Source: Pirellulales bacterium
GTDB lineage: Bacteria > Planctomycetota > Planctomycetia > Pirellulales > JAEUIK01
NCBI GenBank assembly: GCA_019745975.1
Contig: JAIESQ010000079.1
Coordinates: forward strand, 1-64,000
Direction of reading: 5' to 3'
Length of the DNA stretch: 64,000 nt
Positions 1 through 64,000 of the stretch are shown one piece after another; the first letter of the stretch is position 1, and every line of letters starts with the position of its first letter. The translations under genes and the position numbers were made by a program. Below the pieces are notes generated by a model, which saw nothing but the letters and a program-made list of their open reading frames with translations, did not search any database and was not told where the DNA came from.

Positions 1-872
1 CTGTAGAAGCGGGTTCCCAATTCGACCGCGGCGCCAGCTCCCGTGTCGAGGATCACCGGCACTCCACCGCCGCTGAACAGACTGACGCTGGTGCTGGGAG
101 CCGCGGTGGTGAACGAGCTGGTCGCCGTCTGCGCCAGCCGATTGCCGGCCAGATCGCGCAGGCCGCTGGCCCCGCCCACCGCCACCAGCGTGTACGACTG
201 GGAGTTGGCCAGCGCCACGCTCGGCGTGAGCGTGGCCGTGCGAGTGTTGGCGTCGTACGAAACGCTGGCCGAGAGCACCGTGCTGCCGCTCATCAACCGC
301 AGGTTGCTGGCGTTGACGGTCGCCGGGTCCAGCGGCTGATTGAACGTGATGGCCAGCGCCGCGCCGGTCGCCACATTGGTAGCGCCGTTGGCCACGCTGA
401 ACGAGGTCACCGCCAGTGGCGTGCTCTCCAGCACGGCGTCGACCCAGTAGTTGCTGTTCTGGTACGACTGGGTGGGCATGGCGCTGGCGCCGTACAGATA
501 GACGCCCCCCCCCACCGGCACGTGCAACACGCCGTTGGTCAAAGGCGTGCCGAAATAGTTCAGGCTCATGGCGAAGTGGCCAGTCGTCGTTCGGTACGAG
601 GCCACGTAGGTCGTGCCCGCCGTGATCGCCACCGGCGTGGCGAAGTTCACTTGCTGCCAGCCGCTGGCCGTCTCGCTGGTCGACGTGGCCCGTGCCAACA
701 GCGCGCCGCTGCTCGACCACAGACTGACCGTGTGCGGGCCCGTGTCGCCCGGGCTCTTGTAGAACCGCAGGCCGCTGATCAGGCCGTTGACGTCGCTGTA
801 GAAGCGGGTTCCCAATTCGACCGCGGCGCCAGCTCCCGTGTCGAGGATCACCGGCACTCCACCGCCGCTGAA
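1..872. repeat. 795-bp coding repeat unit with 77-bp identical ends
   Basis: Bases 1-77 and 796-872 are identical. The offset of 795 bp is 265 codons, so the repeat is in frame and marks the period of the DUF4082/Ig-like modules of the LEPR-XLL gene. Just after base 77/872 the copies diverge. Identity at the nucleotide level suggests recent duplication or gene conversion between modules. The gene runs out of the window, so the copy number is unknown. Confidence 0.9.
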
Positions 873-1400
873 TATCCTGAAGCTGGCTCCAGGGGCGGGC
901 GCGGCGACACCAATGGCGACGCTACTCGAGGCGAAGAGGCCAGCGGCGTCGAGTTCCGTGGCGGTGATCTGCAGGCTATCGTTGCCGACGAACCCCGCGT
1001 CGGGCGTGTATACCAGGTCGTTCAGCGCCAAATCCACTGCGCTGAGCGTGCCCCAGAAGTGCAAGAATCGGCTGCTGCTGTCGTTCAGCAGGGTGAGCCC
1101 CGCAGAGGTGCTCAGCGCCAGCGACCCGTTGGAAACGGCCAGTGTCATTTGCACGGAGTCGCCATCGGGGTCACTCACCCAAGCTTGATTCCCCAGCCAA
1201 TCGGCGAGCGTCAACGAACCGCCGGCGGTGACCGATTGCGGTCCGGGGACGACGATCACTGGAGCAGCGGCAAACATCTGCCGCGGTTCAAGAAGTTCAA
1301 CGAACAAGCGCCGCCGCGCCTTACGGGAGCGACGCGAGGTTCGCTCCTGGGCGCGCGGTCTCTTGCTGCCAATCCAGCTATGGATCGATTCGACGAACAT
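1..1400 (-). CDS. LEPR-XLL exported protein with tandem DUF4082/Ig-like repeats (3' end outside window)
   Basis: The minus-strand frame opens with ATG at 1400, the first ATG after an in-frame TAA, and stays open to base 1. About 466 residues are visible. A basic stretch is followed near residue 32 by LFVELLEPRQMFAA, a planctomycete LEPR-XLL motif found at the N-terminus of exported or surface proteins. A cadherin/Ig-like segment follows (AGGSLTLADWLGN, NDLVYTPDAGFVGNDSL). Then comes a DUF4082-like module (GLRFYKSPGDTGPHTVSLWS, ARATSTSETASGWQQVNF) and an SbsA-type Ig module (ITFNQPLDPATVNASNLRL). The module pair recurs with a 265-residue period. Likely a large adhesive or cell-surface protein; the ligand is unknown and no enzyme motif is seen. 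Confidence 0.85.
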   Translation of the reverse strand, partial: MFVESIHSWIGSKRPRAQERTSRRSRKARRRLFVELLEPRQMFAAAPVIVVPGPQSVTAGGSLTLADWLGNQAWVSDPDGDSVQMTLAVSNGSLALSTSAGLTLLNDSSSRFLHFWGTLSAVDLALNDLVYTPDAGFVGNDSLQITATELDAAGLFASSSVAIGVAAPAPGASFRIFSGGGVPVILDTGAGAAVELGTRFYSDVNGLISGLRFYKSPGDTGPHTVSLWSSSGALLARATSTSETASGWQQVNFATPVAITAGTTYVASYRTTTGHFAMSLNYFGTPLTNGVLHVPVGGGVYLYGASAMPTQSYQNSNYWVDAVLESTPLAVTSFSVANGATNVATGAALAITFNQPLDPATVNASNLRLMSGSTVLSASVSYDANTRTATLTPSVALANSQSYTLVAVGGASGLRDLAGNRLAQTATSSFTTAAPSTSVSLFSGGGVPVILDTGAGAAVELGTRFY

Positions 1401-1762
1401 GCGAGTGCTTTTCGGGACGCCTGAACGGCGTGAGATGAGTTACCGCAGTAAAAAAATAGGTCGCAGTTGGCGACAGCGCGAGATTTCATGTGACTTGCTT
1501 TCGGACGACGTACCTGGCCCGCGGTTTTGGCGAACTCAATCTGGCGAGTTGTTGACGAATTGCGACAAAGTGCACGCTATGGGTCGTCACCCGGGTGCAG
1601 TGTCGCGAAAACGCAGCATCCAATGGCGGTGTTTCCCAGTCGCCGCCGGCCTGACTATTCTGAGAGTGGTTTTGGCTTGTTCCGTGGCCTGAAGGCGGGT
1701 TCAATTGGAGTCGCAGACAGGTACGCGACCGCCCTTGGCTGGCTTGTGAATTGCGCGATTCA
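1401..1762. other. Intergenic region between divergent genes
   Basis: About 360 bp separate the divergent LEPR-XLL gene (minus) and the DUF1549/DUF1553 gene (plus), so it should hold both promoters. A run of seven A lies at about 1449. I see no convincing paired -35/-10 boxes, no coding potential and no structured RNA. Confidence 0.5.
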
Positions 1763-4618
1763 ATGTGTCATCGAGCCCTCAAGCAATCTCGTAAGGATGC
1801 ATGGCGTGCCAGCGGTTTCGTGCTGGTGGCACTGTGCCTGACGAGTTGCTGCCGATTTGCGGTCGCGGCAGAAGCACCCGAGCATACGCCGCCGACTGCC
1901 GATTTTGATCGCCACGTTCGTCCCATCCTGGCGAGCCGCTGTTACGAATGTCACGGCGAATCCGCACAGGAGGGCGGATTGCGCCTAGATGATGCCGCGG
2001 GGATTCTCAAGGGTGGCGAATCGGGCGAGCCAGTCTTCGTGCGCGGCAGCAGCGCCGACAGCTTGCTCATCAAGCGACTAACGTTGGCAGACCCGAAAGA
2101 TCGGATGCCGCTCGATGCCGAGCCGCTTTCCAGCGAGCAAATCGCTTTGCTCACGGCGTGGATTGACGCCGGCGGCAAGATTCCCGGTGACGACAAAGCC
2201 GCGGCAGCGCTCAAACTCACCACCGATCATTGGTCGTTTCAACCGCTCAAACGTCCCGCGGTGCCCATGAGCGGCAATGGCTTTGTGTGCAACCCAATCG
2301 ATGAGTTCGTGCTGGCGAAACTACGTGAACGGAACCTGGCGCCGTCGGAGCCAGCCGATCGGCGGACTTTGATTCGCCGGCTGTATCTGGTCGCTCATGG
2401 CTTGCCCCCCACGCCCGACGAAGTGCAGGCGTTCGTCGACGACTCGCGCCCCGACGCATTTGCCCGATTGGTCAACCGCGTGTTGGATAGCCCGCGCTAC
2501 GGCGAGCGTTGGGCCAGGCACTGGATGGATGTGGTCCGCTATGCCGATACCAACGGCTTTGAAACCAATCGCCAGCGCAAGACAGCCTGGGTCTATCGCG
2601 ATTGGATCATCGCTTCGTTGAACGCCGACAAACCATACGATCAGTTCATTCGCGAGCAACTCGCCGGCGATGCCTCGGGCGCGGATGCCGCCACGGGCTT
2701 TCTCGTTGCCGGCGCCTACGACGTCGTCAAGGCCCCCGACATCAACCTTACGCTCGCCCAACGCCAGGATGAACTGGCCGATATGGTGAATACCACTGGC
2801 ACGGCCTTCATGGGGCTGACGATGGGTTGTGCCCGCTGTCACAACCACAAGTTCGATCCGATTTTGCAGCGCGACTACTACGCGATGCAGGCGGTGTTCG
2901 CGGGCGTACAGCATGGTGAGCGCGCCTTGCGCACAGCTCCCGACGAGGTAGTCGTCGAACAACTGGCCCAACTGCGGGCCGAGGAGTCCAAAAAGCAAGC
3001 TGCACTGGAGCGACTTGCCGACAAAGTCAGCGCTACGACAATCGAAGTCGACAAGAAACTTCGACCGCCAGTCAATCCGCGGCTTAACGAAGAGCATTTC
3101 GCACCGACTGATGCGCTCTCGGTCCGCTTCACCATCACCGCCTGCAATAGCGGCAACGAGCCCTGCATCGACGAATTGGAAGTGTTCGACAGCTCGGGAC
3201 GCAACGTGGCCTTGGCTTCCGCTGGCGGCAAACCGAGCGTCTCCGGTACGCTTGCCGGCTATGAAATTCACCAACTGGACCATCTCAACGACGCCCAAGT
3301 GGGAAACGACCACAGTTGGATTTCGAACACGGCCAACTCGGGCTGGGCGCGGATCGACTTTCCGGAGCACGTGCGCATCGAGCGCGTCGTGTGGGGGCGC
3401 GACCGCGGTCAGCGATTCAACGATCGCTTGCCCACGCAGTACGTCGTCGAGGTAGCCACCGAACCTGACAAGTGGGTGACGGTCGCCAGTTCGTTGGACC
3501 GGCGACCTTTCTCCGAGGTTCAAGATCGCCACGCCTGGCTGGCAAAGCTTGGTCCCGACGACGCCGTGACCGCCCGTCGGCTTCAGCAAGAACTGGAGGC
3601 GATCGAGCACTGCATTGCCGATTTGAGCGGCACGCAGACCGGCTGGGTCGGCACCTTCCAGCAGCCGGAAAAGACGCACCGCCTGTACCGCGGCGAGCCG
3701 ATGCAACGGCGCGAAGTCGTGGCGCCGGATGCGATCAACGTCATCGGCACACTCGGCATGGCGGTCGACGAACCCGAGCAGCAGCGCCGCATCAAGCTGG
3801 CTAACTGGATTGCCAGCCACGACCACCCGCTGACAGCCCGCGTCATGGTGAATCGACTCTGGCACTACACCTTTGGTCAGGGGATCGTCGATACCCCCAG
3901 CGACTTCGGCCACAACGGCGGGCGGCCCACGCATCCCGAACTGCTCGACTGGCTAGCCGATGAGCTCATGGCAAGCGGCTGGTCGATCAAGCACGTGCTG
4001 CGACTCGTGCTCACGTCGGCCACCTTCCAGCAATCGTCGGCTCCCCGCCCGGAGGCGCTGACAATCGACGCCGACGGCCGCTATCTGTGGCGCTACTCGC
4101 CGCGCCGCTTGGAAGCCGAAGCGATTCGCGACAGCATGCTGGCCATCTCGGGAGCGCTCGATCTGTCGATGGGCGGTCCCGGCTTTTATCTTATGGATGT
4201 CGTGGAAGAGAACGTCATGCACTACTTCCCGAAGGAGAAGTTCACGCCGGCCGAGTTCCGCCGCATGGTCTACCTGTTTCGCATCCGTCAGGCGACCGAC
4301 AGCGTGTTTGGCTCGTTCGATTGTCCCGACGGCGGACAAGCCATGGCCAAGCGCAGCCGCTCAAACACGCCGCTACAGGCACTCAATCTATTCAATAGCT
4401 CGTTCGTGCTTCAGCAGTCCGAGATTCTCGCTGAGCGCGTTCGCCAGTCGGTCGGCGACTCGCCCGAGGCGCAAGTCCAGTGGGCGTTCGCCCACTTCTA
4501 CGCCAGGCCGCCCGACGACTACGAACTCGAGCAGTCGGTGCAGCTCATTCGCGAGCAAGGGCTGACGTCGTTCTGCCGGGCATTGTTCAATTCCAGCGAA
4601 TTCCTGTTCGTATTCTGA
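1763..4618 (+). CDS. PSCyt1-DUF1549-DUF1553 cytochrome c-like exported protein
   Basis: Residue numbers count from ATG 1763; a TTG four codons upstream is possible but less likely. An N-terminal hydrophobic segment ending in LTSCC suggests a signal or lipoprotein peptide. The PSCyt1 domain follows, with c-type haem motif CYECH at about residues 60-64. Next comes DUF1549 (PSCyt2), which carries a second CxxCH ([12 protein letters not shown]). An inserted discoidin/F5-8-like region (about 450-610, for example [19 protein letters not shown]) precedes the C-terminal DUF1553/PSD1 domain ([20 protein letters not shown]). Length about 951 residues, usual for the family. The stop lies five bases before the DUF1501 gene, so the two are one operon. 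Such pairs are abundant in planctomycetes and thought to act in extracellular polysaccharide use; the exact role here is unknown. Confidence 0.92.
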
Positions 4619-4623
4619 CCGCC

Positions 4624-6096
4624 ATGCACTCGTTTTTGAGCCGCCGCCACTTTCTTGCCGACACCGGCACTGGCCTGGGCGGCATCGCGCTGTGGCACTT
4701 GCTGTCGTCCGAAACAGCAATTGCCGGCGATGCGGCCACGCCAATCCGCCCCGACATCAATCCGGCAAATCCCAACGCGGCACGGCCGCCGCACTTTGCG
4801 CCCCGCGCCAAGAACGTGCTCATGATCTTCTGTTCGGGAGCGGTCAGCCAGGTCGACACGTTCGACTACAAACCCGAGCTGATCCGCCGCCACGGCGAGC
4901 CGCTTCCGGGCGCCGAGGGGTTGATCACCTTTCAAGGCGAGCAAGGCGCTCTGACCAAAAGCCCTTGGAAATTCCGGCCCTACGGACAGTCGGGCAAGAT
5001 GGTCTCCGACCTCGTGCCGCATCTTGGCGCGCTGGCTGACGACATGTGCTTCATCCACTCGCTGACAGGCAAGACCAACACACACGGCCCCGGCGAAAAC
5101 TTCATGGCAACTGGCTTCACGCTGGATGCCTTCCCGAGCGTCGGCTCGTGGACCACGTATGCGCTGGGGAGCGAAAACGACTCACTGCCCGCCTACGTGG
5201 CGATTCCCGATCCGCGCGGCGCGCCGCAATCTGCCGGCAACTTCTGGGGCTCGGGATTTCTGCCGGCCGCGTTTCAAGGAACCGATTTCAACGCTGCGCA
5301 GCCGCTGCGCAATCTCTCGCGGCCGGCGACGTTCACGCCGGAGAACGATCGGGCCACGCGCGAGTTTCTCACCCGCCTCAATCGGCATCACCTGGAGCGC
5401 TATCCCGGCGACTCTGAGCTGGCCGCGCGGATTTCGAGCTACGAGCTGGCCGCGCGGATGCAGGTCTCAGTGCCCGAAGTCACCGATCTCTCGCAGGAGC
5501 CCGAGCACATTCTGCGCCTGTACGGGGCCGACGCCGCGGGCAATGCCGTTGCCGATCTCAAAGCCGCTTACGCGCGCAATTGCATCCTGGCGCGGCGATT
5601 GGTCGAAAAAGGGGTGCGCTTCGTGCAACTCTTTAACGGCGCTTATCAGACCGGCGGCGAAGGCGTGAGCAACTGGGACGGGCACAAGGTGCTCGAAGAG
5701 CAGTACATCAAGCATGGCGAAGTGATGGATCAGCCCACCGCAGCGCTGTTGGCCGATCTCAAGCAGCGCGGCTTGTTGAAGGAAACGCTCGTCGTGTGGT
5801 GCACGGAATTCGGCCGCATGCCGACGTTTCAGAAGGGGGCCAGCGGCCGCGACCACAATCCCAACGGCTTTACCGCGTGGCTCGCCGGCGCTGGGGTAAA
5901 GTCTGGCTTCAGCTACGGCGCGACCGACGAGTTCGGTTACAAGGCGGTCGACCGTGTTGCCACCGTTCACGACTTTCACGCGACGATTCTGGAAATCCTG
6001 GGGCTCGATCATCGGCGGCTGTCGTTCTATCACAACGGCATCGAGCGGCGACTCACCGACGTGCACGGCGAGGTGCTGCGGGAAGTTCTGACCTAA
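4624..6096 (+). CDS. DUF1501 family Tat-exported protein
   Basis: A 490-residue protein starting at ATG 4624, five bases after the upstream stop. The N-terminus [15 protein letters not shown] is a Tat-type signal. DUF1501 has a sulfatase/alkaline-phosphatase-like fold. Typical motifs are present: [17 protein letters not shown] in the first third, NWDGH in the middle, and [11 protein letters not shown] followed by GRDHNPNGF near the C-terminus. It is the standard partner of the DUF1549/DUF1553 cytochrome protein just upstream. Family substrates are unproven; hydrolysis of sulfated or phosphorylated polymers is a guess from fold. An in-frame start upstream at 4480 would overlap the previous gene and is rejected. 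Confidence 0.93.
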
Positions 6097-6109
6097 CGCA
6101 AACGCGCGC

Positions 6110-6146
6110 CCGACCGATGCGCGTGGTCGGACGGGGACAGTCCCCG
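6110..6146 (+). terminator. Two adjacent GC hairpins after the DUF1501 gene
   Basis: Two perfect short dyads follow the DUF1501 stop by 13 bases. The first is CCGACC (6110-6115) paired with GGTCGG (6125-6130). The second is CGGGGA (6132-6137) with TCCCCG (6141-6146) around a CAG loop. No T-run follows, so they are not classic Rho-independent terminators. They may act as 3' end stabilisers, or be a short interspersed palindrome. Confidence 0.4.
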
Positions 6147-6289
6147 GACATTGCGACATCTTCGCCCCCTTGCGCACGCTGGGGCAGTGGTCTAGACTAA
6201 CCGCTCTATCCGCTGCGGTTTGCTCCCGCATGACGGGCGCTTTTGTCCGCATCGGCGCACCAACCGTCGAACTCGGGAGCACCCGCTAG

Positions 6290-7333
6290 ATGGCCAAGCA
6301 GGCGAACTCGTACCGTTTCAGTTTCGGTCCCTGGAACATCTCGACCGGCGCCGATCCGTTTGGCCCCCCGGTGCGCAAGGAAGTTCCCTTCGCCAAGAAG
6401 ATTCGCGAGTATCGCGAGCTTGGCTTCACGCACGTGCAGTTGCACGACGACGACGTCGTGCCCGCCGACTGGGACAGCGTGCAGACGTCCAAGGGCGTGG
6501 CCAAAGTCAAAAAAATGCTCGATGGCGAAGGGCTGACCGGCGAGTTCATCGCGCCGCGGCTGTGGGAAGACCCGCGCACCATCGACGGCGGCTACACGGC
6601 CAACAAGGCGGCCGACCGCACGTACGCTCGCGAGCGGACGCGCCGCGCGGTCGATATCGCGCGGATGATGGACATCGACCTGATGGTGCTCTGGCCGGCG
6701 CGCGAAGGGACCTACATCCGCGAGGCCAAGGATGCGAGCCAGGCGGTGGGGCGGCTCGTCGAGGCGATCGACGATATTTTGAAGACCGACGCGAAGATTC
6801 GGGTTGTCGGCGAGATGAAGCCGAACGAGCCGATGGATCAGGCGTACTGCCCCACGGTCGGCCATTTCATGGGGCTGGTGTATCGCACGCTCGATCCCAA
6901 GCGCGTCGGCGTATTGATCGAGAGCGCGCATAGCATCCTGGCCGGTCTTGATCCGGCCGATGATATGGCCTACGCCCTCTGGCACGGCAAGCTGTGGGGC
7001 GTGCACCTCAACGATCAGAACGGCCTGAAGTACGACCAGGATAAAACGTTCGGCTCGGTCGACTTGCGACGGGCGTTCAACCAGGTGTGGGTATTGGAGC
7101 GGGCGAAGTACTACGACATCGGCGTGGTTGGCCTCGACATCAAGGCGATGCGCACCACAAAGCAGGCCGACGCCACCAAGCACCTGGCCAATAGCCTGGC
7201 GATGTTCAATCACCTGCTGGAGCTAGTGCGATCGGTCGACGCGGGGAAGGTCGAAGAGCTCCGCGCGGCCCGTGACTACGAAGGGCTCGAGCGGTATATC
7301 CTGGAGCATATCCTGGGGCGGAAGGGACGGTAG
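6290..7333 (+). CDS. Xylose isomerase-like TIM-barrel sugar isomerase
   Basis: A 347-residue protein, shorter than the 385-440 of true XylA, clearly aligned by eye with class I (Streptomyces-type) xylose isomerase. Equivalents of catalytic and metal residues are W15, H52 (HDDD), W135, E175 and K177 (EMKPNEP), E211 and H214 (ESAH), D249 and D251 (KYDQD) and D283. Three active-site positions differ: the metal-1 ligand Asp245 is His239 here, the Phe94 position is W92, and Thr90 is Ala. The fold and metal chemistry are therefore supported, while D-xylose as substrate is doubtful. It heads an operon with a HAD phosphatase and a PfkB kinase. Start ATG 6290. Confidence 0.85.
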   Translation: MAKQANSYRFSFGPWNISTGADPFGPPVRKEVPFAKKIREYRELGFTHVQLHDDDVVPADWDSVQTSKGVAKVKKMLDGEGLTGEFIAPRLWEDPRTIDGGYTANKAADRTYARERTRRAVDIARMMDIDLMVLWPAREGTYIREAKDASQAVGRLVEAIDDILKTDAKIRVVGEMKPNEPMDQAYCPTVGHFMGLVYRTLDPKRVGVLIESAHSILAGLDPADDMAYALWHGKLWGVHLNDQNGLKYDQDKTFGSVDLRRAFNQVWVLERAKYYDIGVVGLDIKAMRTTKQADATKHLANSLAMFNHLLELVRSVDAGKVEELRAARDYEGLERYILEHILGRKGR

Positions 7334-7369
7334 TCACTGCTGGCACCCAAGGCAATTGACGCGAATGCA

Positions 7370-8203
7370 ATGACCACGACCAGTTCTTCGTCTGAGATCG
7401 AGATCCTGCGCTCCGACTTTCGCCGGGGGGATTTTCGCGCCGTGCTCTTCGACTTCGACGGCACGCTATCGCTCATCCGCCGCAATTGGCCGCAAGTAAT
7501 GATCCCGATGATGGTCGACGTGCTGGCCGAGACCGGCACGAGCGAATCGCGCGATGAGTTGAACGACAAAGTCGAAGAGTTCGTCATGCGGCTCAACGGC
7601 CGGCAGACGATTTACCAGATGATCCAATTGTCCGACGAAGTGAAAGCCCGTGGTGGCACTCCACGCGATCCGCTTGAGTACAAGAGCCGCTACCACGATC
7701 TGTTGTCGGCGCAGATTCACCATCGCGTGACCGGGCTGGCAAATCGCACCGTCACCGCCGAGTCGCTCACCGTGCCGGGGAGCCATCAACTGCTCGAACG
7801 GCTGCGCTCCATGGGGCTCGAGCTGTATCTAGCTTCGGGGACCGACGTCAAGTATGTGCGCGAAGAAGCCACCGCGCTCGAAGTGGCCCAATATTTCGGC
7901 CCACACATCTACGGCGCGCTCGACGACTACAAGAACTTCTCCAAGAAAATGATCATCGACCAAATCATCCACGACGCGGGCGTAGCCGGGCACCAACTTA
8001 TTGGTTTCGGCGATGGATTTGTCGAGATTCAGGAAGTGCGCCAGGCCGGCGGCGTGGCGATCGGCGTGGCTAGCGAGGAGGAACGCCGCCAAGGGATCAA
8101 CGAGTGGAAGCGCAACCGGCTGATTCCGGCCGGGGCCGACATCATCATCGGCGATTATCGCTGCCAGGATGAATTGTTCCGCGTGCTGGGGCTGGCCTCG
8201 TGA
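7370..8203 (+). CDS. HAD-superfamily phosphatase (phosphoglycolate phosphatase-like)
   Basis: A 277-residue HAD hydrolase. Motif I is LFDFDGTLSL with nucleophile Asp28 and general acid Asp30. Motif II is LYLASGT, the lysine of motif III lies in FSKKMI, and motif IV is GFGDGFVEI, with Glu in place of the second Asp. A helical C1-type cap sits between motifs I and II (about residues 45-130). It starts 36 bases after the isomerase stop and overlaps the next gene by GTGA. By context it should dephosphorylate a sugar phosphate made by the neighbouring isomerase and kinase. A phosphoglycolate role is possible but nothing in the context supports it. Confidence 0.85.
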   Translation: MTTTSSSSEIEILRSDFRRGDFRAVLFDFDGTLSLIRRNWPQVMIPMMVDVLAETGTSESRDELNDKVEEFVMRLNGRQTIYQMIQLSDEVKARGGTPRDPLEYKSRYHDLLSAQIHHRVTGLANRTVTAESLTVPGSHQLLERLRSMGLELYLASGTDVKYVREEATALEVAQYFGPHIYGALDDYKNFSKKMIIDQIIHDAGVAGHQLIGFGDGFVEIQEVRQAGGVAIGVASEEERRQGINEWKRNRLIPAGADIIIGDYRCQDELFRVLGLAS

Positions 8204-9282
8204 TCTCGCTTGAGCGGCTCAAGGCGACGCTGGCGCGGTTCCCCGGCCTCGCAATCGGACTGGTCGGCGATCTGTTTCTCGATCGCTATCTCGACATCGA
8301 TCCCGACCTCCATGAATTGTCGATCGAGACCGGGCTCGAGGCCTACCAGGTCACGCGGATCCGCAATAACCCCGGCGCCCTGGGGACGATCATCAACAAC
8401 CTCGCGGCGCTGGGCGTTGGGCGGTTGGTGCCGGTCACAGTGATCGGCGACGACGGCCAGGCGTACGACCTGCTGCAGGCGCTCAAACAGCTACCGGTCG
8501 ACGCGACGCACATTCTGCAAGACCCGCGCCGCAAGACGCCAACCTACACCAAGCCGATGCGCCGTGAAGTCGACGGCCAGTGGCGCGAGCTCAATCGCAT
8601 CGACTTGCGCAATCGCGAGGCGCTGGCCGCCGACACCGAGCGCGAGTTGTTGGCGCGCGTCTCAACGGCCCTGGACACGACCGACGGGTTGATCGTGCTC
8701 GACCAGGTGAACGAAGAGAGCTGGGGCGTGGTGACGCCGGCGGTGCGCGAGCGGCTGACCGAACTGTGTGCGGCACGGCCCGACAAATTGGTGTTCATCG
8801 ACAGCCGTGCGCACATCCACCGCTTTCGCACCGGGGTGCTCAAGCCAAACCGCGCCGAATGCGTCCGTGCGGCGGCCGATTGGAATGCGACGAGCCAGCA
8901 ACAGTCCGCGGTCGCCGTTCGGGCCGCGGAAATGAACTCCGATTTGGCCGCCGTCCAGCGCGCCGCAGAGACGCTGGCCGCGCGCACCGGCCGCCCCTTG
9001 TTCTGCACACTGGCCGAGCAAGGAATTCTGGTGGTCGAATCCGGACGACAGACGGTGCGCGTGCCGGCGCTCGTGCCCAGCGGGCCGATCGACCCGGTCG
9101 GGGCCGGCGACAGCGTGACGGCCGGTGTCGTTGCGTCGCTCATGTCGGGCGCAACGCCGGTCGAGGCGGCGACGGTTGGCAATCTCGTGGCGTCGATCAC
9201 GATTCGACAGTTAGGCACGACAGGTACGGCAAGTCCGGCCGAAGTCTTGGCCGCTTGGCCGCGCCTGAGAAACGATCCTTAG
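8200..9282 (+). CDS. PfkB/ribokinase-family carbohydrate kinase, RfaE1-like
   Basis: A 360-residue PfkB-family kinase starting at GTG 8200, which overlaps the HAD stop codon. The N-terminus (LVGDLFLDRYLDID) resembles the heptose-7-phosphate kinase domain of RfaE/HldE. The glycine-rich segment GALGTIINNLAALG follows, and the C-terminal DPVGAGDSVTAG holds the catalytic base Asp304 and the anion hole. There is no C-terminal nucleotidyltransferase domain, unlike bifunctional HldE. With the isomerase and phosphatase upstream it completes an isomerase-phosphatase-kinase set. The sugar substrate cannot be read from sequence. Confidence 0.87.
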   Translation: MISLERLKATLARFPGLAIGLVGDLFLDRYLDIDPDLHELSIETGLEAYQVTRIRNNPGALGTIINNLAALGVGRLVPVTVIGDDGQAYDLLQALKQLPVDATHILQDPRRKTPTYTKPMRREVDGQWRELNRIDLRNREALAADTERELLARVSTALDTTDGLIVLDQVNEESWGVVTPAVRERLTELCAARPDKLVFIDSRAHIHRFRTGVLKPNRAECVRAAADWNATSQQQSAVAVRAAEMNSDLAAVQRAAETLAARTGRPLFCTLAEQGILVVESGRQTVRVPALVPSGPIDPVGAGDSVTAGVVASLMSGATPVEAATVGNLVASITIRQLGTTGTASPAEVLAAWPRLRNDP

Positions 9283-9337
9283 GACTGCAAATAGGCTCGG
9301 CAGCGACAGCATGATATGATTGAGGGAGGTGATCTGC

Positions 9338-9589
9338 ATGCATCTAACGCTTCACTTGACGCCAGAAATCGAAACACAGCTTAACACGCAAGCTGCCTTA
9401 ACCGGCAAGCCGCCCGAAGAGCTTGTGCTCGAGGCGTTGCGCGATAAGTTCGCCATTGAGCCGATTTCGACGACGCCCCTGGCGACTGACGAATGGCTGC
9501 GGCAATTCGACGCCTGGGTCAGCAATCTGAGCTCGAGAAACCCTCTGGTCGACGACTCTCGCGAGAGCATCTATTCGGATCGCGATTGA
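9338..9589 (+). CDS. Putative VapB-like antitoxin
   Basis: An 83-residue protein. ATG 9338 is chosen because GGGAGGTG lies just upstream (about 9323-9330); the in-frame TTG at 9320 lies before this site. The N-terminus (MHLTLHLTPEIETQLNTQA) has the strand-then-helix pattern of ribbon-helix-helix antitoxins, with an acidic C-terminal tail. Its stop overlaps the PIN-toxin start (TGATG at 9587-9591). This is the usual antitoxin-first order of type II modules. The family is assigned mainly from context. Confidence 0.75.
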   Translation: MHLTLHLTPEIETQLNTQAALTGKPPEELVLEALRDKFAIEPISTTPLATDEWLRQFDAWVSNLSSRNPLVDDSRESIYSDRD

Positions 9590-10038
9590 TGCTCGTTTTG
9601 GTCGACACCAATGTGCTCCTTCGAGTGATCGAACCTCGTCATCCCGACCATGCGTCCGCAGTGACCGCTGTGCGCCGGCTTCGTGAAACGGGCTGCGAGC
9701 TCTGTCTTGTGCCGCAAGTGCACTATGAATTCTGGGTCGTGGCCACGCGTCCTACGACTAACAATGGCCTCGGCATGTCGGCAAGCGAGGCAGAACAAGC
9801 GCTCATTCGCTTCGGCCCACCTTGGTTTCGACTGCTGCGCGATGAACGGGCGGTTTACAACTGCTGGCGCGACCTGGTCACCCGCTACAATATTCAGGGC
9901 AAACAAGCGCACGATGCTCGCTTGGTTGCCGCAATGATTCGTCATGGTGTTGCGAGCTTGATAACCTTCAATATCACTGATTTCGCGCGGTACGACGGAA
10001 TAAGCAGCGTCGACCCACGAACCGCGTTTGCGCCATGA
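9589..10038 (+). CDS. vapC: PIN-domain ribonuclease toxin (VapC-like)
   Basis: A 149-residue PIN-domain protein. The four expected acidic residues are in place: D6 in LVDTNVLLR, a Glu in HYEFWVVATR, an Asp in QAHDARLVAAM and a final Asp in NITDFARY. Start ATG 9589 overlaps the antitoxin stop, implying translational coupling. VapC toxins cleave tRNA or rRNA with Mg2+; the target here is unknown. All catalytic residues are present, so the toxin looks intact. Confidence 0.87.
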   Translation: MLVLVDTNVLLRVIEPRHPDHASAVTAVRRLRETGCELCLVPQVHYEFWVVATRPTTNNGLGMSASEAEQALIRFGPPWFRLLRDERAVYNCWRDLVTRYNIQGKQAHDARLVAAMIRHGVASLITFNITDFARYDGISSVDPRTAFAP

Positions 10039-10223
10039 CAAAGACGAGAACTCCGGCGTGCAGAGTGCCACGTTACCTTTGCGCTGCGGCGTTGACGTGA
10101 CTGGCGGCGAGTTTTAGGATCGACATCCGTAAGGTCCGCTCCCCAAGGCTCGTTTCCGCCTCGCAACCGCCGCCGGGCCCGGATTAATTGCCCCGAAGTC
10201 GTGCTATCGCAAGGGGATATTGC

Positions 10224-10547
10224 ATGCCACTCTTCGAAATCGAGACCGAGTCGCACATCATCATCACTTGGGCAAGCAACGAAGACGCCGCTTCGGCGGT
10301 CGTCGGCGAGGCTTATCCGAGTGAAAAGATCCTGCGGATGACCAAGCGTCCGCGCGACACCTGGGTGATCAGCAAGTCGGCGTTGGGCATTTCGGGTCGG
10401 ATCGACCCCTGCACCACTGCCCGCGATTGTCTGGCGAAAGCCGCCGGCGACAAAGTGCACGCCATCCGCCTGTACATGCACGAGACCGGCTCCGACTTGG
10501 AACGCGCCCGCAAGATCATCGAATCGAACATGGTGATGGGCTGGTAG
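10224..10547 (+). CDS. Small conserved-looking hypothetical protein
   Basis: A 107-residue protein. ATG 10224 has a good ribosome site (AAGGGGA, 9 bases upstream). It is soluble, with no signal peptide or membrane segment. The sequence begins with a strand-rich part (MPLFEIETESHIIITWASN) and ends with a predicted helix (ETGSDLERARKIIESNMVMG). I do not recognise a family. It stands alone between the toxin gene and the TerC gene and has host-like base composition, so it is probably a real core gene. Confidence 0.7.
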   Translation: MPLFEIETESHIIITWASNEDAASAVVGEAYPSEKILRMTKRPRDTWVISKSALGISGRIDPCTTARDCLAKAAGDKVHAIRLYMHETGSDLERARKIIESNMVMGW

Positions 10548-10591
10548 GTTCTTAGCGCCTCGACTCGCGACGATTTCGCCTATCCCGACTC

Positions 10592-11650
10592 TTGGCAAAG
10601 GCCCACGCATTGCCTGCCCAACCGCTCGTTGCAATCCCTCTCTCGTATTGGCTGGCGTTCATCGGTGCGGTGACCGTGCTGCTGGTGCTCGACCTGACGG
10701 TGTTTCACCGCCACGCCAAGGCACCGACGGTGCGACAATCGGCGTTGTGGACCGCCGTGTGGTGCGGCCTGGCCTTGGCATTCAACGTCGGCATTTATTT
10801 CATCTACTACCAGGTTACCGGTGGTAACAGCGCGGTCGCCAAGGACAGCGCGCTCGATTTTCTGTTTGGCTACGTTGTCGAATGGACGTTGTCGATGGAC
10901 AACGTCTTCATGTTCGCCGTGATCTTCGTCTATTTCGCGGTCCCGAATAAGTATCAGTACCGCGTGTTGTTCTGGGGGATCCTGGCCGCAGTCATTATGC
11001 GTTTGATCTTCATTGTGGTAGGTACCGAGTTGATCGAGCGCGCGAACTGGATCCTGGTGCTGTTCGGATTGTTCCTCGTTTACACCGGCATCAAGCTACT
11101 GGCCAAGGGAGAAGAAGAGGAAGACCCCACAAACAACTGGTTCGTGCGATTATGCCGCCGCGCGCTACCAATCGCCTCGGGAGATCACGGCGATCGGTTC
11201 TTTGTGCGGCAGGCCGGCAAGTTGCTGATCACGCCGCTGTTTTTGGTGTTGCTGGTCGTCAACTTCTTCGACGTGGTTTTTGCGCTCGATAGCGTGCCGG
11301 CCATCTTCGGGATCACCAAGGACGCCTTCATCGTGTTCACTTCGAACATCTGTGCCATTCTCGGCCTGCGGGCGCTATATTTCCTGCTTGCCGGGGTAAT
11401 GGATATGTTTCGCTATCTGAACGTTGGCCTTAGTGCGATCTTGATATTCATCGGCCTGAAGATGATTGTGAAAACGACGGAGGAACTGCAGCACGAAGCG
11501 TGGTGGCCGGCGCCGGGACAAGAATGGCTCCACTGGCCACTCCCTGACTGGGCTTCGTTCCTGATCGTGATCGGCTTGCTCGGGGCGGCAATACTCGCCT
11601 CAGTGCTGCACGGTCCTGAAAAGAAAGAGCACGTCGAGCAGAAGGCCTGA
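10592..11650 (+). CDS. TerC/Alx-family integral membrane protein
   Basis: A 352-residue membrane protein with seven to nine hydrophobic segments. Diagnostic TerC motifs are present: VEWTLSMDNVFMFAVIF near residue 95 and NFFDVVFALDSVPAIFG near residue 225, each with conserved acidic residues in the membrane. Alx/TerC proteins are linked to manganese homeostasis, alkaline pH or tellurite response; which applies here is unknown. The start is TTG 10592: a TAG lies in frame just upstream and no ATG or GTG occurs before the first membrane segment (a TTG at 10610 is the alternative). Confidence 0.88.
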   Translation: MAKAHALPAQPLVAIPLSYWLAFIGAVTVLLVLDLTVFHRHAKAPTVRQSALWTAVWCGLALAFNVGIYFIYYQVTGGNSAVAKDSALDFLFGYVVEWTLSMDNVFMFAVIFVYFAVPNKYQYRVLFWGILAAVIMRLIFIVVGTELIERANWILVLFGLFLVYTGIKLLAKGEEEEDPTNNWFVRLCRRALPIASGDHGDRFFVRQAGKLLITPLFLVLLVVNFFDVVFALDSVPAIFGITKDAFIVFTSNICAILGLRALYFLLAGVMDMFRYLNVGLSAILIFIGLKMIVKTTEELQHEAWWPAPGQEWLHWPLPDWASFLIVIGLLGAAILASVLHGPEKKEHVEQKA

Positions 11651-11716
11651 CGATCAGCTTTGCTTCGACAACCGCCAAGACCATTGCAGCATGGACTGCC
11701 CGCGAGTCAATTCGGC

Positions 11717-12706
11717 ATGCCCCATTCTTTGGTGACCGGCGGCGCGGGATTCATCGGCAGCCATCTGGTCGAAGCGCTGCTGGCACGCGGCGACACGGTG
11801 GCGGTGATCGACGACTTGTCGACCGGTAGCGCGACGAATCTCGATAGCGCGCGTGCCAAGCCGCGATTCACGTTCGAACACGCTTCCGTTGCCGACGAAA
11901 CCGTGTTGCGGGCGGCCGTCGCTCGGGCCGACGAGGTCTACCACCTGGCAGCGGCCGTAGGCGTCCAACTGATCGCCGCCGATCCGATCCACACCATCGA
12001 AACCAACATTCGCCCCACGAGCCTGCTCTTGCAATTGATGCAGGAGCAGCTTGCTGCAGGCCGGGAGCAAAAGCTCTTTCTGGCCAGCACCAGCGAAGTG
12101 TACGGCAAAAACCCGAAGCCGCGCTGGACCGAAGTGGACGACCTGGTACTGGGGCCCACGTCGCGACCGCGCTGGGCGTACGGCGCGTCGAAAGCCATCG
12201 ATGAGTTCTTGGCGCTGGCATACGCGCGGCAGTTCGGGCTGCGGGTCGTAGTGGGGCGTTTTTTCAACGTCGTGGGGCCGCGACAAACCGGGCGCTACGG
12301 CATGGTGCTGCCACGGTTCGTCGAGGCGGCCCTGGCCGGTAGGCCTTTGGTGGTACATGACGACGGCCAACAAACGCGCTGCTTCGCACACGTGGCCGAT
12401 GTGGTCGCCGCGGTGCTGGCACTGGTGAGCACACTGGACGCCTCGGGCGAGGTGTTCAACATCGGCAGCGATCAGCCAGTGTCGATTCTCGAGTTGGCCA
12501 AGCGAGTGATCGTGGCGGCACGGTCTTCGAGCCCGATCGAGTTTCAGAGCTACGCCGAAGCCTACTCGGCCGACTTCGAAGACGTGCGTGCTCGCGTGCC
12601 CGACCTGACAAAGTTGCGCGGCACGATCGACTACAGCCCGCAATACGATCTCGATCAGATGGTCGCGGCGGTGATCGCGGATAAGCGAAAAACCCCTAGC
12701 GCCTAA
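11717..12706 (+). CDS. NAD-dependent nucleotide-sugar epimerase/dehydratase (extended SDR)
   Basis: A 329-residue extended SDR. The Rossmann motif TGGAGFIGSH is at the N-terminus, followed by DDLSTG (NAD adenosine ribose site), ASTSEVYG, and the catalytic YGASK (Tyr and Lys). It most resembles UDP-glucuronate decarboxylase or UDP-glucose 4-epimerase types. The C-terminus has FNIGSDQPVSILELA, usual for sugar-binding SDRs. The ATG at 11717 gives a start three residues before the Rossmann strand. The exact substrate is undetermined. Confidence 0.88.
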   Translation: MPHSLVTGGAGFIGSHLVEALLARGDTVAVIDDLSTGSATNLDSARAKPRFTFEHASVADETVLRAAVARADEVYHLAAAVGVQLIAADPIHTIETNIRPTSLLLQLMQEQLAAGREQKLFLASTSEVYGKNPKPRWTEVDDLVLGPTSRPRWAYGASKAIDEFLALAYARQFGLRVVVGRFFNVVGPRQTGRYGMVLPRFVEAALAGRPLVVHDDGQQTRCFAHVADVVAAVLALVSTLDASGEVFNIGSDQPVSILELAKRVIVAARSSSPIEFQSYAEAYSADFEDVRARVPDLTKLRGTIDYSPQYDLDQMVAAVIADKRKTPSA

Positions 12707-12742
12707 GGGAACGACGACGACACAACGAAGAAGGCTAGGCGG

Positions 12743-13132
12743 ATGTTTGAACCCATCGCGGCAGAAACGGAACGCGTCGCAGCCGCAGTGATGGATGCGG
12801 CATTCAAGGTCCACCGCGCACTGGGGCCGGGATTGCTGGAATCCGTTTACGAGGCTTGCCTGTGCCATGAGCTAGTCAGGCATGGCATTGCCTTCGAACG
12901 GCAACTCAGTCTGCCCGTCGTGTACGAAGGCGTGCGACTAGACGCCGGCCTGCGCCTGGATCTGCTGGTCGCGAACCTTGTGATCGTGGAACTGAAAGCC
13001 GTCGAGCATCTGATTCCCCTTTACGAAGCCCAAGTACTGACGTATCTGAAGTTAACAGGCAAGCGACTTGGTCTGCTCATCAACTTCAATTCTCCGAAGC
13101 TGAAAGACGGCTTCAAACGACTGGTTCTCTAA
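12743..13132 (+). CDS. GxxExxY family protein
   Basis: A 129-residue protein with the name-giving motif GLLESVYEACL (G, E, Y) at about residue 32, and LRLDLLVANLVIVELKAVE around residue 75. The D and ExK pattern there is that of PD-(D/E)XK nuclease-like folds. The family is widespread and of unproven function. ATG 12743 follows a forward ACGACGACACAACG repeat by a few bases, and an inverted copy lies seven bases after the stop. A truncated second copy of the 5' end is found at 13229. This supports a mobile or repeatedly copied gene unit. Confidence 0.88.
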   Translation: MFEPIAAETERVAAAVMDAAFKVHRALGPGLLESVYEACLCHELVRHGIAFERQLSLPVVYEGVRLDAGLRLDLLVANLVIVELKAVEHLIPLYEAQVLTYLKLTGKRLGLLINFNSPKLKDGFKRLVL

Positions 13133-13228
13133 CTGGAACGTCGTGTCGTTGCGTCGTCGTGGTAAAATCACACCACACTTCTGGTAGAACCACAACGGCA
13201 CAACGTCACGACGGCGAAGTAGAGATGG

Positions 13229-13252
13229 ATGCTTGAGCCGATCGCGCGGTGA
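13229..13252 (+). pseudogene. Decayed second GxxExxY gene start
   Basis: After a forward repeat copy (13189-13219), the sequence ATG CTT GAG CCG ATC GCG encodes MLEPIA. This matches MFEPIA, the first six residues of the intact GxxExxY protein at 12743. A TGA follows at codon eight and no further similarity is visible before the next repeats. The match of both upstream repeat and start codons makes chance unlikely, though it is short. Confidence 0.55.
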
Positions 13253-13372
13253 TCGCTCACAAGCGAAACGCACGATGACGCGGGATTGAACCACGACGAC
13301 ACAACGACGCGACGAATTGCTTTGTCGCCCACCTTTCGTAGTGTCGTACCGTCGTGGTAGGAACGCCGGCGC

Positions 13373-13410
13373 AAAAAAAGATCGTGGCGGGCCCCTCTCG
13401 GTCCGCCACG
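13373..13410 (-). terminator. Rho-independent terminator of the Pro/Glu-rich exported protein gene
   Basis: Read on the minus strand, CGTGGCGG (13410-13403) pairs with CCGCCACG (13390-13383) around a 12-base loop, followed by ATC and seven T. It lies about 50 bases downstream of the stop at 13461. It is the only textbook intrinsic terminator I see in the window. Confidence 0.85.
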
Positions 13411-13460
13411 ACCTCGCGACACGAACTAGCTGATATCCACTTCCGGTGCATCGCCCCCCG

Positions 13461-14879
13461 CTACGGCAGCAGGTAGACCGCACCGAGCACCGCCCCCGCT
13501 TCGAGCAACCCACCCCGGATACTGACCGGGAAGGGGAAGATCATCTTGGGAGCGCAACTGCCAGGGCGATAGTAGCCCAAGGCATACACGCATTCCCACG
13601 GCGGTTCGATGCCCATTTCGTAAGGCAGTAGGAAGATGCGACCGTAGAAGTCGACGCCGGACCACATCGGTTGCAGGATCGGGCCAAGCGAGTGACCGTA
13701 GCGTTCGACGCCCACCTGCTCGAAGTACAGCGGCTTGTGACAGAGACCCGACGCCTTCCAGTGGAACGCGGTCAGGTGCCACATCCGCGGCTCGAACGGA
13801 GAGTCGCCCAAGGGGCACTCCGGCGGAAAGTCGCCCGCGTCGGCCGAAATGTCCGACGTAATGTCGCGGATGCGCTTGAGAATCTCCTCTGGCTTGCGGC
13901 AGGCCGGCGGCTGCTGGCCCTCGCGGAGCTGAGCCATTTCCTGCTCCCAGGCGGTGTCCCCTTCGTCGGGCTGCGACGGTTCGCGGAACGAATCCTCGAT
14001 CGCGCCCGTGTCCGGTTCTTCGCGCATGTCCGGAGCGGTCAGTTCCGGTTGGCCTGGCTGCGCGGGCGTTGGCTCATTGAGCCCTTCATCGGGCAGCGTC
14101 GTTTCGGCTGGCGCATCCGATTCGGGTTGCTCGAGCGGTTGATCGGGCTCGGGCATGTCTTCGGCGGCGCGATCGACCGCTTCGTCCTGTGGACTCAGAT
14201 CGAGCGGATCGACGCCAGGCTGCAACTCGGTGCTGCGCCCCGATGACGGTTGTCGCCGCGCGACGCGCTCAGAACCGTGGAAGGGATCGGCCGGCGTCGG
14301 CTCGAGCGCCGGCAGCACGATCGGCTCAGGCTTCGAGGTCTGGGCGGCTTGTTCGCTGAAGAACGGATCGTCGAAGGCGTTATTGCGCGGCTTGGTGCCG
14401 CTGGTTTGCACGACATGCTGCGACTCTTGCCGGCGATGTGCTGCAGCGCGAGCGGCGGAGGAATCGTCGGCGAGTTTCGTTGTTGCCTCCGTCGTGCTGG
14501 CAGTCTCAGTCGTCGGCGAAACGGTCGACTGGCGTCGCGCTTCGCGGTAGGGCTTCCAGCGCAGGTTGCTGCTGAGCGCTTGCTTCGTGGCGCTGGCCGA
14601 CGGCATTGCCGAGGAACGCTTGCTCTGGGTTGACGAACCGGCAGCCGGTTTCACCGTGCCGCCACGATGCGGTGCCCACTTGAGTGCGGCACTCGGCGTG
14701 GCCTTGATCGTCGGTGTCGGTTCGATATCGCGGGCCACCAAGAGCGCTGGCCCGCCAAATAGAGCGAGGCTCGCCAGCACGCCGGCGACAAGCTGCCGGC
14801 GCGACGTGAGTCTATGCTCCGTCGCCCGAGGCGAACTCGGTGGTGTAGTTGGGTGCTTCCTGCGTGATAGCAATGTCAT
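13461..14879 (-). CDS. Exported Pro/Glu-rich hypothetical protein downstream of guaB
   Basis: A 472-residue protein. ATG 14879 gives a basic n-region and one hydrophobic segment ([20 protein letters not shown], about residues 32-51), a late signal peptide or anchor. This start overlaps the guaB 3' end by 68 bases in another frame. A long low-complexity Pro/Glu/Ser/Thr linker (about 55-345) contains two similar short motifs, [10 protein letters not shown] and [10 protein letters not shown]. The C-terminal 120 residues are compact, with several Cys and Trp residues (for example [19 protein letters not shown]), and end in a hydrophobic stretch. I do not recognise a named family; it is probably an envelope protein. 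Intrinsic terminator at 13373-13410. Confidence 0.75.
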
Positions 14880-16293
14880 GTGGGTGGCTCTCCCGCACGC
14901 TCGCGGCTGACACCTGGATGAACCGCGACTGGGTTCGCAGTTCCTCGATGTTGTGCGCGCCGCAGTAGCCCATGCCGGCCCGCAGACCGCCCACCAGTTG
15001 GTAGACGAACGGACCGAGAGGACCACGAAACGGCACGCGCCCTTCGACTCCTTCCGGCACGAGCTTCGAGGCTCGTCGCTCTCCACTCCCTTGGCGATAG
15101 CGTTCGCTGGAGCCTTGAACCATGGCCCCTAGCGAGCCCATCCCGCGATACACCTTAAAGGTCCGACCTTGATACAGGATTTGCTGACCCGGGCTTTCGG
15201 CCAGGCCGGCAAACAGTCCACCGATCATCGCGACGTAGGCGCCAGCGGCGATCGCTTTGGTGACATCCCCTGAGTAGCGGATGCCGCCATCGGCAATCAC
15301 CGGTGTGCCCGACGCTCGCGCCGCCTCGGCGGCCTGCATGATTGCGGTGACCTGGGGTACTCCGACCCCCGAAATCACGCGCGTCGTGCAGATCGAACCC
15401 GGGCCGATGCCGACTTTGACGGCGTCGGCGCCGGCTCGGATCAGATCGTTGGCTCCCTCGGTCGTGGCGACGTTGCCGGCCACGACGTCGATATCCCAGC
15501 GTTTCTTGATCTCCTTGACAGTCTCGATGACGTTCGATGAATGGCCGTGGGCGCTGTCGACCACCAGCACATCGACGTCCTTGGCGATCAAGCTGGCAGC
15601 CCGTTCGTAGTCGTGCACTCCGACAGCAGCCCCGACCCTCAGCCTCCCTTGCCTATCTTTACAGGCTTGGGGGAACCGGCGCATGTTGTCGATGTCTTTG
15701 ATCGTTATGAGCCCGGTTAGTCTTTTATCTTCGTCCACCAGCAAAAGTTTCTCGACCTTATTTGCCATCAAAACCTTCTCAGCTTCCTCGAGCGTCACAT
15801 TGCCCGTGGCCGTTACCAGCGGCTCGCGCGTCATCACCTCCGACACGCGGCGGTCGTCAGCTTCGAGAAACCGCAGGTCGCGGCGGGTGAGAATGCCTCG
15901 CAAGCGATTGTCGGTGTCCACAATTGGGATGCCCGACACGTGGTGCTGATCCATCAGTTCACGGGCGCGGCCGACGGTGGCATCGGGCCGCAAGCTGACA
16001 GGGTCGAAAATGATGCCATTGGCGGTCCTCTTGACCTTGTCGACCTCTTCGGTCTGCGTTTCGATCGACATATTCTTGTGGATGACGCCGAGGCCCCCCT
16101 CCTGGGCCAGCGCGATGGCCATCTCGCTCTCGGTCACGGTGTCCATCGGCGAGCTGATCAGCGGAACGTTCAATGAGATGCGCTTGGTGAGCCGAGTGCG
16201 GACATCGACTTCGGCCGGCACCACATCGCTGTAGCGCGGCACGAGCAGGACGTCGTCGAACGTGATCGCCGGGCCGAGGACTCTGTCTGGCAT
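14812..16293 (-). CDS. guaB: Inosine-5'-monophosphate dehydrogenase
   Basis: A 493-residue enzyme that oxidises IMP to XMP with NAD+, the committed step of GMP synthesis, in the cytosol. Domain order is the N-terminal barrel part ([20 protein letters not shown]), two CBS domains at about residues 95-205, then the rest of the TIM barrel. The catalytic loop [15 protein letters not shown] holds the nucleophile Cys302, and [10 protein letters not shown] is the IMP-phosphate/flap region. Length is normal (E. coli 488). Its 3' end overlaps the start of the next minus-strand gene, suggesting co-transcription. A good promoter lies upstream at 16378-16406. Confidence 0.97.
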
Positions 16294-16377
16294 ACTGCAC
16301 GCTCCGATTGCCCGCCGGAATGCCCCGCGCCGGCGCTTGCGATCCGCCGCGGAACCGACGTTTGGGGATAATCCCGT

Positions 16378-16406
16378 ATTATGCGGGCATCGCCAGACGC
16401 TGGCAA
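16378..16406 (-). promoter_or_regulatory. Sigma70-like promoter of guaB
   Basis: On the minus strand, TTGCCA (16406-16401) and CATAAT (16383-16378) are separated by exactly 17 bases. Transcription would start about 70-80 bases before the guaB ATG at 16293. The -10 box also forms part of a small dyad, CCCG(N7)CGGG. No other promoter in the window fits the consensus as well. Confidence 0.5.
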
Positions 16407-16554
16407 ATGGCCGCGCACATGATTGTCGGACGCCGGTCGACGAGGCTACGATGAGCGACTGCTACCCGACCCGATCGGGGCAGTGCCCCACCCCTGCGCG
16501 CGGCGCCGTATTGCGACCGAGCAACTTTATCCGCCTTGCCTGGAGAAATCTGCC

Positions 16555-18006
16555 ATGTCAATTCACGCTGTTTCACAAGATGTCCGTTGGCGCCGCGTCG
16601 CCGTGATGGTCGTCACGTTGACCACGCTGATGACGGCGGCCTGGCAGTCCTCGATTCTGGCCGCCGAGGCCGCACCGGCGACCGACGAAACATCGCTCGA
16701 CCGCTACGTCGCCGAGCCGGACGGCAGCTACTCTTGGAAGGTCGCCGCCACGCACCAGCAGGAGGGAGCGACCGTTTACATCGTCGATCTCAAGTCGCAA
16801 ACTTGGCGCAATTCGACCGACGTCGATCGCACGTTATGGGAGCACTGGCTCGTCGTCGTGCGGCCCAAGGAAGTCACTAGCTCAACTGGCTTCTTGTTCA
16901 TCGGCGGCGGCCGCAACGGCAGTGACCCGCCCGGTGGCGCCGACGACTTCATCCTCAACTTGGCCCGCGACAGCAAGTCGGTCGTGGCCGAATTGAAGCA
17001 AGTGCCTAACCAGCCGCTCGTGTTCGACGGCGATGGCCACAACCGCAGCGAAGACGACCTGATCGCCTACACCTGGGACAAATTCATCAAAGGGGGCGAC
17101 GATCGCTGGCCCGCCCGCTTGCCGATGGTGAAAAGCGCGGTACGCGCGATGGACACCGTGCAGGCGCTCATCGCCAGTCCCGAGGGGGGCGCGTCCAAAG
17201 TCGAGAAGTTCGTCGTCTCCGGCGGCTCGAAGCGCGGCTGGACCACCTGGTGCACCGCGGCGGTCGACAAGCGCGTCACGGCGATCGTTCCCTGCGTGAT
17301 CGACGTGCTCAATGTGCGACCGTCGATGGAGCATCACTATTCGGCCTATGGCTTCTGGGCTCCGGCGGTCGGCGATTATCAGCGGCACAAGATCATGGAT
17401 CGCCGCGATCATCCCAACTACATCAAGTTGCTCGGCATCGAGGATCCGTACTCGTATCGCGCGCGGTACACGATGCCCAAGTTCATCGTCAACGCCGCCA
17501 ACGACGAGTTCTTCCTGCCCGACTCATCGCAGTTCTATTACAACGATTTGCCCGGCGAGAAGCATCTGCGGTACGTCCCCAACTCGGGGCATTCGCTGGG
17601 CGGGTCCGACGCTCGGCAGAGTATCGAGGCGTTCTATCTGTCGGTGGTCGAAGGCAAGGCGCGGCCGAAGTACCAGTGGACCTTTGAGTCCGATGGCTCG
17701 ATCCGCGTCGTCACTAGTGACAAACCGCGCGAAGTGAAGCTCTGGGCGGCGACCAACCCCAACGCGCGCGATTTTCGCCTGGCTGCCGTCGGCAAGGAGG
17801 CGTACAAGGCTTCGTTGCTCGAGCCGGCTGACGACGGAGTGTATTTCGGCCGAGTCGACAAGCCGGCGAAGGGTTTCACCGCCTACTTCGTCGAGCTGAC
17901 GTACGACGCGCCCGGCAAGTACCCGTATAAGTTCACCAGCGGCGTGCGTGTTTCCCCTGACGAGCTGCCGCACGAAGGTAAACTGCCGCCGTCGAAGAAC
18001 GACTGA
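16555..18006 (+). CDS. PhoPQ-activated pathogenicity-related (PqaA-like) alpha/beta hydrolase
   Basis: A 483-residue exported protein of the PhoPQ-regulated family. ATG 16555 follows a TGGAGA ribosome site, and a signal peptide runs to about residue 35 (MTAAWQSSILAAEA). The alpha/beta-hydrolase nucleophile is in VVSGGSKRGWTTW (Ser225). The acid is probably in NAANDEFFLPD and the histidine in VPNSGHSLGG. A C-terminal beta-rich domain (about 375-470) follows. The family is named for a Salmonella PhoP-controlled gene; the biochemical substrate is unknown. It is transcribed divergently from guaB. Confidence 0.9.
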   Translation: MSIHAVSQDVRWRRVAVMVVTLTTLMTAAWQSSILAAEAAPATDETSLDRYVAEPDGSYSWKVAATHQQEGATVYIVDLKSQTWRNSTDVDRTLWEHWLVVVRPKEVTSSTGFLFIGGGRNGSDPPGGADDFILNLARDSKSVVAELKQVPNQPLVFDGDGHNRSEDDLIAYTWDKFIKGGDDRWPARLPMVKSAVRAMDTVQALIASPEGGASKVEKFVVSGGSKRGWTTWCTAAVDKRVTAIVPCVIDVLNVRPSMEHHYSAYGFWAPAVGDYQRHKIMDRRDHPNYIKLLGIEDPYSYRARYTMPKFIVNAANDEFFLPDSSQFYYNDLPGEKHLRYVPNSGHSLGGSDARQSIEAFYLSVVEGKARPKYQWTFESDGSIRVVTSDKPREVKLWAATNPNARDFRLAAVGKEAYKASLLEPADDGVYFGRVDKPAKGFTAYFVELTYDAPGKYPYKFTSGVRVSPDELPHEGKLPPSKND

Positions 18007-18012
18007 ATCTCA

Positions 18013-18040
18013 GGAAAAGCGCTACGAGATAACGCTTTCC
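18013..18040 (+). terminator. Hairpin after the PqaA-like gene
   Basis: GGAAAAGCG (18013-18021) pairs with CGCTTTCC (18033-18040), with one bulged A, around an 11-base loop. It starts seven bases after the stop. No T-run follows, so it may be a weak or factor-dependent terminator or a stabilising hairpin. Confidence 0.45.
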
Positions 18041-18216
18041 AACCATGACCGCTGCCGGGCTTCGGCTGTTCGGCGCAAGGTCATGTGCCCCGGCGGTTTC
18101 GTCGACTCGTCAGGTCTGGTTTCGGGCTCGTCCTCGACGAAGAGCGGGCCGTACCGGCCTTGAGGGCCGAATAGGAAATTAGGGTGACGAGTCGACAAGT
18201 CTCCGACGCCGACGAG

Positions 18217-18465
18217 GGGCAACAAAGGTGTCAGGGCAACAAAGGTGTCAGGGCAACAAAGGTGCAGGGCAACAAAGGTGCAGGGCAACAAAGGTGTCAG
18301 GAACCTTTTCGAGGGCAACAAAGGTGTCAGAGGGCAACAAAGGTGTCAGGAACCTTTTCGTGCGCGATCAGGGGCAGGGGGGGAGGCAACAAAGGTGTCA
18401 GGAACCTTTTCGTGCGGGGGGCAACAAAGGTGTCAGGAGCCTTTTCGTGCGCGATCAGGGGCAGG
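18217..18465. repeat. Nine-copy GGGCAACAAAGGTGTCAGG array with REP-like hairpins
   Basis: The unit GGGCAACAAAGGTGTCAGG starts at about 18217, 18234, 18251, 18267, 18283, 18313, 18332, 18385 and 18418. Units 3 and 4 lack two bases (GGTGCAGG). The copies at 18283, 18332, 18385 and 18418 extend into AACCTTTTCG (AGCCTTTTCG in the last), giving AAAGGT-GTCAGGA-ACCTTT, a stem-loop. Two copies also carry the tail GTGCGCGATCAGGGGCAGGG (about 18360 and 18447). The DNA from 18041 to 18216 and 18466 to 18604 holds no gene I can support. The array looks like nested or slippage-amplified REP-type elements. Confidence 0.85.
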
Positions 18466-18604
18466 GCCGTGCGGCGCGATTCGATCGTGTGGCGTCGTTG
18501 CCTCGCCATTGTCGAACTCAACCTTGGAATTGACTAGACTTCACTCACGTGGACGCAGCAGGCGTTGGACGTCTTGGTCTGGAATACACCACACGCCCGC
18601 GAGG

Positions 18605-19897
18605 CCGTCCCCAAAAAGCAGCGATTTGGTTCCTGACACCTTTTCATGATCCCGCATTACACGATTGATGACCTTCAACAGGTTCGCACGCACGTCATTC
18701 AACGCATGACCGCAGGCCCGCAACCACGGCTCAACCGGTAAAAGAGACCAATGGTCGATAGAGCAATTAGCTTTTTCTTGCTTTCCATCCTCATTGCGGC
18801 CGCTAGCTCGGGTTGCAAGACAGATGACGACCAGCAAGAAGGGCGAGCCACCGCGCAAGCAATCCCAATGGATACGAGACTTCGGGGTCTGCTTTCACTT
18901 ATGGAAAGAAGCGCAATCGACAATGACCCGAAGCTCGAAGCTCAGTTCAGTATCGAGTTTATGTCGCTAACGTCGGCGGCTGATCGTTCACCGGCGGACT
19001 TTGTTAAGAGTCTAATCGAATTCGAAGCTACACAGCGCAATGAGAAGGCGAGCACCCTCGCGCTTGTTCTGCTCGGCAAGAGCGATATCTCGCCGGGCGC
19101 CATACTTGATGCTGTGGCCGCACACCTTGAAGCTCCTGATCCTCGTGTCCAGAAGATCGTGCGGAGACTCTTAGACATCGTCGATGGCAATTGCGCGGAT
19201 AATCCTGACTTCAGCTATTACCTTGGTCGCATAGTTGCGAGGCGCCACGACAAAGTTGAATTGGAAGTTGCGCTGACCGAGCACATGTTCACCTTGTCGC
19301 CCAGCCAAGCCCTTCGTACGAACGTTCGAGCGTCGATTGACGATGGCGAGCAGCGCAAGCCGTTTCTCTGGGCCGGCCACGTCGTCGACGACATGCTCTG
19401 GAAAGTGCGGAACGGCTTTATTAAGACTCAGTTCGGTAGAGTCAAAGCGGAAGACATCCCGCCCGACGTGCCCCCGCAACTCGAACTGATGGCGGCCCGG
19501 CCCGAGTGGTGGGCCCGGCTGTGGGTCGCCGCAGTCATGGCGCAGCACAAGGAGTTAGCAACCCCGGAGTTGATCACGAAGCTCCGCCGCGACGACAATG
19601 AACTGGTTCGCAAGTTCATCGAACAGGTCCAGCCGACCCCCCCAACGCCGTAGCGCCAATGGCGCGGGCATTTCCGCCGCAGCGCGCAAAGTCGACCGCG
19701 AATTCGTCTTTCGCCTTGGCCGAGCCGGTCGAGCCGCGGCCATTCACGATGCCCCAGCCGCGAGGGGAGGAACCTTGGCGCACGCTCGACTTGCTGATCG
19801 ATTGCTCCAAAGCGCTGCCGAGCGACTAGCCCGTGGGCGCCCCGTGCATCCGTCCCAAAAAGCGGCGATTTGGTTCCTGACACCTTTTCATGATCCC
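18605..19897. repeat. Near-identical 48-bp direct repeats flanking a lipoprotein gene
   Basis: Bases 18605-18653 and 19850-19897 match except for one C insertion and one A/G change. Both run from CCGTCCC through AAAAAGC and GATTTGGTTCCTGACACC to TTTTCATGATCCC. The inner part is the inverse of the array core AAAGGTGTCAGGAACC. After the right copy, two shorter partial repeats of CACCTTTTCATGATCC follow to about 19929. The copies are 1245 bp apart and enclose the lipoprotein gene at 18751. This arrangement is expected for an inserted cassette or recombination between dispersed repeats. Confidence 0.85.
18751..19653 (+). CDS. Hypothetical lipoprotein in a repeat-bounded segment
   Basis: A 300-residue protein with a type II signal: hydrophobic FFLLSILIAAASSGC with the lipid-accepting Cys at about residue 22. 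The mature part is helical, with repeated Leu/Ala pairs suggestive of an alpha-solenoid (for example ALVLLGKSDISPGAILDAVAAH), and ends in QPTPPTP. No catalytic motif is seen and I recognise no family. The gene seems less GC-rich in codon choice than its neighbours and is bounded by direct repeats (18605-18653, 19850-19897), so acquisition is plausible. ATG 18751 is the first start before the signal sequence. Confidence 0.75.
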   Translation: MVDRAISFFLLSILIAAASSGCKTDDDQQEGRATAQAIPMDTRLRGLLSLMERSAIDNDPKLEAQFSIEFMSLTSAADRSPADFVKSLIEFEATQRNEKASTLALVLLGKSDISPGAILDAVAAHLEAPDPRVQKIVRRLLDIVDGNCADNPDFSYYLGRIVARRHDKVELEVALTEHMFTLSPSQALRTNVRASIDDGEQRKPFLWAGHVVDDMLWKVRNGFIKTQFGRVKAEDIPPDVPPQLELMAARPEWWARLWVAAVMAQHKELATPELITKLRRDDNELVRKFIEQVQPTPPTP

Positions 19898-20789
19898 TGA
19901 CACCTTTTCATGATCCACCTTTTCATGATCCGGACGCAAGCCGGAACAGGCGAGAGGCCAGAGTCGAGAGGCCAGAGGGAGGAGGTAGACGCCAACACCC
20001 GGGACGCAAAATGCCCGGCGGGACGCAACCGGGACGCAAGGTTTTCAGATTTGCGTCCCGGCGCAAGGCATTGCGAAATAAAAACTTAAATGCGTGTAAC
20101 ACGCGGCCGGGACGGTAGGGACGCAAATTCCCGGACAATCTTATTTCTGGGGGACCCCCGTGACATTCGGGGGCGGTGACATTTTGGGGTGCTGTCCGGC
20201 CACTGACCACTGGCTACTCCCCCGATCCGTTGTTCAGCTCCAATGCGTCGTCGCGAACATGATCCATCACACCCTCTTTGACCCCGGAACAGAGGTCTCA
20301 CCCCGCCACTTACTACCCCAGCCAATGATCCACCTAGTTTCGTGACGCTCACACCTAACACAACTTTTCCAGGATTTTTCGTTGACACGACTGCTGCCGC
20401 AGCTTAACGTGGCAAAAGTCGGGCCAGCGTTCGGCCCGCGCCAGTACTTCCGCAACCCGTAAAGGTTTCGCGGCGAATCGCGAATGATCGCGATTCACGC
20501 ATTTGCTAATGCGAACCGAGTGAGTTTTCGCAGACACGAAGACTCACCCTCTTAATCGGTTTCTCCGGAGCGTTTGCTCCGCGAGGCGGCTGCTTTCCCT
20601 GCTCGGTTGACGCCCATTGTGCGTTTGGCGTTGACCTTCGTCGGGGGCGATTGCATCGCTCCCCGTCAGCAGATTCGGCAGGTGGCCGTCTCGGGTTTCC
20701 CAGGTCGTTTGCGCGATTCAGTCGCGCGCGCAGCGGCCCCCTGACGAGGCACAGCGACTGTACGGCAGTGACGAGGAGTCAATCGAGTT
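19654..20789. other. Repeat-rich non-coding region
   Basis: No gene is supported here. 19850-19929 holds the right-hand CTGACACCTTTTCATGATCC repeats. 19940-19982 contains GAGAGGCCAGAG twice. 19931-20136 holds at least five GGGACGCAA words in both orientations. 20145-20200 has short G/C-run hairpins (GGGGGACCCCC) and two GTGACATT words. Nearer the PEP-CTERM gene are a perfect dyad GAATCGCGA-ATGA-TCGCGATTC (about 20474-20495) and CGGAGC-GTTT-GCTCCG (about 20566-20581). The last two may be regulatory for the gene at 20790. Confidence 0.6.
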
Positions 20790-21521
20790 ATGGGCCACCG
20801 CAAACTAACCTTCCTGATCACCCTGTTTGCCGCTTGCGCCGCGGCAAGCGCCGCGCGAGCCGGGATCATCCCGGGCACGGTCTACGATATCGAGGCGCTG
20901 GGCGGATTTCCCGGCGCGATCGCCGGCACCCAGACGGTCACTTTCGACGGCAAGGCCGAATTGGTCAACGGCGGCAAGATGACGATCAACGAAAAAGCGA
21001 TCGACGTCTCGCCACAGAAGCAATGGCTCGAATTCACCCTGCAGTCGGTCGACGGCAAAGCAATCGCGTCGCCAAGCTTGTGGACCATCGACTTCAATAA
21101 GCTGCAGTTTGCGACGAATACCACGTTTGACGCGGTTCCACTGCAATCGGTCTACATGTACTTCACCATCAACGGCACGCCGGTCCCGCTCGGCAACCCG
21201 TTCCAGACGACACCAAACGCGACGATCGCGGCGCACCCAGTTGACCCGACGTTCAATGCGTACTACTTCAAGAACACGACGGGGAACGGCGACTTCAACG
21301 AAACGACCAGCCAGTTCTTCGCACGAGTCCTGCAGCCGATGATTCACAACGGCATCGACTTCACGAAGGTCAATGGCGTCACGTTCGGAGTCGCCTACAC
21401 GTCGGCCGCTTTGGTACCGGAGCCAACGACTGGCGCGATGTTGATGCTAGGGATCGTTGGATTGGGTGCCCTTGGTTTTCGTCGGGTCCGCCGGGCTACC
21501 AGCCGTCGCCGCGTTACGTAG
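20790..21521 (+). CDS. PEP-CTERM sorting-domain exported protein
   Basis: A 243-residue protein. ATG 20790 has GAGGAG about 12 bases upstream. A signal peptide covers about residues 1-24 (FAACAAASAARAG). The body is beta-rich with no known domain. The C-terminus is a full PEP-CTERM signal: VPEP, then the hydrophobic MLMLGIVGLGALGF, then basic RRVRR. PEP-CTERM proteins are processed by an exosortase and usually accompany exopolysaccharide. No exosortase lies in this window. The gene stands alone between repeat-rich DNA and the redoxin/cytochrome gene. Confidence 0.87.
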   Translation: MGHRKLTFLITLFAACAAASAARAGIIPGTVYDIEALGGFPGAIAGTQTVTFDGKAELVNGGKMTINEKAIDVSPQKQWLEFTLQSVDGKAIASPSLWTIDFNKLQFATNTTFDAVPLQSVYMYFTINGTPVPLGNPFQTTPNATIAAHPVDPTFNAYYFKNTTGNGDFNETTSQFFARVLQPMIHNGIDFTKVNGVTFGVAYTSAALVPEPTTGAMLMLGIVGLGALGFRRVRRATSRRRVT

Positions 21522-21767
21522 AAGGAGCATTGCCACTCGCTCGCGCCGCCTTGCCGCTCACTCGGCAGGGAGCGCGTCGAGGATTTCGACTGCCTCGTCG
21601 CCCAAGCCGCAGCACGACTCCGGACGCACACCGAAGCTCGTGACTGCGGCTTGAGTTTTTCATGGCGTTGGCATCGCGTGGTTGTCGGACCCAGCTTGCT
21701 AAGCGAGACCATCGTCAACTAAGCTCATGGGCGGTCAGCTCCATCGCACTCGCATGGGAGGATTCAA

Positions 21768-23717
21768 GTGGGGCTAGCTGCGCGAAGCGTATGGCAATTC
21801 TCGGCCAGGGTGGCAATGACCATCGCGGTCCCCTGCGGCGTCGCGTTGACGCTTTCAATGACCCCGGCTCTTGCCGAGGAGAACGCCCGCCTAGCGCAGC
21901 CTGCGCCTCTCTTCGCCGACCACGATCGCCCGGCCGGCATCGACACCGCCGGCAATCTCCACCGCTTCGGCCAGACGTCGGCGACGCGCGGGCTGGCGTT
22001 TGTGTTTCTTTCGACCGAGTGCCCGATCGCCTGCAAGTACGTGCCGGAGCTTAATCGGCTGGCGAGGGAGTTTTCGCCACGCGGGATCGAGTTCTATGGA
22101 GTGCTGGCCGAACCGACGCTGTCGCGCAGCCGAGCGCGGCAGTTCGAGCTCGATTACCGGCTTGAGTTCCCGCTGCTGTTCGACGCCTCGCTCGAACTTG
22201 CGACGATCTTCGCGCCGTCGCATACTCCCGAGGCCTTTGTCATCTCGCCGCGCGGCGACCTGCTCTATCGCGGGCGAATCGACGACCGCTTCGTGGCATT
22301 GGGCGAGGAGCGTGCGACCGTCAAACATCATGAGCTCGCGGACGCGCTTGAAGCAATTGCCAGCGGTCGCACGCCGGCCGTCTCGCGCACCGATGCCGTA
22401 GGTTGCCGATTCGAGGCGCTCAAAACGTCTACTGCCAAACGCGTGGTGAGCTTCAATCGCGATCTCGCGCCGCTAGTCTGGAACCATTGCACTCGTTGCC
22501 ACCGCGAGGGCGAAGTGGCGCCCTTCGCACTAACGAGCTATGCCGATTGTCAGCGTCGGGCCCAACAGTTGGCTGAGGTCGTGGCCTCGCGTTACATGCC
22601 GCCCTGGAAGGCCGAGCCCGGCTTTAATCACTTCGACGACGAGCGCCGACTGACGGCCGGGCAGGTCGAACTATTCGCCGAGTGGGCGGCAGGTGGCACA
22701 CTAGAAGGAAACCCTGCCGATCTGCCGCCGCTCCCCACGTTCGCCGCAGGTTGGCAACTAGGGGAGCCCGATCTGGTCATCCAGATGGCCGAGCCTTTCG
22801 ACGTGCCGGCCGACGGACCCGACATTTTGCGATGGTTTGTCCTGCCATTGTCAATTCCCGCGGATCAGGAAGTGGTGGGCTTTGAGTTTCGGCCCGGCAA
22901 CCCGCGCGTCGTGCACCACTCGATCGCCTTCCTCGATATTTCGGGGATCGCGCAGCGCCGCGACGCCGCTGATCCGGCGCCTGGCTATTCGAACTTCGGT
23001 GGGCCAGGTTTTCCGCCGATTGGATACCTCGGCGCCTGGGTACCAGGCGCGGTTCCGCGCAAGCTGGGCACGGGGCTGGCGATGATGGTCCCTCCGCGCA
23101 GCGTGATCGCACTCATGATGCACTACTATCCTTCGGGCAAGCCCGAGCGCGATCAATCGCAGATCGGCTTGTACTTAGCGAAGCGCGGCAGCTCGCGCCC
23201 CGTGTCGGCGATACCGGTGACCAGCACCGACCTGGAGATTCCGGCGAACGAAAAGCACTTTCGGGTGACGAAGTCGTATACGCTGCCGGTCGATGCCACG
23301 GCCCTGGGGGCGGTTCCGCACATGCACTACCTGGGGCGTGAAATGCGCGTGACGGCGCGCGTGCCGGGCCAAGAACAGCCCGTGCCCCTGGTTTGGATCA
23401 AGAATTGGGACTTTAACTGGCAAGGTGAGTATCGCTTCGCTGAGCCGATTCGTCTGCCGAAAGGGACTGAGATCGTCGTCGAGGGCTTTTACGACAACAC
23501 CAAGGACAATCCCCACAATCCGCACGCCGAGCCGCAACTCGTGCGCTATGGGCAAGAAACGACCGACGAAATGTGTTTGTGCGGCGTGGTCGTGGCGCTG
23601 GACGATGCACGGCAGTTTCTCCCTTTGGCCGCCAGCCTGATCCGCGAGCACGTCAAAATCAAAAATGGCCGGCTGGTAATCGTGCCGCTGGACGATGCCA
23701 GGTCGCAGCAACCCTAG
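21768..23717 (+). CDS. Redoxin - cytochrome c - PHM-like copper monooxygenase fusion
   Basis: A 649-residue exported protein starting at GTG 21768, with GGGAGGA just upstream; signal peptide to about residue 36. A thioredoxin/AhpC-like domain (about 42-200) carries CPIAC (Cys85, Cys89). A c-type haem site CTRCH lies at 241-245. The rest resembles copper type II ascorbate-dependent monooxygenases (PHM/DBH). All expected copper ligands seem present: His383-His384 and His452 for CuH, His518, His520 (HMHYLG) and Met602 (DEMC) for CuM. It may therefore be an active periplasmic oxidoreductase with haem as an electron port. Such fusions occur in planctomycetes; the substrate is unknown. Confidence 0.87.
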   Translation: MGLAARSVWQFSARVAMTIAVPCGVALTLSMTPALAEENARLAQPAPLFADHDRPAGIDTAGNLHRFGQTSATRGLAFVFLSTECPIACKYVPELNRLAREFSPRGIEFYGVLAEPTLSRSRARQFELDYRLEFPLLFDASLELATIFAPSHTPEAFVISPRGDLLYRGRIDDRFVALGEERATVKHHELADALEAIASGRTPAVSRTDAVGCRFEALKTSTAKRVVSFNRDLAPLVWNHCTRCHREGEVAPFALTSYADCQRRAQQLAEVVASRYMPPWKAEPGFNHFDDERRLTAGQVELFAEWAAGGTLEGNPADLPPLPTFAAGWQLGEPDLVIQMAEPFDVPADGPDILRWFVLPLSIPADQEVVGFEFRPGNPRVVHHSIAFLDISGIAQRRDAADPAPGYSNFGGPGFPPIGYLGAWVPGAVPRKLGTGLAMMVPPRSVIALMMHYYPSGKPERDQSQIGLYLAKRGSSRPVSAIPVTSTDLEIPANEKHFRVTKSYTLPVDATALGAVPHMHYLGREMRVTARVPGQEQPVPLVWIKNWDFNWQGEYRFAEPIRLPKGTEIVVEGFYDNTKDNPHNPHAEPQLVRYGQETTDEMCLCGVVVALDDARQFLPLAASLIREHVKIKNGRLVIVPLDDARSQQP

Positions 23718-23848
23718 ACTCTCTCGCGCCGCAACTGCTTGACATTCGTCGTTAGTCGGTCAAGCTAGCCGGCACGCCTCCTGAGAAACCGGGCGCCGCA
23801 CTGCCATTTCCTGCGGCCTGTTGGCTAACACTTCACGGAGCCCAACCG

Positions 23849-24811
23849 ATGCGCTTATGTCGTTTTCGCCGCGATGGTAAAGTCGAACTCGGCCTGTACG
23901 ACGAACAGCGGATCGTTCCCTTCGCGGCGGGGGCAAAGCGATTCGAAGAGGCGCTGCACGAGCGGCTCAATCTTCCGCAGAGCGACAGCTTGCTCGATTT
24001 CTTGCCGCCCGACGGAGCAGGCTGGAAGTCGGCCCAGCGCATGGCCGACTGGGTTGCCAAGAGTGGCGAACAACTGCCGCCGGGGACGAGCCTCGCGACT
24101 AACTCGGTCGAGTTGCTGGTCCCCATCCCGCGCCCCAACAAGCTCTTTCTGCTGGCGGGCAACTACGCCGAGCACATTCGCGAGGGAGGCGGCGCTGCGA
24201 CCGAACGGGCGGAAACGTTTCCCTACGTCTTCATGAAGCCGCCCACGACGACTTTGACTGATCCCGGCATCGCCGTGCAATTGCCGAGCATTTCACCCGA
24301 GCACGTCGATTGGGAACTCGAGCTGGCGGTGGTGATTGGCCGTCGTGCGAAGCACGTGTCGGAGTCGAGCGCGCTGGAGATCGTGGCGGGCTACACGATT
24401 GTCAACGACATCTCGGATCGCAAGTTCCGGCCCAACCCTTCGCGCAAGAAACGCGAGAAGGACACCTTCTTCGATTGGCTACACGGCAAATGGGCCGATA
24501 GCTTTTGCCCGTGCGGTCCATGCATTGCCAGCGCCGAATCGATCGCCGATCCGCAGAAGCTGGCGATGAAGCTATCAGTCAATGGCAAGGTGCGACAGGA
24601 TGCCAGCACCGCGCAGCAGATCTTTCCCGTCGCGGCCGTGATCGAGTTCATCAGCGGCTTCGTGACCCTGGAGCCCGGCGACATCATCTCAACAGGCACG
24701 CCCGCGGGCGTGGGAAACGCCACCGGTACGTATCTGCGCGCGGGGGACAAGATCGAGGCCTCGATCGCAGGGATCGGTACGCTCGTTTCGCCCGTGGTGG
24801 CGGAGCGTTAG
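23849..24811 (+). CDS. Fumarylacetoacetate hydrolase (FAH)-family protein
   Basis: A 320-residue cytosolic enzyme. The N-terminus MRLCRFRRDGKVELGLYD matches the small FAH N-domain. The FAH core (about 90-318) has the metal-binding acidic residues in HVDWELELAVVIG (Glu-x-Glu) and TIVNDISDRKF (Asp), and the family signature ISTGTPAGVGNATG near the end. Members hydrolyse or decarboxylate beta-diketo acids, such as acylpyruvates or 2-hydroxyhepta-2,4-diene-1,7-dioate. The specific substrate is not evident. It runs convergently with the TPR gene, 26 bases between stops. Confidence 0.92.
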   Translation: MRLCRFRRDGKVELGLYDEQRIVPFAAGAKRFEEALHERLNLPQSDSLLDFLPPDGAGWKSAQRMADWVAKSGEQLPPGTSLATNSVELLVPIPRPNKLFLLAGNYAEHIREGGGAATERAETFPYVFMKPPTTTLTDPGIAVQLPSISPEHVDWELELAVVIGRRAKHVSESSALEIVAGYTIVNDISDRKFRPNPSRKKREKDTFFDWLHGKWADSFCPCGPCIASAESIADPQKLAMKLSVNGKVRQDASTAQQIFPVAAVIEFISGFVTLEPGDIISTGTPAGVGNATGTYLRAGDKIEASIAGIGTLVSPVVAER

Positions 24812-24837
24812 ATGGCCGCCGCGAGAGAAGTCGATGG

Positions 24838-26274
24838 CTAGTACCGGCTGGGCGCGCGGTATTCGGTCGGCCGCCGCGCGGTGCTCGTCGGCAGCGGCGC
24901 ATCGGCCGGTGCGGCTGGATCGTCGAGCGCACTCGAATTCTGGATGAGCATGGCCTGCGGCGCCCGGGCCGTGACGCGCTCGGCGGGATTCAGTGCGGTT
25001 GTTGCGGGACGATGTTGGCCGGCACTTGCGCCTGTGCCCCCTGCGAATTCACCGGGCACCTGCGACCATTGCGGCAAGTTCGGAGACGTCGGCGCGTCGC
25101 CTCCCCGCGAGTCATGCTGTGGCACAACGACGGGAGCGGCGCTGACGATTCTGGGGAGTTCCGGTCGGCCGTTCTCGACCGAGCGTTGAGCCGGCGGGAC
25201 ATTCGCTGGTTGACTGGAGGTTGCCCTGTGCACGCGGTTTGTTGGCAGCCCGGGACCGCGGCGCGCGCCAGTCGTTTGTTCCGGCGGCAGCGGCAGGGCA
25301 GGCGTGACTGGCTGCACATTCGGCATCGCGCGAGATGCCGCGGCATTGGTCGCCGAAGCGTCTGGTCGCTCCGGTCGGGCGGCAACACGGGCTTCCGTCC
25401 CAGGGGGCGCCACGGGCAGCGCAGGAGCAGCTTGCCCTGGGCCAGTCAAGAGCGGCGCCTGTTGCGGCGCACTGGCCGGCGGCGCTAGTACCGCGAGCCA
25501 CTGCCGAGCTGGTTCGAACGACGGGTCCAACTCCAGGGCCCGCTGAAAGTGAAATCGCGCGGCGGCGTGATCGCCCTGCTCGTTCAGCAGGTAACCAATA
25601 TTGTAATGCGCCGTCGGCGGGCGATGCACGGCCAATAGCTCGTTAAGTGCCTCGGGGGCACGGCCCGCGCGCGCGAGGGTTGTCGCCAGATTGTTGCGGT
25701 AGAGCTTGCGTCCCGGCTGCAGCGAGACGGCTTTCTGTTGCGCGCGAATGGCTTCGTCCAATTTGCCGATCTGACAATAACACAGCCCCATATCGTTGAA
25801 GACGGCTGCCTCGGTAGGATGGCTCTTGGCGGCTCGCTCGTACAGTTCGAGCGCTTTGTCTTGCTGGTGTTTCCGTTCGTAGATATGGGCCAGGCCCATG
25901 AGCGCTGGTAGGTGCTTCTTGTCTTCCTTGAGCGCGTTGCGATATTGCTCCGCGGCGGTGTCCAGCGCGCCGGCCTGCTCTTGAAGCCGCGCCAGCGCAA
26001 CATAGAAGCCGGCGTCGATGTTCTGCGGCTTATTCGCCAAAGCCAGCGGGTCGTGTTCGTCGGCCGCCGGCTTTGTTTCCTTTCTTTTCTTCTTGTCCTT
26101 CTTCGAGAAGGTCGTCTTGAAGCCGTTCGACACGGAGCTCGTGAACTTCTTGAAGCCGCTGGGCTCCTCGGTCGTCGCCGGGCCGAATTGGGCCGTGGCA
26201 GTCGTGGCACTACAAAGCGAGAGCACCGCGAGGAGCAGCACGGCCAGGCGTCGGCAATGCCGCGCCCTAGGCAT
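24838..26274 (-). CDS. Exported TPR-repeat protein
   Basis: A 478-residue protein if ATG 26274 is used, which gives a clean signal peptide (RLAVLLLAVLSLCSATTATAQ); ATGs at 26334 and 26352 are in-frame alternatives. A Lys-rich stretch (KKDKKKRKETKP) precedes about five TPR units (residues 85-265, for example AEQYRNALKEDKKHLPALMG and AIRAQQKAVSLQPGRKLYRN). The C-terminal 200 residues are Pro/Ala-rich and disordered. TPRs suggest a scaffold in the cell envelope; partners are unknown. Confidence 0.85.
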   Translation of the reverse strand: MPRARHCRRLAVLLLAVLSLCSATTATAQFGPATTEEPSGFKKFTSSVSNGFKTTFSKKDKKKRKETKPAADEHDPLALANKPQNIDAGFYVALARLQEQAGALDTAAEQYRNALKEDKKHLPALMGLAHIYERKHQQDKALELYERAAKSHPTEAAVFNDMGLCYCQIGKLDEAIRAQQKAVSLQPGRKLYRNNLATTLARAGRAPEALNELLAVHRPPTAHYNIGYLLNEQGDHAAARFHFQRALELDPSFEPARQWLAVLAPPASAPQQAPLLTGPGQAAPALPVAPPGTEARVAARPERPDASATNAAASRAMPNVQPVTPALPLPPEQTTGARRGPGLPTNRVHRATSSQPANVPPAQRSVENGRPELPRIVSAAPVVVPQHDSRGGDAPTSPNLPQWSQVPGEFAGGTGASAGQHRPATTALNPAERVTARAPQAMLIQNSSALDDPAAPADAPLPTSTARRPTEYRAPSRY

Positions 26275-26733
26275 CCGTCGGCTGCCGCTCACGAAACGAC
26301 GAGATCGGGGATCGGAGGCTCTGGCTGTGTGCATGCGATCGGGTTCCGGCATGGGTCGAGCCGGCGATGCGCGGGAAATGGACGACTAGCCCTGCTTCGC
26401 ACATTCCCACCAATCGGAGCGTTCGCCAACCGTGCTTGACGGTCAATCGGCCGGATCGCTCCCTTCAGGCCGATTTGGCGGTGCGATTGTCCGCGACGTG
26501 CCGATTGCGGAAAACGACGGGATCACCGCATTCTCGCGAAATTAGGCAAGGAATGCCGGTCCCGCGGCAATTGTCGCCGAATCCGCCAAAAGTGTTGCGC
26601 GCCAGCGACTCTCGTGAGTTGGTGTGCTTTCAGTCGCCAGGCCAATTATCCTGGAGACCTGTACGCCAACCCTCTGCCGGCCCTCTGGGTTCGTGCCGCC
26701 TGACTTCGAAACTTTGCCAGAGAGATTCGATCG
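26275..26733. other. Intergenic region between divergent TPR and beta-propeller genes
   Basis: About 460 bp (380 bp if the longer TPR start is used) separate the two divergent genes and should hold both promoters. Reading frames crossing it have no recognisable protein features. I see no clear promoter boxes, hairpins or repeats. Confidence 0.4.
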
Positions 26734-28269
26734 ATGAACCGATCACTTGCTGTCAGTTTCGTTTGCGCGTTGTTGTGCGCCGCCGGGCTGGTACCCTGCA
26801 AACCAGTCTGCGGGCAGGTCGTTCGCAGCACCGTGATGCCAGAGACTACGGCGGTCCGGCACGGACTGCATCGCGCCTGGGCCGGCCAGGTTCAGCTCGA
26901 TCGCCTGCGCGACAAGATCGCTGGCGCAGCGCTTTCAACCGGGGGACTCTTCGTACTCTCGGTCGGCGGCACGCTCGATGCCCTTGACGCCGAAACTGGG
27001 CTGGGCATGTGGTCGACGCGCTGCGGAAACCGCAACTATCCCAGTGTCGGACCGGCCGCGAACCAGAAATACGTCGCCTTCGTCAACGGCACAACCTTGT
27101 ATGTACTGCGCCGCGGCGACGGTGAAATCATTTTCGAGCGGAGCTTGCAACATGTCGCCACCACGTCGCCGGCGCTCCGCGGCGAGCGCGCGTTCGTGGC
27201 TCTATTCAACGGCACGATCGCGTCGTACGAGGTTCGCCAGGGACGGCGCGCTCCGTGGATCTACAATTCGCCGGGCATGTTCGAGGCCCCACCCCTGGCA
27301 ACTCCAGCCAGCGTGGCGTGGGCAACCGACAAGGGTTGGCTGTTCTGTGGCACCGCCGACGGGCTTGGTGTTCGATTCAAGTTCCGCACCAGCGGTTCGA
27401 TCGAAGGTCCGATCGCCTATGCGAACCAGCGGCTGTATGTCGCATCGGCCAGCGGCTACGTCTACGCGGTCGAAGAAATGACCGGCCGCATGGCCTGGCG
27501 CTTTTCGGCTGGCAGCCCGGTGACGCATCAGCCGATTGTGCTGGGCTCAAGCGTCTATGTGTTTCCCGACGCGGGGGGCGTGTTCTGCCTTGCTGAGTCG
27601 AGCGGCCGCGAGCGGTGGTTTTCCCCGCGCGCGGCGGAATTCGTCGCGGCGAGCCCCTTGCGGGGCGAACGCGCCAAGCCCAAGGGCAAACCGCAAAAGG
27701 AAGTTCGCAGCGAAGAAATCGCCAGACTGTACGTGGCCGACAAGCTAGGACAAACCCATGTGCTCGACGCCGAGACCGGGGCCACGCTCGACCGCCTCGA
27801 CACGAGCGCCTGGGCGTGGAAATTCACCAACGTCGTGAACGATCGACTGTACCTCGGCACCACGAGCGGCATGATCCAGTGTTTGCACGAATTGGACCTC
27901 GAAAAGCCCGTCTATTACGAGAAGCCGATCAAGACTTCGGCTCCGGCCGATGGCTCCCGGCCGACGCGCCCCGCCCCTCCCGCGGAGGAGGAAGGCGGCG
28001 AAGCGGCCACCGATGAAGCTGCTGAGGCTGAGATGCCTGCCGAAGACGCCGGTGAGGCGGAAATGCCTGCCGAAGAAGGCGCCGACCCGTTCGATGACGA
28101 AGCGGAAGCTGCCGGCCGGGAAGCGCCCGGCACGCCCGATGAATCACGGGCCGACGACGCGAACCCGCCCGCCGACGAACGCGGGGCGGAGAATCGCGCC
28201 GCTGAGGAGGACGCGGCTACGGGCAACGACGCAGACGCGAAGGCCGAGGCCGAAGAACCACAGTCCTAG
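26734..28269 (+). CDS. Exported PQQ-like beta-propeller protein with acidic tail
   Basis: A 511-residue protein. ATG 26734 opens a signal peptide (SFVCALLCAAGLVPC). Residues about 55-400 form PQQ_2-type blades, seen as repeats such as GGTLDALDAETGLGMWSTR, NGTTLYVLRRGDGEIIFER and ASGYVYAVEEMTGRMAWRF. Family members bind PQQ or act as scaffolds like BamB. The last 100 residues are very acidic, with a repeated AEMPAED/AEMPAEE. No dehydrogenase active-site motif is evident, so a scaffolding or assembly role is more likely than catalysis. Confidence 0.85.
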   Translation: MNRSLAVSFVCALLCAAGLVPCKPVCGQVVRSTVMPETTAVRHGLHRAWAGQVQLDRLRDKIAGAALSTGGLFVLSVGGTLDALDAETGLGMWSTRCGNRNYPSVGPAANQKYVAFVNGTTLYVLRRGDGEIIFERSLQHVATTSPALRGERAFVALFNGTIASYEVRQGRRAPWIYNSPGMFEAPPLATPASVAWATDKGWLFCGTADGLGVRFKFRTSGSIEGPIAYANQRLYVASASGYVYAVEEMTGRMAWRFSAGSPVTHQPIVLGSSVYVFPDAGGVFCLAESSGRERWFSPRAAEFVAASPLRGERAKPKGKPQKEVRSEEIARLYVADKLGQTHVLDAETGATLDRLDTSAWAWKFTNVVNDRLYLGTTSGMIQCLHELDLEKPVYYEKPIKTSAPADGSRPTRPAPPAEEEGGEAATDEAAEAEMPAEDAGEAEMPAEEGADPFDDEAEAAGREAPGTPDESRADDANPPADERGAENRAAEEDAATGNDADAKAEAEEPQS

Positions 28270-28548
28270 TCGTCTGGGCGACACATCGCCGGTGCGGCCT
28301 GGTGGTAACTGCTCGCGCGTCAATCGCTTTCGCGTGCTAGCACGGCAAACGGCAAATGCCCCTTAACCGCGCCAGCGTGGAAATCCGATAACCCACAGCA
28401 GGCCGACGCGCGCTGCCATCGCCTCCCGCGGTGATACACAGCATTGCCGTCAGCCTGCCGCAAACTAACTCCGGCGGCGCGCCTCTTCCGCAGGGCGCGA
28501 CTCTGGGGCCCGCCTGAGCATCGACCCACCTGCCACGAGGTTCGCTCC

Positions 28549-29409
28549 GTGCAGATTCATCCCTCGGCCATTGTCAGTCCACAGGCCTGCCTGGGACGCG
28601 ACGTGGTGATCGGTCCGTTTTGCGTTGTCGAGGACGAGACGGTAATCGGTGACCGCTGCCGGCTCGAAAGCCGCGTGGTCATCAAGCGTGGCACGACGCT
28701 CGGCCCCGACAATCACATCTGCGACGGCGCCACCCTCGGCGGTTTGCCGCAACATGTGCACGTGCCGGAACGCTGCGGCGCGCTGCAGATCGGCGCCGGC
28801 AATCGGCTGCGCGAGTACGTGACGATCCATCGCGCCCTGAAGACCGACGCTGCCACGCGCTTGGGAGATCGCAATCTGCTGATGGTCAACGCCCACGTGG
28901 CGCACGATTGCGAATTGGGTAATCACACGATCGTGGCCAACAACGCGCTCGTGGGCGGCCACGTCAAGGTCGAGGATCGGGCGTACGTCTCGGCGGCCGT
29001 GGCGATCCATCAGTTCTGCCGCATCGGCTCCTTGGCCATGGTCGGCGGGCAGGCACACATCACCCAGGACGTACCCCCCTTCGTGACCGTCGACGGCAAC
29101 ACTTCGCAAGTCGTCGGGCTAAACCTGATCGGCTTGCGCAGGGCCGGCTTTGGCGACGCCGACATCATCTCGCTGAAGGCAGCTTACCGCTTGATCTACC
29201 GCAGCGGTCTCCGCTGGGTTGAAATTGTCGAGCGGTTGGAGAGCCAGTTTGTCACCGGGCCGGCCTCCCGATACGCACCGTTCTTGCAAGTTGGCAAACG
29301 CGGCTTCGTGCAGGAACGCCGTGGACCTGTGCCCGGCACGATCAAGATCACCGAGGCCCCGGCGAGCGACGAACAGCGCGTCTCGGCACAGCTTAAACGC
29401 GCCGGTTAG
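28549..29409 (+). CDS. lpxA: Acyl-[ACP]-UDP-N-acetylglucosamine O-acyltransferase
   Basis: A 286-residue left-handed beta-helix enzyme (E. coli LpxA is 262). GTG 28549 starts the first hexapeptide coil (VQIHPSAIVSPQACLGRDVV), with AGG upstream; longer frames upstream lack homology. The active-site segment MVNAHVAHDCELGNH contains the catalytic His119, and IHQFCRIGSLAMVGG is typical for LpxA. It transfers a 3-hydroxyacyl chain to UDP-GlcNAc, the first step of lipid A synthesis. The C-terminal helical domain is present. It converges on ppdK with only three bases between stop codons. Confidence 0.9.
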   Translation: MQIHPSAIVSPQACLGRDVVIGPFCVVEDETVIGDRCRLESRVVIKRGTTLGPDNHICDGATLGGLPQHVHVPERCGALQIGAGNRLREYVTIHRALKTDAATRLGDRNLLMVNAHVAHDCELGNHTIVANNALVGGHVKVEDRAYVSAAVAIHQFCRIGSLAMVGGQAHITQDVPPFVTVDGNTSQVVGLNLIGLRRAGFGDADIISLKAAYRLIYRSGLRWVEIVERLESQFVTGPASRYAPFLQVGKRGFVQERRGPVPGTIKITEAPASDEQRVSAQLKRAG

Positions 29410-29412
29410 CGC

Positions 29413-32154
<2,742 letters not shown>

Positions 32155-32539
32155 AAGTGCCAAATCCTTGTTAGAGCGAGACGTTATCCAATGGTGACAG
32201 CAGCGAAAGTGCGCCCGGGCCGCGCTCGAGGGGGGCCCGCCGAGCAAAAAGACGCACCACCGTGTGCGCGGAGAATGTGGCGGCGCTGCAGGTTTGTCGC
32301 AAATCTGCGGGAAATCGTAGCAGTGGCGCCCCGGAGCGTCAAGGAAGGGGAAGCGTGCGACTGGCGGCTGCTACGACCACCTTGCGTAGACTTTGCAGTC
32401 GGCATTACCCCCGACAAATGAGCAGTCGGCTCAATGAAATCAAAGCAGGGCAAGTCGCCGGAAGAGAGATCCTGAATCTCTCGACGACATGCCCTGGTGC
32501 GTGAGACGGTGAAACGGCCATTCGCGCTGCGATCGAATC
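32155..32539. other. Upstream region of ppdK
   Basis: About 385 bp between ppdK and the 3' end of the small membrane protein gene, both on the minus strand. It should hold the ppdK promoter, but I see no convincing consensus boxes. Short frames here lack ribosome sites and recognisable composition. No repeats noted. Confidence 0.4.
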
Positions 32540-32872
32540 TTAACGAGCACCAACCGTCGAGTCGGCGGCCAGTTCGAACGTTTGCGGTTGCGAGCGACTA
32601 GTCGTGCCATGGTCTGGCGTGAGGCCGAGCAGACCGAAGGCGCTCATCGCACCGAGGGCCGCCCCGACCAAGGCCAGGCCATAGACGAGCGGCATCTGCG
32701 GCTCGCCGCCGCCGGCCGCCGAAACGCCGGCGCCAAAGGCCGCGCCGGCAAACTCGCCGACAACCCAAAAGGCCACCAGCAGAAACCCGAACAATCCGGC
32801 CGATTGCCCTTTCTCGCGTGCCCGAGCTGCAATCTTCTTCACAAAGCCGATCATGACAAAGATCTCGATCAT
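32540..32872 (-). CDS. Small integral membrane protein, unknown
   Basis: A 110-residue protein. ATG 32872 has AAAGGCAG upstream. Two hydrophobic segments are visible: GLFGFLLVAFWVVGEFAGAA (about 26-46) and LVYGLALVGAALGAMSAFGL (about 62-82), separated by a short Gly-rich loop. A basic amphipathic N-terminus (FVKKIAARAREKG) precedes them and a polar tail follows. I recognise no family. In-frame codons upstream to 33403 overlap the neighbouring divergent gene and are not used. Confidence 0.7.
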   Translation of the reverse strand: MIEIFVMIGFVKKIAARAREKGQSAGLFGFLLVAFWVVGEFAGAAFGAGVSAAGGGEPQMPLVYGLALVGAALGAMSAFGLLGLTPDHGTTSRSQPQTFELAADSTVGAR

Positions 32873-33107
32873 CGCAGCACTGCCTTTCGTTTGAAATGGT
32901 GCGTGGTTCGCTTGCCCGTCGGACCGCCCGCCCTGCATGCAGGCCGCGACCCGATCCAACTGCCCCAGATACGCCCTGGCCGCCGGTGCCTGACACTTGC
33001 GCGGCAGAATACTCGGCACCACGGCTGTGGTTAGAATGGTCCCGCCTCCCGTTCCGGCGGGACGAAACGACTGGCAGAACACGTTTGCGCGATTGCTGGG
33101 AGACGTG

Positions 33108-34484
33108 ATGCCCAACGCCTTGCCGCCAAGGGGCGATCGGCCAAGCGGACCGTCGCGCCGCGCGTTCCTGCGAATTTCCTCCGGGGCCGCCGCCGCGCTC
33201 GCAATCGCGAATGTTCGGGCGGGAATCGCCGACACTCGTGCTTCGGATGAAGCGCCCTGCGATCCACCGCAGAACACCCCCGACACATCCCGTGAGCTCC
33301 CGATCACCGGCATCGAACGGCCGGAGCTAGCCGGCTTCGACCGCGCGATGCTCAACTTCCTGCGCGAAGAAAAGGGAGTCGGCGCGGCGCTGGCAATCAC
33401 CAAGGACGGTCGCTTGGTATACGCCCGCGGCTTTGGCTATGCCGATCGCGAAGCACGCCGTGTGGTCGAACCACACTCGCTGTTTCGCATCGCCAGCTTG
33501 TCGAAAGCGGTGACCGGCGCCGCGATCCTACAGCTCGTTCAGGGCGACCAACTCGCGATGCACGCCCGCGTGCGCGAGGTTCTCGATATCTGCAAGATCT
33601 ACGATGACCGTTGGCGCTACATCACGATCGCGCAACTCCTCGATCACACCGGCGGTTGGGACCGCGAGCAAAGCTACGATGCGATGTTTCGCGCGGTGGA
33701 AATCGCCGAGGCGTTGAAAGTGCCGCCCCCCGCCATGCCTGCCGACGTTATTCGCTTCATGGCGCGGCAACCACTCGACTTCGATCCAGGCTCACGAAAT
33801 GCCTACTCAAACTTCGGCTACTCGCTGTTGGGGCGCGTGATCGAACGACTCACGGGTCAGCGCTACGATGAGTACGTGCGTAGCGAAGTCCTCACCCCGC
33901 TGGGTATCCGCAAGATGAGGTTGGGCGCCACGCTACCGGCCAGCCGCGCCGAGGACGAAGTCTGCTACTACGATGGGCACGACGAGACAGGTCCAGCGGT
34001 CCTGGGCAACCAGATCGGCGCGCAGGTTCCTTGGCCCTACGGCGCGTGGTGCCTCGAGGCGATGGACGCGCACGGCGGCTGGATCGCCTCAGCGATCGAC
34101 ATGGTGCGCTTCGGCGCGGCCTTCGACGATCCCGAGCGATGTCCGATTCTCAATGGCGACAGTGTGCGACTGATGTTCACACGGCCCACAGGTCCGGCGG
34201 GCTACGATGCCGACGGCGGCCCCAAGGAGGCGTACTACGCCTGCGGCTGGAACGTCCGGCCGGTCAGCGATCGCGGCAAATTCAACGCTTGGCACACCGG
34301 CTCGCTCGACGGCACCTCGACTCTATTGGTCCGCCGGCACGATGGCTTGAACTGGGCTGTGCTGTTTAACGTGCGCGACGGGGCAAGTGGCAAGCGGATG
34401 TCGCTGGGGGCCGACCGCTGGCTGCACCGCGTGGCCGATGAGGTCACTGAATGGCCCGACGTCGATGAGTTCCAATCGACCTGA
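33108..34484 (+). CDS. Tat-exported serine hydrolase, class C beta-lactamase fold
   Basis: A 458-residue protein. ATG 33108 follows GGGAG. SRRAFLRISSGAAAALA is a Tat signal. The beta-lactamase/transpeptidase-like domain (about 75-445) has SxxK as SLSK (Ser130, Lys133) in IASLSKAVTGAAIL, and the second motif YSN at Tyr233-Asn235 in NAYSNFGYSLLGRVIE. A third-motif candidate is HTGSLDGTSTL. Proteins of this family include esterases and D-aminopeptidases as well as beta-lactamases; true antibiotic resistance should not be assumed. It converges with the molybdoenzyme gene. Confidence 0.9.
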   Translation: MPNALPPRGDRPSGPSRRAFLRISSGAAAALAIANVRAGIADTRASDEAPCDPPQNTPDTSRELPITGIERPELAGFDRAMLNFLREEKGVGAALAITKDGRLVYARGFGYADREARRVVEPHSLFRIASLSKAVTGAAILQLVQGDQLAMHARVREVLDICKIYDDRWRYITIAQLLDHTGGWDREQSYDAMFRAVEIAEALKVPPPAMPADVIRFMARQPLDFDPGSRNAYSNFGYSLLGRVIERLTGQRYDEYVRSEVLTPLGIRKMRLGATLPASRAEDEVCYYDGHDETGPAVLGNQIGAQVPWPYGAWCLEAMDAHGGWIASAIDMVRFGAAFDDPERCPILNGDSVRLMFTRPTGPAGYDADGGPKEAYYACGWNVRPVSDRGKFNAWHTGSLDGTSTLLVRRHDGLNWAVLFNVRDGASGKRMSLGADRWLHRVADEVTEWPDVDEFQST

Positions 34485-34531
34485 CGCACTCGACGCGACA
34501 ATCAACCGCCACGTCGGGCGGCATGATGCCA

Positions 34532-35839
34532 TCAGTTGACGACCAGTTTCCGCTGCTCGATCGCAGCGTGTCCCGATCGCCGATAGGGCCGTGGAAAGGG
34601 CTGCGCATGGCCTCGCTCGTCGATCGCCCGACATCGCAGGGTGTAGTTGCCAGGTGACAGCCCGGGCAAGATGCCCGCCCAATGCACCACCGCCAACTTC
34701 ATCGGCCACGTTTGCGGCTGGCCCGCTGCATCGAAGCCCAAGGTCCGCAGCGGAATCTTGCCGTCAGGTAACTCGCCTCCCCAGTCCTGTGGCGGAGCAA
34801 GTATTTCCATGTCGACCCAGGGGGCGCTCGCAAAGCCGTCGCGCTCCCCGCCCGCCACGCGTTCCCCCGCGGGTTGAATCCAGGCTTGTACTTTTGACAG
34901 CCCGCCGATGCCAACTTGCGCGTACCCCGTGATCGGAATCTTGTCGCCGGCCTTGACCTCGGTCGGCACGTCGATCGTGGCGGCGAACGTCTTCATCGGG
35001 CTGTCGATGTCGTTCCCCTGTTCGGCATACGTGTCGTTGGCGTACGACAGCTCGGTGAGCACCACGTGCGTCAGCCATTTGACCGACTTGTAGCCGTAGT
35101 GCTCGGGCACGACCACGCGCACCGGTCCGCCGCGCTCGGCCGAAAGCCACTGGCCATTGAGCTTGTAGCAGAGGATCACCGGCGGCAGGTCGAAGTAATC
35201 CTCGAAGATGCGCCCGATCGGCAGCGAGCTGCGAAACATCTGCTCAGGTTGATCGTTGTGATACCCGTAGTAGAAGACGCGGCGAAGGTTGTCGCGGGGC
35301 TCTGCCAGGCGAACCACTTCGCGCAGCGGCACTCCTTCCCACAGGCCGAAGCCCAACGGACAGCCCAGATTCAAGCAGGTCATCGCTTTGACGAAGCGCA
35401 CGGCGTGCTTATCGGCCAACTGTAGGAGAGCCGCGAAATCGAGCGCCCGGTTCTTCTCCTTGGTAAGTGGACTGCGCAGCGGCACGGGATGTTCTGGGTC
35501 GGAGACGACTTCGAGTTTCCAGGTTTCGCGCGTCAGGCCGACCTCGGTCTTTTTGTCGTCGGGCAGCGCGTGCGGTAGCGGATCGCCGCGTGAGACGTCG
35601 AAGAACAGTTCCTGCGGAGTTAGCAGCTTGTCGTTGCCTTTGATGCCATCGCCTAGCGCGGCTTTGGGCCTAACAGGTTCGGGTGCCTCGGCCGCGGCTG
35701 AAGTATTGTTTGGCTCTGGTTCGGCGAACCCACGGCGCGGCCAAACGGCGCCGGCGGTCAGCGCCAGCCCGCCGGCTTTGAGAAAGTATCTGCGTGTCAG
35801 CTCTCGGTGCGACGCCAGGAATTTCGGGGCGTGTCGCAT
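34532..35839 (-). CDS. Sulfite oxidase-like molybdopterin enzyme (Tat-exported)
   Basis: A 435-residue protein starting at ATG 35839 with a Tat signal TRRYFLKAGGLALTAGA. The oxidoreductase molybdopterin-binding domain spans about 75-285; MTCLNLGCPLGFGLWEGVPL carries the likely Mo-ligating Cys (TC) and the conserved GxxWxGVPL. A Mo-co dimerisation-like beta domain follows (about 300-425). No haem domain is present, so it resembles bacterial SorA-type or YedY-related enzymes. It lies 51 bases downstream of the response regulator on the same strand and may be co-transcribed. The substrate may be sulfite or another S-oxide. Confidence 0.87.
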   Translation of the reverse strand: MRHAPKFLASHRELTRRYFLKAGGLALTAGAVWPRRGFAEPEPNNTSAAAEAPEPVRPKAALGDGIKGNDKLLTPQELFFDVSRGDPLPHALPDDKKTEVGLTRETWKLEVVSDPEHPVPLRSPLTKEKNRALDFAALLQLADKHAVRFVKAMTCLNLGCPLGFGLWEGVPLREVVRLAEPRDNLRRVFYYGYHNDQPEQMFRSSLPIGRIFEDYFDLPPVILCYKLNGQWLSAERGGPVRVVVPEHYGYKSVKWLTHVVLTELSYANDTYAEQGNDIDSPMKTFAATIDVPTEVKAGDKIPITGYAQVGIGGLSKVQAWIQPAGERVAGGERDGFASAPWVDMEILAPPQDWGGELPDGKIPLRTLGFDAAGQPQTWPMKLAVVHWAGILPGLSPGNYTLRCRAIDERGHAQPFPRPYRRSGHAAIEQRKLVVN

Positions 35840-35890
35840 GGCAGGCTCCTTGCAAGCGATGGACTTGCCACGTACAGCAAGACGTCCAGC

Positions 35891-36523
35891 TTACACCAAC
35901 CCGTGGCGCACGGCCCACACCGCCGCTTGAGTACGGTCGGAAACGCCGATCTTGCGCAGCACGTGCTGCACGTGCTCTTTGACTGTCTCGTAGCTGATCT
36001 TCAGCGACTGAGCGATCTCCTTGTTCGTGAGCCCCAGCGCCATCTGCCGGAGCACTTCGCTCTCGCGCTTCGTAAGCGAGACTTCGACGTCGTCGGTCAA
36101 GCGCGGCGTAGCCAGAGCACCGGTCACGCGGCGCAGTTCCTCGCGGGTCCAGGCGTTGTCCCCCGCGGCCGACTTACGCAGCGCTTCGAGCAACTCTTCG
36201 CGCCCAACCCCTTTGAGCAAGTAGCCGCTGGCCCCCAGGGCGAGCGCTCGCGCCACGTAAGTTGGATTGTCGTAAGTCGACAGGACGAGCACGGGCATTT
36301 CGGGACGCGCTTGACGCAACTGGGCCAGTGCTGCCAAGCCGTCGGTGTCTCCCATGCGCACATCGAGGAGCACCACGTCGGGCCGCATCGCCAGCGCCAC
36401 GCGGACCGCTTCCGGACCAGTCCCCGCCTCGCCGACAACTTCAATTTCGCTGCCGGCGAACAGGCTCTTCAGGCCTGAGCGAACAACTTCGTGATCGTCG
36501 GCAACCACAACTTTCAGAGTCAT
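35891..36523 (-). CDS. NarL/FixJ-type response regulator
   Basis: A 210-residue regulator. The receiver domain has acidic Asp9-Asp10, phospho-acceptor Asp54 (VVLLDVRMGD) and Lys in GYLLKG. The C-terminal LuxR-type helix-turn-helix is LTKRESEVLRQMALGLTNKEIAQSLKISYETVKEHV. ATG 36523 overlaps the sensor-kinase stop as ATGA, implying coupled translation. The partner is the multi-PAS kinase upstream. It probably controls genes including the molybdoenzyme directly downstream, though no binding site is visible. Confidence 0.95.
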   Translation of the reverse strand: MTLKVVVADDHEVVRSGLKSLFAGSEIEVVGEAGTGPEAVRVALAMRPDVVLLDVRMGDTDGLAALAQLRQARPEMPVLVLSTYDNPTYVARALALGASGYLLKGVGREELLEALRKSAAGDNAWTREELRRVTGALATPRLTDDVEVSLTKRESEVLRQMALGLTNKEIAQSLKISYETVKEHVQHVLRKIGVSDRTQAAVWAVRHGLV

Positions 36524-38982
36524 TCGTCGCTCCGTGGGTCGGCCACCTCTTGCGGCGGGGTGGCCGGCAATTCGACACACACTCGGGTCCCCTGTCCCAA
36601 CTGGCTCTCGATACTGGCCCGACCACGCAGCAATCGCGCCCGCTCGCGAATCCCTTGCAAGCCAAAGCGATTCTCAGTGATAACCAACGGATCGAAACCG
36701 ACGCCGTTGTCTCGAATCTCGACGCGGAGCGTGCCGGCTTCTTCCACGAGGTCCACCACGGTATACGTGGCTTTACTGTGGCGGCGGATGTTGTTAAGCG
36801 CCTCTTGCACGATCCGGTAGATCGTACCCTCGACGATCGCGCTAAAGCGGCGGCTGCTCACGTCGGGGCGAAACTCGATACAGCCGGCTCCGGCGCTGGT
36901 TTGCTCGCTGATCAGGTAATCAATCGCCGCCACGATTCCCTGCTCGTCGATGATCGGTGGCCTTAAGCCGCTGATAAGTCCACGTCCTTCGCCGAGGCTA
37001 TCACGGAGCAGGCGCAGCGCCAGGTCGAATTCGCCTTTGGCGGAGTCGGGATCCATGGAACGCAGCCGCCGGTAGCTTTCCAGGTGCATCAGCGCACCGG
37101 TGACATCTTGCAGAAAACCGTCGTGAATTTCGTACGCGATGAGCTGGCGATCGCGCTCGTGAGCCACGAGCAACCGCTGCAGCAACTTCTGCTCGGCGGC
37201 CAGCGCGGCGCCGGCGCGCTTACTCTCGGTGATGTCGCGGAACACGGCCACTCCCCCGACCAGCGTGCCGTTGTCGTCGCGCACCGGCCTGGCAATCACG
37301 CTTAGCCAGACGCCCTCCTGGCGGTCGGCATGCTGCACGTAGACTTCGGTATCGGGAGGTACCTCGCCGCGACTGGCCCGTACCAGCGGTAGCTCGTTCT
37401 CGGGATAGGGTGTAACGCGATCCGGAAGATATAATCCATAGCGCCGCGACCATTCACTGACAGGGACATCGAGCCGACCCACGCCCAAGATCCGGCTGGC
37501 GGCAGGGTTGAATACGGTGAAGCGCCCGTCGCGCCCGGCGACGACCACCCCTTCGCCAATGCTCGACAAGATCGACTGCAGGATCTGGGTTTGCCGCACG
37601 AGCTCGCGCTGCACCTCGTGCCTTGTCTGCACTTCCTTGCGGAGCTGCTCGTTGGCATCGAGTAGTTCGCCCGTGCGCTCCGCGACGCGCGCCTCGAGAC
37701 CTTCGTGCGCCGCTTGCAATTCGGCTTGCGCTTGCGAGCGCTGCGTGACGTCGATCCCCACCGCCCAGCTCCCCCAGCCCGAGATGGGAAACAGCGCGGA
37801 GAGATTCGACCAGGCAATGGTCTTGGGCGTACCGTCCTTGGCGGTCAGTGTCCACTCGATATCGCGGAAATGGTCTTCCATTTCGCGCCACTCGCCAATC
37901 ATTTGCAGCCGATAATCGGGATCGGGATAGAGCAGCTCAAACGCTTTTGGATTCCCCACCACTTCGGCCGCCGTGTAACCCGTGACCCGCTCACATTCTG
38001 AGTTCCAGGCCACGACCTGGATGATCGGCGCGTCGGTCGTCAGGTCGACCTTCTGTTCGACGGCCACGAGCATCACGGGCATATTCTGCACGATTTGCCG
38101 CAGTCGCTCCTCGTTGGCGGCGCGCTCGGTTATGTCGACGGCCCAAACCACGATCGATTGAGCCGCGCCGTCACCTGTCGGCAACACCTGGGCCGACCAC
38201 TCAAGCGTGCGAACCTGGCCATCGCGTTGCACTTCGAAATACTTGAGGTCCTGATCGACGCGGCCGGCCAGGACTTGCGCGACGGCGCGCTTTGCCCGCT
38301 CGGCCTGCAACTTCGGGAACAAGTCCCAAATGAATTTTCCTGTAGCCTTTTGTGCGACGTGACCGCTCATCAACTCGGTGGCGCGGTTCAGGAACAGCAC
38401 GCGCCCTTCGACGTCGAGGATCGTGATCAGGGTTTCGATGGAATCGAGCACGGCCGACATGAAATCGCGGTCAACGCGCAGCGCGCGTGCCGCGCGATCG
38501 AAGCGGCTGATGTCGGCCGCGACCCCCAGGGCACCGACGATCCGCCCCGCCTCGTCGTATTGCGGCGCGCAGTAGGCATCGAACGCCACGTCGCGAACGC
38601 GCACCAGCGCGCGACACGAATGACCCGCCAGCGCGCGGCGCGCCCCTTCGAGCACCTGCGGCGTGTCGCCGAAAACCGCCTCTAACTCTTGGCCAACAAC
38701 GTCGGCGGACTTGAGTCCCAACGCCGCCAGGCCGTTGCCCGCGGCGAGCGTGAAACGACGCTCTAGATCGATGGCCCAAGCAAAGACCGATCCCCCGTCG
38801 ACAACGACCTGCAAGTCGCCCCCGCCCGCGGCGAAGTAGGAAGAATGCGCTGCCGGATCGATTTCGGCTTTGCGGTCCTCGGCGGCGCCGTCGGTCAGCC
38901 GCCGTTCAAGTTCGGCGATTTGCCGGCGCAAAGACTGGATTTCGTCGGTGCGGTCGAGTTCCTCTGAGGGCAGGACAGACAT
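36520..38982 (-). CDS. Multi-PAS sensor histidine kinase (HisKA_3/NarX-UhpB type)
   Basis: An 820-residue kinase from ATG 38982; an in-frame ATG at 39033 would add 17 residues. There is no membrane segment, so it is a soluble sensor. A short coiled coil precedes four PAS domains (roughly 50-160, 180-290, 300-410 and 465-590), the second with ILDVEGRVLFLNRATELMSG. A coiled coil links the third and fourth PAS. The HisKA_3 box is IAYEIHDGFLQDVTGAL with phospho-acceptor His620. HATPase motifs follow: VQEALNNIRRHSKA, IRDNGVGFD and FGLQGIRERARLL. It overlaps its response regulator by four bases. PAS input suggests redox, gas or ligand sensing; no cofactor residues can be named. Confidence 0.93.
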   Translation of the reverse strand: MSVLPSEELDRTDEIQSLRRQIAELERRLTDGAAEDRKAEIDPAAHSSYFAAGGGDLQVVVDGGSVFAWAIDLERRFTLAAGNGLAALGLKSADVVGQELEAVFGDTPQVLEGARRALAGHSCRALVRVRDVAFDAYCAPQYDEAGRIVGALGVAADISRFDRAARALRVDRDFMSAVLDSIETLITILDVEGRVLFLNRATELMSGHVAQKATGKFIWDLFPKLQAERAKRAVAQVLAGRVDQDLKYFEVQRDGQVRTLEWSAQVLPTGDGAAQSIVVWAVDITERAANEERLRQIVQNMPVMLVAVEQKVDLTTDAPIIQVVAWNSECERVTGYTAAEVVGNPKAFELLYPDPDYRLQMIGEWREMEDHFRDIEWTLTAKDGTPKTIAWSNLSALFPISGWGSWAVGIDVTQRSQAQAELQAAHEGLEARVAERTGELLDANEQLRKEVQTRHEVQRELVRQTQILQSILSSIGEGVVVAGRDGRFTVFNPAASRILGVGRLDVPVSEWSRRYGLYLPDRVTPYPENELPLVRASRGEVPPDTEVYVQHADRQEGVWLSVIARPVRDDNGTLVGGVAVFRDITESKRAGAALAAEQKLLQRLLVAHERDRQLIAYEIHDGFLQDVTGALMHLESYRRLRSMDPDSAKGEFDLALRLLRDSLGEGRGLISGLRPPIIDEQGIVAAIDYLISEQTSAGAGCIEFRPDVSSRRFSAIVEGTIYRIVQEALNNIRRHSKATYTVVDLVEEAGTLRVEIRDNGVGFDPLVITENRFGLQGIRERARLLRGRASIESQLGQGTRVCVELPATPPQEVADPRSDE

Positions 38983-39004
38983 ACCGCAGGCTGCTTTCGC
39001 GAGG

Positions 39005-39042
39005 TCCCCATCGGCTATTGGGGTGATAGCCATAAATGGGGA
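39005..39042. promoter_or_regulatory. Nested inverted repeat upstream of the sensor kinase
   Basis: Outer arms TCCCCAT (39005-39011) and ATGGGGA (39036-39042) enclose inner arms GGCTAT (39013-39018) and ATAGCC (39026-39031) around TGGGGTG. The dyad lies 23-60 bases before ATG 38982, within the leader or promoter of the kinase-regulator-molybdoenzyme set. It could be an operator or an RNA hairpin. The remaining DNA to 39337 shows no gene. Confidence 0.45.
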
Positions 39043-39337
39043 CGTGGCTTCCCCTTTCTAGAGGGGGTTTTCAACCCTGTCAAACGTAGCCCATCCCACC
39101 TGCAGAATCGAATCTTGTGAGACGACGGAACCATCCTCAAAAGGCGTTTGGGGGGGGACCAGTGCTCGACGCGGGGGGAGAAACCGGATAAACCCCACGA
39201 CCGGTGCCGTGTATCGCAGATGGTTGCCGCCTAGAATGTTACGCGCGGTTCAGGGCACGGCTTCACGACGCTTGAATCGGCAAATCGCGGCTCAACGGCG
39301 GCCGTCGGCTGCTGGCCCACAACGGGAGACTCGGTTC

Positions 39338-42300
39338 ATGCGAGCACTTGCTGCAGCCGGAACGCTGGCCTGGCTCGCGGCGGCCAGCGCCGTCACTGCA
39401 GCGCCCGCCCCGGGCGCGAATCGCTTCGTGTACCTCGATGAAAGCGATCCGTTCTACGTTTCGGCAGCCCACGCGAAGCTGACGACGCCACAGTGGGTCG
39501 GCGAACCGAACGTCGAAGCCGTGGTCGTGTTGGCGATCGACGACCTTCGCGATCCGCCGCGCTGGGAAGCCTACCTGCGCCCGATCATCGAGCGGCTCAA
39601 AAAGCTTACGGGGTCGGCGCCGGTGAGCATCATGACCTGCAAGGTCGCGCCAACCGATCCGCAGTTGCAAGCCTGGCTCGCTGAAGGTTTGAGCCTCGAG
39701 TGCCACACGATTGATCATCCGTGCGTGCTCTTGAACAAAGGCAACTTCGCGCGCGCCAAGCAGACGTACGACGACTGCATCGGCTTGCTCTCCTACGTGC
39801 CTGGCAATCGGCCAGTCGCCTTTCGCGTGCCGTGCTGCGACTCGTTGAACGCGGCGAGTCCGCGGTTCTACCGCGAGATCTTCAATCGCACCGCGGCGGC
39901 GGGCAGCCATCTGTCGATCGACAGTTCGGTGTTTCAGCTCTTCACGCCGGCCGATCCCGCGTTGCCGCGCGATCTGGTGCTGGCGGCCGATGGCAGCGAG
40001 CGATTTCGCCGGTACCTGCCCAACCCCGGCTACGTCGCCACCGTCGAGAACTATCCGTACCCCTATCCGATCGGGAGGCTGTGCTGGGAGTTTCCCTGCG
40101 CCGTACCCAGCGACTGGCAGGGGCAGAAGCTCTATCGCCCCGCCAATCCCGAGATCGTCGTCGATATGAAACGTGCCCTCGACGCGGTGGTCGCCAAGCG
40201 CGGGGTGTTCAATCTGGTCTTTCATCCCTACGACTGGATTCGCTCGTCGCAGGTCGTGGAGCTGATCGATCATGCCGTGGCGCGCCACAAGGGGCGCGTC
40301 AAGTTCCTGACGTTTCGCGAGGCACTTGAGCGGCTCAACCGTCATCTGCTCGGTGACGAGGCGCTGCGCGGCGGTGATGGGGGCGACAACGGCGTGCGGC
40401 TGTTGGACCTCAACGGCGACGGTTTTCAGGATGTCGTCATCGGCAACCAGCGTGTTCGTGGCACGCGCGTCTGGGATGCCGAGAAAAAGTCATGGTTGAT
40501 GGGCAATTTCCCCTGCGAGCTGGTCGGTCGCGATGGCGGAGCCGACCGCCGACCGACCGCGCGGTTTGGCATGGTGGGGGAGCCGCCGCGCCCTGTGGTC
40601 TTGGCGGCCGACGACCGCGGCCTGCGCGGCTGGCGGTATGAGGCTAGCAACGAATCGGTCGGTCGCTGGGTCGAGGCGCCCGACCTGACACCCCCTGTCG
40701 ACGGCGCGGAGATCACCGCAACCGAGATCGCGGGATTGCGGCTCGTCGACATCGACGGTGCCGGCGGCTGCGAACTGCTCTTGGCGACACCGACGCGGCA
40801 AGTGGCATTTGCCTGGGAGCCAGGCAGCGCCGACAAACAACGGTCGAAACTCGGCCGTTGGCGACGCTTGGATTTCACGCTGCCGACCGGCGCAATGTTT
40901 GCCGACGACCGCGGACGCGACGCCGGCCTGCGACTCGTTGATCTCGACGACGACCTCGATCTCGACGTGATCTTTTCGAACGAGCGCGAATTCGGCGCCT
41001 ATCTCTTCGCCGATCTCGAGAGTGGTTGGTCGCGCGCCGTGCGGTCAGGGCCGCGCACCCAAGCTGATGCCGTGCCGATGATCGCGCGCGCCGGAACCGA
41101 CAACGGCGCTTGGTTTCACGGTCGCGAACTGATCGTGCAAAACGAAGACACGGATCGCCTGCCCGACGCGATCCAGCGGCTGCCGTTCAACGATTTGCTC
41201 GCGGGCGTGGTCCCCGAACCGAAGAGCCCGACGGCCGCCCAACGTGCCCTCGTGCCGCGGCCCGACATGATCGCCGAACTGGTCGCCGCCGAGCCACTAA
41301 TTGAAGACCCTGTCTCCTTCGATTGGGACACCCAAGGAAGGCTTTGGGTGATCGAGATGCGCGACTACCCCTCCGGCGTTGACGGCCGCCCGGGCGGGCG
41401 AGTTCGCGTGCTCGACGATACCGACGGCGACGGGCGCTACGATCGCAGCAGCATTTTCCTCGACGAGTTGCGCTATCCGACGAGCGTGTTCACGTGGCGC
41501 AAGGGCGCGCTCGTGCTGGCCGCGCCCGATTTGCTCTATGCTGAGGATCGCGACGGCGATGGCCAGGCCGATCACACCGAAGTGCTCTTCACCGGCTTTG
41601 CGCGCGGCAATCCACAGCACCTGGCCAACGGCTTGGTTTGGGGACTCGACAACTGGATCTACGGCGCCAATGGCGACAGCGGAGGCCGTGTCCGCGCCGC
41701 GGCCGGTGGCGAGGAGAATCCGATCGGGGGGCGCGATTTCCGCCTGCGCCCGGCCGACGGCAGCTTCGAGCCAATCGAAGGATTCACGCAGTTCAGCCGG
41801 CCGCGCGACGATTGGGGGAACTGGTTCGGCTGCAGCAACGCCAATCCGTTCTGGCAGTACGTGTTGTCCGACCATTATCTGCGCCGCAATCCGCACGTTG
41901 CTGGGCCCGATAGCCGCGTGGATGTGTCAGACAATCCAGGCGTGGCGCCGGTCTATCCGCTGAGCCGGCTGCTCGAACGGTTCAACGATCCGCACACCGC
42001 CAATCGCTTTACTTCGGCTTGCGGGGCCACGATCTATCGCGACGAGCTGCTTGGCGCGAGCTTCACCGGCAATGTGTTCATCAGCGAGCCAGTTCACAGC
42101 CTGGTGCATCGCGAGATCATGGCGGCCGAAGGCGTGCGCTTCGTAAGTCGTCGAGCGGCCGACGAACAGCGCAGCGAGTTTCTGGCTTCGACCGACAACT
42201 TCTTTCGACCAACCACGATCAAGACCGGGCCCGATGGCGCACTGTGGATCGCCGATATGTATCGCTACGTGATCGAGCACCCGGAATGGATTCCCGCTGA

Positions 42301-44593
42301 AATGCAGGAAAAGCTGGATCTGCGGTCGGGGAGCGACAAAGGGCGAATCTACCGCGTTTACCCGATCGGCGCCGAGCCGCGGCCGATTCCGAAACTCGCC
42401 CAACTCGACACGGCCGGGCTCGTCGCCGCGCTGGAAAGCGCCAACGGCTGGGTGCGCGACAAAGCTCAGCAGCTTCTCGTCGAGTGCGGCGGGCAGGACG
42501 CTGTCGCGGCCCTGGAGACTCTGGTACGAACCGCCCCACGACCGACCGCTCGTCTGCATGCCCTGTGCACGCTCGATGGCTTGGCGGTCGTTTCCGGCGA
42601 GATTCTCACCACGGCGCTAAGCGACTCACACCCGGGCGTGCGCCGGCACGCGGTGCGGATCGCCGAAGCACAAGTCGAGGCTTCTCCCGCCGTGGCCGCG
42701 GCGCTGCTGCGGCTGGTCGAGGATTCGGATCCACTCGTGCAGTTGCAATTGGCGTACTCGCTGGGCCAGTGGACGAGCCCCGCGGCCGGTGAAGCTCTGG
42801 GACGCCTGGCCGTTCTTCACGCCGACGATCCTTGGATCACCGCGGCCGTGTTGAGTTCCGCCCCGCGCAATCTGAACGCCACGGTCGCAGCCGTGCTCTC
42901 GGCCAGCGGCAACTCGCCTCTTCCGGCGGAAATCGCCGCGCAGTTGCTGGCGATCGCCGCCGCGATGGGGCGCGCCGATGCGATCGTCGAGCTTGTGCCA
43001 GCGATCAGCCGCGATAGCGACGGACGCTATGCTCACTGGCAACTGACAGCGCTCGGCGAATTGCTCAACCTGCTCGATCGCAGGAACAAAACGCTCGTGC
43101 AGTTTCGCGACGAGGCCCCGGAACCCTTGCAATCCGCCGTCGGCCAGCTTGCCGGACTGTTTGTCTTTGCTCGTCGCGTGGCAGCCGACGCCGAAGCGGA
43201 GGAATCGCTGAGGCTCGCCGCGCTGGATTTGCTCGGCCGCGGCTTCGACAACCAATCCGAAGATATCGCGATTCTCACGACGTTGCTTGGTCCCCAGGCT
43301 TCGCCCGAATTGCAAGCCGCGGCAATTCGCGCCCTCGGCCGATTGTCGATCGAAGAAGTACCCTCGCGGCTACTGGCCGCCTGGCGGAGCTACAGCCCGT
43401 CCGCCCGTTCCGAAGTGTTGTCGCTTCTCGTGGGTCGCAGCGAGTGGGCTGAGCGCCTGCTGGATGCCATATCGCAGGGAGTGATCGCTCAAGGTGAACT
43501 TGATCTCACCCGGCAGCAGCAGCTCCGAGAACATCGCAATCGCGAATTGCGCCAGCGCGCGATGGAACTGCTGGGACAAGCTTCGTCGGGCAACCGTCAA
43601 GCGGTGGTCGCCCAGTACCAGCCCGCGGCGCAACAACCAGGCGACGCCGCGCGCGGCGCCGAACATTTCAACCGCAAGTGCGCGGTCTGCCACCGCTTTC
43701 GCGACCAAGGGCACGCCGTCGGGCCCGATCTCTCAGCCCTGACCGACAAGTCGCCGGCTGCCTTGCTCCTGGCAATTCTCGATCCCAATCGAGCGGTGGA
43801 GAATAAGTTCGTCAATTACACGGCGGTGACGACCGCAGGCTTGTCGTTCACCGGCTTGCTATCGGCCGAAACCGGCAACAGCGTCGTCTTGCTCGGCCAG
43901 GAAGGTAAACAGCAAACGATTCTCCGCGACGACCTCGAAGCGCTCGAGAGCACCGGCAAGTCGCTCATGCCAGAGGAATTCGAGAAGGACCTCACTCCCA
44001 CCGACATCAACGACGTCATCGCCTACATGCGAGCGGAGGAGGCGCCTCGCAAGGTCTTGGCCGGGAACGAGCCGGCGGTGGTGCGTCCCGAAGCGCTCCG
44101 CGGCTACATTTTCTGCCTGCCGACGAACGCCGAGGTCTACGGGCCGAATCTAGTCATCGAAGAGCCACACGGCAACCTGGGCTGGTGGACCGCTGAGAAC
44201 GATCGCGCCGCTTGGACGCTCGAGGTGCCGCGCGAAACCAACTACACCGTCTTTCTTGATATCGCCTGCGACGAGGCGTCGGCCGGCAACAACTGGCTGT
44301 TGGAGCTTTCTCCGGCCGCGGCCGAAGCGGCCGCGGGCGATGCCGCGGGCAAAACCGACCGCGCCAGCGAATCGCCGCCGGTTGGGGCCGATGCGCCGTC
44401 GACCGACCAAAGACTGACGGGCAAGGTCGAGTCAACGGGCGACTGGAACACCTACCGACGCGTCAAAATCGGCGAGATGCATCTCAAGGCCGGCCGCTTC
44501 CGACTTGGCCTTCGCTCCAACGGTCAACTGGCGGGGCCGCTGTTCGACCTCAAGGGGATCACGTTCATTCCACAAGGACGCTGGATTCCCTAG
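39338..44593 (+). CDS. Giant exported protein: deacetylase-like, FG-GAP, PVC dehydrogenase, HEAT, cytochrome c, C-terminal beta domain
   Basis: A 1751-residue protein from ATG 39338 (GGGAG upstream) with signal peptide MRALAAAGTLAWLAAASAVTA. Region about 45-330 looks like a polysaccharide deacetylase barrel (VVVLAIDDLRDPPRWEAY, ECHTIDHPC, FHPYDWIRSS). About 350-620 has FG-GAP/VCBS-like units (LLDLNGDGFQDVVIG, LVDIDGAGGCELLLA, LVDLDDDLDLDVIFSN). About 640-1050 is the PVC membrane-bound-dehydrogenase propeller (WDTQGRLWVIEMRDYPSGVD). HEAT-like repeats run to about 1430, then a cytochrome c domain with CAVCH near 1447, and a C-terminal beta-sandwich (about 1590-1750). The dehydrogenase-HEAT-cytochrome core is common in planctomycetes; the N-terminal fusion is less usual. 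Probably periplasmic sugar or polymer oxidation. Confidence 0.9.
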   Translation: MRALAAAGTLAWLAAASAVTAAPAPGANRFVYLDESDPFYVSAAHAKLTTPQWVGEPNVEAVVVLAIDDLRDPPRWEAYLRPIIERLKKLTGSAPVSIMTCKVAPTDPQLQAWLAEGLSLECHTIDHPCVLLNKGNFARAKQTYDDCIGLLSYVPGNRPVAFRVPCCDSLNAASPRFYREIFNRTAAAGSHLSIDSSVFQLFTPADPALPRDLVLAADGSERFRRYLPNPGYVATVENYPYPYPIGRLCWEFPCAVPSDWQGQKLYRPANPEIVVDMKRALDAVVAKRGVFNLVFHPYDWIRSSQVVELIDHAVARHKGRVKFLTFREALERLNRHLLGDEALRGGDGGDNGVRLLDLNGDGFQDVVIGNQRVRGTRVWDAEKKSWLMGNFPCELVGRDGGADRRPTARFGMVGEPPRPVVLAADDRGLRGWRYEASNESVGRWVEAPDLTPPVDGAEITATEIAGLRLVDIDGAGGCELLLATPTRQVAFAWEPGSADKQRSKLGRWRRLDFTLPTGAMFADDRGRDAGLRLVDLDDDLDLDVIFSNEREFGAYLFADLESGWSRAVRSGPRTQADAVPMIARAGTDNGAWFHGRELIVQNEDTDRLPDAIQRLPFNDLLAGVVPEPKSPTAAQRALVPRPDMIAELVAAEPLIEDPVSFDWDTQGRLWVIEMRDYPSGVDGRPGGRVRVLDDTDGDGRYDRSSIFLDELRYPTSVFTWRKGALVLAAPDLLYAEDRDGDGQADHTEVLFTGFARGNPQHLANGLVWGLDNWIYGANGDSGGRVRAAAGGEENPIGGRDFRLRPADGSFEPIEGFTQFSRPRDDWGNWFGCSNANPFWQYVLSDHYLRRNPHVAGPDSRVDVSDNPGVAPVYPLSRLLERFNDPHTANRFTSACGATIYRDELLGASFTGNVFISEPVHSLVHREIMAAEGVRFVSRRAADEQRSEFLASTDNFFRPTTIKTGPDGALWIADMYRYVIEHPEWIPAEMQEKLDLRSGSDKGRIYRVYPIGAEPRPIPKLAQLDTAGLVAALESANGWVRDKAQQLLVECGGQDAVAALETLVRTAPRPTARLHALCTLDGLAVVSGEILTTALSDSHPGVRRHAVRIAEAQVEASPAVAAALLRLVEDSDPLVQLQLAYSLGQWTSPAAGEALGRLAVLHADDPWITAAVLSSAPRNLNATVAAVLSASGNSPLPAEIAAQLLAIAAAMGRADAIVELVPAISRDSDGRYAHWQLTALGELLNLLDRRNKTLVQFRDEAPEPLQSAVGQLAGLFVFARRVAADAEAEESLRLAALDLLGRGFDNQSEDIAILTTLLGPQASPELQAAAIRALGRLSIEEVPSRLLAAWRSYSPSARSEVLSLLVGRSEWAERLLDAISQGVIAQGELDLTRQQQLREHRNRELRQRAMELLGQASSGNRQAVVAQYQPAAQQPGDAARGAEHFNRKCAVCHRFRDQGHAVGPDLSALTDKSPAALLLAILDPNRAVENKFVNYTAVTTAGLSFTGLLSAETGNSVVLLGQEGKQQTILRDDLEALESTGKSLMPEEFEKDLTPTDINDVIAYMRAEEAPRKVLAGNEPAVVRPEALRGYIFCLPTNAEVYGPNLVIEEPHGNLGWWTAENDRAAWTLEVPRETNYTVFLDIACDEASAGNNWLLELSPAAAEAAAGDAAGKTDRASESPPVGADAPSTDQRLTGKVESTGDWNTYRRVKIGEMHLKAGRFRLGLRSNGQLAGPLFDLKGITFIPQGRWIP

Positions 44594-44800
44594 TAAGCCG
44601 CTGGTTGATTGCGGGCGAATCGCGCTCGCGTGCGGCAAAACCCGCATACCTGGCGCGTCTGACACGAGAGAGTCCCCAGCCGGGTACAGTTGGCCCACTC
44701 ACGGCCGGGCTTCAAGTACTCTTGGCTTGCCGCCAGCCTTAGCCATCCCGCTACGTGCGCTTGCCGATCTCCCGCCTTGAGTATTCGGAGTTTCAGGACC

Positions 44801-44968
44801 ATGCCCGATTTGGATCTGAATTGCTACGAGCAGATCCTCTCGCGCGCCAGGCAGCTTGAAATGCGCGTGATGGATCTGCAGTCGACCCTTGCGCGGTTGC
44901 GCGACGAATTCGATGCCGCCGTCGCGGAACGCGAAGCGACCACCGACGAACTAACGCTCGATGCCTGA
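44801..44968 (+). CDS. 55-residue coiled-coil small protein
   Basis: ATG 44801 with GGAG about 12 bases upstream. The sequence is largely helical and charged with heptad-like hydrophobics (ILSRARQLEMRVMDLQSTLA, RLRDEFDAAVAEREA). No known family is recognised. It ends four bases before the end of the convergent MocA-like gene. Base composition matches neighbours, so it is probably a real small gene. Confidence 0.55.
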   Translation: MPDLDLNCYEQILSRARQLEMRVMDLQSTLARLRDEFDAAVAEREATTDELTLDA

Positions 44969-44972
44969 AGTG

Positions 44973-45629
44973 CTAGATTCCGCTGCCGCGACGGAGTCGG
45001 GCGTAGTCTTCGGCGGTATCGACATCGTTCAAGATGCCTTCATCGGCAATGTCAACCGCCAGTGTCGGGTGTCGCTCCAACAGGCGGTTAAGTCCTTCAT
45101 CGGTGGCGAGCTTCGCGACCTCCGCCGCCAGGCTCCAGGGAAACAACACCGGGTGTCCGCGACGGCCGCGGCAGTACGGCACGACGAGCGACGGCCGCGG
45201 AATCGCTGCGCCTACCGGCACAACACCCCGGCAACACTCGTGGTACACGGCGATCACGGCATCAATCGCCGTCGCCGGCAACAGCGGCATATCGGCTGGC
45301 GCCACGAGCCAGGCGTCATCTGCCCGCGGCGCGTACTCGGCGCGCACGTATTCCAACCCTGCTGCAATCGACGCTTTCATGTCCGAGGGATCGACTTCGG
45401 GCTGCACTACCGTTGTGCGTTCGCCTCGACAACGCTCGGCCAATGCCACATCGTCGCCACGCACGACGACGACAATCGCGCTGGTCTGGCTGGCACGCCA
45501 GGCCCCCAGCACGTGTTCAACCAACGAGCGACCATCGGCTAAAGGCAACAGCAGCTTAGGATGGCCAATCCGTACCGATCGACCAGCCGCCGGCAGAATC
45601 GCAAAGGTGCGAATTGATCGCGCGTTCAT
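44973..45629 (-). CDS. MobA/MocA-like NTP transferase
   Basis: A 218-residue nucleotidyltransferase of the MobA-like family. The N-terminal signature LPAAGRSVRIGHPKLLLPL gives the NTP-binding loop and Lys. PADMPLL holds the metal-binding Asp, and GRRGHPVLF is the GHP signature of MocA. ATG 45629 is used (45653 would be a weaker start). MocA cytidylates molybdopterin to give the CMP cofactor for xanthine-dehydrogenase-type enzymes. It lies directly downstream of the XdhC-like gene, supporting a molybdenum-cofactor role. No hydroxylase genes are nearby. Confidence 0.85.
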   Translation of the reverse strand: MNARSIRTFAILPAAGRSVRIGHPKLLLPLADGRSLVEHVLGAWRASQTSAIVVVVRGDDVALAERCRGERTTVVQPEVDPSDMKASIAAGLEYVRAEYAPRADDAWLVAPADMPLLPATAIDAVIAVYHECCRGVVPVGAAIPRPSLVVPYCRGRRGHPVLFPWSLAAEVAKLATDEGLNRLLERHPTLAVDIADEGILNDVDTAEDYARLRRGSGI

Positions 45630-45679
45630 CGTCGCGTTTCTTAGCGTCAGCACTCGGAATAATCGCGAACGACGAGAAC

Positions 45680-46774
45680 TTAGTCACACTGGGCGACATC
45701 GACCGCCGCCGGGCGCCCCGGCACTTCCCCATGACGATTACGATGCGCGACCAGCTCGGCGACGATGCTTACGGCGATCTCCGCCACTGTTTGCGAGCCA
45801 ATATCGATCCCTAGCGGTGCGTAAACCCGTGCCAGCGTCTCGGCCGACACGCCCTGGTCGAGCAGGTCGTCGAAGATCAGCTTGATCTTGCGGCGGCTGC
45901 CGATCATTCCGACATAGCGCGCGCCGCGCTCGGCCAGGTGCCTTAGCGCCTCTTCGTCGTGATTGTGTCCCCGGGTGACGATGATCGCATACGTGTCGGG
46001 CGTGATCTCCAAATCGGCGAGCGTGCGCCCAATGGGTCCGCAAATGCGGCGCTCCGCGCTGGGAAACCGCTCGGCCGAAACAAACTCGGCCCGATCGTCG
46101 AGCACCCACACGCGAAAATCCAACTCGCTGGCCCATTTCGCGACCGCCAGACCGACATGACCGCCGCCGACGATCAGTAGCCTGCAGCGCGGCAACTGCG
46201 GCAGCCAGGCGATGCCATGCGCGGCGCGGATGCGCGGCCGATCGTGTAGATCGAGCAAGCCATCGACCACGGCGGCAGGCGCGATTTCTGGTGCGCCGCA
46301 CGAAGCAGCGACCTGCCGGTCGTGCTCGTCGAACAGCCAACAGGCCGGCGCCCGGCATCCCGTCGCAGCATTGGAGTCAAAAACAATCGCCTCTTGGCAG
46401 GTTGCTCCAGCCGAGAGCAATTCGTCAAGTGCCCGAAAATATGCCAACTCGCTCGGCGAGCGCACGGGCTGGACGAGCACGTGCATGCGCCCACCACAAA
46501 TCAGGCCATCGTCCCAGCCGTAGTCGTGATCGAGCGAAAACCGTTCGACGCTGGCTTGCCCCTTGGCCAGTCGCGCCAAGGCCTGGCGTTTGACCTCCGC
46601 CTCGACGCAACCGCCGCCGAGGGTGCCAGCCTGAGAACCATCCGCCAGCACGAGCATGCAGGCACCAGCCTTTTGCGGCGTTGAACCGCGGGTTTCCACG
46701 AGTCGGCAGTAGACGGCCTCGCGCCCACTTTCGACGATTTCAATGAGCTGGCGGACAAGTTCACGCATCGACAT
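45680..46774 (-). CDS. XdhC/CoxI family molybdenum-cofactor insertion protein
   Basis: A 364-residue protein. The N-terminal XdhC/CoxI domain has LVETRGSTPQKAGACMLVL and GTLGGGCVEAEV; the conserved Cys region ICGGRMHVLV follows. The C-terminal Rossmann domain has LLIVGGGHVGLAVAKWA and VTRGHNHDEEAL, and ends with GSRRKIKLIFDDLL. XdhC binds and inserts sulfurated Mo-cofactor into xanthine-dehydrogenase-type enzymes. Fifty bases separate it from the downstream MocA-like gene, so they are likely one operon. Confidence 0.92.
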   Translation of the reverse strand: MSMRELVRQLIEIVESGREAVYCRLVETRGSTPQKAGACMLVLADGSQAGTLGGGCVEAEVKRQALARLAKGQASVERFSLDHDYGWDDGLICGGRMHVLVQPVRSPSELAYFRALDELLSAGATCQEAIVFDSNAATGCRAPACWLFDEHDRQVAASCGAPEIAPAAVVDGLLDLHDRPRIRAAHGIAWLPQLPRCRLLIVGGGHVGLAVAKWASELDFRVWVLDDRAEFVSAERFPSAERRICGPIGRTLADLEITPDTYAIIVTRGHNHDEEALRHLAERGARYVGMIGSRRKIKLIFDDLLDQGVSAETLARVYAPLGIDIGSQTVAEIAVSIVAELVAHRNRHGEVPGRPAAVDVAQCD

Positions 46775-47365
46775 CGGCAGGTTACCGGCTCGCTCGGGAA
46801 TTCGCGGGTACGCACGTTCAGGCTAGTCGATGCCTGGCCGCTCAACAACGGCCCGAACAACGCGTCCGCGGGGGCCTCGTTCCCGTCCGCATCAAGCGCG
46901 GGGGGAATCCAACCCCCACGAATTGCGGGTACCGAGCAATTCCCTTTGGCTCTACAAGCCAATTGGGGGGGGCGGCAACGAAACCGCCTTGCCCCTCCAA
47001 AGGTAATGCTCAACGGGACAGCTCTCTACTGGCGAACGTGATGTTTGCAGCGACCGGTTCGCGGCGGCGCTCGACCCGCGTCTGAGAGGCACGCGCTCTA
47101 AGCGAGCGACGGGACGCTCATCGATGTTTTGGCAAACGTTGCCACGGTGAGAAGTGCGGGCAAAGGCAAGCGGCGGAAAGTCCGACCGCTCAGCCAAACG
47201 CACTATTCGCGATATTCGGATGCCGACTAGCAACCAGGCGGTGCCGCGCCGCCTTCTCGACGCACCTGCGCCCAATCTCGGTACGCGCCCAGTGCATCTG
47301 CACAAAGAGTGTGCGTGCGCGCTTGCCTGGCGCAGCTTCAGGTCCCGGGGCGTCAAGGGCGACGT
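46775..47365. other. Intergenic region between divergent XdhC and methyltransferase genes
   Basis: Nearly 600 bp between divergent genes. It contains G-runs (GCGGGGGGAATCCAACCCCC near 46890-46920, and a run of eight G near 46965). No coding frame, tRNA or convincing promoter is recognised. A remnant of a lost gene is possible but unsupported. Confidence 0.45.
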
Positions 47366-48115
47366 ATGACCCCAGTGACGACGCATGCGTACAACCACGT
47401 CGAGTTCACCGAACTTATCCAGGCGCTGGGATCAGCTTCGCCGCGGCGGTTGCGACGCTATCGTTGGCGCGCTCGATTGTGCCCGTTTGATCGTCTCTTG
47501 GAAAGTGTGCCCATTGAAGCTTCGATGTTGGATATCGGTTGCGGCGACGGACTCCTGCTGGGTTTGCTCGCTACCCGCAGCCATCGCTTCCAGGGCGTTG
47601 GGTTGGAACAATCGGCACAACGAGTGGCGCAGGCCAACGCCATGGCCGAGAGTCTACTCGGCGAAGCGAACAACGCCCGACTACGCTTTGTCCAGGCCGA
47701 CGTTCCCCAGGACTTGCCGCCTGGGCAATTCGATGTCGTGTCCTTGATCGACGTGCTCCATCACGTGCCACCAAAACAACAGTCGCGGATCCTTGCCCAG
47801 GCCTGCGCGGCGGTTCGCCCTGGCGGCCAATTAATCTACAAGGACATGTGCATACGACCCCGTTGGCGCAGTTGGGCCAACAGGTTGCACGACCTGGTGC
47901 TGTCCCGCCAGTGGATCCGGTACTTCCCCGTCGATAGGGTCGAGCGGTTGGCGAACCGTTGCGGACTTGCCCTGACCGCCACGGCGCGGATCGATCGATA
48001 CTGGTACGGGCATGAGCTGAGGGTGTTCGTCAAACGCGCCAGCTCCGAGCTCCCACTGCCTGCACGATCAGACCGCGGCACGAGCGCCCAGGCCGAAGTC
48101 GCGACCTCGCGGTGA
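47366..48115 (+). CDS. Class I SAM-dependent methyltransferase
   Basis: A 249-residue protein starting at ATG 47366. SAM motif I is MLDIGCGDGLLLGLLAT (about 54-70), with VGLEQSA as motif II region, RFVQADVPQDLPPGQFDVVS as the motif III-IV area, and LIDVLHHVPPK following. The C-terminus has RYFPVDRVERLANRCGLAL, common in lipid or sugar methyltransferases. It lies upstream of the GT2/rfbF/rfbG genes, so a role in modifying a surface glycan or lipid is plausible. Substrate unknown. Confidence 0.88.
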   Translation: MTPVTTHAYNHVEFTELIQALGSASPRRLRRYRWRARLCPFDRLLESVPIEASMLDIGCGDGLLLGLLATRSHRFQGVGLEQSAQRVAQANAMAESLLGEANNARLRFVQADVPQDLPPGQFDVVSLIDVLHHVPPKQQSRILAQACAAVRPGGQLIYKDMCIRPRWRSWANRLHDLVLSRQWIRYFPVDRVERLANRCGLALTATARIDRYWYGHELRVFVKRASSELPLPARSDRGTSAQAEVATSR

Positions 48116-48355
48116 CGCTTCATTCGCCCGCCCACGAAACATCTCGAAGGCGATCCGCATACCGCGCGTGCGATTCAGTGAACCCTTTGGCAGCACACGG
48201 CTTGCCGCCTCGCGACCCGTTCTGCCTGTGAGTACAATCGCAAGTTGCAGGCTTGGCAGCGGTGCCTAGCTTCGCGGCGAATGGCCACGGCCTTTTTCAG
48301 CTAGCCTCGGCGATCCCGCGGGAACTCACTAGCCAGACGCAGCGAGTTAGACTCG

Positions 48356-49132
48356 ATGGATCGCCTCGACGACAGTCTGCCCGACCTTTCGCTGGTGGTT
48401 CCCTGCTACAACGAAGAGCAGTTGCTGGACAATTCGGTGCGCGAGCTCATCGAGGTGTTCGAGCAGCATCATGTGCGGATCGAAGTCGTGCTGGTCGACA
48501 ACGGTTCGCGCGACCGCACGGGTGCCTGCATCGACGAGCTCGTAGCCGCGGGTCTGTCGGTTGTCAAACGCGTTGTTCCGGTTAATCAAGGATACGGCAA
48601 CGGCATTCTGGTGGGTTTGGCCGCTTGCCGTGGGCGGTGGGTCGGCATTGTCCATGCCGACAGCCAGGTCGAAGCGGCCGACGTCTACAAAATCTACAGC
48701 CTGGCGCAACAGGCCCCTCGTGCGTGCCTGGTCAAAGCGCGGCGGCGCTTCCGCCTCGATGGCCTGCGGCGCAAGATTGTATCGATCTTCTATAACCTGA
48801 TCATCAATGTTCTCTATCCAGGGCTGGGGTCGATTGACGTGAATAGCAGCCCCAAGCTGTTGCCGCGGCGTTATCTGGAAGCGATGAAGCTGGTGTCGCG
48901 AGACTGGTTCGTCGATCCCGAGATCATGATCAAGGCGCGGTACCTGCGTTTGCCGGTGATCGAGATCAACGTGCTGGCGCAAATGCGCCGGGGCGGAAAA
49001 TCCAACGTCAACCTCAATACCTGCTGGGAGTTTGTCGTAAACTTGTGTCGTTGGCGATTCGGGGGCTTCGAACCGCTGAAACTGCCTGAAGCCGACGCTG
49101 TAGAGCTTGTCGCCTCGGAAAAAACGACTTGA
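48356..49132 (+). CDS. Family 2 glycosyltransferase
   Basis: A 258-residue GT2 enzyme with fold GT-A. LSLVVPCYNEEQLLDNSV opens the nucleotide-binding domain, VVLVDNGSRDRTG follows, and VGIVHADSQVEAADVY holds the metal-binding acidic motif. It resembles dolichol/undecaprenyl-phosphate glycosyltransferases but has no C-terminal membrane segments of its own. It begins the CDP-sugar operon, 60 bases before rfbF. Confidence 0.88.
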   Translation: MDRLDDSLPDLSLVVPCYNEEQLLDNSVRELIEVFEQHHVRIEVVLVDNGSRDRTGACIDELVAAGLSVVKRVVPVNQGYGNGILVGLAACRGRWVGIVHADSQVEAADVYKIYSLAQQAPRACLVKARRRFRLDGLRRKIVSIFYNLIINVLYPGLGSIDVNSSPKLLPRRYLEAMKLVSRDWFVDPEIMIKARYLRLPVIEINVLAQMRRGGKSNVNLNTCWEFVVNLCRWRFGGFEPLKLPEADAVELVASEKTT

Positions 49133-49192
49133 TATTGTCCCGAGCGAAAGCCGCTCGCGGCCGTTCAACAAAGTCTTGCCGACAGTCGCGCA

Positions 49193-49969
49193 ATGAACCA
49201 AGAAATGCAGGTGGTATTGCTGGCCGGCGGTTTCGGCACGCGATTGATGGAGGAAACCGTCTATCGCCCCAAACCCATGGTGGAGATTGGCGGACGCCCG
49301 CTACTGTGGCACATCATGCACCTGTACGCGCGGTACGGCTTTCGTCAGTTTGTCGTCGCGTGCGGCTACAAAGCGGAGATGATCAAGGAGTATTTCAGCA
49401 ACTTCTTTCTGCATAACAGCGACTTCGAGGTCGACCTAGCGGGCGGCGGCGTCAAGTTGCTGCAAGGTGGCTCGGTCGATTGGCGTGTGACCGTGATCGA
49501 TACGGGATTGCAGACGCAAACCGGTGGACGCATCCGCAGGCTGCGGTCCCGGCTCGAGCAAGGCACGTTCATGGTCACCTACGGCGACGGACTGGCCGAC
49601 GTCGACATCGCCCGCCTCCTAGAATTTCATCGTGGCCACGGCCGGCTGGCCACCGTCACCGCCGTGCGACCGCCGGCAAGGTTTGGAGCATTGGACCTCG
49701 AAGGCGATCGCGTGCGCGCGTTCACCGAAAAGCTCTCCACCACCGAGAGCTGGATCAATGGCGGGTTCTTTGTGTTCGAGCCGGGAATCTTCGCCTACCT
49801 CGCCGCCGACGCAACGCTCCTGGAACGCGAGCCGCTGGAAAGCCTGGCGCGCGACGGACAACTGATGGCGTACCGACACCAGGGCTTCTGGCAGCCAGTC
49901 GATACCCAGCGGGAACGGATGTACCTCGAATCGTTGTGGAGCAGCGGCCGCCCGCCCTGGATGGGATGA
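49193..49969 (+). CDS. rfbF: Glucose-1-phosphate cytidylyltransferase
   Basis: A 258-residue nucleotidyltransferase making CDP-glucose from CTP and glucose-1-phosphate. The family signature VVLLAGGFGTRLMEETVYRP with Lys in KPMVEIGGRPLLWHIM is complete. GYKAEMIKEYFSNFFLHNSD is specific to RfbF rather than to UDP- or dTDP-glucose enzymes. WINGGFFVFEPGIF and HQGFWQPVDTQRE fit the sugar site. Length matches RfbF (about 257). It overlaps rfbG by ATGA. Confidence 0.95.
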   Translation: MNQEMQVVLLAGGFGTRLMEETVYRPKPMVEIGGRPLLWHIMHLYARYGFRQFVVACGYKAEMIKEYFSNFFLHNSDFEVDLAGGGVKLLQGGSVDWRVTVIDTGLQTQTGGRIRRLRSRLEQGTFMVTYGDGLADVDIARLLEFHRGHGRLATVTAVRPPARFGALDLEGDRVRAFTEKLSTTESWINGGFFVFEPGIFAYLAADATLLEREPLESLARDGQLMAYRHQGFWQPVDTQRERMYLESLWSSGRPPWMG

Positions 49970-50961
49970 GCTCGACAACTTGGCGCGACCGTCGCGTGTT
50001 TGTCACCGGTGCGACCGGCCTTCTGGGCGCCAGCCTGGTCGAGTTGCTCTTGGGCGAACAGGCCGATGTCGTTTGTCTGGTGCGCGATTGGGTGCCGCAG
50101 AGCCGTTTGCTCGGCGGCGATCTGCTGTCCCGTGTCGTTCTCGTTCCCGGAGAGCTCGAGGAGCTGCGCTGCCTCGAACGTGCCTTGCACGAGTACCAGA
50201 TCGATTCCGTATTCCATTTGGGGGCGCAGACGCTCGTCGGGATTGCCGACGCGGGCCCGCTCTCGACCTTCGAATCGAACGTGCGCGGCACCTGGAATCT
50301 GCTGGAGGCTTGCCGGCGCGTGCCGACTGTCCAACGCATCGTCGTGGCCTCGAGCGACAAGGCCTACGGCGCTCAAGACCAGCTCCCCTATACCGAGGAC
50401 ATGCCGCTACTGGCTCGCCATCCCTACGATGCCTCGAAGGCCTGCGCCGAACTCATCGCGCGCAGCTACGCCCTCGCTCAGCAACTCCCCGTCGCGATCA
50501 CGCGCTGCGGCAATCTGTTTGGTCCGGGCGATTTGAATTTTGATCGCCTGGTGCCAGGGACGATTCGCGCGGCGCTGCGTGGTGAGCGGCCGATCGTCCG
50601 CAGCGACGGGTCGTACGTCCGCGATTACTTCTACGTGCGCGACGCGGCCCGCGCCTATCTGCTTTTGGCGACGGCGCTCCCCGACGAGCGTTTCCACGGC
50701 GAGGCGTTCAATTTCGGCTACGAGCAGCCGGTGACGGTGCTAAAGATGGTCGACCGCATCCTGGCGCAGATGGAGCGCCGCGATCTTAAGCCCGACGTAC
50801 GCAACTCCGCGGCGCACGAAATCCGCAGCCAGTATCTCGATTGCGGCAAAGCGCGGCGGCTGCTGGGGTGGCGCCCGGCCTTCAGCCTCGAGGACGGATT
50901 GCGCGAGACGATCGCCTGGTATCAGGATGTCTTGAACCGATTGCCGGACGATGGCCAGTAA
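49966..50961 (+). CDS. rfbG: CDP-glucose 4,6-dehydratase
   Basis: A 331-residue extended SDR, slightly shorter than the ~355 of RfbG. The NAD motif VFVTGATGLLGASLVELL, FHLGAQTLVGIAD, and VVASSDKAYG mark CDP-glucose dehydratases; the catalytic pair is in HPYDASKAC (YxxxK). YVRDYFYVRDAARAYLLLA is also usual. It converts CDP-glucose to CDP-4-keto-6-deoxyglucose. Start ATG 49966 overlaps the rfbF stop; its own end overlaps the ThuA-like gene by 11 bases. Confidence 0.92.
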   Translation: MSSTTWRDRRVFVTGATGLLGASLVELLLGEQADVVCLVRDWVPQSRLLGGDLLSRVVLVPGELEELRCLERALHEYQIDSVFHLGAQTLVGIADAGPLSTFESNVRGTWNLLEACRRVPTVQRIVVASSDKAYGAQDQLPYTEDMPLLARHPYDASKACAELIARSYALAQQLPVAITRCGNLFGPGDLNFDRLVPGTIRAALRGERPIVRSDGSYVRDYFYVRDAARAYLLLATALPDERFHGEAFNFGYEQPVTVLKMVDRILAQMERRDLKPDVRNSAAHEIRSQYLDCGKARRLLGWRPAFSLEDGLRETIAWYQDVLNRLPDDGQ

Positions 50962-51682
50962 CTCCGAACCGTCAGTTGCCCCACTCCCGCTGGCGATCCT
51001 GCTGGTCGCAGGGCCCAAAGACCACGGCCCCGGTGAGCACGACTATCCCGCTTGGCAGGCGGCCTGGGGGCAAATGCTCGGCGCGCTGCCAGACGTGCGA
51101 GTCGACGCTGCCTTCGTTTGGCCCACTGCGGCACAATGGGACCACAGCGATTTGGTTGTGTTTTACTTCCGCAACCGCGACTGGAGCGCTGCCCATTTCC
51201 GCGACCTGGAGAACCACCTCGAGCGCGGACGAGGACTGGCACTCTTGCACTCGGCGATGGTAGCGTCGCATGATCCGCGCCCGCTGGCTGGCCTGATCGG
51301 CATTAGCGGCCAGCGACCCGAACTGCAGTTTCGGCACGGTGCGGTCGATCTCGTGCTCGACTCTCGGCACGACATTGTCGACGGCCTTGAAACGCTCGCG
51401 CTGGAGGACGAAACCTATTGGGCCCTGCATGTCCACCCCCAGGGCGTTGACGTTCTCGGCACGGCGGTCGAAGCTGGCCGAAAGCAACCGCAGATTTGGA
51501 CGTATCGCCGCGGCCCAGGGCGCGTCTTTGGCGCCATCCCGGGTCACTACATGACGACCTTTGACGATCCGCGGTATCGACGGTTGCTTGCCAGTGGATT
51601 GGCTTGGGCCGTCAGCGCGCCGGCGACACGATTCGCTCCGTTCGTGGAGTCGTTGCGACAAGTCGCGACCAATCAAGGCTGA
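50951..51682 (+). CDS. ThuA-like domain protein
   Basis: A 243-residue protein with the ThuA glutamine-amidotransferase-like fold: ILLVAGPKDHGPGEHDYPAW at the N-terminus, DLVVFYFRNRDW, GRGLALLHSAMVAS and GPGRVFGAIPGHY. No catalytic Cys is seen at the elbow, as in other ThuA proteins. ThuA is linked to trehalose/sugar use in rhizobia and is abundant in planctomycetes, mostly as exported proteins. Here it has no signal peptide and overlaps rfbG by 11 bases, so it probably acts in the cytosol with the CDP-sugar pathway. The role is unproven. Confidence 0.87.
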   Translation: MASNSEPSVAPLPLAILLVAGPKDHGPGEHDYPAWQAAWGQMLGALPDVRVDAAFVWPTAAQWDHSDLVVFYFRNRDWSAAHFRDLENHLERGRGLALLHSAMVASHDPRPLAGLIGISGQRPELQFRHGAVDLVLDSRHDIVDGLETLALEDETYWALHVHPQGVDVLGTAVEAGRKQPQIWTYRRGPGRVFGAIPGHYMTTFDDPRYRRLLASGLAWAVSAPATRFAPFVESLRQVATNQG

Positions 51683-51813
51683 ACGCCGCACGCCCCCTGT
51701 GTCTTTTCGCGGTCTTCTCGCGGCCGAAGTACAATCAACACGCGAAGCCGCATTCCGTTTGCGCGCCGTGCGAGTTTTTCGAACCAGATTCGTTCGTTGC
51801 AGGCGACTGCCTC

Positions 51814-52773
51814 ATGCCACGGCCATCGCTCGATTGCTCGGGCAGCGTATCGCCGACGCGCTGGCTCGTCCTCGGAGGTACCGGCTTTATTGGGCGCCAG
51901 GTTGCTAGTCAGCTCTGCGCACAGGGGCAGACGATCTGGGTCGTAGCGCGAAACCGCGACGTCCTGGCCGTTCAACCTCAGACGCACTTGATCGATCTCG
52001 ATCTGCTGCATGGTAAGAACTTGCCTCAGGTCCTTGGCGACGTTCAGGCCGACGTGGTAATCAACTGCGTGGGATACGGTATCGACCGCGGCGAATCGGA
52101 TGAACGGACCGCCGAGCAAATCAATGCTTGGCTACCGCGACATCTGGTCGAGTGTGTCCGTAGCACATCGACCCAGCCGCAGCGTCCCTGCGTGCTCGTG
52201 CACCTGGCTAGCGAGTTCGAACGCCGCCAGCCAGGCGGCGTATACGGCCGCACGAAGCGTCTCGGCACGGAAAACTATGTGACGGCGTGTCGTCAACTGG
52301 GGGTGTGCGGCGTGGCCGTACGATTGTTCACGGTGTACGGACCAGGCGAACATGCCGGACGCCTGTTGCCTTCGCTGCTACAACACGCGCTCGACGACGA
52401 ACTTATCAAGCTGACCGACGGCCAACAGCTTCGCGATTTCACCTTTGTCGAAGACGTCGCCACGGGAATCTTGCGACTGGCCAAATCCAACTTCGCACCA
52501 GGCGAGATCGTCGAGCTGGGCACCGGCGAGAATACGAGCGTACGCGAATTTGCGCTTCAGGCAGCGCGCACGCTCGGCATCGAACCGGTACGATTGCAAT
52601 TCGGCGCCTTGCCGCGCCGTGCTGAGGACATTGAAGGAACATTTTCCCCGGCCGACACCACGCGACTGGATGAACTAACGGCCTGGCGTCCCGCGACCAC
52701 GATCGTAGAGGGCGTTACCCGTACGATGCTGCGACGCAGTCCGCGCGGAGCGAGGCCGGCCGAAACGAGTTGA
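51814..52773 (+). CDS. NAD(P)-dependent nucleotide-sugar epimerase/reductase (SDR)
   Basis: A 319-residue SDR starting at ATG 51814. The Rossmann motif is WLVLGGTGFIGRQVASQL, the catalytic motif is YGRTK, and LRDFTFVEDVATGILRLA and GTGENTSVREFAL are typical of the sugar-binding half. It is probably the enzyme acting after rfbG on CDP-4-keto-6-deoxyglucose, as a 4-reductase (compare CDP-abequose/paratose synthases) or an epimerase. It converges on the next gene with 29 bases between stops. Confidence 0.85.
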   Translation: MPRPSLDCSGSVSPTRWLVLGGTGFIGRQVASQLCAQGQTIWVVARNRDVLAVQPQTHLIDLDLLHGKNLPQVLGDVQADVVINCVGYGIDRGESDERTAEQINAWLPRHLVECVRSTSTQPQRPCVLVHLASEFERRQPGGVYGRTKRLGTENYVTACRQLGVCGVAVRLFTVYGPGEHAGRLLPSLLQHALDDELIKLTDGQQLRDFTFVEDVATGILRLAKSNFAPGEIVELGTGENTSVREFALQAARTLGIEPVRLQFGALPRRAEDIEGTFSPADTTRLDELTAWRPATTIVEGVTRTMLRRSPRGARPAETS

Positions 52774-52802
52774 CCTGCCGGACGCGATGCCCCGCTCCCA
52801 AC

Positions 52803-55034
52803 CTAACTGCCGCTGGCTGGCGCCGCGCCGCGTAACATTTGGTCGGCTTTCGTCAGATTCTGCTGGGCTTCGCGCAGGGTTGGGTCGAGTTCGCAGGCCC
52901 GCGCGAACTCCAGGCGTGCCGACTGCCAGTCACCGCGATGGGCCAGGGCCACACCCAAAGCGTTGTGAGTCGTCGGTTCGAGGGGGTCCAGCGCCAGAGC
53001 CTGGCGAAACCGGTCGACGGCCTCGCCGAAATCACGAGCTTGCAGCGATAGCATGCCAAGGCGACTTAGGGGCGCGGCAGAGCTCGGGTCTAGCGTCGCC
53101 GCCTGCTCGAACGCCCGCCGCGCTTGTCGTAGATCGCCGAGAGCTTGCCAGGCATCGCCCATGCGCAAGTGAATCTGCGCGTCGGCCGGAGCTTCTTGCG
53201 CCGCAGCGGCCAACACGTCGACCGCTTCTCGAGGTTGACCGACGGCCAGCAGCAAGTCGCCAACGAGCAGACGCGCCGCGAGCTTGTCCTTCACGCCAGA
53301 CCGCCGCACGAGCTCAATTGCCAGCGCGGGTCGGTAAGCGCCGAGCCAACGGGCACGCAGCAGAAGTCGCGCCAAGTCGCTCGCATCGCGCGGCGACCCC
53401 AGCCACAGCTCGTTCAGCAACCAGTTCGTGCGCGCCTGCGAATCTCCGTTCGTCGTCGGGAGCTTGCGGCGATAGACAACGAGTGGCGAAGCTTGCCGAT
53501 CGTCGTAAAGAACGCTGTCGCCGTCCGTCGGCGGAGGCACCCGCACTGCCCCAGATTCGTAGTTCGGATTGTCGACGCGAATGAACGTCAACTGCGCCGG
53601 CAAGTCGTCAAAGAGCCGCGCCGCCTGCAAGAACGCCGATCCGGCAAAGGGATTGATCGAATAGCCGTGTAGCGGCCGTGCCACATACCCTAGCCGCGGA
53701 TACGAGAGGTAATACGGAAACGGGAAGCCCGCCACGATCGCATCCTTTGGGTACTTGGCTTCGAGTTCCCGCATCGCGTCGATGTTCGAGCGATGGTCGG
53801 CCAAGTACTCGTGGCTCCGTTCCAGTACGCTGCAATGCCTGCGGTACTCGTTGACGGCCGGAAAAAAGTAACCGTTCCAATTGGCCAGATTGAAGGCCAC
53901 AGCGCCCAGCGCCAAAGTGGCTAGTGCTCGGGCATCCATCCACCGCAACACAGTCAGGGCCAGAATCGCATAGAGAAACGGTAACCCGAGCAGCAGGTAG
54001 CGCACCGAATACACCCCCACGTAGAAGACGATCGCGCCGATTGTCGCCACGACCACGAGCCAGGCCGCGATCAGCAACAACCCGCGTTGTGTCGCGAGGG
54101 AAGAGGCGACTGGGCGACCGCCGTCAGAGCGTCTGAGCCGCTGCCAGACGGACGCCCCGCAACTCACGGCCGTGGCTCCCACCGCGAACAGAAACATCAA
54201 GACCTGATCGGGACATAGCGCCAGGACTGCGCTTACGAAGCCCTTGCCGACCGCGAGCTCCTGAAGCCGCTCGTTCAAGTTGCTCCATTGGTAGACCAAG
54301 AGCTGGGCGACAAGCAGCCCGCACGTCCAAGCGGTTGCCGCGCACGTCGACCATACGACCCGCGCGCGCCAGCCCGCTTGCTGCAGCAATACGACTATCA
54401 AGCACGCGTCGTACGCCACGAGCGCGGCCGTCGCGATCAGGCCGCTTGGCTTCATGGCGAAGGCCGCGGTCGCCGCCAGGCTGGCCAACACCAGCCGTCG
54501 ATGCGAAGCCAGCAGCATCGCCAGCACCGCGGCAGTCGTCATGGGCAGGTCGATACCCAGCATATCGAGCTGCGTACTGAACATCGGCGTTGAAGCCAGT
54601 ATCGCGACCGCCGCAGCCGCCGCGGCGCCGCCGGCCAACGGCGCGAGCATTCGGAACAGTGTCACCAACAATACGCTGCCGCAAGCCAGACTAGCCAAAT
54701 GGCTGACGACAAGCACACTACGCGTCGACGGCGCGGCCTTCATCACCAGCGCTAGCAAGGTGGGCAGCACGCTGATGAGATACACCCGAGGACCGCCATC
54801 GTTTCCCGTGGCCTCGGCATGAGCCAGACGGTAGTAGTCGAAATCGCTATCAACCAGAAAATTGGCTTCGGTGAACAGCCCCAGGGCGAAATCGTAGTAG
54901 GGCGGAGAGTCGATGATTTCCCACCGCCCGACAACCAACAGCAGAAACACAACCAGCACGAGCAGCGGCCATCGTGCCGCGCCCGGCAGCCATGTGTGCT
55001 CGACAGCGTTGTCTTGGGCGAATGCTGCCTGCAT
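52803..55034 (-). CDS. Polytopic glycosyltransferase-like protein with C-terminal TPRs
   Basis: A 743-residue membrane protein; ATG 55034 is preferred over TTG 55058. About ten to twelve hydrophobic segments occupy residues 20-390. An early loop has YYDFALGLFTEANFLVDSDF, in the position of the catalytic acidic residues of GT39/GT83-type (PMT/ArnT-like) enzymes. A periplasmic domain follows, then about five TPR units (540-735, for example AVDRFRQALALDPLEPTTHN). The fusion resembles TPR-bearing O-linked sugar transferases. It sits next to the CDP-sugar operon, suggesting transfer of the sugar to protein or lipid. Confidence 0.8.
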   Translation of the reverse strand: MQAAFAQDNAVEHTWLPGAARWPLLVLVVFLLLVVGRWEIIDSPPYYDFALGLFTEANFLVDSDFDYYRLAHAEATGNDGGPRVYLISVLPTLLALVMKAAPSTRSVLVVSHLASLACGSVLLVTLFRMLAPLAGGAAAAAAVAILASTPMFSTQLDMLGIDLPMTTAAVLAMLLASHRRLVLASLAATAAFAMKPSGLIATAALVAYDACLIVVLLQQAGWRARVVWSTCAATAWTCGLLVAQLLVYQWSNLNERLQELAVGKGFVSAVLALCPDQVLMFLFAVGATAVSCGASVWQRLRRSDGGRPVASSLATQRGLLLIAAWLVVVATIGAIVFYVGVYSVRYLLLGLPFLYAILALTVLRWMDARALATLALGAVAFNLANWNGYFFPAVNEYRRHCSVLERSHEYLADHRSNIDAMRELEAKYPKDAIVAGFPFPYYLSYPRLGYVARPLHGYSINPFAGSAFLQAARLFDDLPAQLTFIRVDNPNYESGAVRVPPPTDGDSVLYDDRQASPLVVYRRKLPTTNGDSQARTNWLLNELWLGSPRDASDLARLLLRARWLGAYRPALAIELVRRSGVKDKLAARLLVGDLLLAVGQPREAVDVLAAAAQEAPADAQIHLRMGDAWQALGDLRQARRAFEQAATLDPSSAAPLSRLGMLSLQARDFGEAVDRFRQALALDPLEPTTHNALGVALAHRGDWQSARLEFARACELDPTLREAQQNLTKADQMLRGAAPASGS

Positions 55035-55282
55035 CTTGCCTGGTCGCAGACGCGACAACGGAAATGTTTCTCTTGATGACTGGTCCGAATGCTGCCCGGC
55101 AAGCCTGCTGCGGAGCCACGAAACCGCCGTGATCTTGCAGCGCTCTGTCGATCGTGCCGAATGAGTTGACGCCGGATCGCGCCCGCCCCAGGCAGTTTAG
55201 CTTACCACCCACAGACAGTCAGTCGTCCGACCAGGTGCAGCAACGAAGAAGGGCGCCGGCAATCGTGAGACGGACGCTTACA

Positions 55283-56722
55283 TCAGCGCCGGCCGGCCTG
55301 CGCCACGGGAGTTTCCTCTGGGCCGTAGTGCAACGCCAACCAACGAGCCAAGGTGTCGGCCGCTACCCGATTGCCCGCCGCATTCAGGCGGTGCGCATGG
55401 CGCTCGAAGACCGGCGCCTGCGCGGCGCGCAGTTGGGGCAAGAGATCGATGATTGGCAGCCCCTGTTCGTGGGCGAAGGCCGCCAGGCGGCGTTGCGGCA
55501 ACTCGACGTCGATTTCCTCGGCCTGGAAACCGCCGCGCCGTCGTAAGACGCCACACAAATCCGAGCGCACCTGGAATTCCGCCGGAACCGCGACCAGTGC
55601 CAGTTCGACTCCGCGGCTGGCGCATTGACGGTTCAGACCGGCCAGTCGGCGCCACAAGTCTTGCCACGTTTGACCGACAGCGTCATCCGCTTCAATGCGA
55701 CAGAGTCGCAGCGAACGGAGTGCATCGCGCAAGTACTGCTCGTGCTGTTGCTCGGGCGATTCGGCGGCATCCGCCTCGTCGGTTGGCGCCGGAATCTCGC
55801 CCGAGTCGGCCACGAACATCGTGGCCACGCGCCAGGCACGCCAGTCGAACCAGCCGGCCGGCGCCGCCCGGCTCGTCAGGCGATGATCGATCGTGACGAA
55901 CAGCAGCACGAGATCAGGTTGCCGCCAGCCAGCGTCTGCGAAACAAGCCGTGGCGATTCTCTCGACGGAGGAATCTCCAGAAGCCGCGACGCGCAACCTT
56001 GTCCCCTGTACCTGATCTTCAATGAGCGGCATCAAGCTGATCGCCTGCGAGCTGGCGGCCGTGTCAACGATCGCCACTTGTGGATTGCCGGCGCGTAAGC
56101 TGCGCCGCGGTGGAGTCCGAGACGCCACCAGCCGCGCTGCGCCGGGGAGCGAATCGACGCGGCCGAAGTCGGCGGCCGACGCGGTCGAGAGCCCGAATTG
56201 ATTTGGTTCGCCCCCGGCCAAGGTCGCGATCGGATTATCGCGAATCCACAGTGACGCTTCGAGCGTCAACAGCCCGGCCACGGCCGCCGCGACCAGCGCG
56301 CTTGTTGCCCGCAACTGGCGAGTCGCCAGCCACGGCGTTATCCGCACCGCGGCCGTGCGCGACACGAGCACCCAGAAACCGGCCAGCGTGTATTGAGCCG
56401 CCACGAGAATGGCAAACAAGTAGGCCACGTCCGCCGTGGGGCCCAGCGCCAGCGCGATGGCGTGCGCCATCACGACGCCGATCAAGTGCATCCCCCAGAA
56501 GCCTCCCTGACCCAGCAGCCGCTGCGGATCAAAGGCTGCCTGCGAGCGCCATGCCCGGCCAAGGCGGAGCAGTTGAACGAGAGCCAGGAGAAGAAAAAGC
56601 GAACCAGCCGTCGCCTGATATTGGCCCGGTTCACTCGCCCGGGCTCGCGCGACGAGCCAGAAAATACCGATCGCAGCCTGCGCCAACGCCACGCCTGCCA
56701 AGCAGACGAAGCCACGCCGCAT
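55283..56722 (-). CDS. Membrane-anchored SGNH-hydrolase-like protein
   Basis: A 479-residue protein from ATG 56722 (ATG 56776 is an alternative adding 18 residues). Five to six membrane segments lie in residues 5-180. The extracytoplasmic part (about 240-470) has SGNH features: VAASGDSSVERIATACF (GDS-like nucleophile), DLVLLFVTIDHR, and DLLPQLRAAQ with H near HAHRLNAAGNRVAADTLARWL (the xxHLNxxGN pattern). Such proteins resemble AlgJ/AlgX-type O-acetyl-transfer partners. Polysaccharide O-acetylation is an inference from fold and location. Confidence 0.72.
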   Translation of the reverse strand: MRRGFVCLAGVALAQAAIGIFWLVARARASEPGQYQATAGSLFLLLALVQLLRLGRAWRSQAAFDPQRLLGQGGFWGMHLIGVVMAHAIALALGPTADVAYLFAILVAAQYTLAGFWVLVSRTAAVRITPWLATRQLRATSALVAAAVAGLLTLEASLWIRDNPIATLAGGEPNQFGLSTASAADFGRVDSLPGAARLVASRTPPRRSLRAGNPQVAIVDTAASSQAISLMPLIEDQVQGTRLRVAASGDSSVERIATACFADAGWRQPDLVLLFVTIDHRLTSRAAPAGWFDWRAWRVATMFVADSGEIPAPTDEADAAESPEQQHEQYLRDALRSLRLCRIEADDAVGQTWQDLWRRLAGLNRQCASRGVELALVAVPAEFQVRSDLCGVLRRRGGFQAEEIDVELPQRRLAAFAHEQGLPIIDLLPQLRAAQAPVFERHAHRLNAAGNRVAADTLARWLALHYGPEETPVAQAGRR

Positions 56723-57271
56723 GCCGCTACAGCTAGGGGCACGAACTCGCTTTGTCCCTGACACGATTACATCCATGTGCTGGGTGGTGAAGGGGCCTCG
56801 CTAGGCGAGCCCGCGCCGACCAGTCAGCAGTGGGTTGGCAAGGTGTAATCGGTCGGTTCACCCGGAGATGTCCGATCCCTGGGCATTCCGCATGCTGTCT
56901 TTAATCGAAAAGCCGCGATCGCGTCAACGCCGATCGCTCATCGACTGGCAACGAAAAGCCTCTTCTCGATCGCACGCTTCTCCAAGTTGTCGACCCGATG
57001 GTGGGGCACCAACCCACGCCAAGCACGGTAAAATGCAAAAGCGGTGCCATCGGGAATCCTAGCGCCTTATCGGTCGAAGAATAGCCCGCCATCCGACGAT
57101 TCAATCCCCCTCCGCGCGATCGTTGCGACACGCAAGGTCACCCAACGCGTGTTACATTGGCAATCATCGCGACGCCGCGCGCAGGCAGCCTGGCTTGCAG
57201 AGCACCTCACGGCGGTCCGGCAATCACGCCGCCTATGTCCGCGCCCAACCCGTTTCATCGGAGTTCGAACC
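56723..57271. other. Intergenic region between divergent genes
   Basis: About 550 bp between the SGNH-like gene and the DUF4185-like gene, which diverge. A small dyad CTCGC-TAG-GCGAG occurs near 56793-56805. Frames within have no recognisable features. It probably holds two promoters; none is clear. Confidence 0.4.
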
Positions 57272-58558
57272 GTGCGCCGCCTTGTACGCCACACTCAGGT
57301 CATCGCACTGGTGTTCAGCGCATTGTCTGTTGGGGCATGGGCCATCGAACCGCTCCAGCAAGCCGAACCCGACGCGGCTTGGGACGCCGCGTTCGATCGT
57401 AGCGACGGCTGGATCGGCGGCGACGCGATCTACTCGACTCCACTCCCCAACGGCAACGTCCTGTGGCTGTTCGCGGACACGTACATCGGCACGGTGCGCG
57501 AACGTCGCCGGCAGGCTGGGGTGCGCATTGTGAACAATACTCTAGGGCTACAAAGACGCCGTGCCGGCTCGCCCGCCGACCTGCCGCCACGATCCGAGGA
57601 CTTGACGTTCTTATGGGACTCCCGCGGCGGGGCCGAGCAGCCTCAGGCTTGGATCCGCCCGCCAGCCCAGCCCGCCGGCAATCTGTCGGAGTCGGCGCCT
57701 TGGTTTTGGCTTGCCGATGCGCTCGTTGTGCCGCGACCTGATCGCTCAGGCACAGCTCGCGCGAGTGAGCAACCACCAGCCCGGCTGCTGATCTTTCTCT
57801 GGCGAATGGAGCGTACCAATGCCAAGGTGATGAACTTCCGCAACGCCGGATGTGACCTGGCGATCGTTGACGACCCCCGCGCCGATTGGACTGGCTGGCA
57901 ACCGCGACAGTTCTCGATTGTGCATGGCGTAGCCGCGGCAACCGGCGACGAACCGCGCCGCGCGGAAATCGTCTGGGGCTCCGAAGTGCTGCTCGATCCC
58001 GAGTCGGGCGACGCGCCGCACGTGCTGATCTATGGTTATCGCCAGCAGCTGCGCGGTTCGCTCGAACTGGTGCTCGCCCGCGCCCCGGCCGACAGAGTCG
58101 AACAATTTGATACTTGGCAGTTTCGGACCGCCAACAGTTGGACGCCGAACTTGAGCGGCGCGGCCGCGTTGGCCGACGGCCTGACAACGGAGTTTTCGGT
58201 ATCGCGCGTCGAACACTTCGGCACGACATGCTATGCCCTGGTACAGTGCGAACCATTCCTCGGCGACCGGATCCTCACGCGCGCCGCAACGACACCGTAC
58301 GGTCCCTGGTCGCAGCCGCATGCAGTCTATCGCGTGCCCGGTCTCGACCGCGCGAAGCAGCACATTACCTACGCTGCGAAGGCGCATCCCGAAGTGAGTC
58401 GGCTTCGCGAATTGCTCGTGAGCTACGTCGTCAACTCGTTGGATTTCGGCGAGTCGGCCACCAACGCTGACATTTATCGTCCGCGATTCGTCCGTGTGCC
58501 GCTTGACTTACTGCCAGCAGCGCCGACAGTGACTGGCGACAACGCACGCGCCAAGTAG
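57272..58558 (+). CDS. Secreted DUF4185-like beta-propeller protein
   Basis: A 428-residue protein. GTG 57272 has CGGAG nine bases upstream and opens a signal peptide (VIALVFSALSVGAWA). The frame extends 76 codons upstream without protein-like sequence. Body motifs are GWIGGDAIYSTPLPNGNVLWLFADTYIG-type (shortened here to GGDAIYS and LFADTYIG), VLIYGYRQQ and YVVNSLDF near the end, as in DUF4185 and five-bladed glycosidase-like propellers. It may bind or cleave a glycan; no catalytic residues can be assigned. Confidence 0.75.
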   Translation: MRRLVRHTQVIALVFSALSVGAWAIEPLQQAEPDAAWDAAFDRSDGWIGGDAIYSTPLPNGNVLWLFADTYIGTVRERRRQAGVRIVNNTLGLQRRRAGSPADLPPRSEDLTFLWDSRGGAEQPQAWIRPPAQPAGNLSESAPWFWLADALVVPRPDRSGTARASEQPPARLLIFLWRMERTNAKVMNFRNAGCDLAIVDDPRADWTGWQPRQFSIVHGVAAATGDEPRRAEIVWGSEVLLDPESGDAPHVLIYGYRQQLRGSLELVLARAPADRVEQFDTWQFRTANSWTPNLSGAAALADGLTTEFSVSRVEHFGTTCYALVQCEPFLGDRILTRAATTPYGPWSQPHAVYRVPGLDRAKQHITYAAKAHPEVSRLRELLVSYVVNSLDFGESATNADIYRPRFVRVPLDLLPAAPTVTGDNARAK

Positions 58559-58711
58559 GTCAATTGCTGCCTTGGCACCAGGCGCGACAGATCGTCGCAT
58601 GCTGGATCGACTTGGGCTCGTGCGGTACGCTTACGCCATTCGGCGAGGGCAGGACCAAAACGCCACGCACGAAGATCGTGGCGACGCTAGCTTCCTGACG
58701 GTGGTGACTCC

Positions 58712-59635
58712 ATGCGTGTGCTGATCGGCGTCGACGGGTCCGAGGGAAGTATCGAAGCCGTGCGGCAGGCCAGCCGCCTGGTTTCGCCAGCGCGCGACCG
58801 GATCGCGCTCTATTACGCGCCACCCAAGGTTGCCGTCCGCAGCGATCGACCGTTGCCCCAGGACGCAGTCGACGAAAGCCGGCGCGCCCTGTTTCAATCG
58901 GTCTTCGCGCACGCCGAAGCGCTATTGCCCGAGCCGCTGCGCGCTGGCGTCGAGCATATTGTCGGCGAGCAGAATCCGCGGCGCGGCTTGAGAATCGCGG
59001 CTGATCAGTGGCGGGCCGACTTGATCGTCGTCGGCGCGCACGGCGCCAGCACCCTCGGCCAGACGTTGCTCGGGAGCGTCGCAAGGTCGCTGGTCTACGA
59101 CACCGTCACGCCGGTTTTGATCGCACGCGGCAAAAAGGTGCCGCGGGCCGATGATACGTATCGGGTCGTCATGGCGGTGGAAGACGTGCCGACACTGTCC
59201 AGCGCGACAAAACTCCTCGAAGAGCTGTCGTTTCCCGAGACCACGCGCGGCCGCGTGGTGCACGTCATCGAGCCGCTGTTTGGCGCGGAGATCCCCGCCT
59301 GGCTCGAGGAAAAAGCGCGCAGCGCTCGCGACGACGAGCTTACTCATGCCTGGGTCGAAGGGTATGACGCGGAGAAGCGTGCCAAGGAAGCCCAGATGTT
59401 GCAGTACAGCAAGACACTGCCGACTGCGCTGGCAACACTCCCTCCCCTGGTCGTCGAGGGGTTGCCCGCAAAGAAGTTGCTAGAGATCGCTGCCAGCGAC
59501 GATATCGATTTGATTATTCTGGGCACCCGCGGCCTGAGTATTGCCGAGCGGTTCTTTATCGGCTCGACGACGGAGAAGATCCTCACCCATGCTCCCTGCT
59601 CGCTGCTGGTGATGCACTACGGCGCCAAGCCATAG
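58712..59635 (+). CDS. Tandem-domain universal stress protein
   Basis: A 307-residue protein with two Usp folds. Domain 1 (1-140) has VLIGVDGSEGSIEAVRQA and DLIVVGAHGASTLGQTLLGSVA-type signature (VGAHGAS...GSVA), an ATP-binding pattern. Domain 2 (about 150-305) ends with LIILGTRGLSIAERFFIGS. It lies 83 bases before the P-type ATPase and is likely in the same transcript. Tandem Usps respond to stress or nucleotides; a link to ion pumping is an inference from position. Confidence 0.9.
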   Translation: MRVLIGVDGSEGSIEAVRQASRLVSPARDRIALYYAPPKVAVRSDRPLPQDAVDESRRALFQSVFAHAEALLPEPLRAGVEHIVGEQNPRRGLRIAADQWRADLIVVGAHGASTLGQTLLGSVARSLVYDTVTPVLIARGKKVPRADDTYRVVMAVEDVPTLSSATKLLEELSFPETTRGRVVHVIEPLFGAEIPAWLEEKARSARDDELTHAWVEGYDAEKRAKEAQMLQYSKTLPTALATLPPLVVEGLPAKKLLEIAASDDIDLIILGTRGLSIAERFFIGSTTEKILTHAPCSLLVMHYGAKP

Positions 59636-59718
59636 CGCAGCCGTCTGACCACTGCACGAACGGCACCCGGCGGACAAGTCGGCCCAGAGCGGTTTTCCCA
59701 GCGGGCTAGAATAACGGG

Positions 59719-62532
59719 ATGACCTCCCAAATCGCACGCGTCGCAGCTTCGGGCCAAGAGTCGTCGACTGCCATCACGGACGAAATGATCGACACGGCGC
59801 ACTCCCGGCCGCTATCGGAGCTCCTCGCCGAGCTGTCTGCGGACACCGAACACGGCCTGAAGTCCGCCGAGGCGGCCGCGCGGCTTGGACGCTTTGGACC
59901 CAACCGCCTGGCCGAAGCGCCCCCCGTCCCACTCTGGCGCAAGCTGCTCGACGAATTCAAGGACCTGGTGATTTGGATCCTGATCGTCGCGGCGATCATC
60001 TCCGGCTTGCTGGGGGAATGGATCGACAGCCTGGCGATCGTGGCCATCGTGGTTATTAACGGGCTGATCGGCTTCTTTCAGAAGCGGAGTGCGGAACGGG
60101 CGATCGCTGCTCTGATGCAGATGTCGGCGCCGATGGCCCGTGTCGTTCGCGACGGGCAGACGACGACGATTCCCGCCGATGAGATCGTCCCTGGCGATAC
60201 GGTCGAGCTCGAGGCCGGAGATCTCGTGCCGGCCGACGCCCGGCTCGTGCGCGCGTTTTCGCTGGCAGCCCAGGAAGCCTCGCTCACCGGCGAAAGTGTC
60301 CCAGTCGATAAATCGCCGAGCGACGACCTGATCCAGCAACTCCCCATCGGCGATCGCCTGAACATGGTCTATTTGGGAACCACGATCACTGCCGGCAAGG
60401 GGCGGGCAGTGGTCGTCGCCACCGGCATGGCGACAAAGTTGGGGCATATCGCCGAATTGCTCGAACAACAGGAGCATGAGCCTACGCCGCTGGAGCGCCG
60501 GTTGCATGCGTTGGGGCGCATTCTAATTGTGCTCTGCCTGGCGATCGTGGCAGTCGTGTTCGCCATGCAATGGTGGCGGCACGGCAATTTCGTCGATGCG
60601 TTTCTGCTCTCGGTAAGCCTCGCCGTGGCGGCCGTCCCCGAAGGACTGCCGGCCGTGGTGACAATCGCCCTGGCACTTGGCTTGCGGCGCATGGCACGCC
60701 GCAACGCGCTGGTGCGTAAGCTCCCCAGTGTCGAGACGTTGGGTTCGGTCACCGTCATCTGCTCCGACAAGACCGGCACGCTCACGCGCAACGAAATGAC
60801 CGTGCGCGAGCTGATTGTCGGCGACGTGCGCTATGTAGTCGGCGGGTCAGGTTACGCTCCCACCGGCGAGTTCCGCCGCGCCAGCGTCGATCAGCCGCCG
60901 GGTGCCTCTGACGCTTCAGGCGAGCCAGTCGATGCAAGCAGTGAGCCCGATCTTGGACGAACCCTCTTGGCCGCAGCCTGGTGCAACAATGCCCAACTCG
61001 TCGCGCCGGGGGACGGACGGAGCGAGTGGACGGTGATCGGCGATCCGACCGAAGGCGCCCTGTTGGTCGCAGCCCACAAAGCTGGCATCGCCGACCTGCC
61101 GCGCGATACGGCGCTTGTGCACGAGGTGCCCTTCGATTCGTCGCGCAAGATGATGTCGGTCGTCATCGACGACGTTAGCGCGGGCCGCATGCTCTACGCC
61201 AAAGGCGCCCCCGAAGTACTGCTGCCTGCCTGCGTGGCGATCGAGCGAGGCGGTCAGGCGGAGCCGCTCGACGATGTCCGGCGCCAGGCGCTGCTCGATC
61301 AGGCCCTCGAAATGGCGGGCCGCGCCCTGCGCGTGTTGGCCCTCGCGTATCGCCGCAACCCGCCGGTCGATGCCGAGCAACCCGCCAGCGATGACCTGGA
61401 GCGAGAGCTCGTCTTCTTGGGTCTGGTCGGCATGATGGACCCGCCGCGCCAGGAGGCCAAAGACGCCGTCGCCACCTGCCGGACGGCTGGAATCCAGCCG
61501 GTGATGATCACCGGCGATCATCGGGCAACCGCCCTGGCAATCGGCCGGGAGCTGGGGCTGGCCGACGCCGAGGACCGGGCGTTGACGGGGGAGGAAGTCG
61601 ACAAACTCACCGATGCCCAACTGACCGAAAAAGTCCCGGACGTCGCCGTTTACGCCCGGACCTCGGCCGAGCACAAGCTGCGAATTGTACGCGCGTGGCG
61701 CTCGCGGGGGCAGGTCGTGGCCATGACCGGCGACGGCGTGAACGATGCCCCGGCGGTCAAAACCGCCGACGTCGGCATCGCCATGGGCATCACCGGCACG
61801 GATGTCACCAAGGAGGCGGCCGACATCGTGCTGGTCGACGACAACTTCGTGTCCATCGTTGGCGCCGTCGAAGAAGGGCGCGTCATCTTCGACAATATTC
61901 AGAAGGTGTTGCAGTTTCTCCTCTCCTGTAATTTCGGCGAGATCGTGCTGGTCTTTGTCGCGAGCCTGCTGGGCTGGCCCGCGCCGCTGCTCCCCATCCA
62001 GTTGCTATGGATCAATCTGGTCACCGACGGACTGCCGGCGCTGGCCCTCTCGATCGAGCCAGCCGAGCCCGACGTCATGCGCCGGCGGCCACGCGCGCCG
62101 AGTGAATCGATTCTGCCGCCACAGTTGGGCTTGGTGATTATCGTGCAGGGTCTGACCGTGGCCGTGGCCAGCCTCTCGGCCTTCGTCATCGGCATGATCT
62201 TGCACGACAGCGATGCGCGCTGCGCCCGGGCGATCACCTTCTGTGTGCTGGTTTTCGCCGAACTGCTGCGGTCGTTTGCGGCGCGCAGCCCCGCTTTGAC
62301 GCTGTTCGGTCGCGGGCTGTTCACGAACCGGGCATTGATCGCCGCGGTTGTCGCGTCGGGGCTCTTGCAACTGGCGGTAATGCTGCTTCCACTCGCCAAG
62401 CAAGTCTTTGTCATCCACGACCTGACGCCGGCCGATTGGCTGGTGATCGCCGTGCTATCGCTGGTCCCGGTGACGTTACTTGAGTCCGTCAAGCTGGTTC
62501 GTAGCACCTGGGTTCGCTTACGTCGAACTTGA
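59719..62532 (+). CDS. Calcium-type P-type ATPase
   Basis: A 937-residue P2-type ATPase. Parts in order: cation-ATPase N domain (RPLSELLAELSADTEHGL), actuator with ASLTGESVPVD, M4 with VPEGLPAVVTIAL, phosphorylation motif CSDKTGTLTRNEM (Asp350), nucleotide domain with YAKGAPEVLLP, hinge TGDGVNDAPAVK, then six C-terminal membrane segments. Ion-site residues match SERCA: Glu of PEGLP in M4, Asn/Glu of SCNFGEIVLVF in M5, Asn, Thr and Asp of INLVTDGLPALAL in M6. Ca2+ export is therefore likely; Mn2+ or Na+ cannot be excluded. Start ATG 59719. Confidence 0.93.
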   Translation: MTSQIARVAASGQESSTAITDEMIDTAHSRPLSELLAELSADTEHGLKSAEAAARLGRFGPNRLAEAPPVPLWRKLLDEFKDLVIWILIVAAIISGLLGEWIDSLAIVAIVVINGLIGFFQKRSAERAIAALMQMSAPMARVVRDGQTTTIPADEIVPGDTVELEAGDLVPADARLVRAFSLAAQEASLTGESVPVDKSPSDDLIQQLPIGDRLNMVYLGTTITAGKGRAVVVATGMATKLGHIAELLEQQEHEPTPLERRLHALGRILIVLCLAIVAVVFAMQWWRHGNFVDAFLLSVSLAVAAVPEGLPAVVTIALALGLRRMARRNALVRKLPSVETLGSVTVICSDKTGTLTRNEMTVRELIVGDVRYVVGGSGYAPTGEFRRASVDQPPGASDASGEPVDASSEPDLGRTLLAAAWCNNAQLVAPGDGRSEWTVIGDPTEGALLVAAHKAGIADLPRDTALVHEVPFDSSRKMMSVVIDDVSAGRMLYAKGAPEVLLPACVAIERGGQAEPLDDVRRQALLDQALEMAGRALRVLALAYRRNPPVDAEQPASDDLERELVFLGLVGMMDPPRQEAKDAVATCRTAGIQPVMITGDHRATALAIGRELGLADAEDRALTGEEVDKLTDAQLTEKVPDVAVYARTSAEHKLRIVRAWRSRGQVVAMTGDGVNDAPAVKTADVGIAMGITGTDVTKEAADIVLVDDNFVSIVGAVEEGRVIFDNIQKVLQFLLSCNFGEIVLVFVASLLGWPAPLLPIQLLWINLVTDGLPALALSIEPAEPDVMRRRPRAPSESILPPQLGLVIIVQGLTVAVASLSAFVIGMILHDSDARCARAITFCVLVFAELLRSFAARSPALTLFGRGLFTNRALIAAVVASGLLQLAVMLLPLAKQVFVIHDLTPADWLVIAVLSLVPVTLLESVKLVRSTWVRLRRT

Positions 62533-62810
62533 GGGACGTGCCAGCCTGGCGTGTTACTCGACCAACCCGGGCCTGCTGACAAAGGGTGAAAACCGAGCTT
62601 CGGTCGTCTCCGCCCCCCCGTCCGCCGGCAAGGACGCCTAGGTTAGGCAATTACATTTTCGCAAGCTTCGTAGTCTGACCCCAAGCAACTAGGGACTATT
62701 CCTACAATTAAGCAAGGGGCCGCGCCGACAGGTTCTTGTCCGCCGGCAGTCCCTTGGGGGTTGGCGTGCTTCGTGCGCCATTCGAATCGTCTCCGGGGTC
62801 CGGGTCGCTC

Positions 62811-63458
62811 ATGCGCACGCGCGTGCTGATTGTCGACGACCATCCGCTGGTCCGTCAGGGACTGATGGGTCTGATTTCGACCCAGCCCGACTTCGAGATC
62901 TGCGGCGAGGCCAATGGGATCGCCGAAGCGCTCGATCTGGTGACAACGACGCGCCCCGACGTAGCGATCATCGATTTGACGCTCAAGGACGGAAACGGCA
63001 TCGAGCTCATCAAGTCGCTGAAAGAGCGGCACGCCGACCTCAAAATGCTGGTGGTTTCGATGCACGATGAGTCGCTGTTTGCCGAGCGCGCGCTGCGCGC
63101 CGGCGCGGTCGGCTACGTCAGCAAGCAGGAGGCGATTCGCACGGTCGTGCAGGCAGTGCGCACGATCTTGGCGGGCCGCTTGTACCTAAGCCCGACCATG
63201 ACCGAGCGAATGGTGAACCTCGCGGTTGGCCTGCGCGGCGAGGGACCGAGCTCGCCGCTTGAGCGCCTAACGGATCGGGAACTGGAGATCTTCGAGATGA
63301 TCGGGCGCGGCCTCACCAGCCGGGAAATTGCCCAGCGCTTGAATCTCAGCCCCAAGACCGTGGACACCCATCGCGAGCATCTCAAGGAAAAGCTCGAACT
63401 GAAGAACGCCGCCGAACTGACTACGCATGCCGTGCAATGGGTGTTGGAGAGCCACTGA
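62811..63458 (+). CDS. NarL/FixJ-type response regulator
   Basis: A 215-residue regulator. ATG 62811 begins MRTRVLIVDDHPLVRQG; codons upstream have no homology. The receiver has Asp9-Asp10, phospho-acceptor Asp55 (VAIIDLTLKD) and the switch Lys in GYVSKQEA. The C-terminal LuxR HTH is LTDRELEIFEMIGRGLTSREI followed by the recognition helix SPKTVDTHREHLKEKL. It is 68 bases upstream of a CHASE3 sensor gene, its probable kinase. The AT-rich stretch at 62640-62720 is a likely promoter region. Confidence 0.93.
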   Translation: MRTRVLIVDDHPLVRQGLMGLISTQPDFEICGEANGIAEALDLVTTTRPDVAIIDLTLKDGNGIELIKSLKERHADLKMLVVSMHDESLFAERALRAGAVGYVSKQEAIRTVVQAVRTILAGRLYLSPTMTERMVNLAVGLRGEGPSSPLERLTDRELEIFEMIGRGLTSREIAQRLNLSPKTVDTHREHLKEKLELKNAAELTTHAVQWVLESH

Positions 63459-63526
63459 CCGCAGCGTGTCGTCCGTCGACGCGCCGCGAGTTGCAACCGC
63501 CCGCTGGTACGAACGGGTCGTCTTCG

Positions 63527-64000
63527 ATGAACTCGCAACCCCGTTATTCGTTTCGCAAGGCGACTGCCGTCGGGCTCACGCTGATCGTGCTGCTGCTGAT
63601 CGTCAACATGCTCGTGTCGCAGTGGAACACGCGGCGCGTGATCGAGAACGGGCACAAGGTCGCGCACACCCAGCGTGTCCTCACCACGCTCGAGGAAGTG
63701 CTCGCCCGGGTGACCGAAGCCGAGACGAGTGAGCGCGGCTTCCTGATCACCGGCGACGCCAAGTATCTCACCACGTATCAGAACGCGATCGATCGAACCG
63801 GTGAGACGCTCGAACGCCTGCGGAGCTTGACGGTCGACGATCCCACGCAGGCGGGGAGGATTCGCGCGCTTCAGGCGCGCGTGCAGGCACGCTTTGACGA
63901 ATTGCGGGAAGCCATCGCGGCGCAACATTCGGGCGGTTTCGATGCGGCCCGCTATTCGGTCTCCACCAACCACGGCCGCGAATTGATGGGCGAAATGCTC
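63527..64000 (+). CDS. CHASE3-domain sensor protein, probable histidine kinase (3' end outside window)
   Basis: The first 158 residues are visible. ATG 63527 starts MNSQPRYSFRKATAVG, then a membrane segment LTLIVLLLIVNMLVS, then an extracytoplasmic CHASE3 domain with the signature EAETSERGFLITGDAKYLTTY. The domain continues to the window edge. In this setting, right after a NarL-type regulator, it should be a membrane histidine kinase, but the kinase part is outside the window. CHASE3 ligands are generally unknown. Confidence 0.85.
   Translation, partial: MNSQPRYSFRKATAVGLTLIVLLLIVNMLVSQWNTRRVIENGHKVAHTQRVLTTLEEVLARVTEAETSERGFLITGDAKYLTTYQNAIDRTGETLERLRSLTVDDPTQAGRIRALQARVQARFDELREAIAAQHSGGFDAARYSVSTNHGRELMGEML

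Follow-up and report, generated by a model that had tools for sequence, protein, structure and literature searches.

A PfkB kinase and a HAD phosphatase that are encoded side by side in a planctomycete operon are a true recurring module of their own: across the phylum the two are found together, adjacent, or fused into one protein, and in relatives they are linked to heptose genes. On balance, we favor the interpretation that the two enzymes are dedicated to a module with which Planctomycetota activate sugars in the manner of heptose and that the xylose isomerase–like gene preceding them is a lineage-specific operon neighbor.

The trio locus

The window, the whole 64,000-nucleotide stretch of DNA analyzed here, belongs to contig C190 of genome G000 (genomes, contigs of the window genome, and loci are numbered G, C, and L). 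Three + strand ORFs lie there in a tight array. The first (6290–7333) encodes a xylose isomerase–like TIM-barrel protein of 347 residues, hereafter XI, from a widespread XylA-like subfamily; the second (7370–8203) encodes a predicted HAD phosphatase of 277 residues; and the third (8200–9282) encodes a PfkB kinase of 360 residues from a divergent RfaE1-like clade. XI and HAD are separated by 36 bases, and the HAD stop and kinase start overlap by the 4 bases GTGA (8200–8203). Genes were called with a simple caller, with which starts and small genes are approximate. A promoter and terminator scan, which operates near chance level, gave for the + strand of the trio a single terminator-like site, at 6756 in the XI gene. 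The preliminary description of this operon as three coupled genes for a XylA-like enzyme, a HAD phosphatase, and an RfaE1-like kinase agrees with the Pfam and NCBIfam matches, although the named models score below their cut-offs. Its statement that no nucleotidyltransferase is attached also stands, with none found in the trio stretch or among the neighbors tested. A SIS isomerase gene is likewise absent from the window locus, which is not a complete nucleotide-heptose locus.

The trio is flanked by a DUF1501 gene upstream and by a PIN-domain ORF, a DUF6793 gene, and a TerC gene downstream. Directly 3′ of the kinase (9338–10038), an 83-residue ORF with no Pfam match precedes the ORF of the PIN domain (E 3.1e-5), and the two may be a toxin-antitoxin pair. 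The DUF6793 protein and the TerC-family membrane protein are encoded at 10224–11650; in L008, both have relatives upstream of XI, and a DUF6793 relative follows the kinase in L007.

A divergent heptose-type kinase

Membership of the kinase in the PfkB family is clear from its Pfam match (PF00294, E 1.3e-22, 80.9 bits against a cut-off of 25.8) and from a GAGD motif at residues 301–304 (9100–9111). Its best NCBIfam model is rfaE_dom_I (TIGR02198), matched with 128.1 bits and thus below the cut-off of 345, a value that the HldE of the window genome (C191, 288.6 bits) also fails to reach. Residues 41–44 of the kinase (8320–8331) read SIET where HldE kinases have SPEAP or SQEAP, so that the SxEAP motif of the HldE kinases of the phylum is missing. 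SxET is present in all 18 trio and fusion kinases and in none of 10 comparison kinases; SxEAP occurs in 8/8 HldE proteins and in 2/2 second kinases. In the tree, kinases from trios and from fusion proteins group in a single clade of 17 rows with support of 99/96, apart from HldE, and the G029 row falls just outside. The G235 kinase, which is cut by the end of the fetched sequence, was kept out of the tree and counted for SxET. A plain duplicate of HldE is ruled out by the separate clade and the SxET motif.

The structure model of the kinase is of middling quality (pLDDT 69), and its best structural matches are HldA chains. Burkholderia cenocepacia HldA (4e84, 4e8w) comes first and is also among the leading sequence matches, but the identity is only ∼21% and the N-terminal motif is altered in the window kinase.

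Other arrangements of such kinases were seen in the phylum. Two heptose loci (L229:7556-10760 and L230:4519-7844) contain two RfaE1-like kinases, one of them an HldE and the other carrying SREAP, together with a separate nucleotidyltransferase-like gene. At L235:5184-6722, a 512-residue protein has a nucleotidyltransferase domain followed by a PfkB domain, the reverse of the HldE order, and adjoins a gene of the GSU2086 family, which is considered below.

A phosphatase distinct from GmhB

The second protein of the trio belongs to the HAD superfamily, as seen from its match to Pfam Hydrolase (PF00702, E 4.9e-12, 47.1 bits against a cut-off of 26.4) and from an FDFDGT motif, with the DxD at residues 28–30. 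Its predicted structure (pLDDT 88) resembles the phosphatase AlnB and β-phosphoglucomutases in fold. GmhB is of a HAD type other than this capped type. The GmhB model TIGR00213 is not matched by the window protein at E values up to 1, and an assignment as GmhB is ruled out on this ground. In a weak test of the distribution of GmhB, 8 of the 19 genomes with a relative of the window HAD (G167, G152, G216, G079, G117, G133, G148, and G232) were not among the GmhB matches listed at 1e-10; overall, 65 of 246 genomes were without a match.

Kinase and HAD are paired across the phylum

These counts refer to a sample of 246 Planctomycetota genomes. HAD was found in 19 of them and close relatives of XI in 14; for the kinase, a threshold of 1e-20 gave 28 genomes and one of 1e-28 gave 18. 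The cut-offs of 1e-28 for the kinase and 1e-100 for XI were chosen after the match lists had been viewed. HAD is present in 14 of the 18 genomes with a trio-type kinase, compared with 5 of the 228 others (Fisher 1.4e-15). The genome searches first score only some candidates, often 8 of many for the kinase, and the kinase search missed the fusion protein of G220; absences are therefore no proof.

In the window genome and in G167, G152, G097, and G208, kinase and HAD are adjacent, either directly or with a GSU2086-family gene between them. In G079, G004, G017, and G220 they are fused into a single PfkB-HAD protein of 630–682 residues (L212:7520-9445, L213:4757-6649, L214:7377-9269, and L221:7997-10045). 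The pair is thus adjacent or fused in 9 of the 19 HAD genomes. The G232 contig begins within a reading frame that runs on into HAD and is like the linker of the fusion proteins.

Links to heptose genes in relatives

The GSU2086 family (NF052581) accompanies the pair in many of these loci. The member in L007 scores 374 bits (cut-off 250), with no Pfam match above cut-off. Genes of this family lie 3′ of HAD in L007, L009, and L011, with the kinase following in L007 and L009; they are also found in the module locus of G167, G097, G079, and G004, beside the kinase in G061, G130, and G235, and one gene away from it in G145. At 1e-20, relatives occur in 128 of the 246 genomes. Elsewhere, the family sits by HldE, GmhA-like, GmhB-like, and LpxK-like genes, of which HldE and the GmhA-like SIS genes were identified by comparison and the LpxK-like genes named for the look of their sequence. 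No PDB sequence match was found for a GSU2086-family protein, and only weak matches to deoxyhypusine synthase and homospermidine-type proteins were obtained; a literature search returned nothing joining heptose with deoxyhypusine synthase–like proteins. In Geobacter sulfurreducens, GSU2085 is listed as hldE and GSU2087 as gmhA, with GSU2086 between them as a hypothetical protein belonging to a sugar operon; the three genes have similar Tn-seq defects of −3.1 (hldE), −3.2 (GSU2086), and −3.7 (gmhA) (PMC5585712). There, as in the relatives of the window locus, a GSU2086-family protein accompanies a heptose-type kinase, but the window locus itself is without such a gene.

Further genes of this pathway are found with the module. 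A GmhA-like SIS protein is encoded in the module locus of G152, G235, and G079, scoring 103–130 bits against TIGR00441 (cut-off 209). In G232, HAD is followed by rfaE_dom_II (173.5 bits, cut-off 181.5) and then by an ADP-heptose 6-epimerase (385 bits, cut-off 274.6). A GmhA-family match at 1e-3 is present in all 19 HAD genomes, and it is above cut-off in one (G017). As to which nucleotidyltransferase co-occurs, a question raised in the preliminary description, rfaE_dom_II is matched in 16 of the 19 HAD genomes and lies in the HAD locus of G232; no match to it was found in G167 (a single-contig genome with the order HAD-GSU2086-kinase), G061, or G079. Because that domain was not detected in these three genomes, the product of their module may be something other than ADP-heptose. 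Searches of the literature on ADP-heptose in Planctomycetes and on heptose in Rhodopirellula returned only works unrelated by title.

Taken with the pairing and the fusions, these neighbors support the earlier notion of heptose-pathway logic independently for the kinase and HAD, yet neither enzyme is canonical, and the support does not extend to the isomerase. Like the ADP-heptose pathway of GmhA, HldE or HldA, GmhB, and HldD, the system has a kinase akin to RfaE1 and a HAD phosphatase, and in relatives its loci have SIS, rfaE_dom_II, and HldD genes. Unlike that pathway, it has in the window a kinase that scores below the cut-off and has SxET in place of SxEAP, a capped HAD, and neither a nucleotidyltransferase nor a SIS gene at the locus. 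We regard it as a novel form of heptose-type activation, with substrates that would be heptose phosphates or similar compounds.

We predict that the kinase would act on a heptose 7-phosphate, or on a closely related sugar phosphate, by phosphorylating C1. The phosphatase would next remove the original phosphate, and the resulting sugar 1-phosphate would pass to a nucleotidyltransferase whose gene lies elsewhere. Isomerization would fall to a GmhA-like SIS enzyme that is also encoded elsewhere, on contig C97 in the window genome. XI would be a lineage-specific operon neighbor drawn from a separate family whose members isomerize free aldoses.

The window genome also encodes two HldE-type proteins (C191 and C176) and a GmhB-like match (C82) in addition to the SIS protein of C97, which has 46% identity to that of G235. 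The isomerase and nucleotidyltransferase that the window locus lacks are thus present in the genome, at C97 and at C191 and C176, respectively. Because these proteins are already there, a second kinase-HAD pair would not be needed for ADP-heptose, a point against our reading; the heptose set of the genome is apparently complete, and the pair is therefore likely an addition rather than a replacement. Copies of the GSU2086-family gene are found on C191, beside HldE, and on C154, the latter grouping with the G097 copy, which there separates HAD from the kinase. The C191 copy (G000:C191:54415-55368; L090:7407-8432) has as neighbors a complete HldE gene and an ORF resembling the C-terminal part of LpxK. 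Genes of this family may encode an unstudied protein of the heptose pathway.

The xylose isomerase–like protein

XI matches Pfam AP_endonuc_2 (E 3.2e-16) and is clearly homologous to XylA (E 2e-49 against 5avh). Its best NCBIfam model is xylA_Arthro (TIGR02631), at 200.6 bits well below the cut-off of 447. Relatives with 54–85% identity were collected from 80 loci, assigned by their sequence records to Planctomycetota, Omnitrophota, Chloroflexi, Armatimonadota, and other phyla. The alignment holds 81 rows of more than 300 residues, the window row included, and is read with the residue roles of XylA. Like class I XylA, all 81 members have His54, Asp57, Glu181, Lys183, Glu217, His220, Asp255, Asp257, and Asp287. 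Unlike it, all 81 have His in place of the metal ligand Asp245 (His239 of XI, codon 7004–7006), lack Trp20, and have Trp for Phe94, such that the full set of XylA catalytic and metal residues is not present. A His metal ligand is also found in rhamnose isomerase and tagatose epimerase. Because the other catalytic residues are kept and these three positions are changed throughout, XI looks, from its sequence, like an active enzyme that belongs to a subfamily of its own. With xylose isomerase as the best named match of XI, the locus could be taken for a standard xylose operon whose xylulose kinase is unusual. We regard this as very improbable: the three changes and the score far under the XylA cut-off speak against it, the kinase is RfaE1-like, and a HAD protein would be unexpected there.

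The preliminary description had placed XI at the center, with the three activities of heptose synthesis assembled around a different isomerase fold. The trio may have those three activities, but the proposal that XI supplies the isomerase step, with the kinase and HAD acting on its product in an undescribed sugar-phosphate route, is in our estimate unlikely. In its favor, HAD adjoins XI in the relative loci L007–L011. The XI-HAD order is thus kept in six loci, the window included, across HAD identities of 63–73% and kinase identities of 52–66%, and L010 keeps it even though no kinase is beside HAD, and this conservation speaks for XI being more than a chance neighbor. XI and HAD also co-occur, HAD being present in 7 of 14 XI genomes versus 12 of 232 others (p 1.3e-5) and, by family, in 6/9 versus 8/78 (p 4e-4), statistics that ignore phylogeny and genome size and rest on thresholds chosen after the list was viewed. 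A lineage effect is likely part of this co-occurrence, since the GmhA-like SIS protein of the G235 type overlaps XI similarly (7 of 14 XI genomes among its best 16).

Against a central role, only 5 of the 80 XI loci have HAD alongside and only 2 (L007 and L009) have the kinase nearby; HAD is absent from the other 75. These include L016, which is 81% identical over its part and has another gene in the 2.9 kb downstream; among the 73 loci with at least 1 kb of downstream sequence, 69 are without HAD. Close relatives of XI were detected in 7 of the 19 HAD genomes and not in the other 12; among the 7, XI and HAD are adjacent in the window genome only and lie on separate contigs in the other six. 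The GmhA-family match in every HAD genome, with the SIS gene inside three module loci, offers a different isomerase. The view of a route built around the XI fold is therefore not upheld, and, as to whether the trio co-occurs across Planctomycetes, the kinase and HAD do so, with XI not a fixed partner. XI as an obligate member of the module is ruled out by its missing HAD partners, by L016, and by the 12 HAD genomes in which XI was undetected. A literature search found nothing joining xylose isomerase, heptose, and HldE. XI is most likely a lineage-specific neighbor and may have an accessory role in the window lineage. We tentatively suggest, as possible though short of probable, an undescribed heptose-like activated-sugar pathway of Planctomycetota that comprises the SxET kinase clade, sometimes fused to a capped HAD replacing GmhB, a GSU2086-family protein as a further enzyme, and a His-ligand XI recruited as an extra isomerase in the window lineage.

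Outside the module, the neighbors of the XI family look catabolic. Chloroflexi loci have a class II aldolase–like protein and a PfkB kinase, L061, L073, and L085 have a DeoC/LacD-type aldolase, and G061 has a galactarate/altronate dehydratase–like gene. In addition, where G079 and G220 encode the kinase-HAD fusion, the adjoining gene of the run encodes an AGE-family epimerase, from a class of free-sugar enzymes. Such neighbors would fit salvage or catabolism of free sugars, in which HAD would strip a phosphate, XI would interconvert the free aldose and ketose, and the PfkB kinase would rephosphorylate the sugar. However, the Chloroflexi kinases fall outside the trio clade, and the GSU2086, SIS, nucleotidyltransferase, and HldD neighbors indicate biosynthesis, so we consider this explanation doubtful.

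In many bacteria, heptoses are building blocks of the outer surface. A kinase-HAD module that extends across a phylum, with a changed substrate motif in the kinase and a conserved GSU2086-family protein as companion, marks a gap in heptose biochemistry. It also advises caution when a pathway is deduced from a single operon, as XI, the protein around which this one seemed to be built, shows the weakest conservation among the three.
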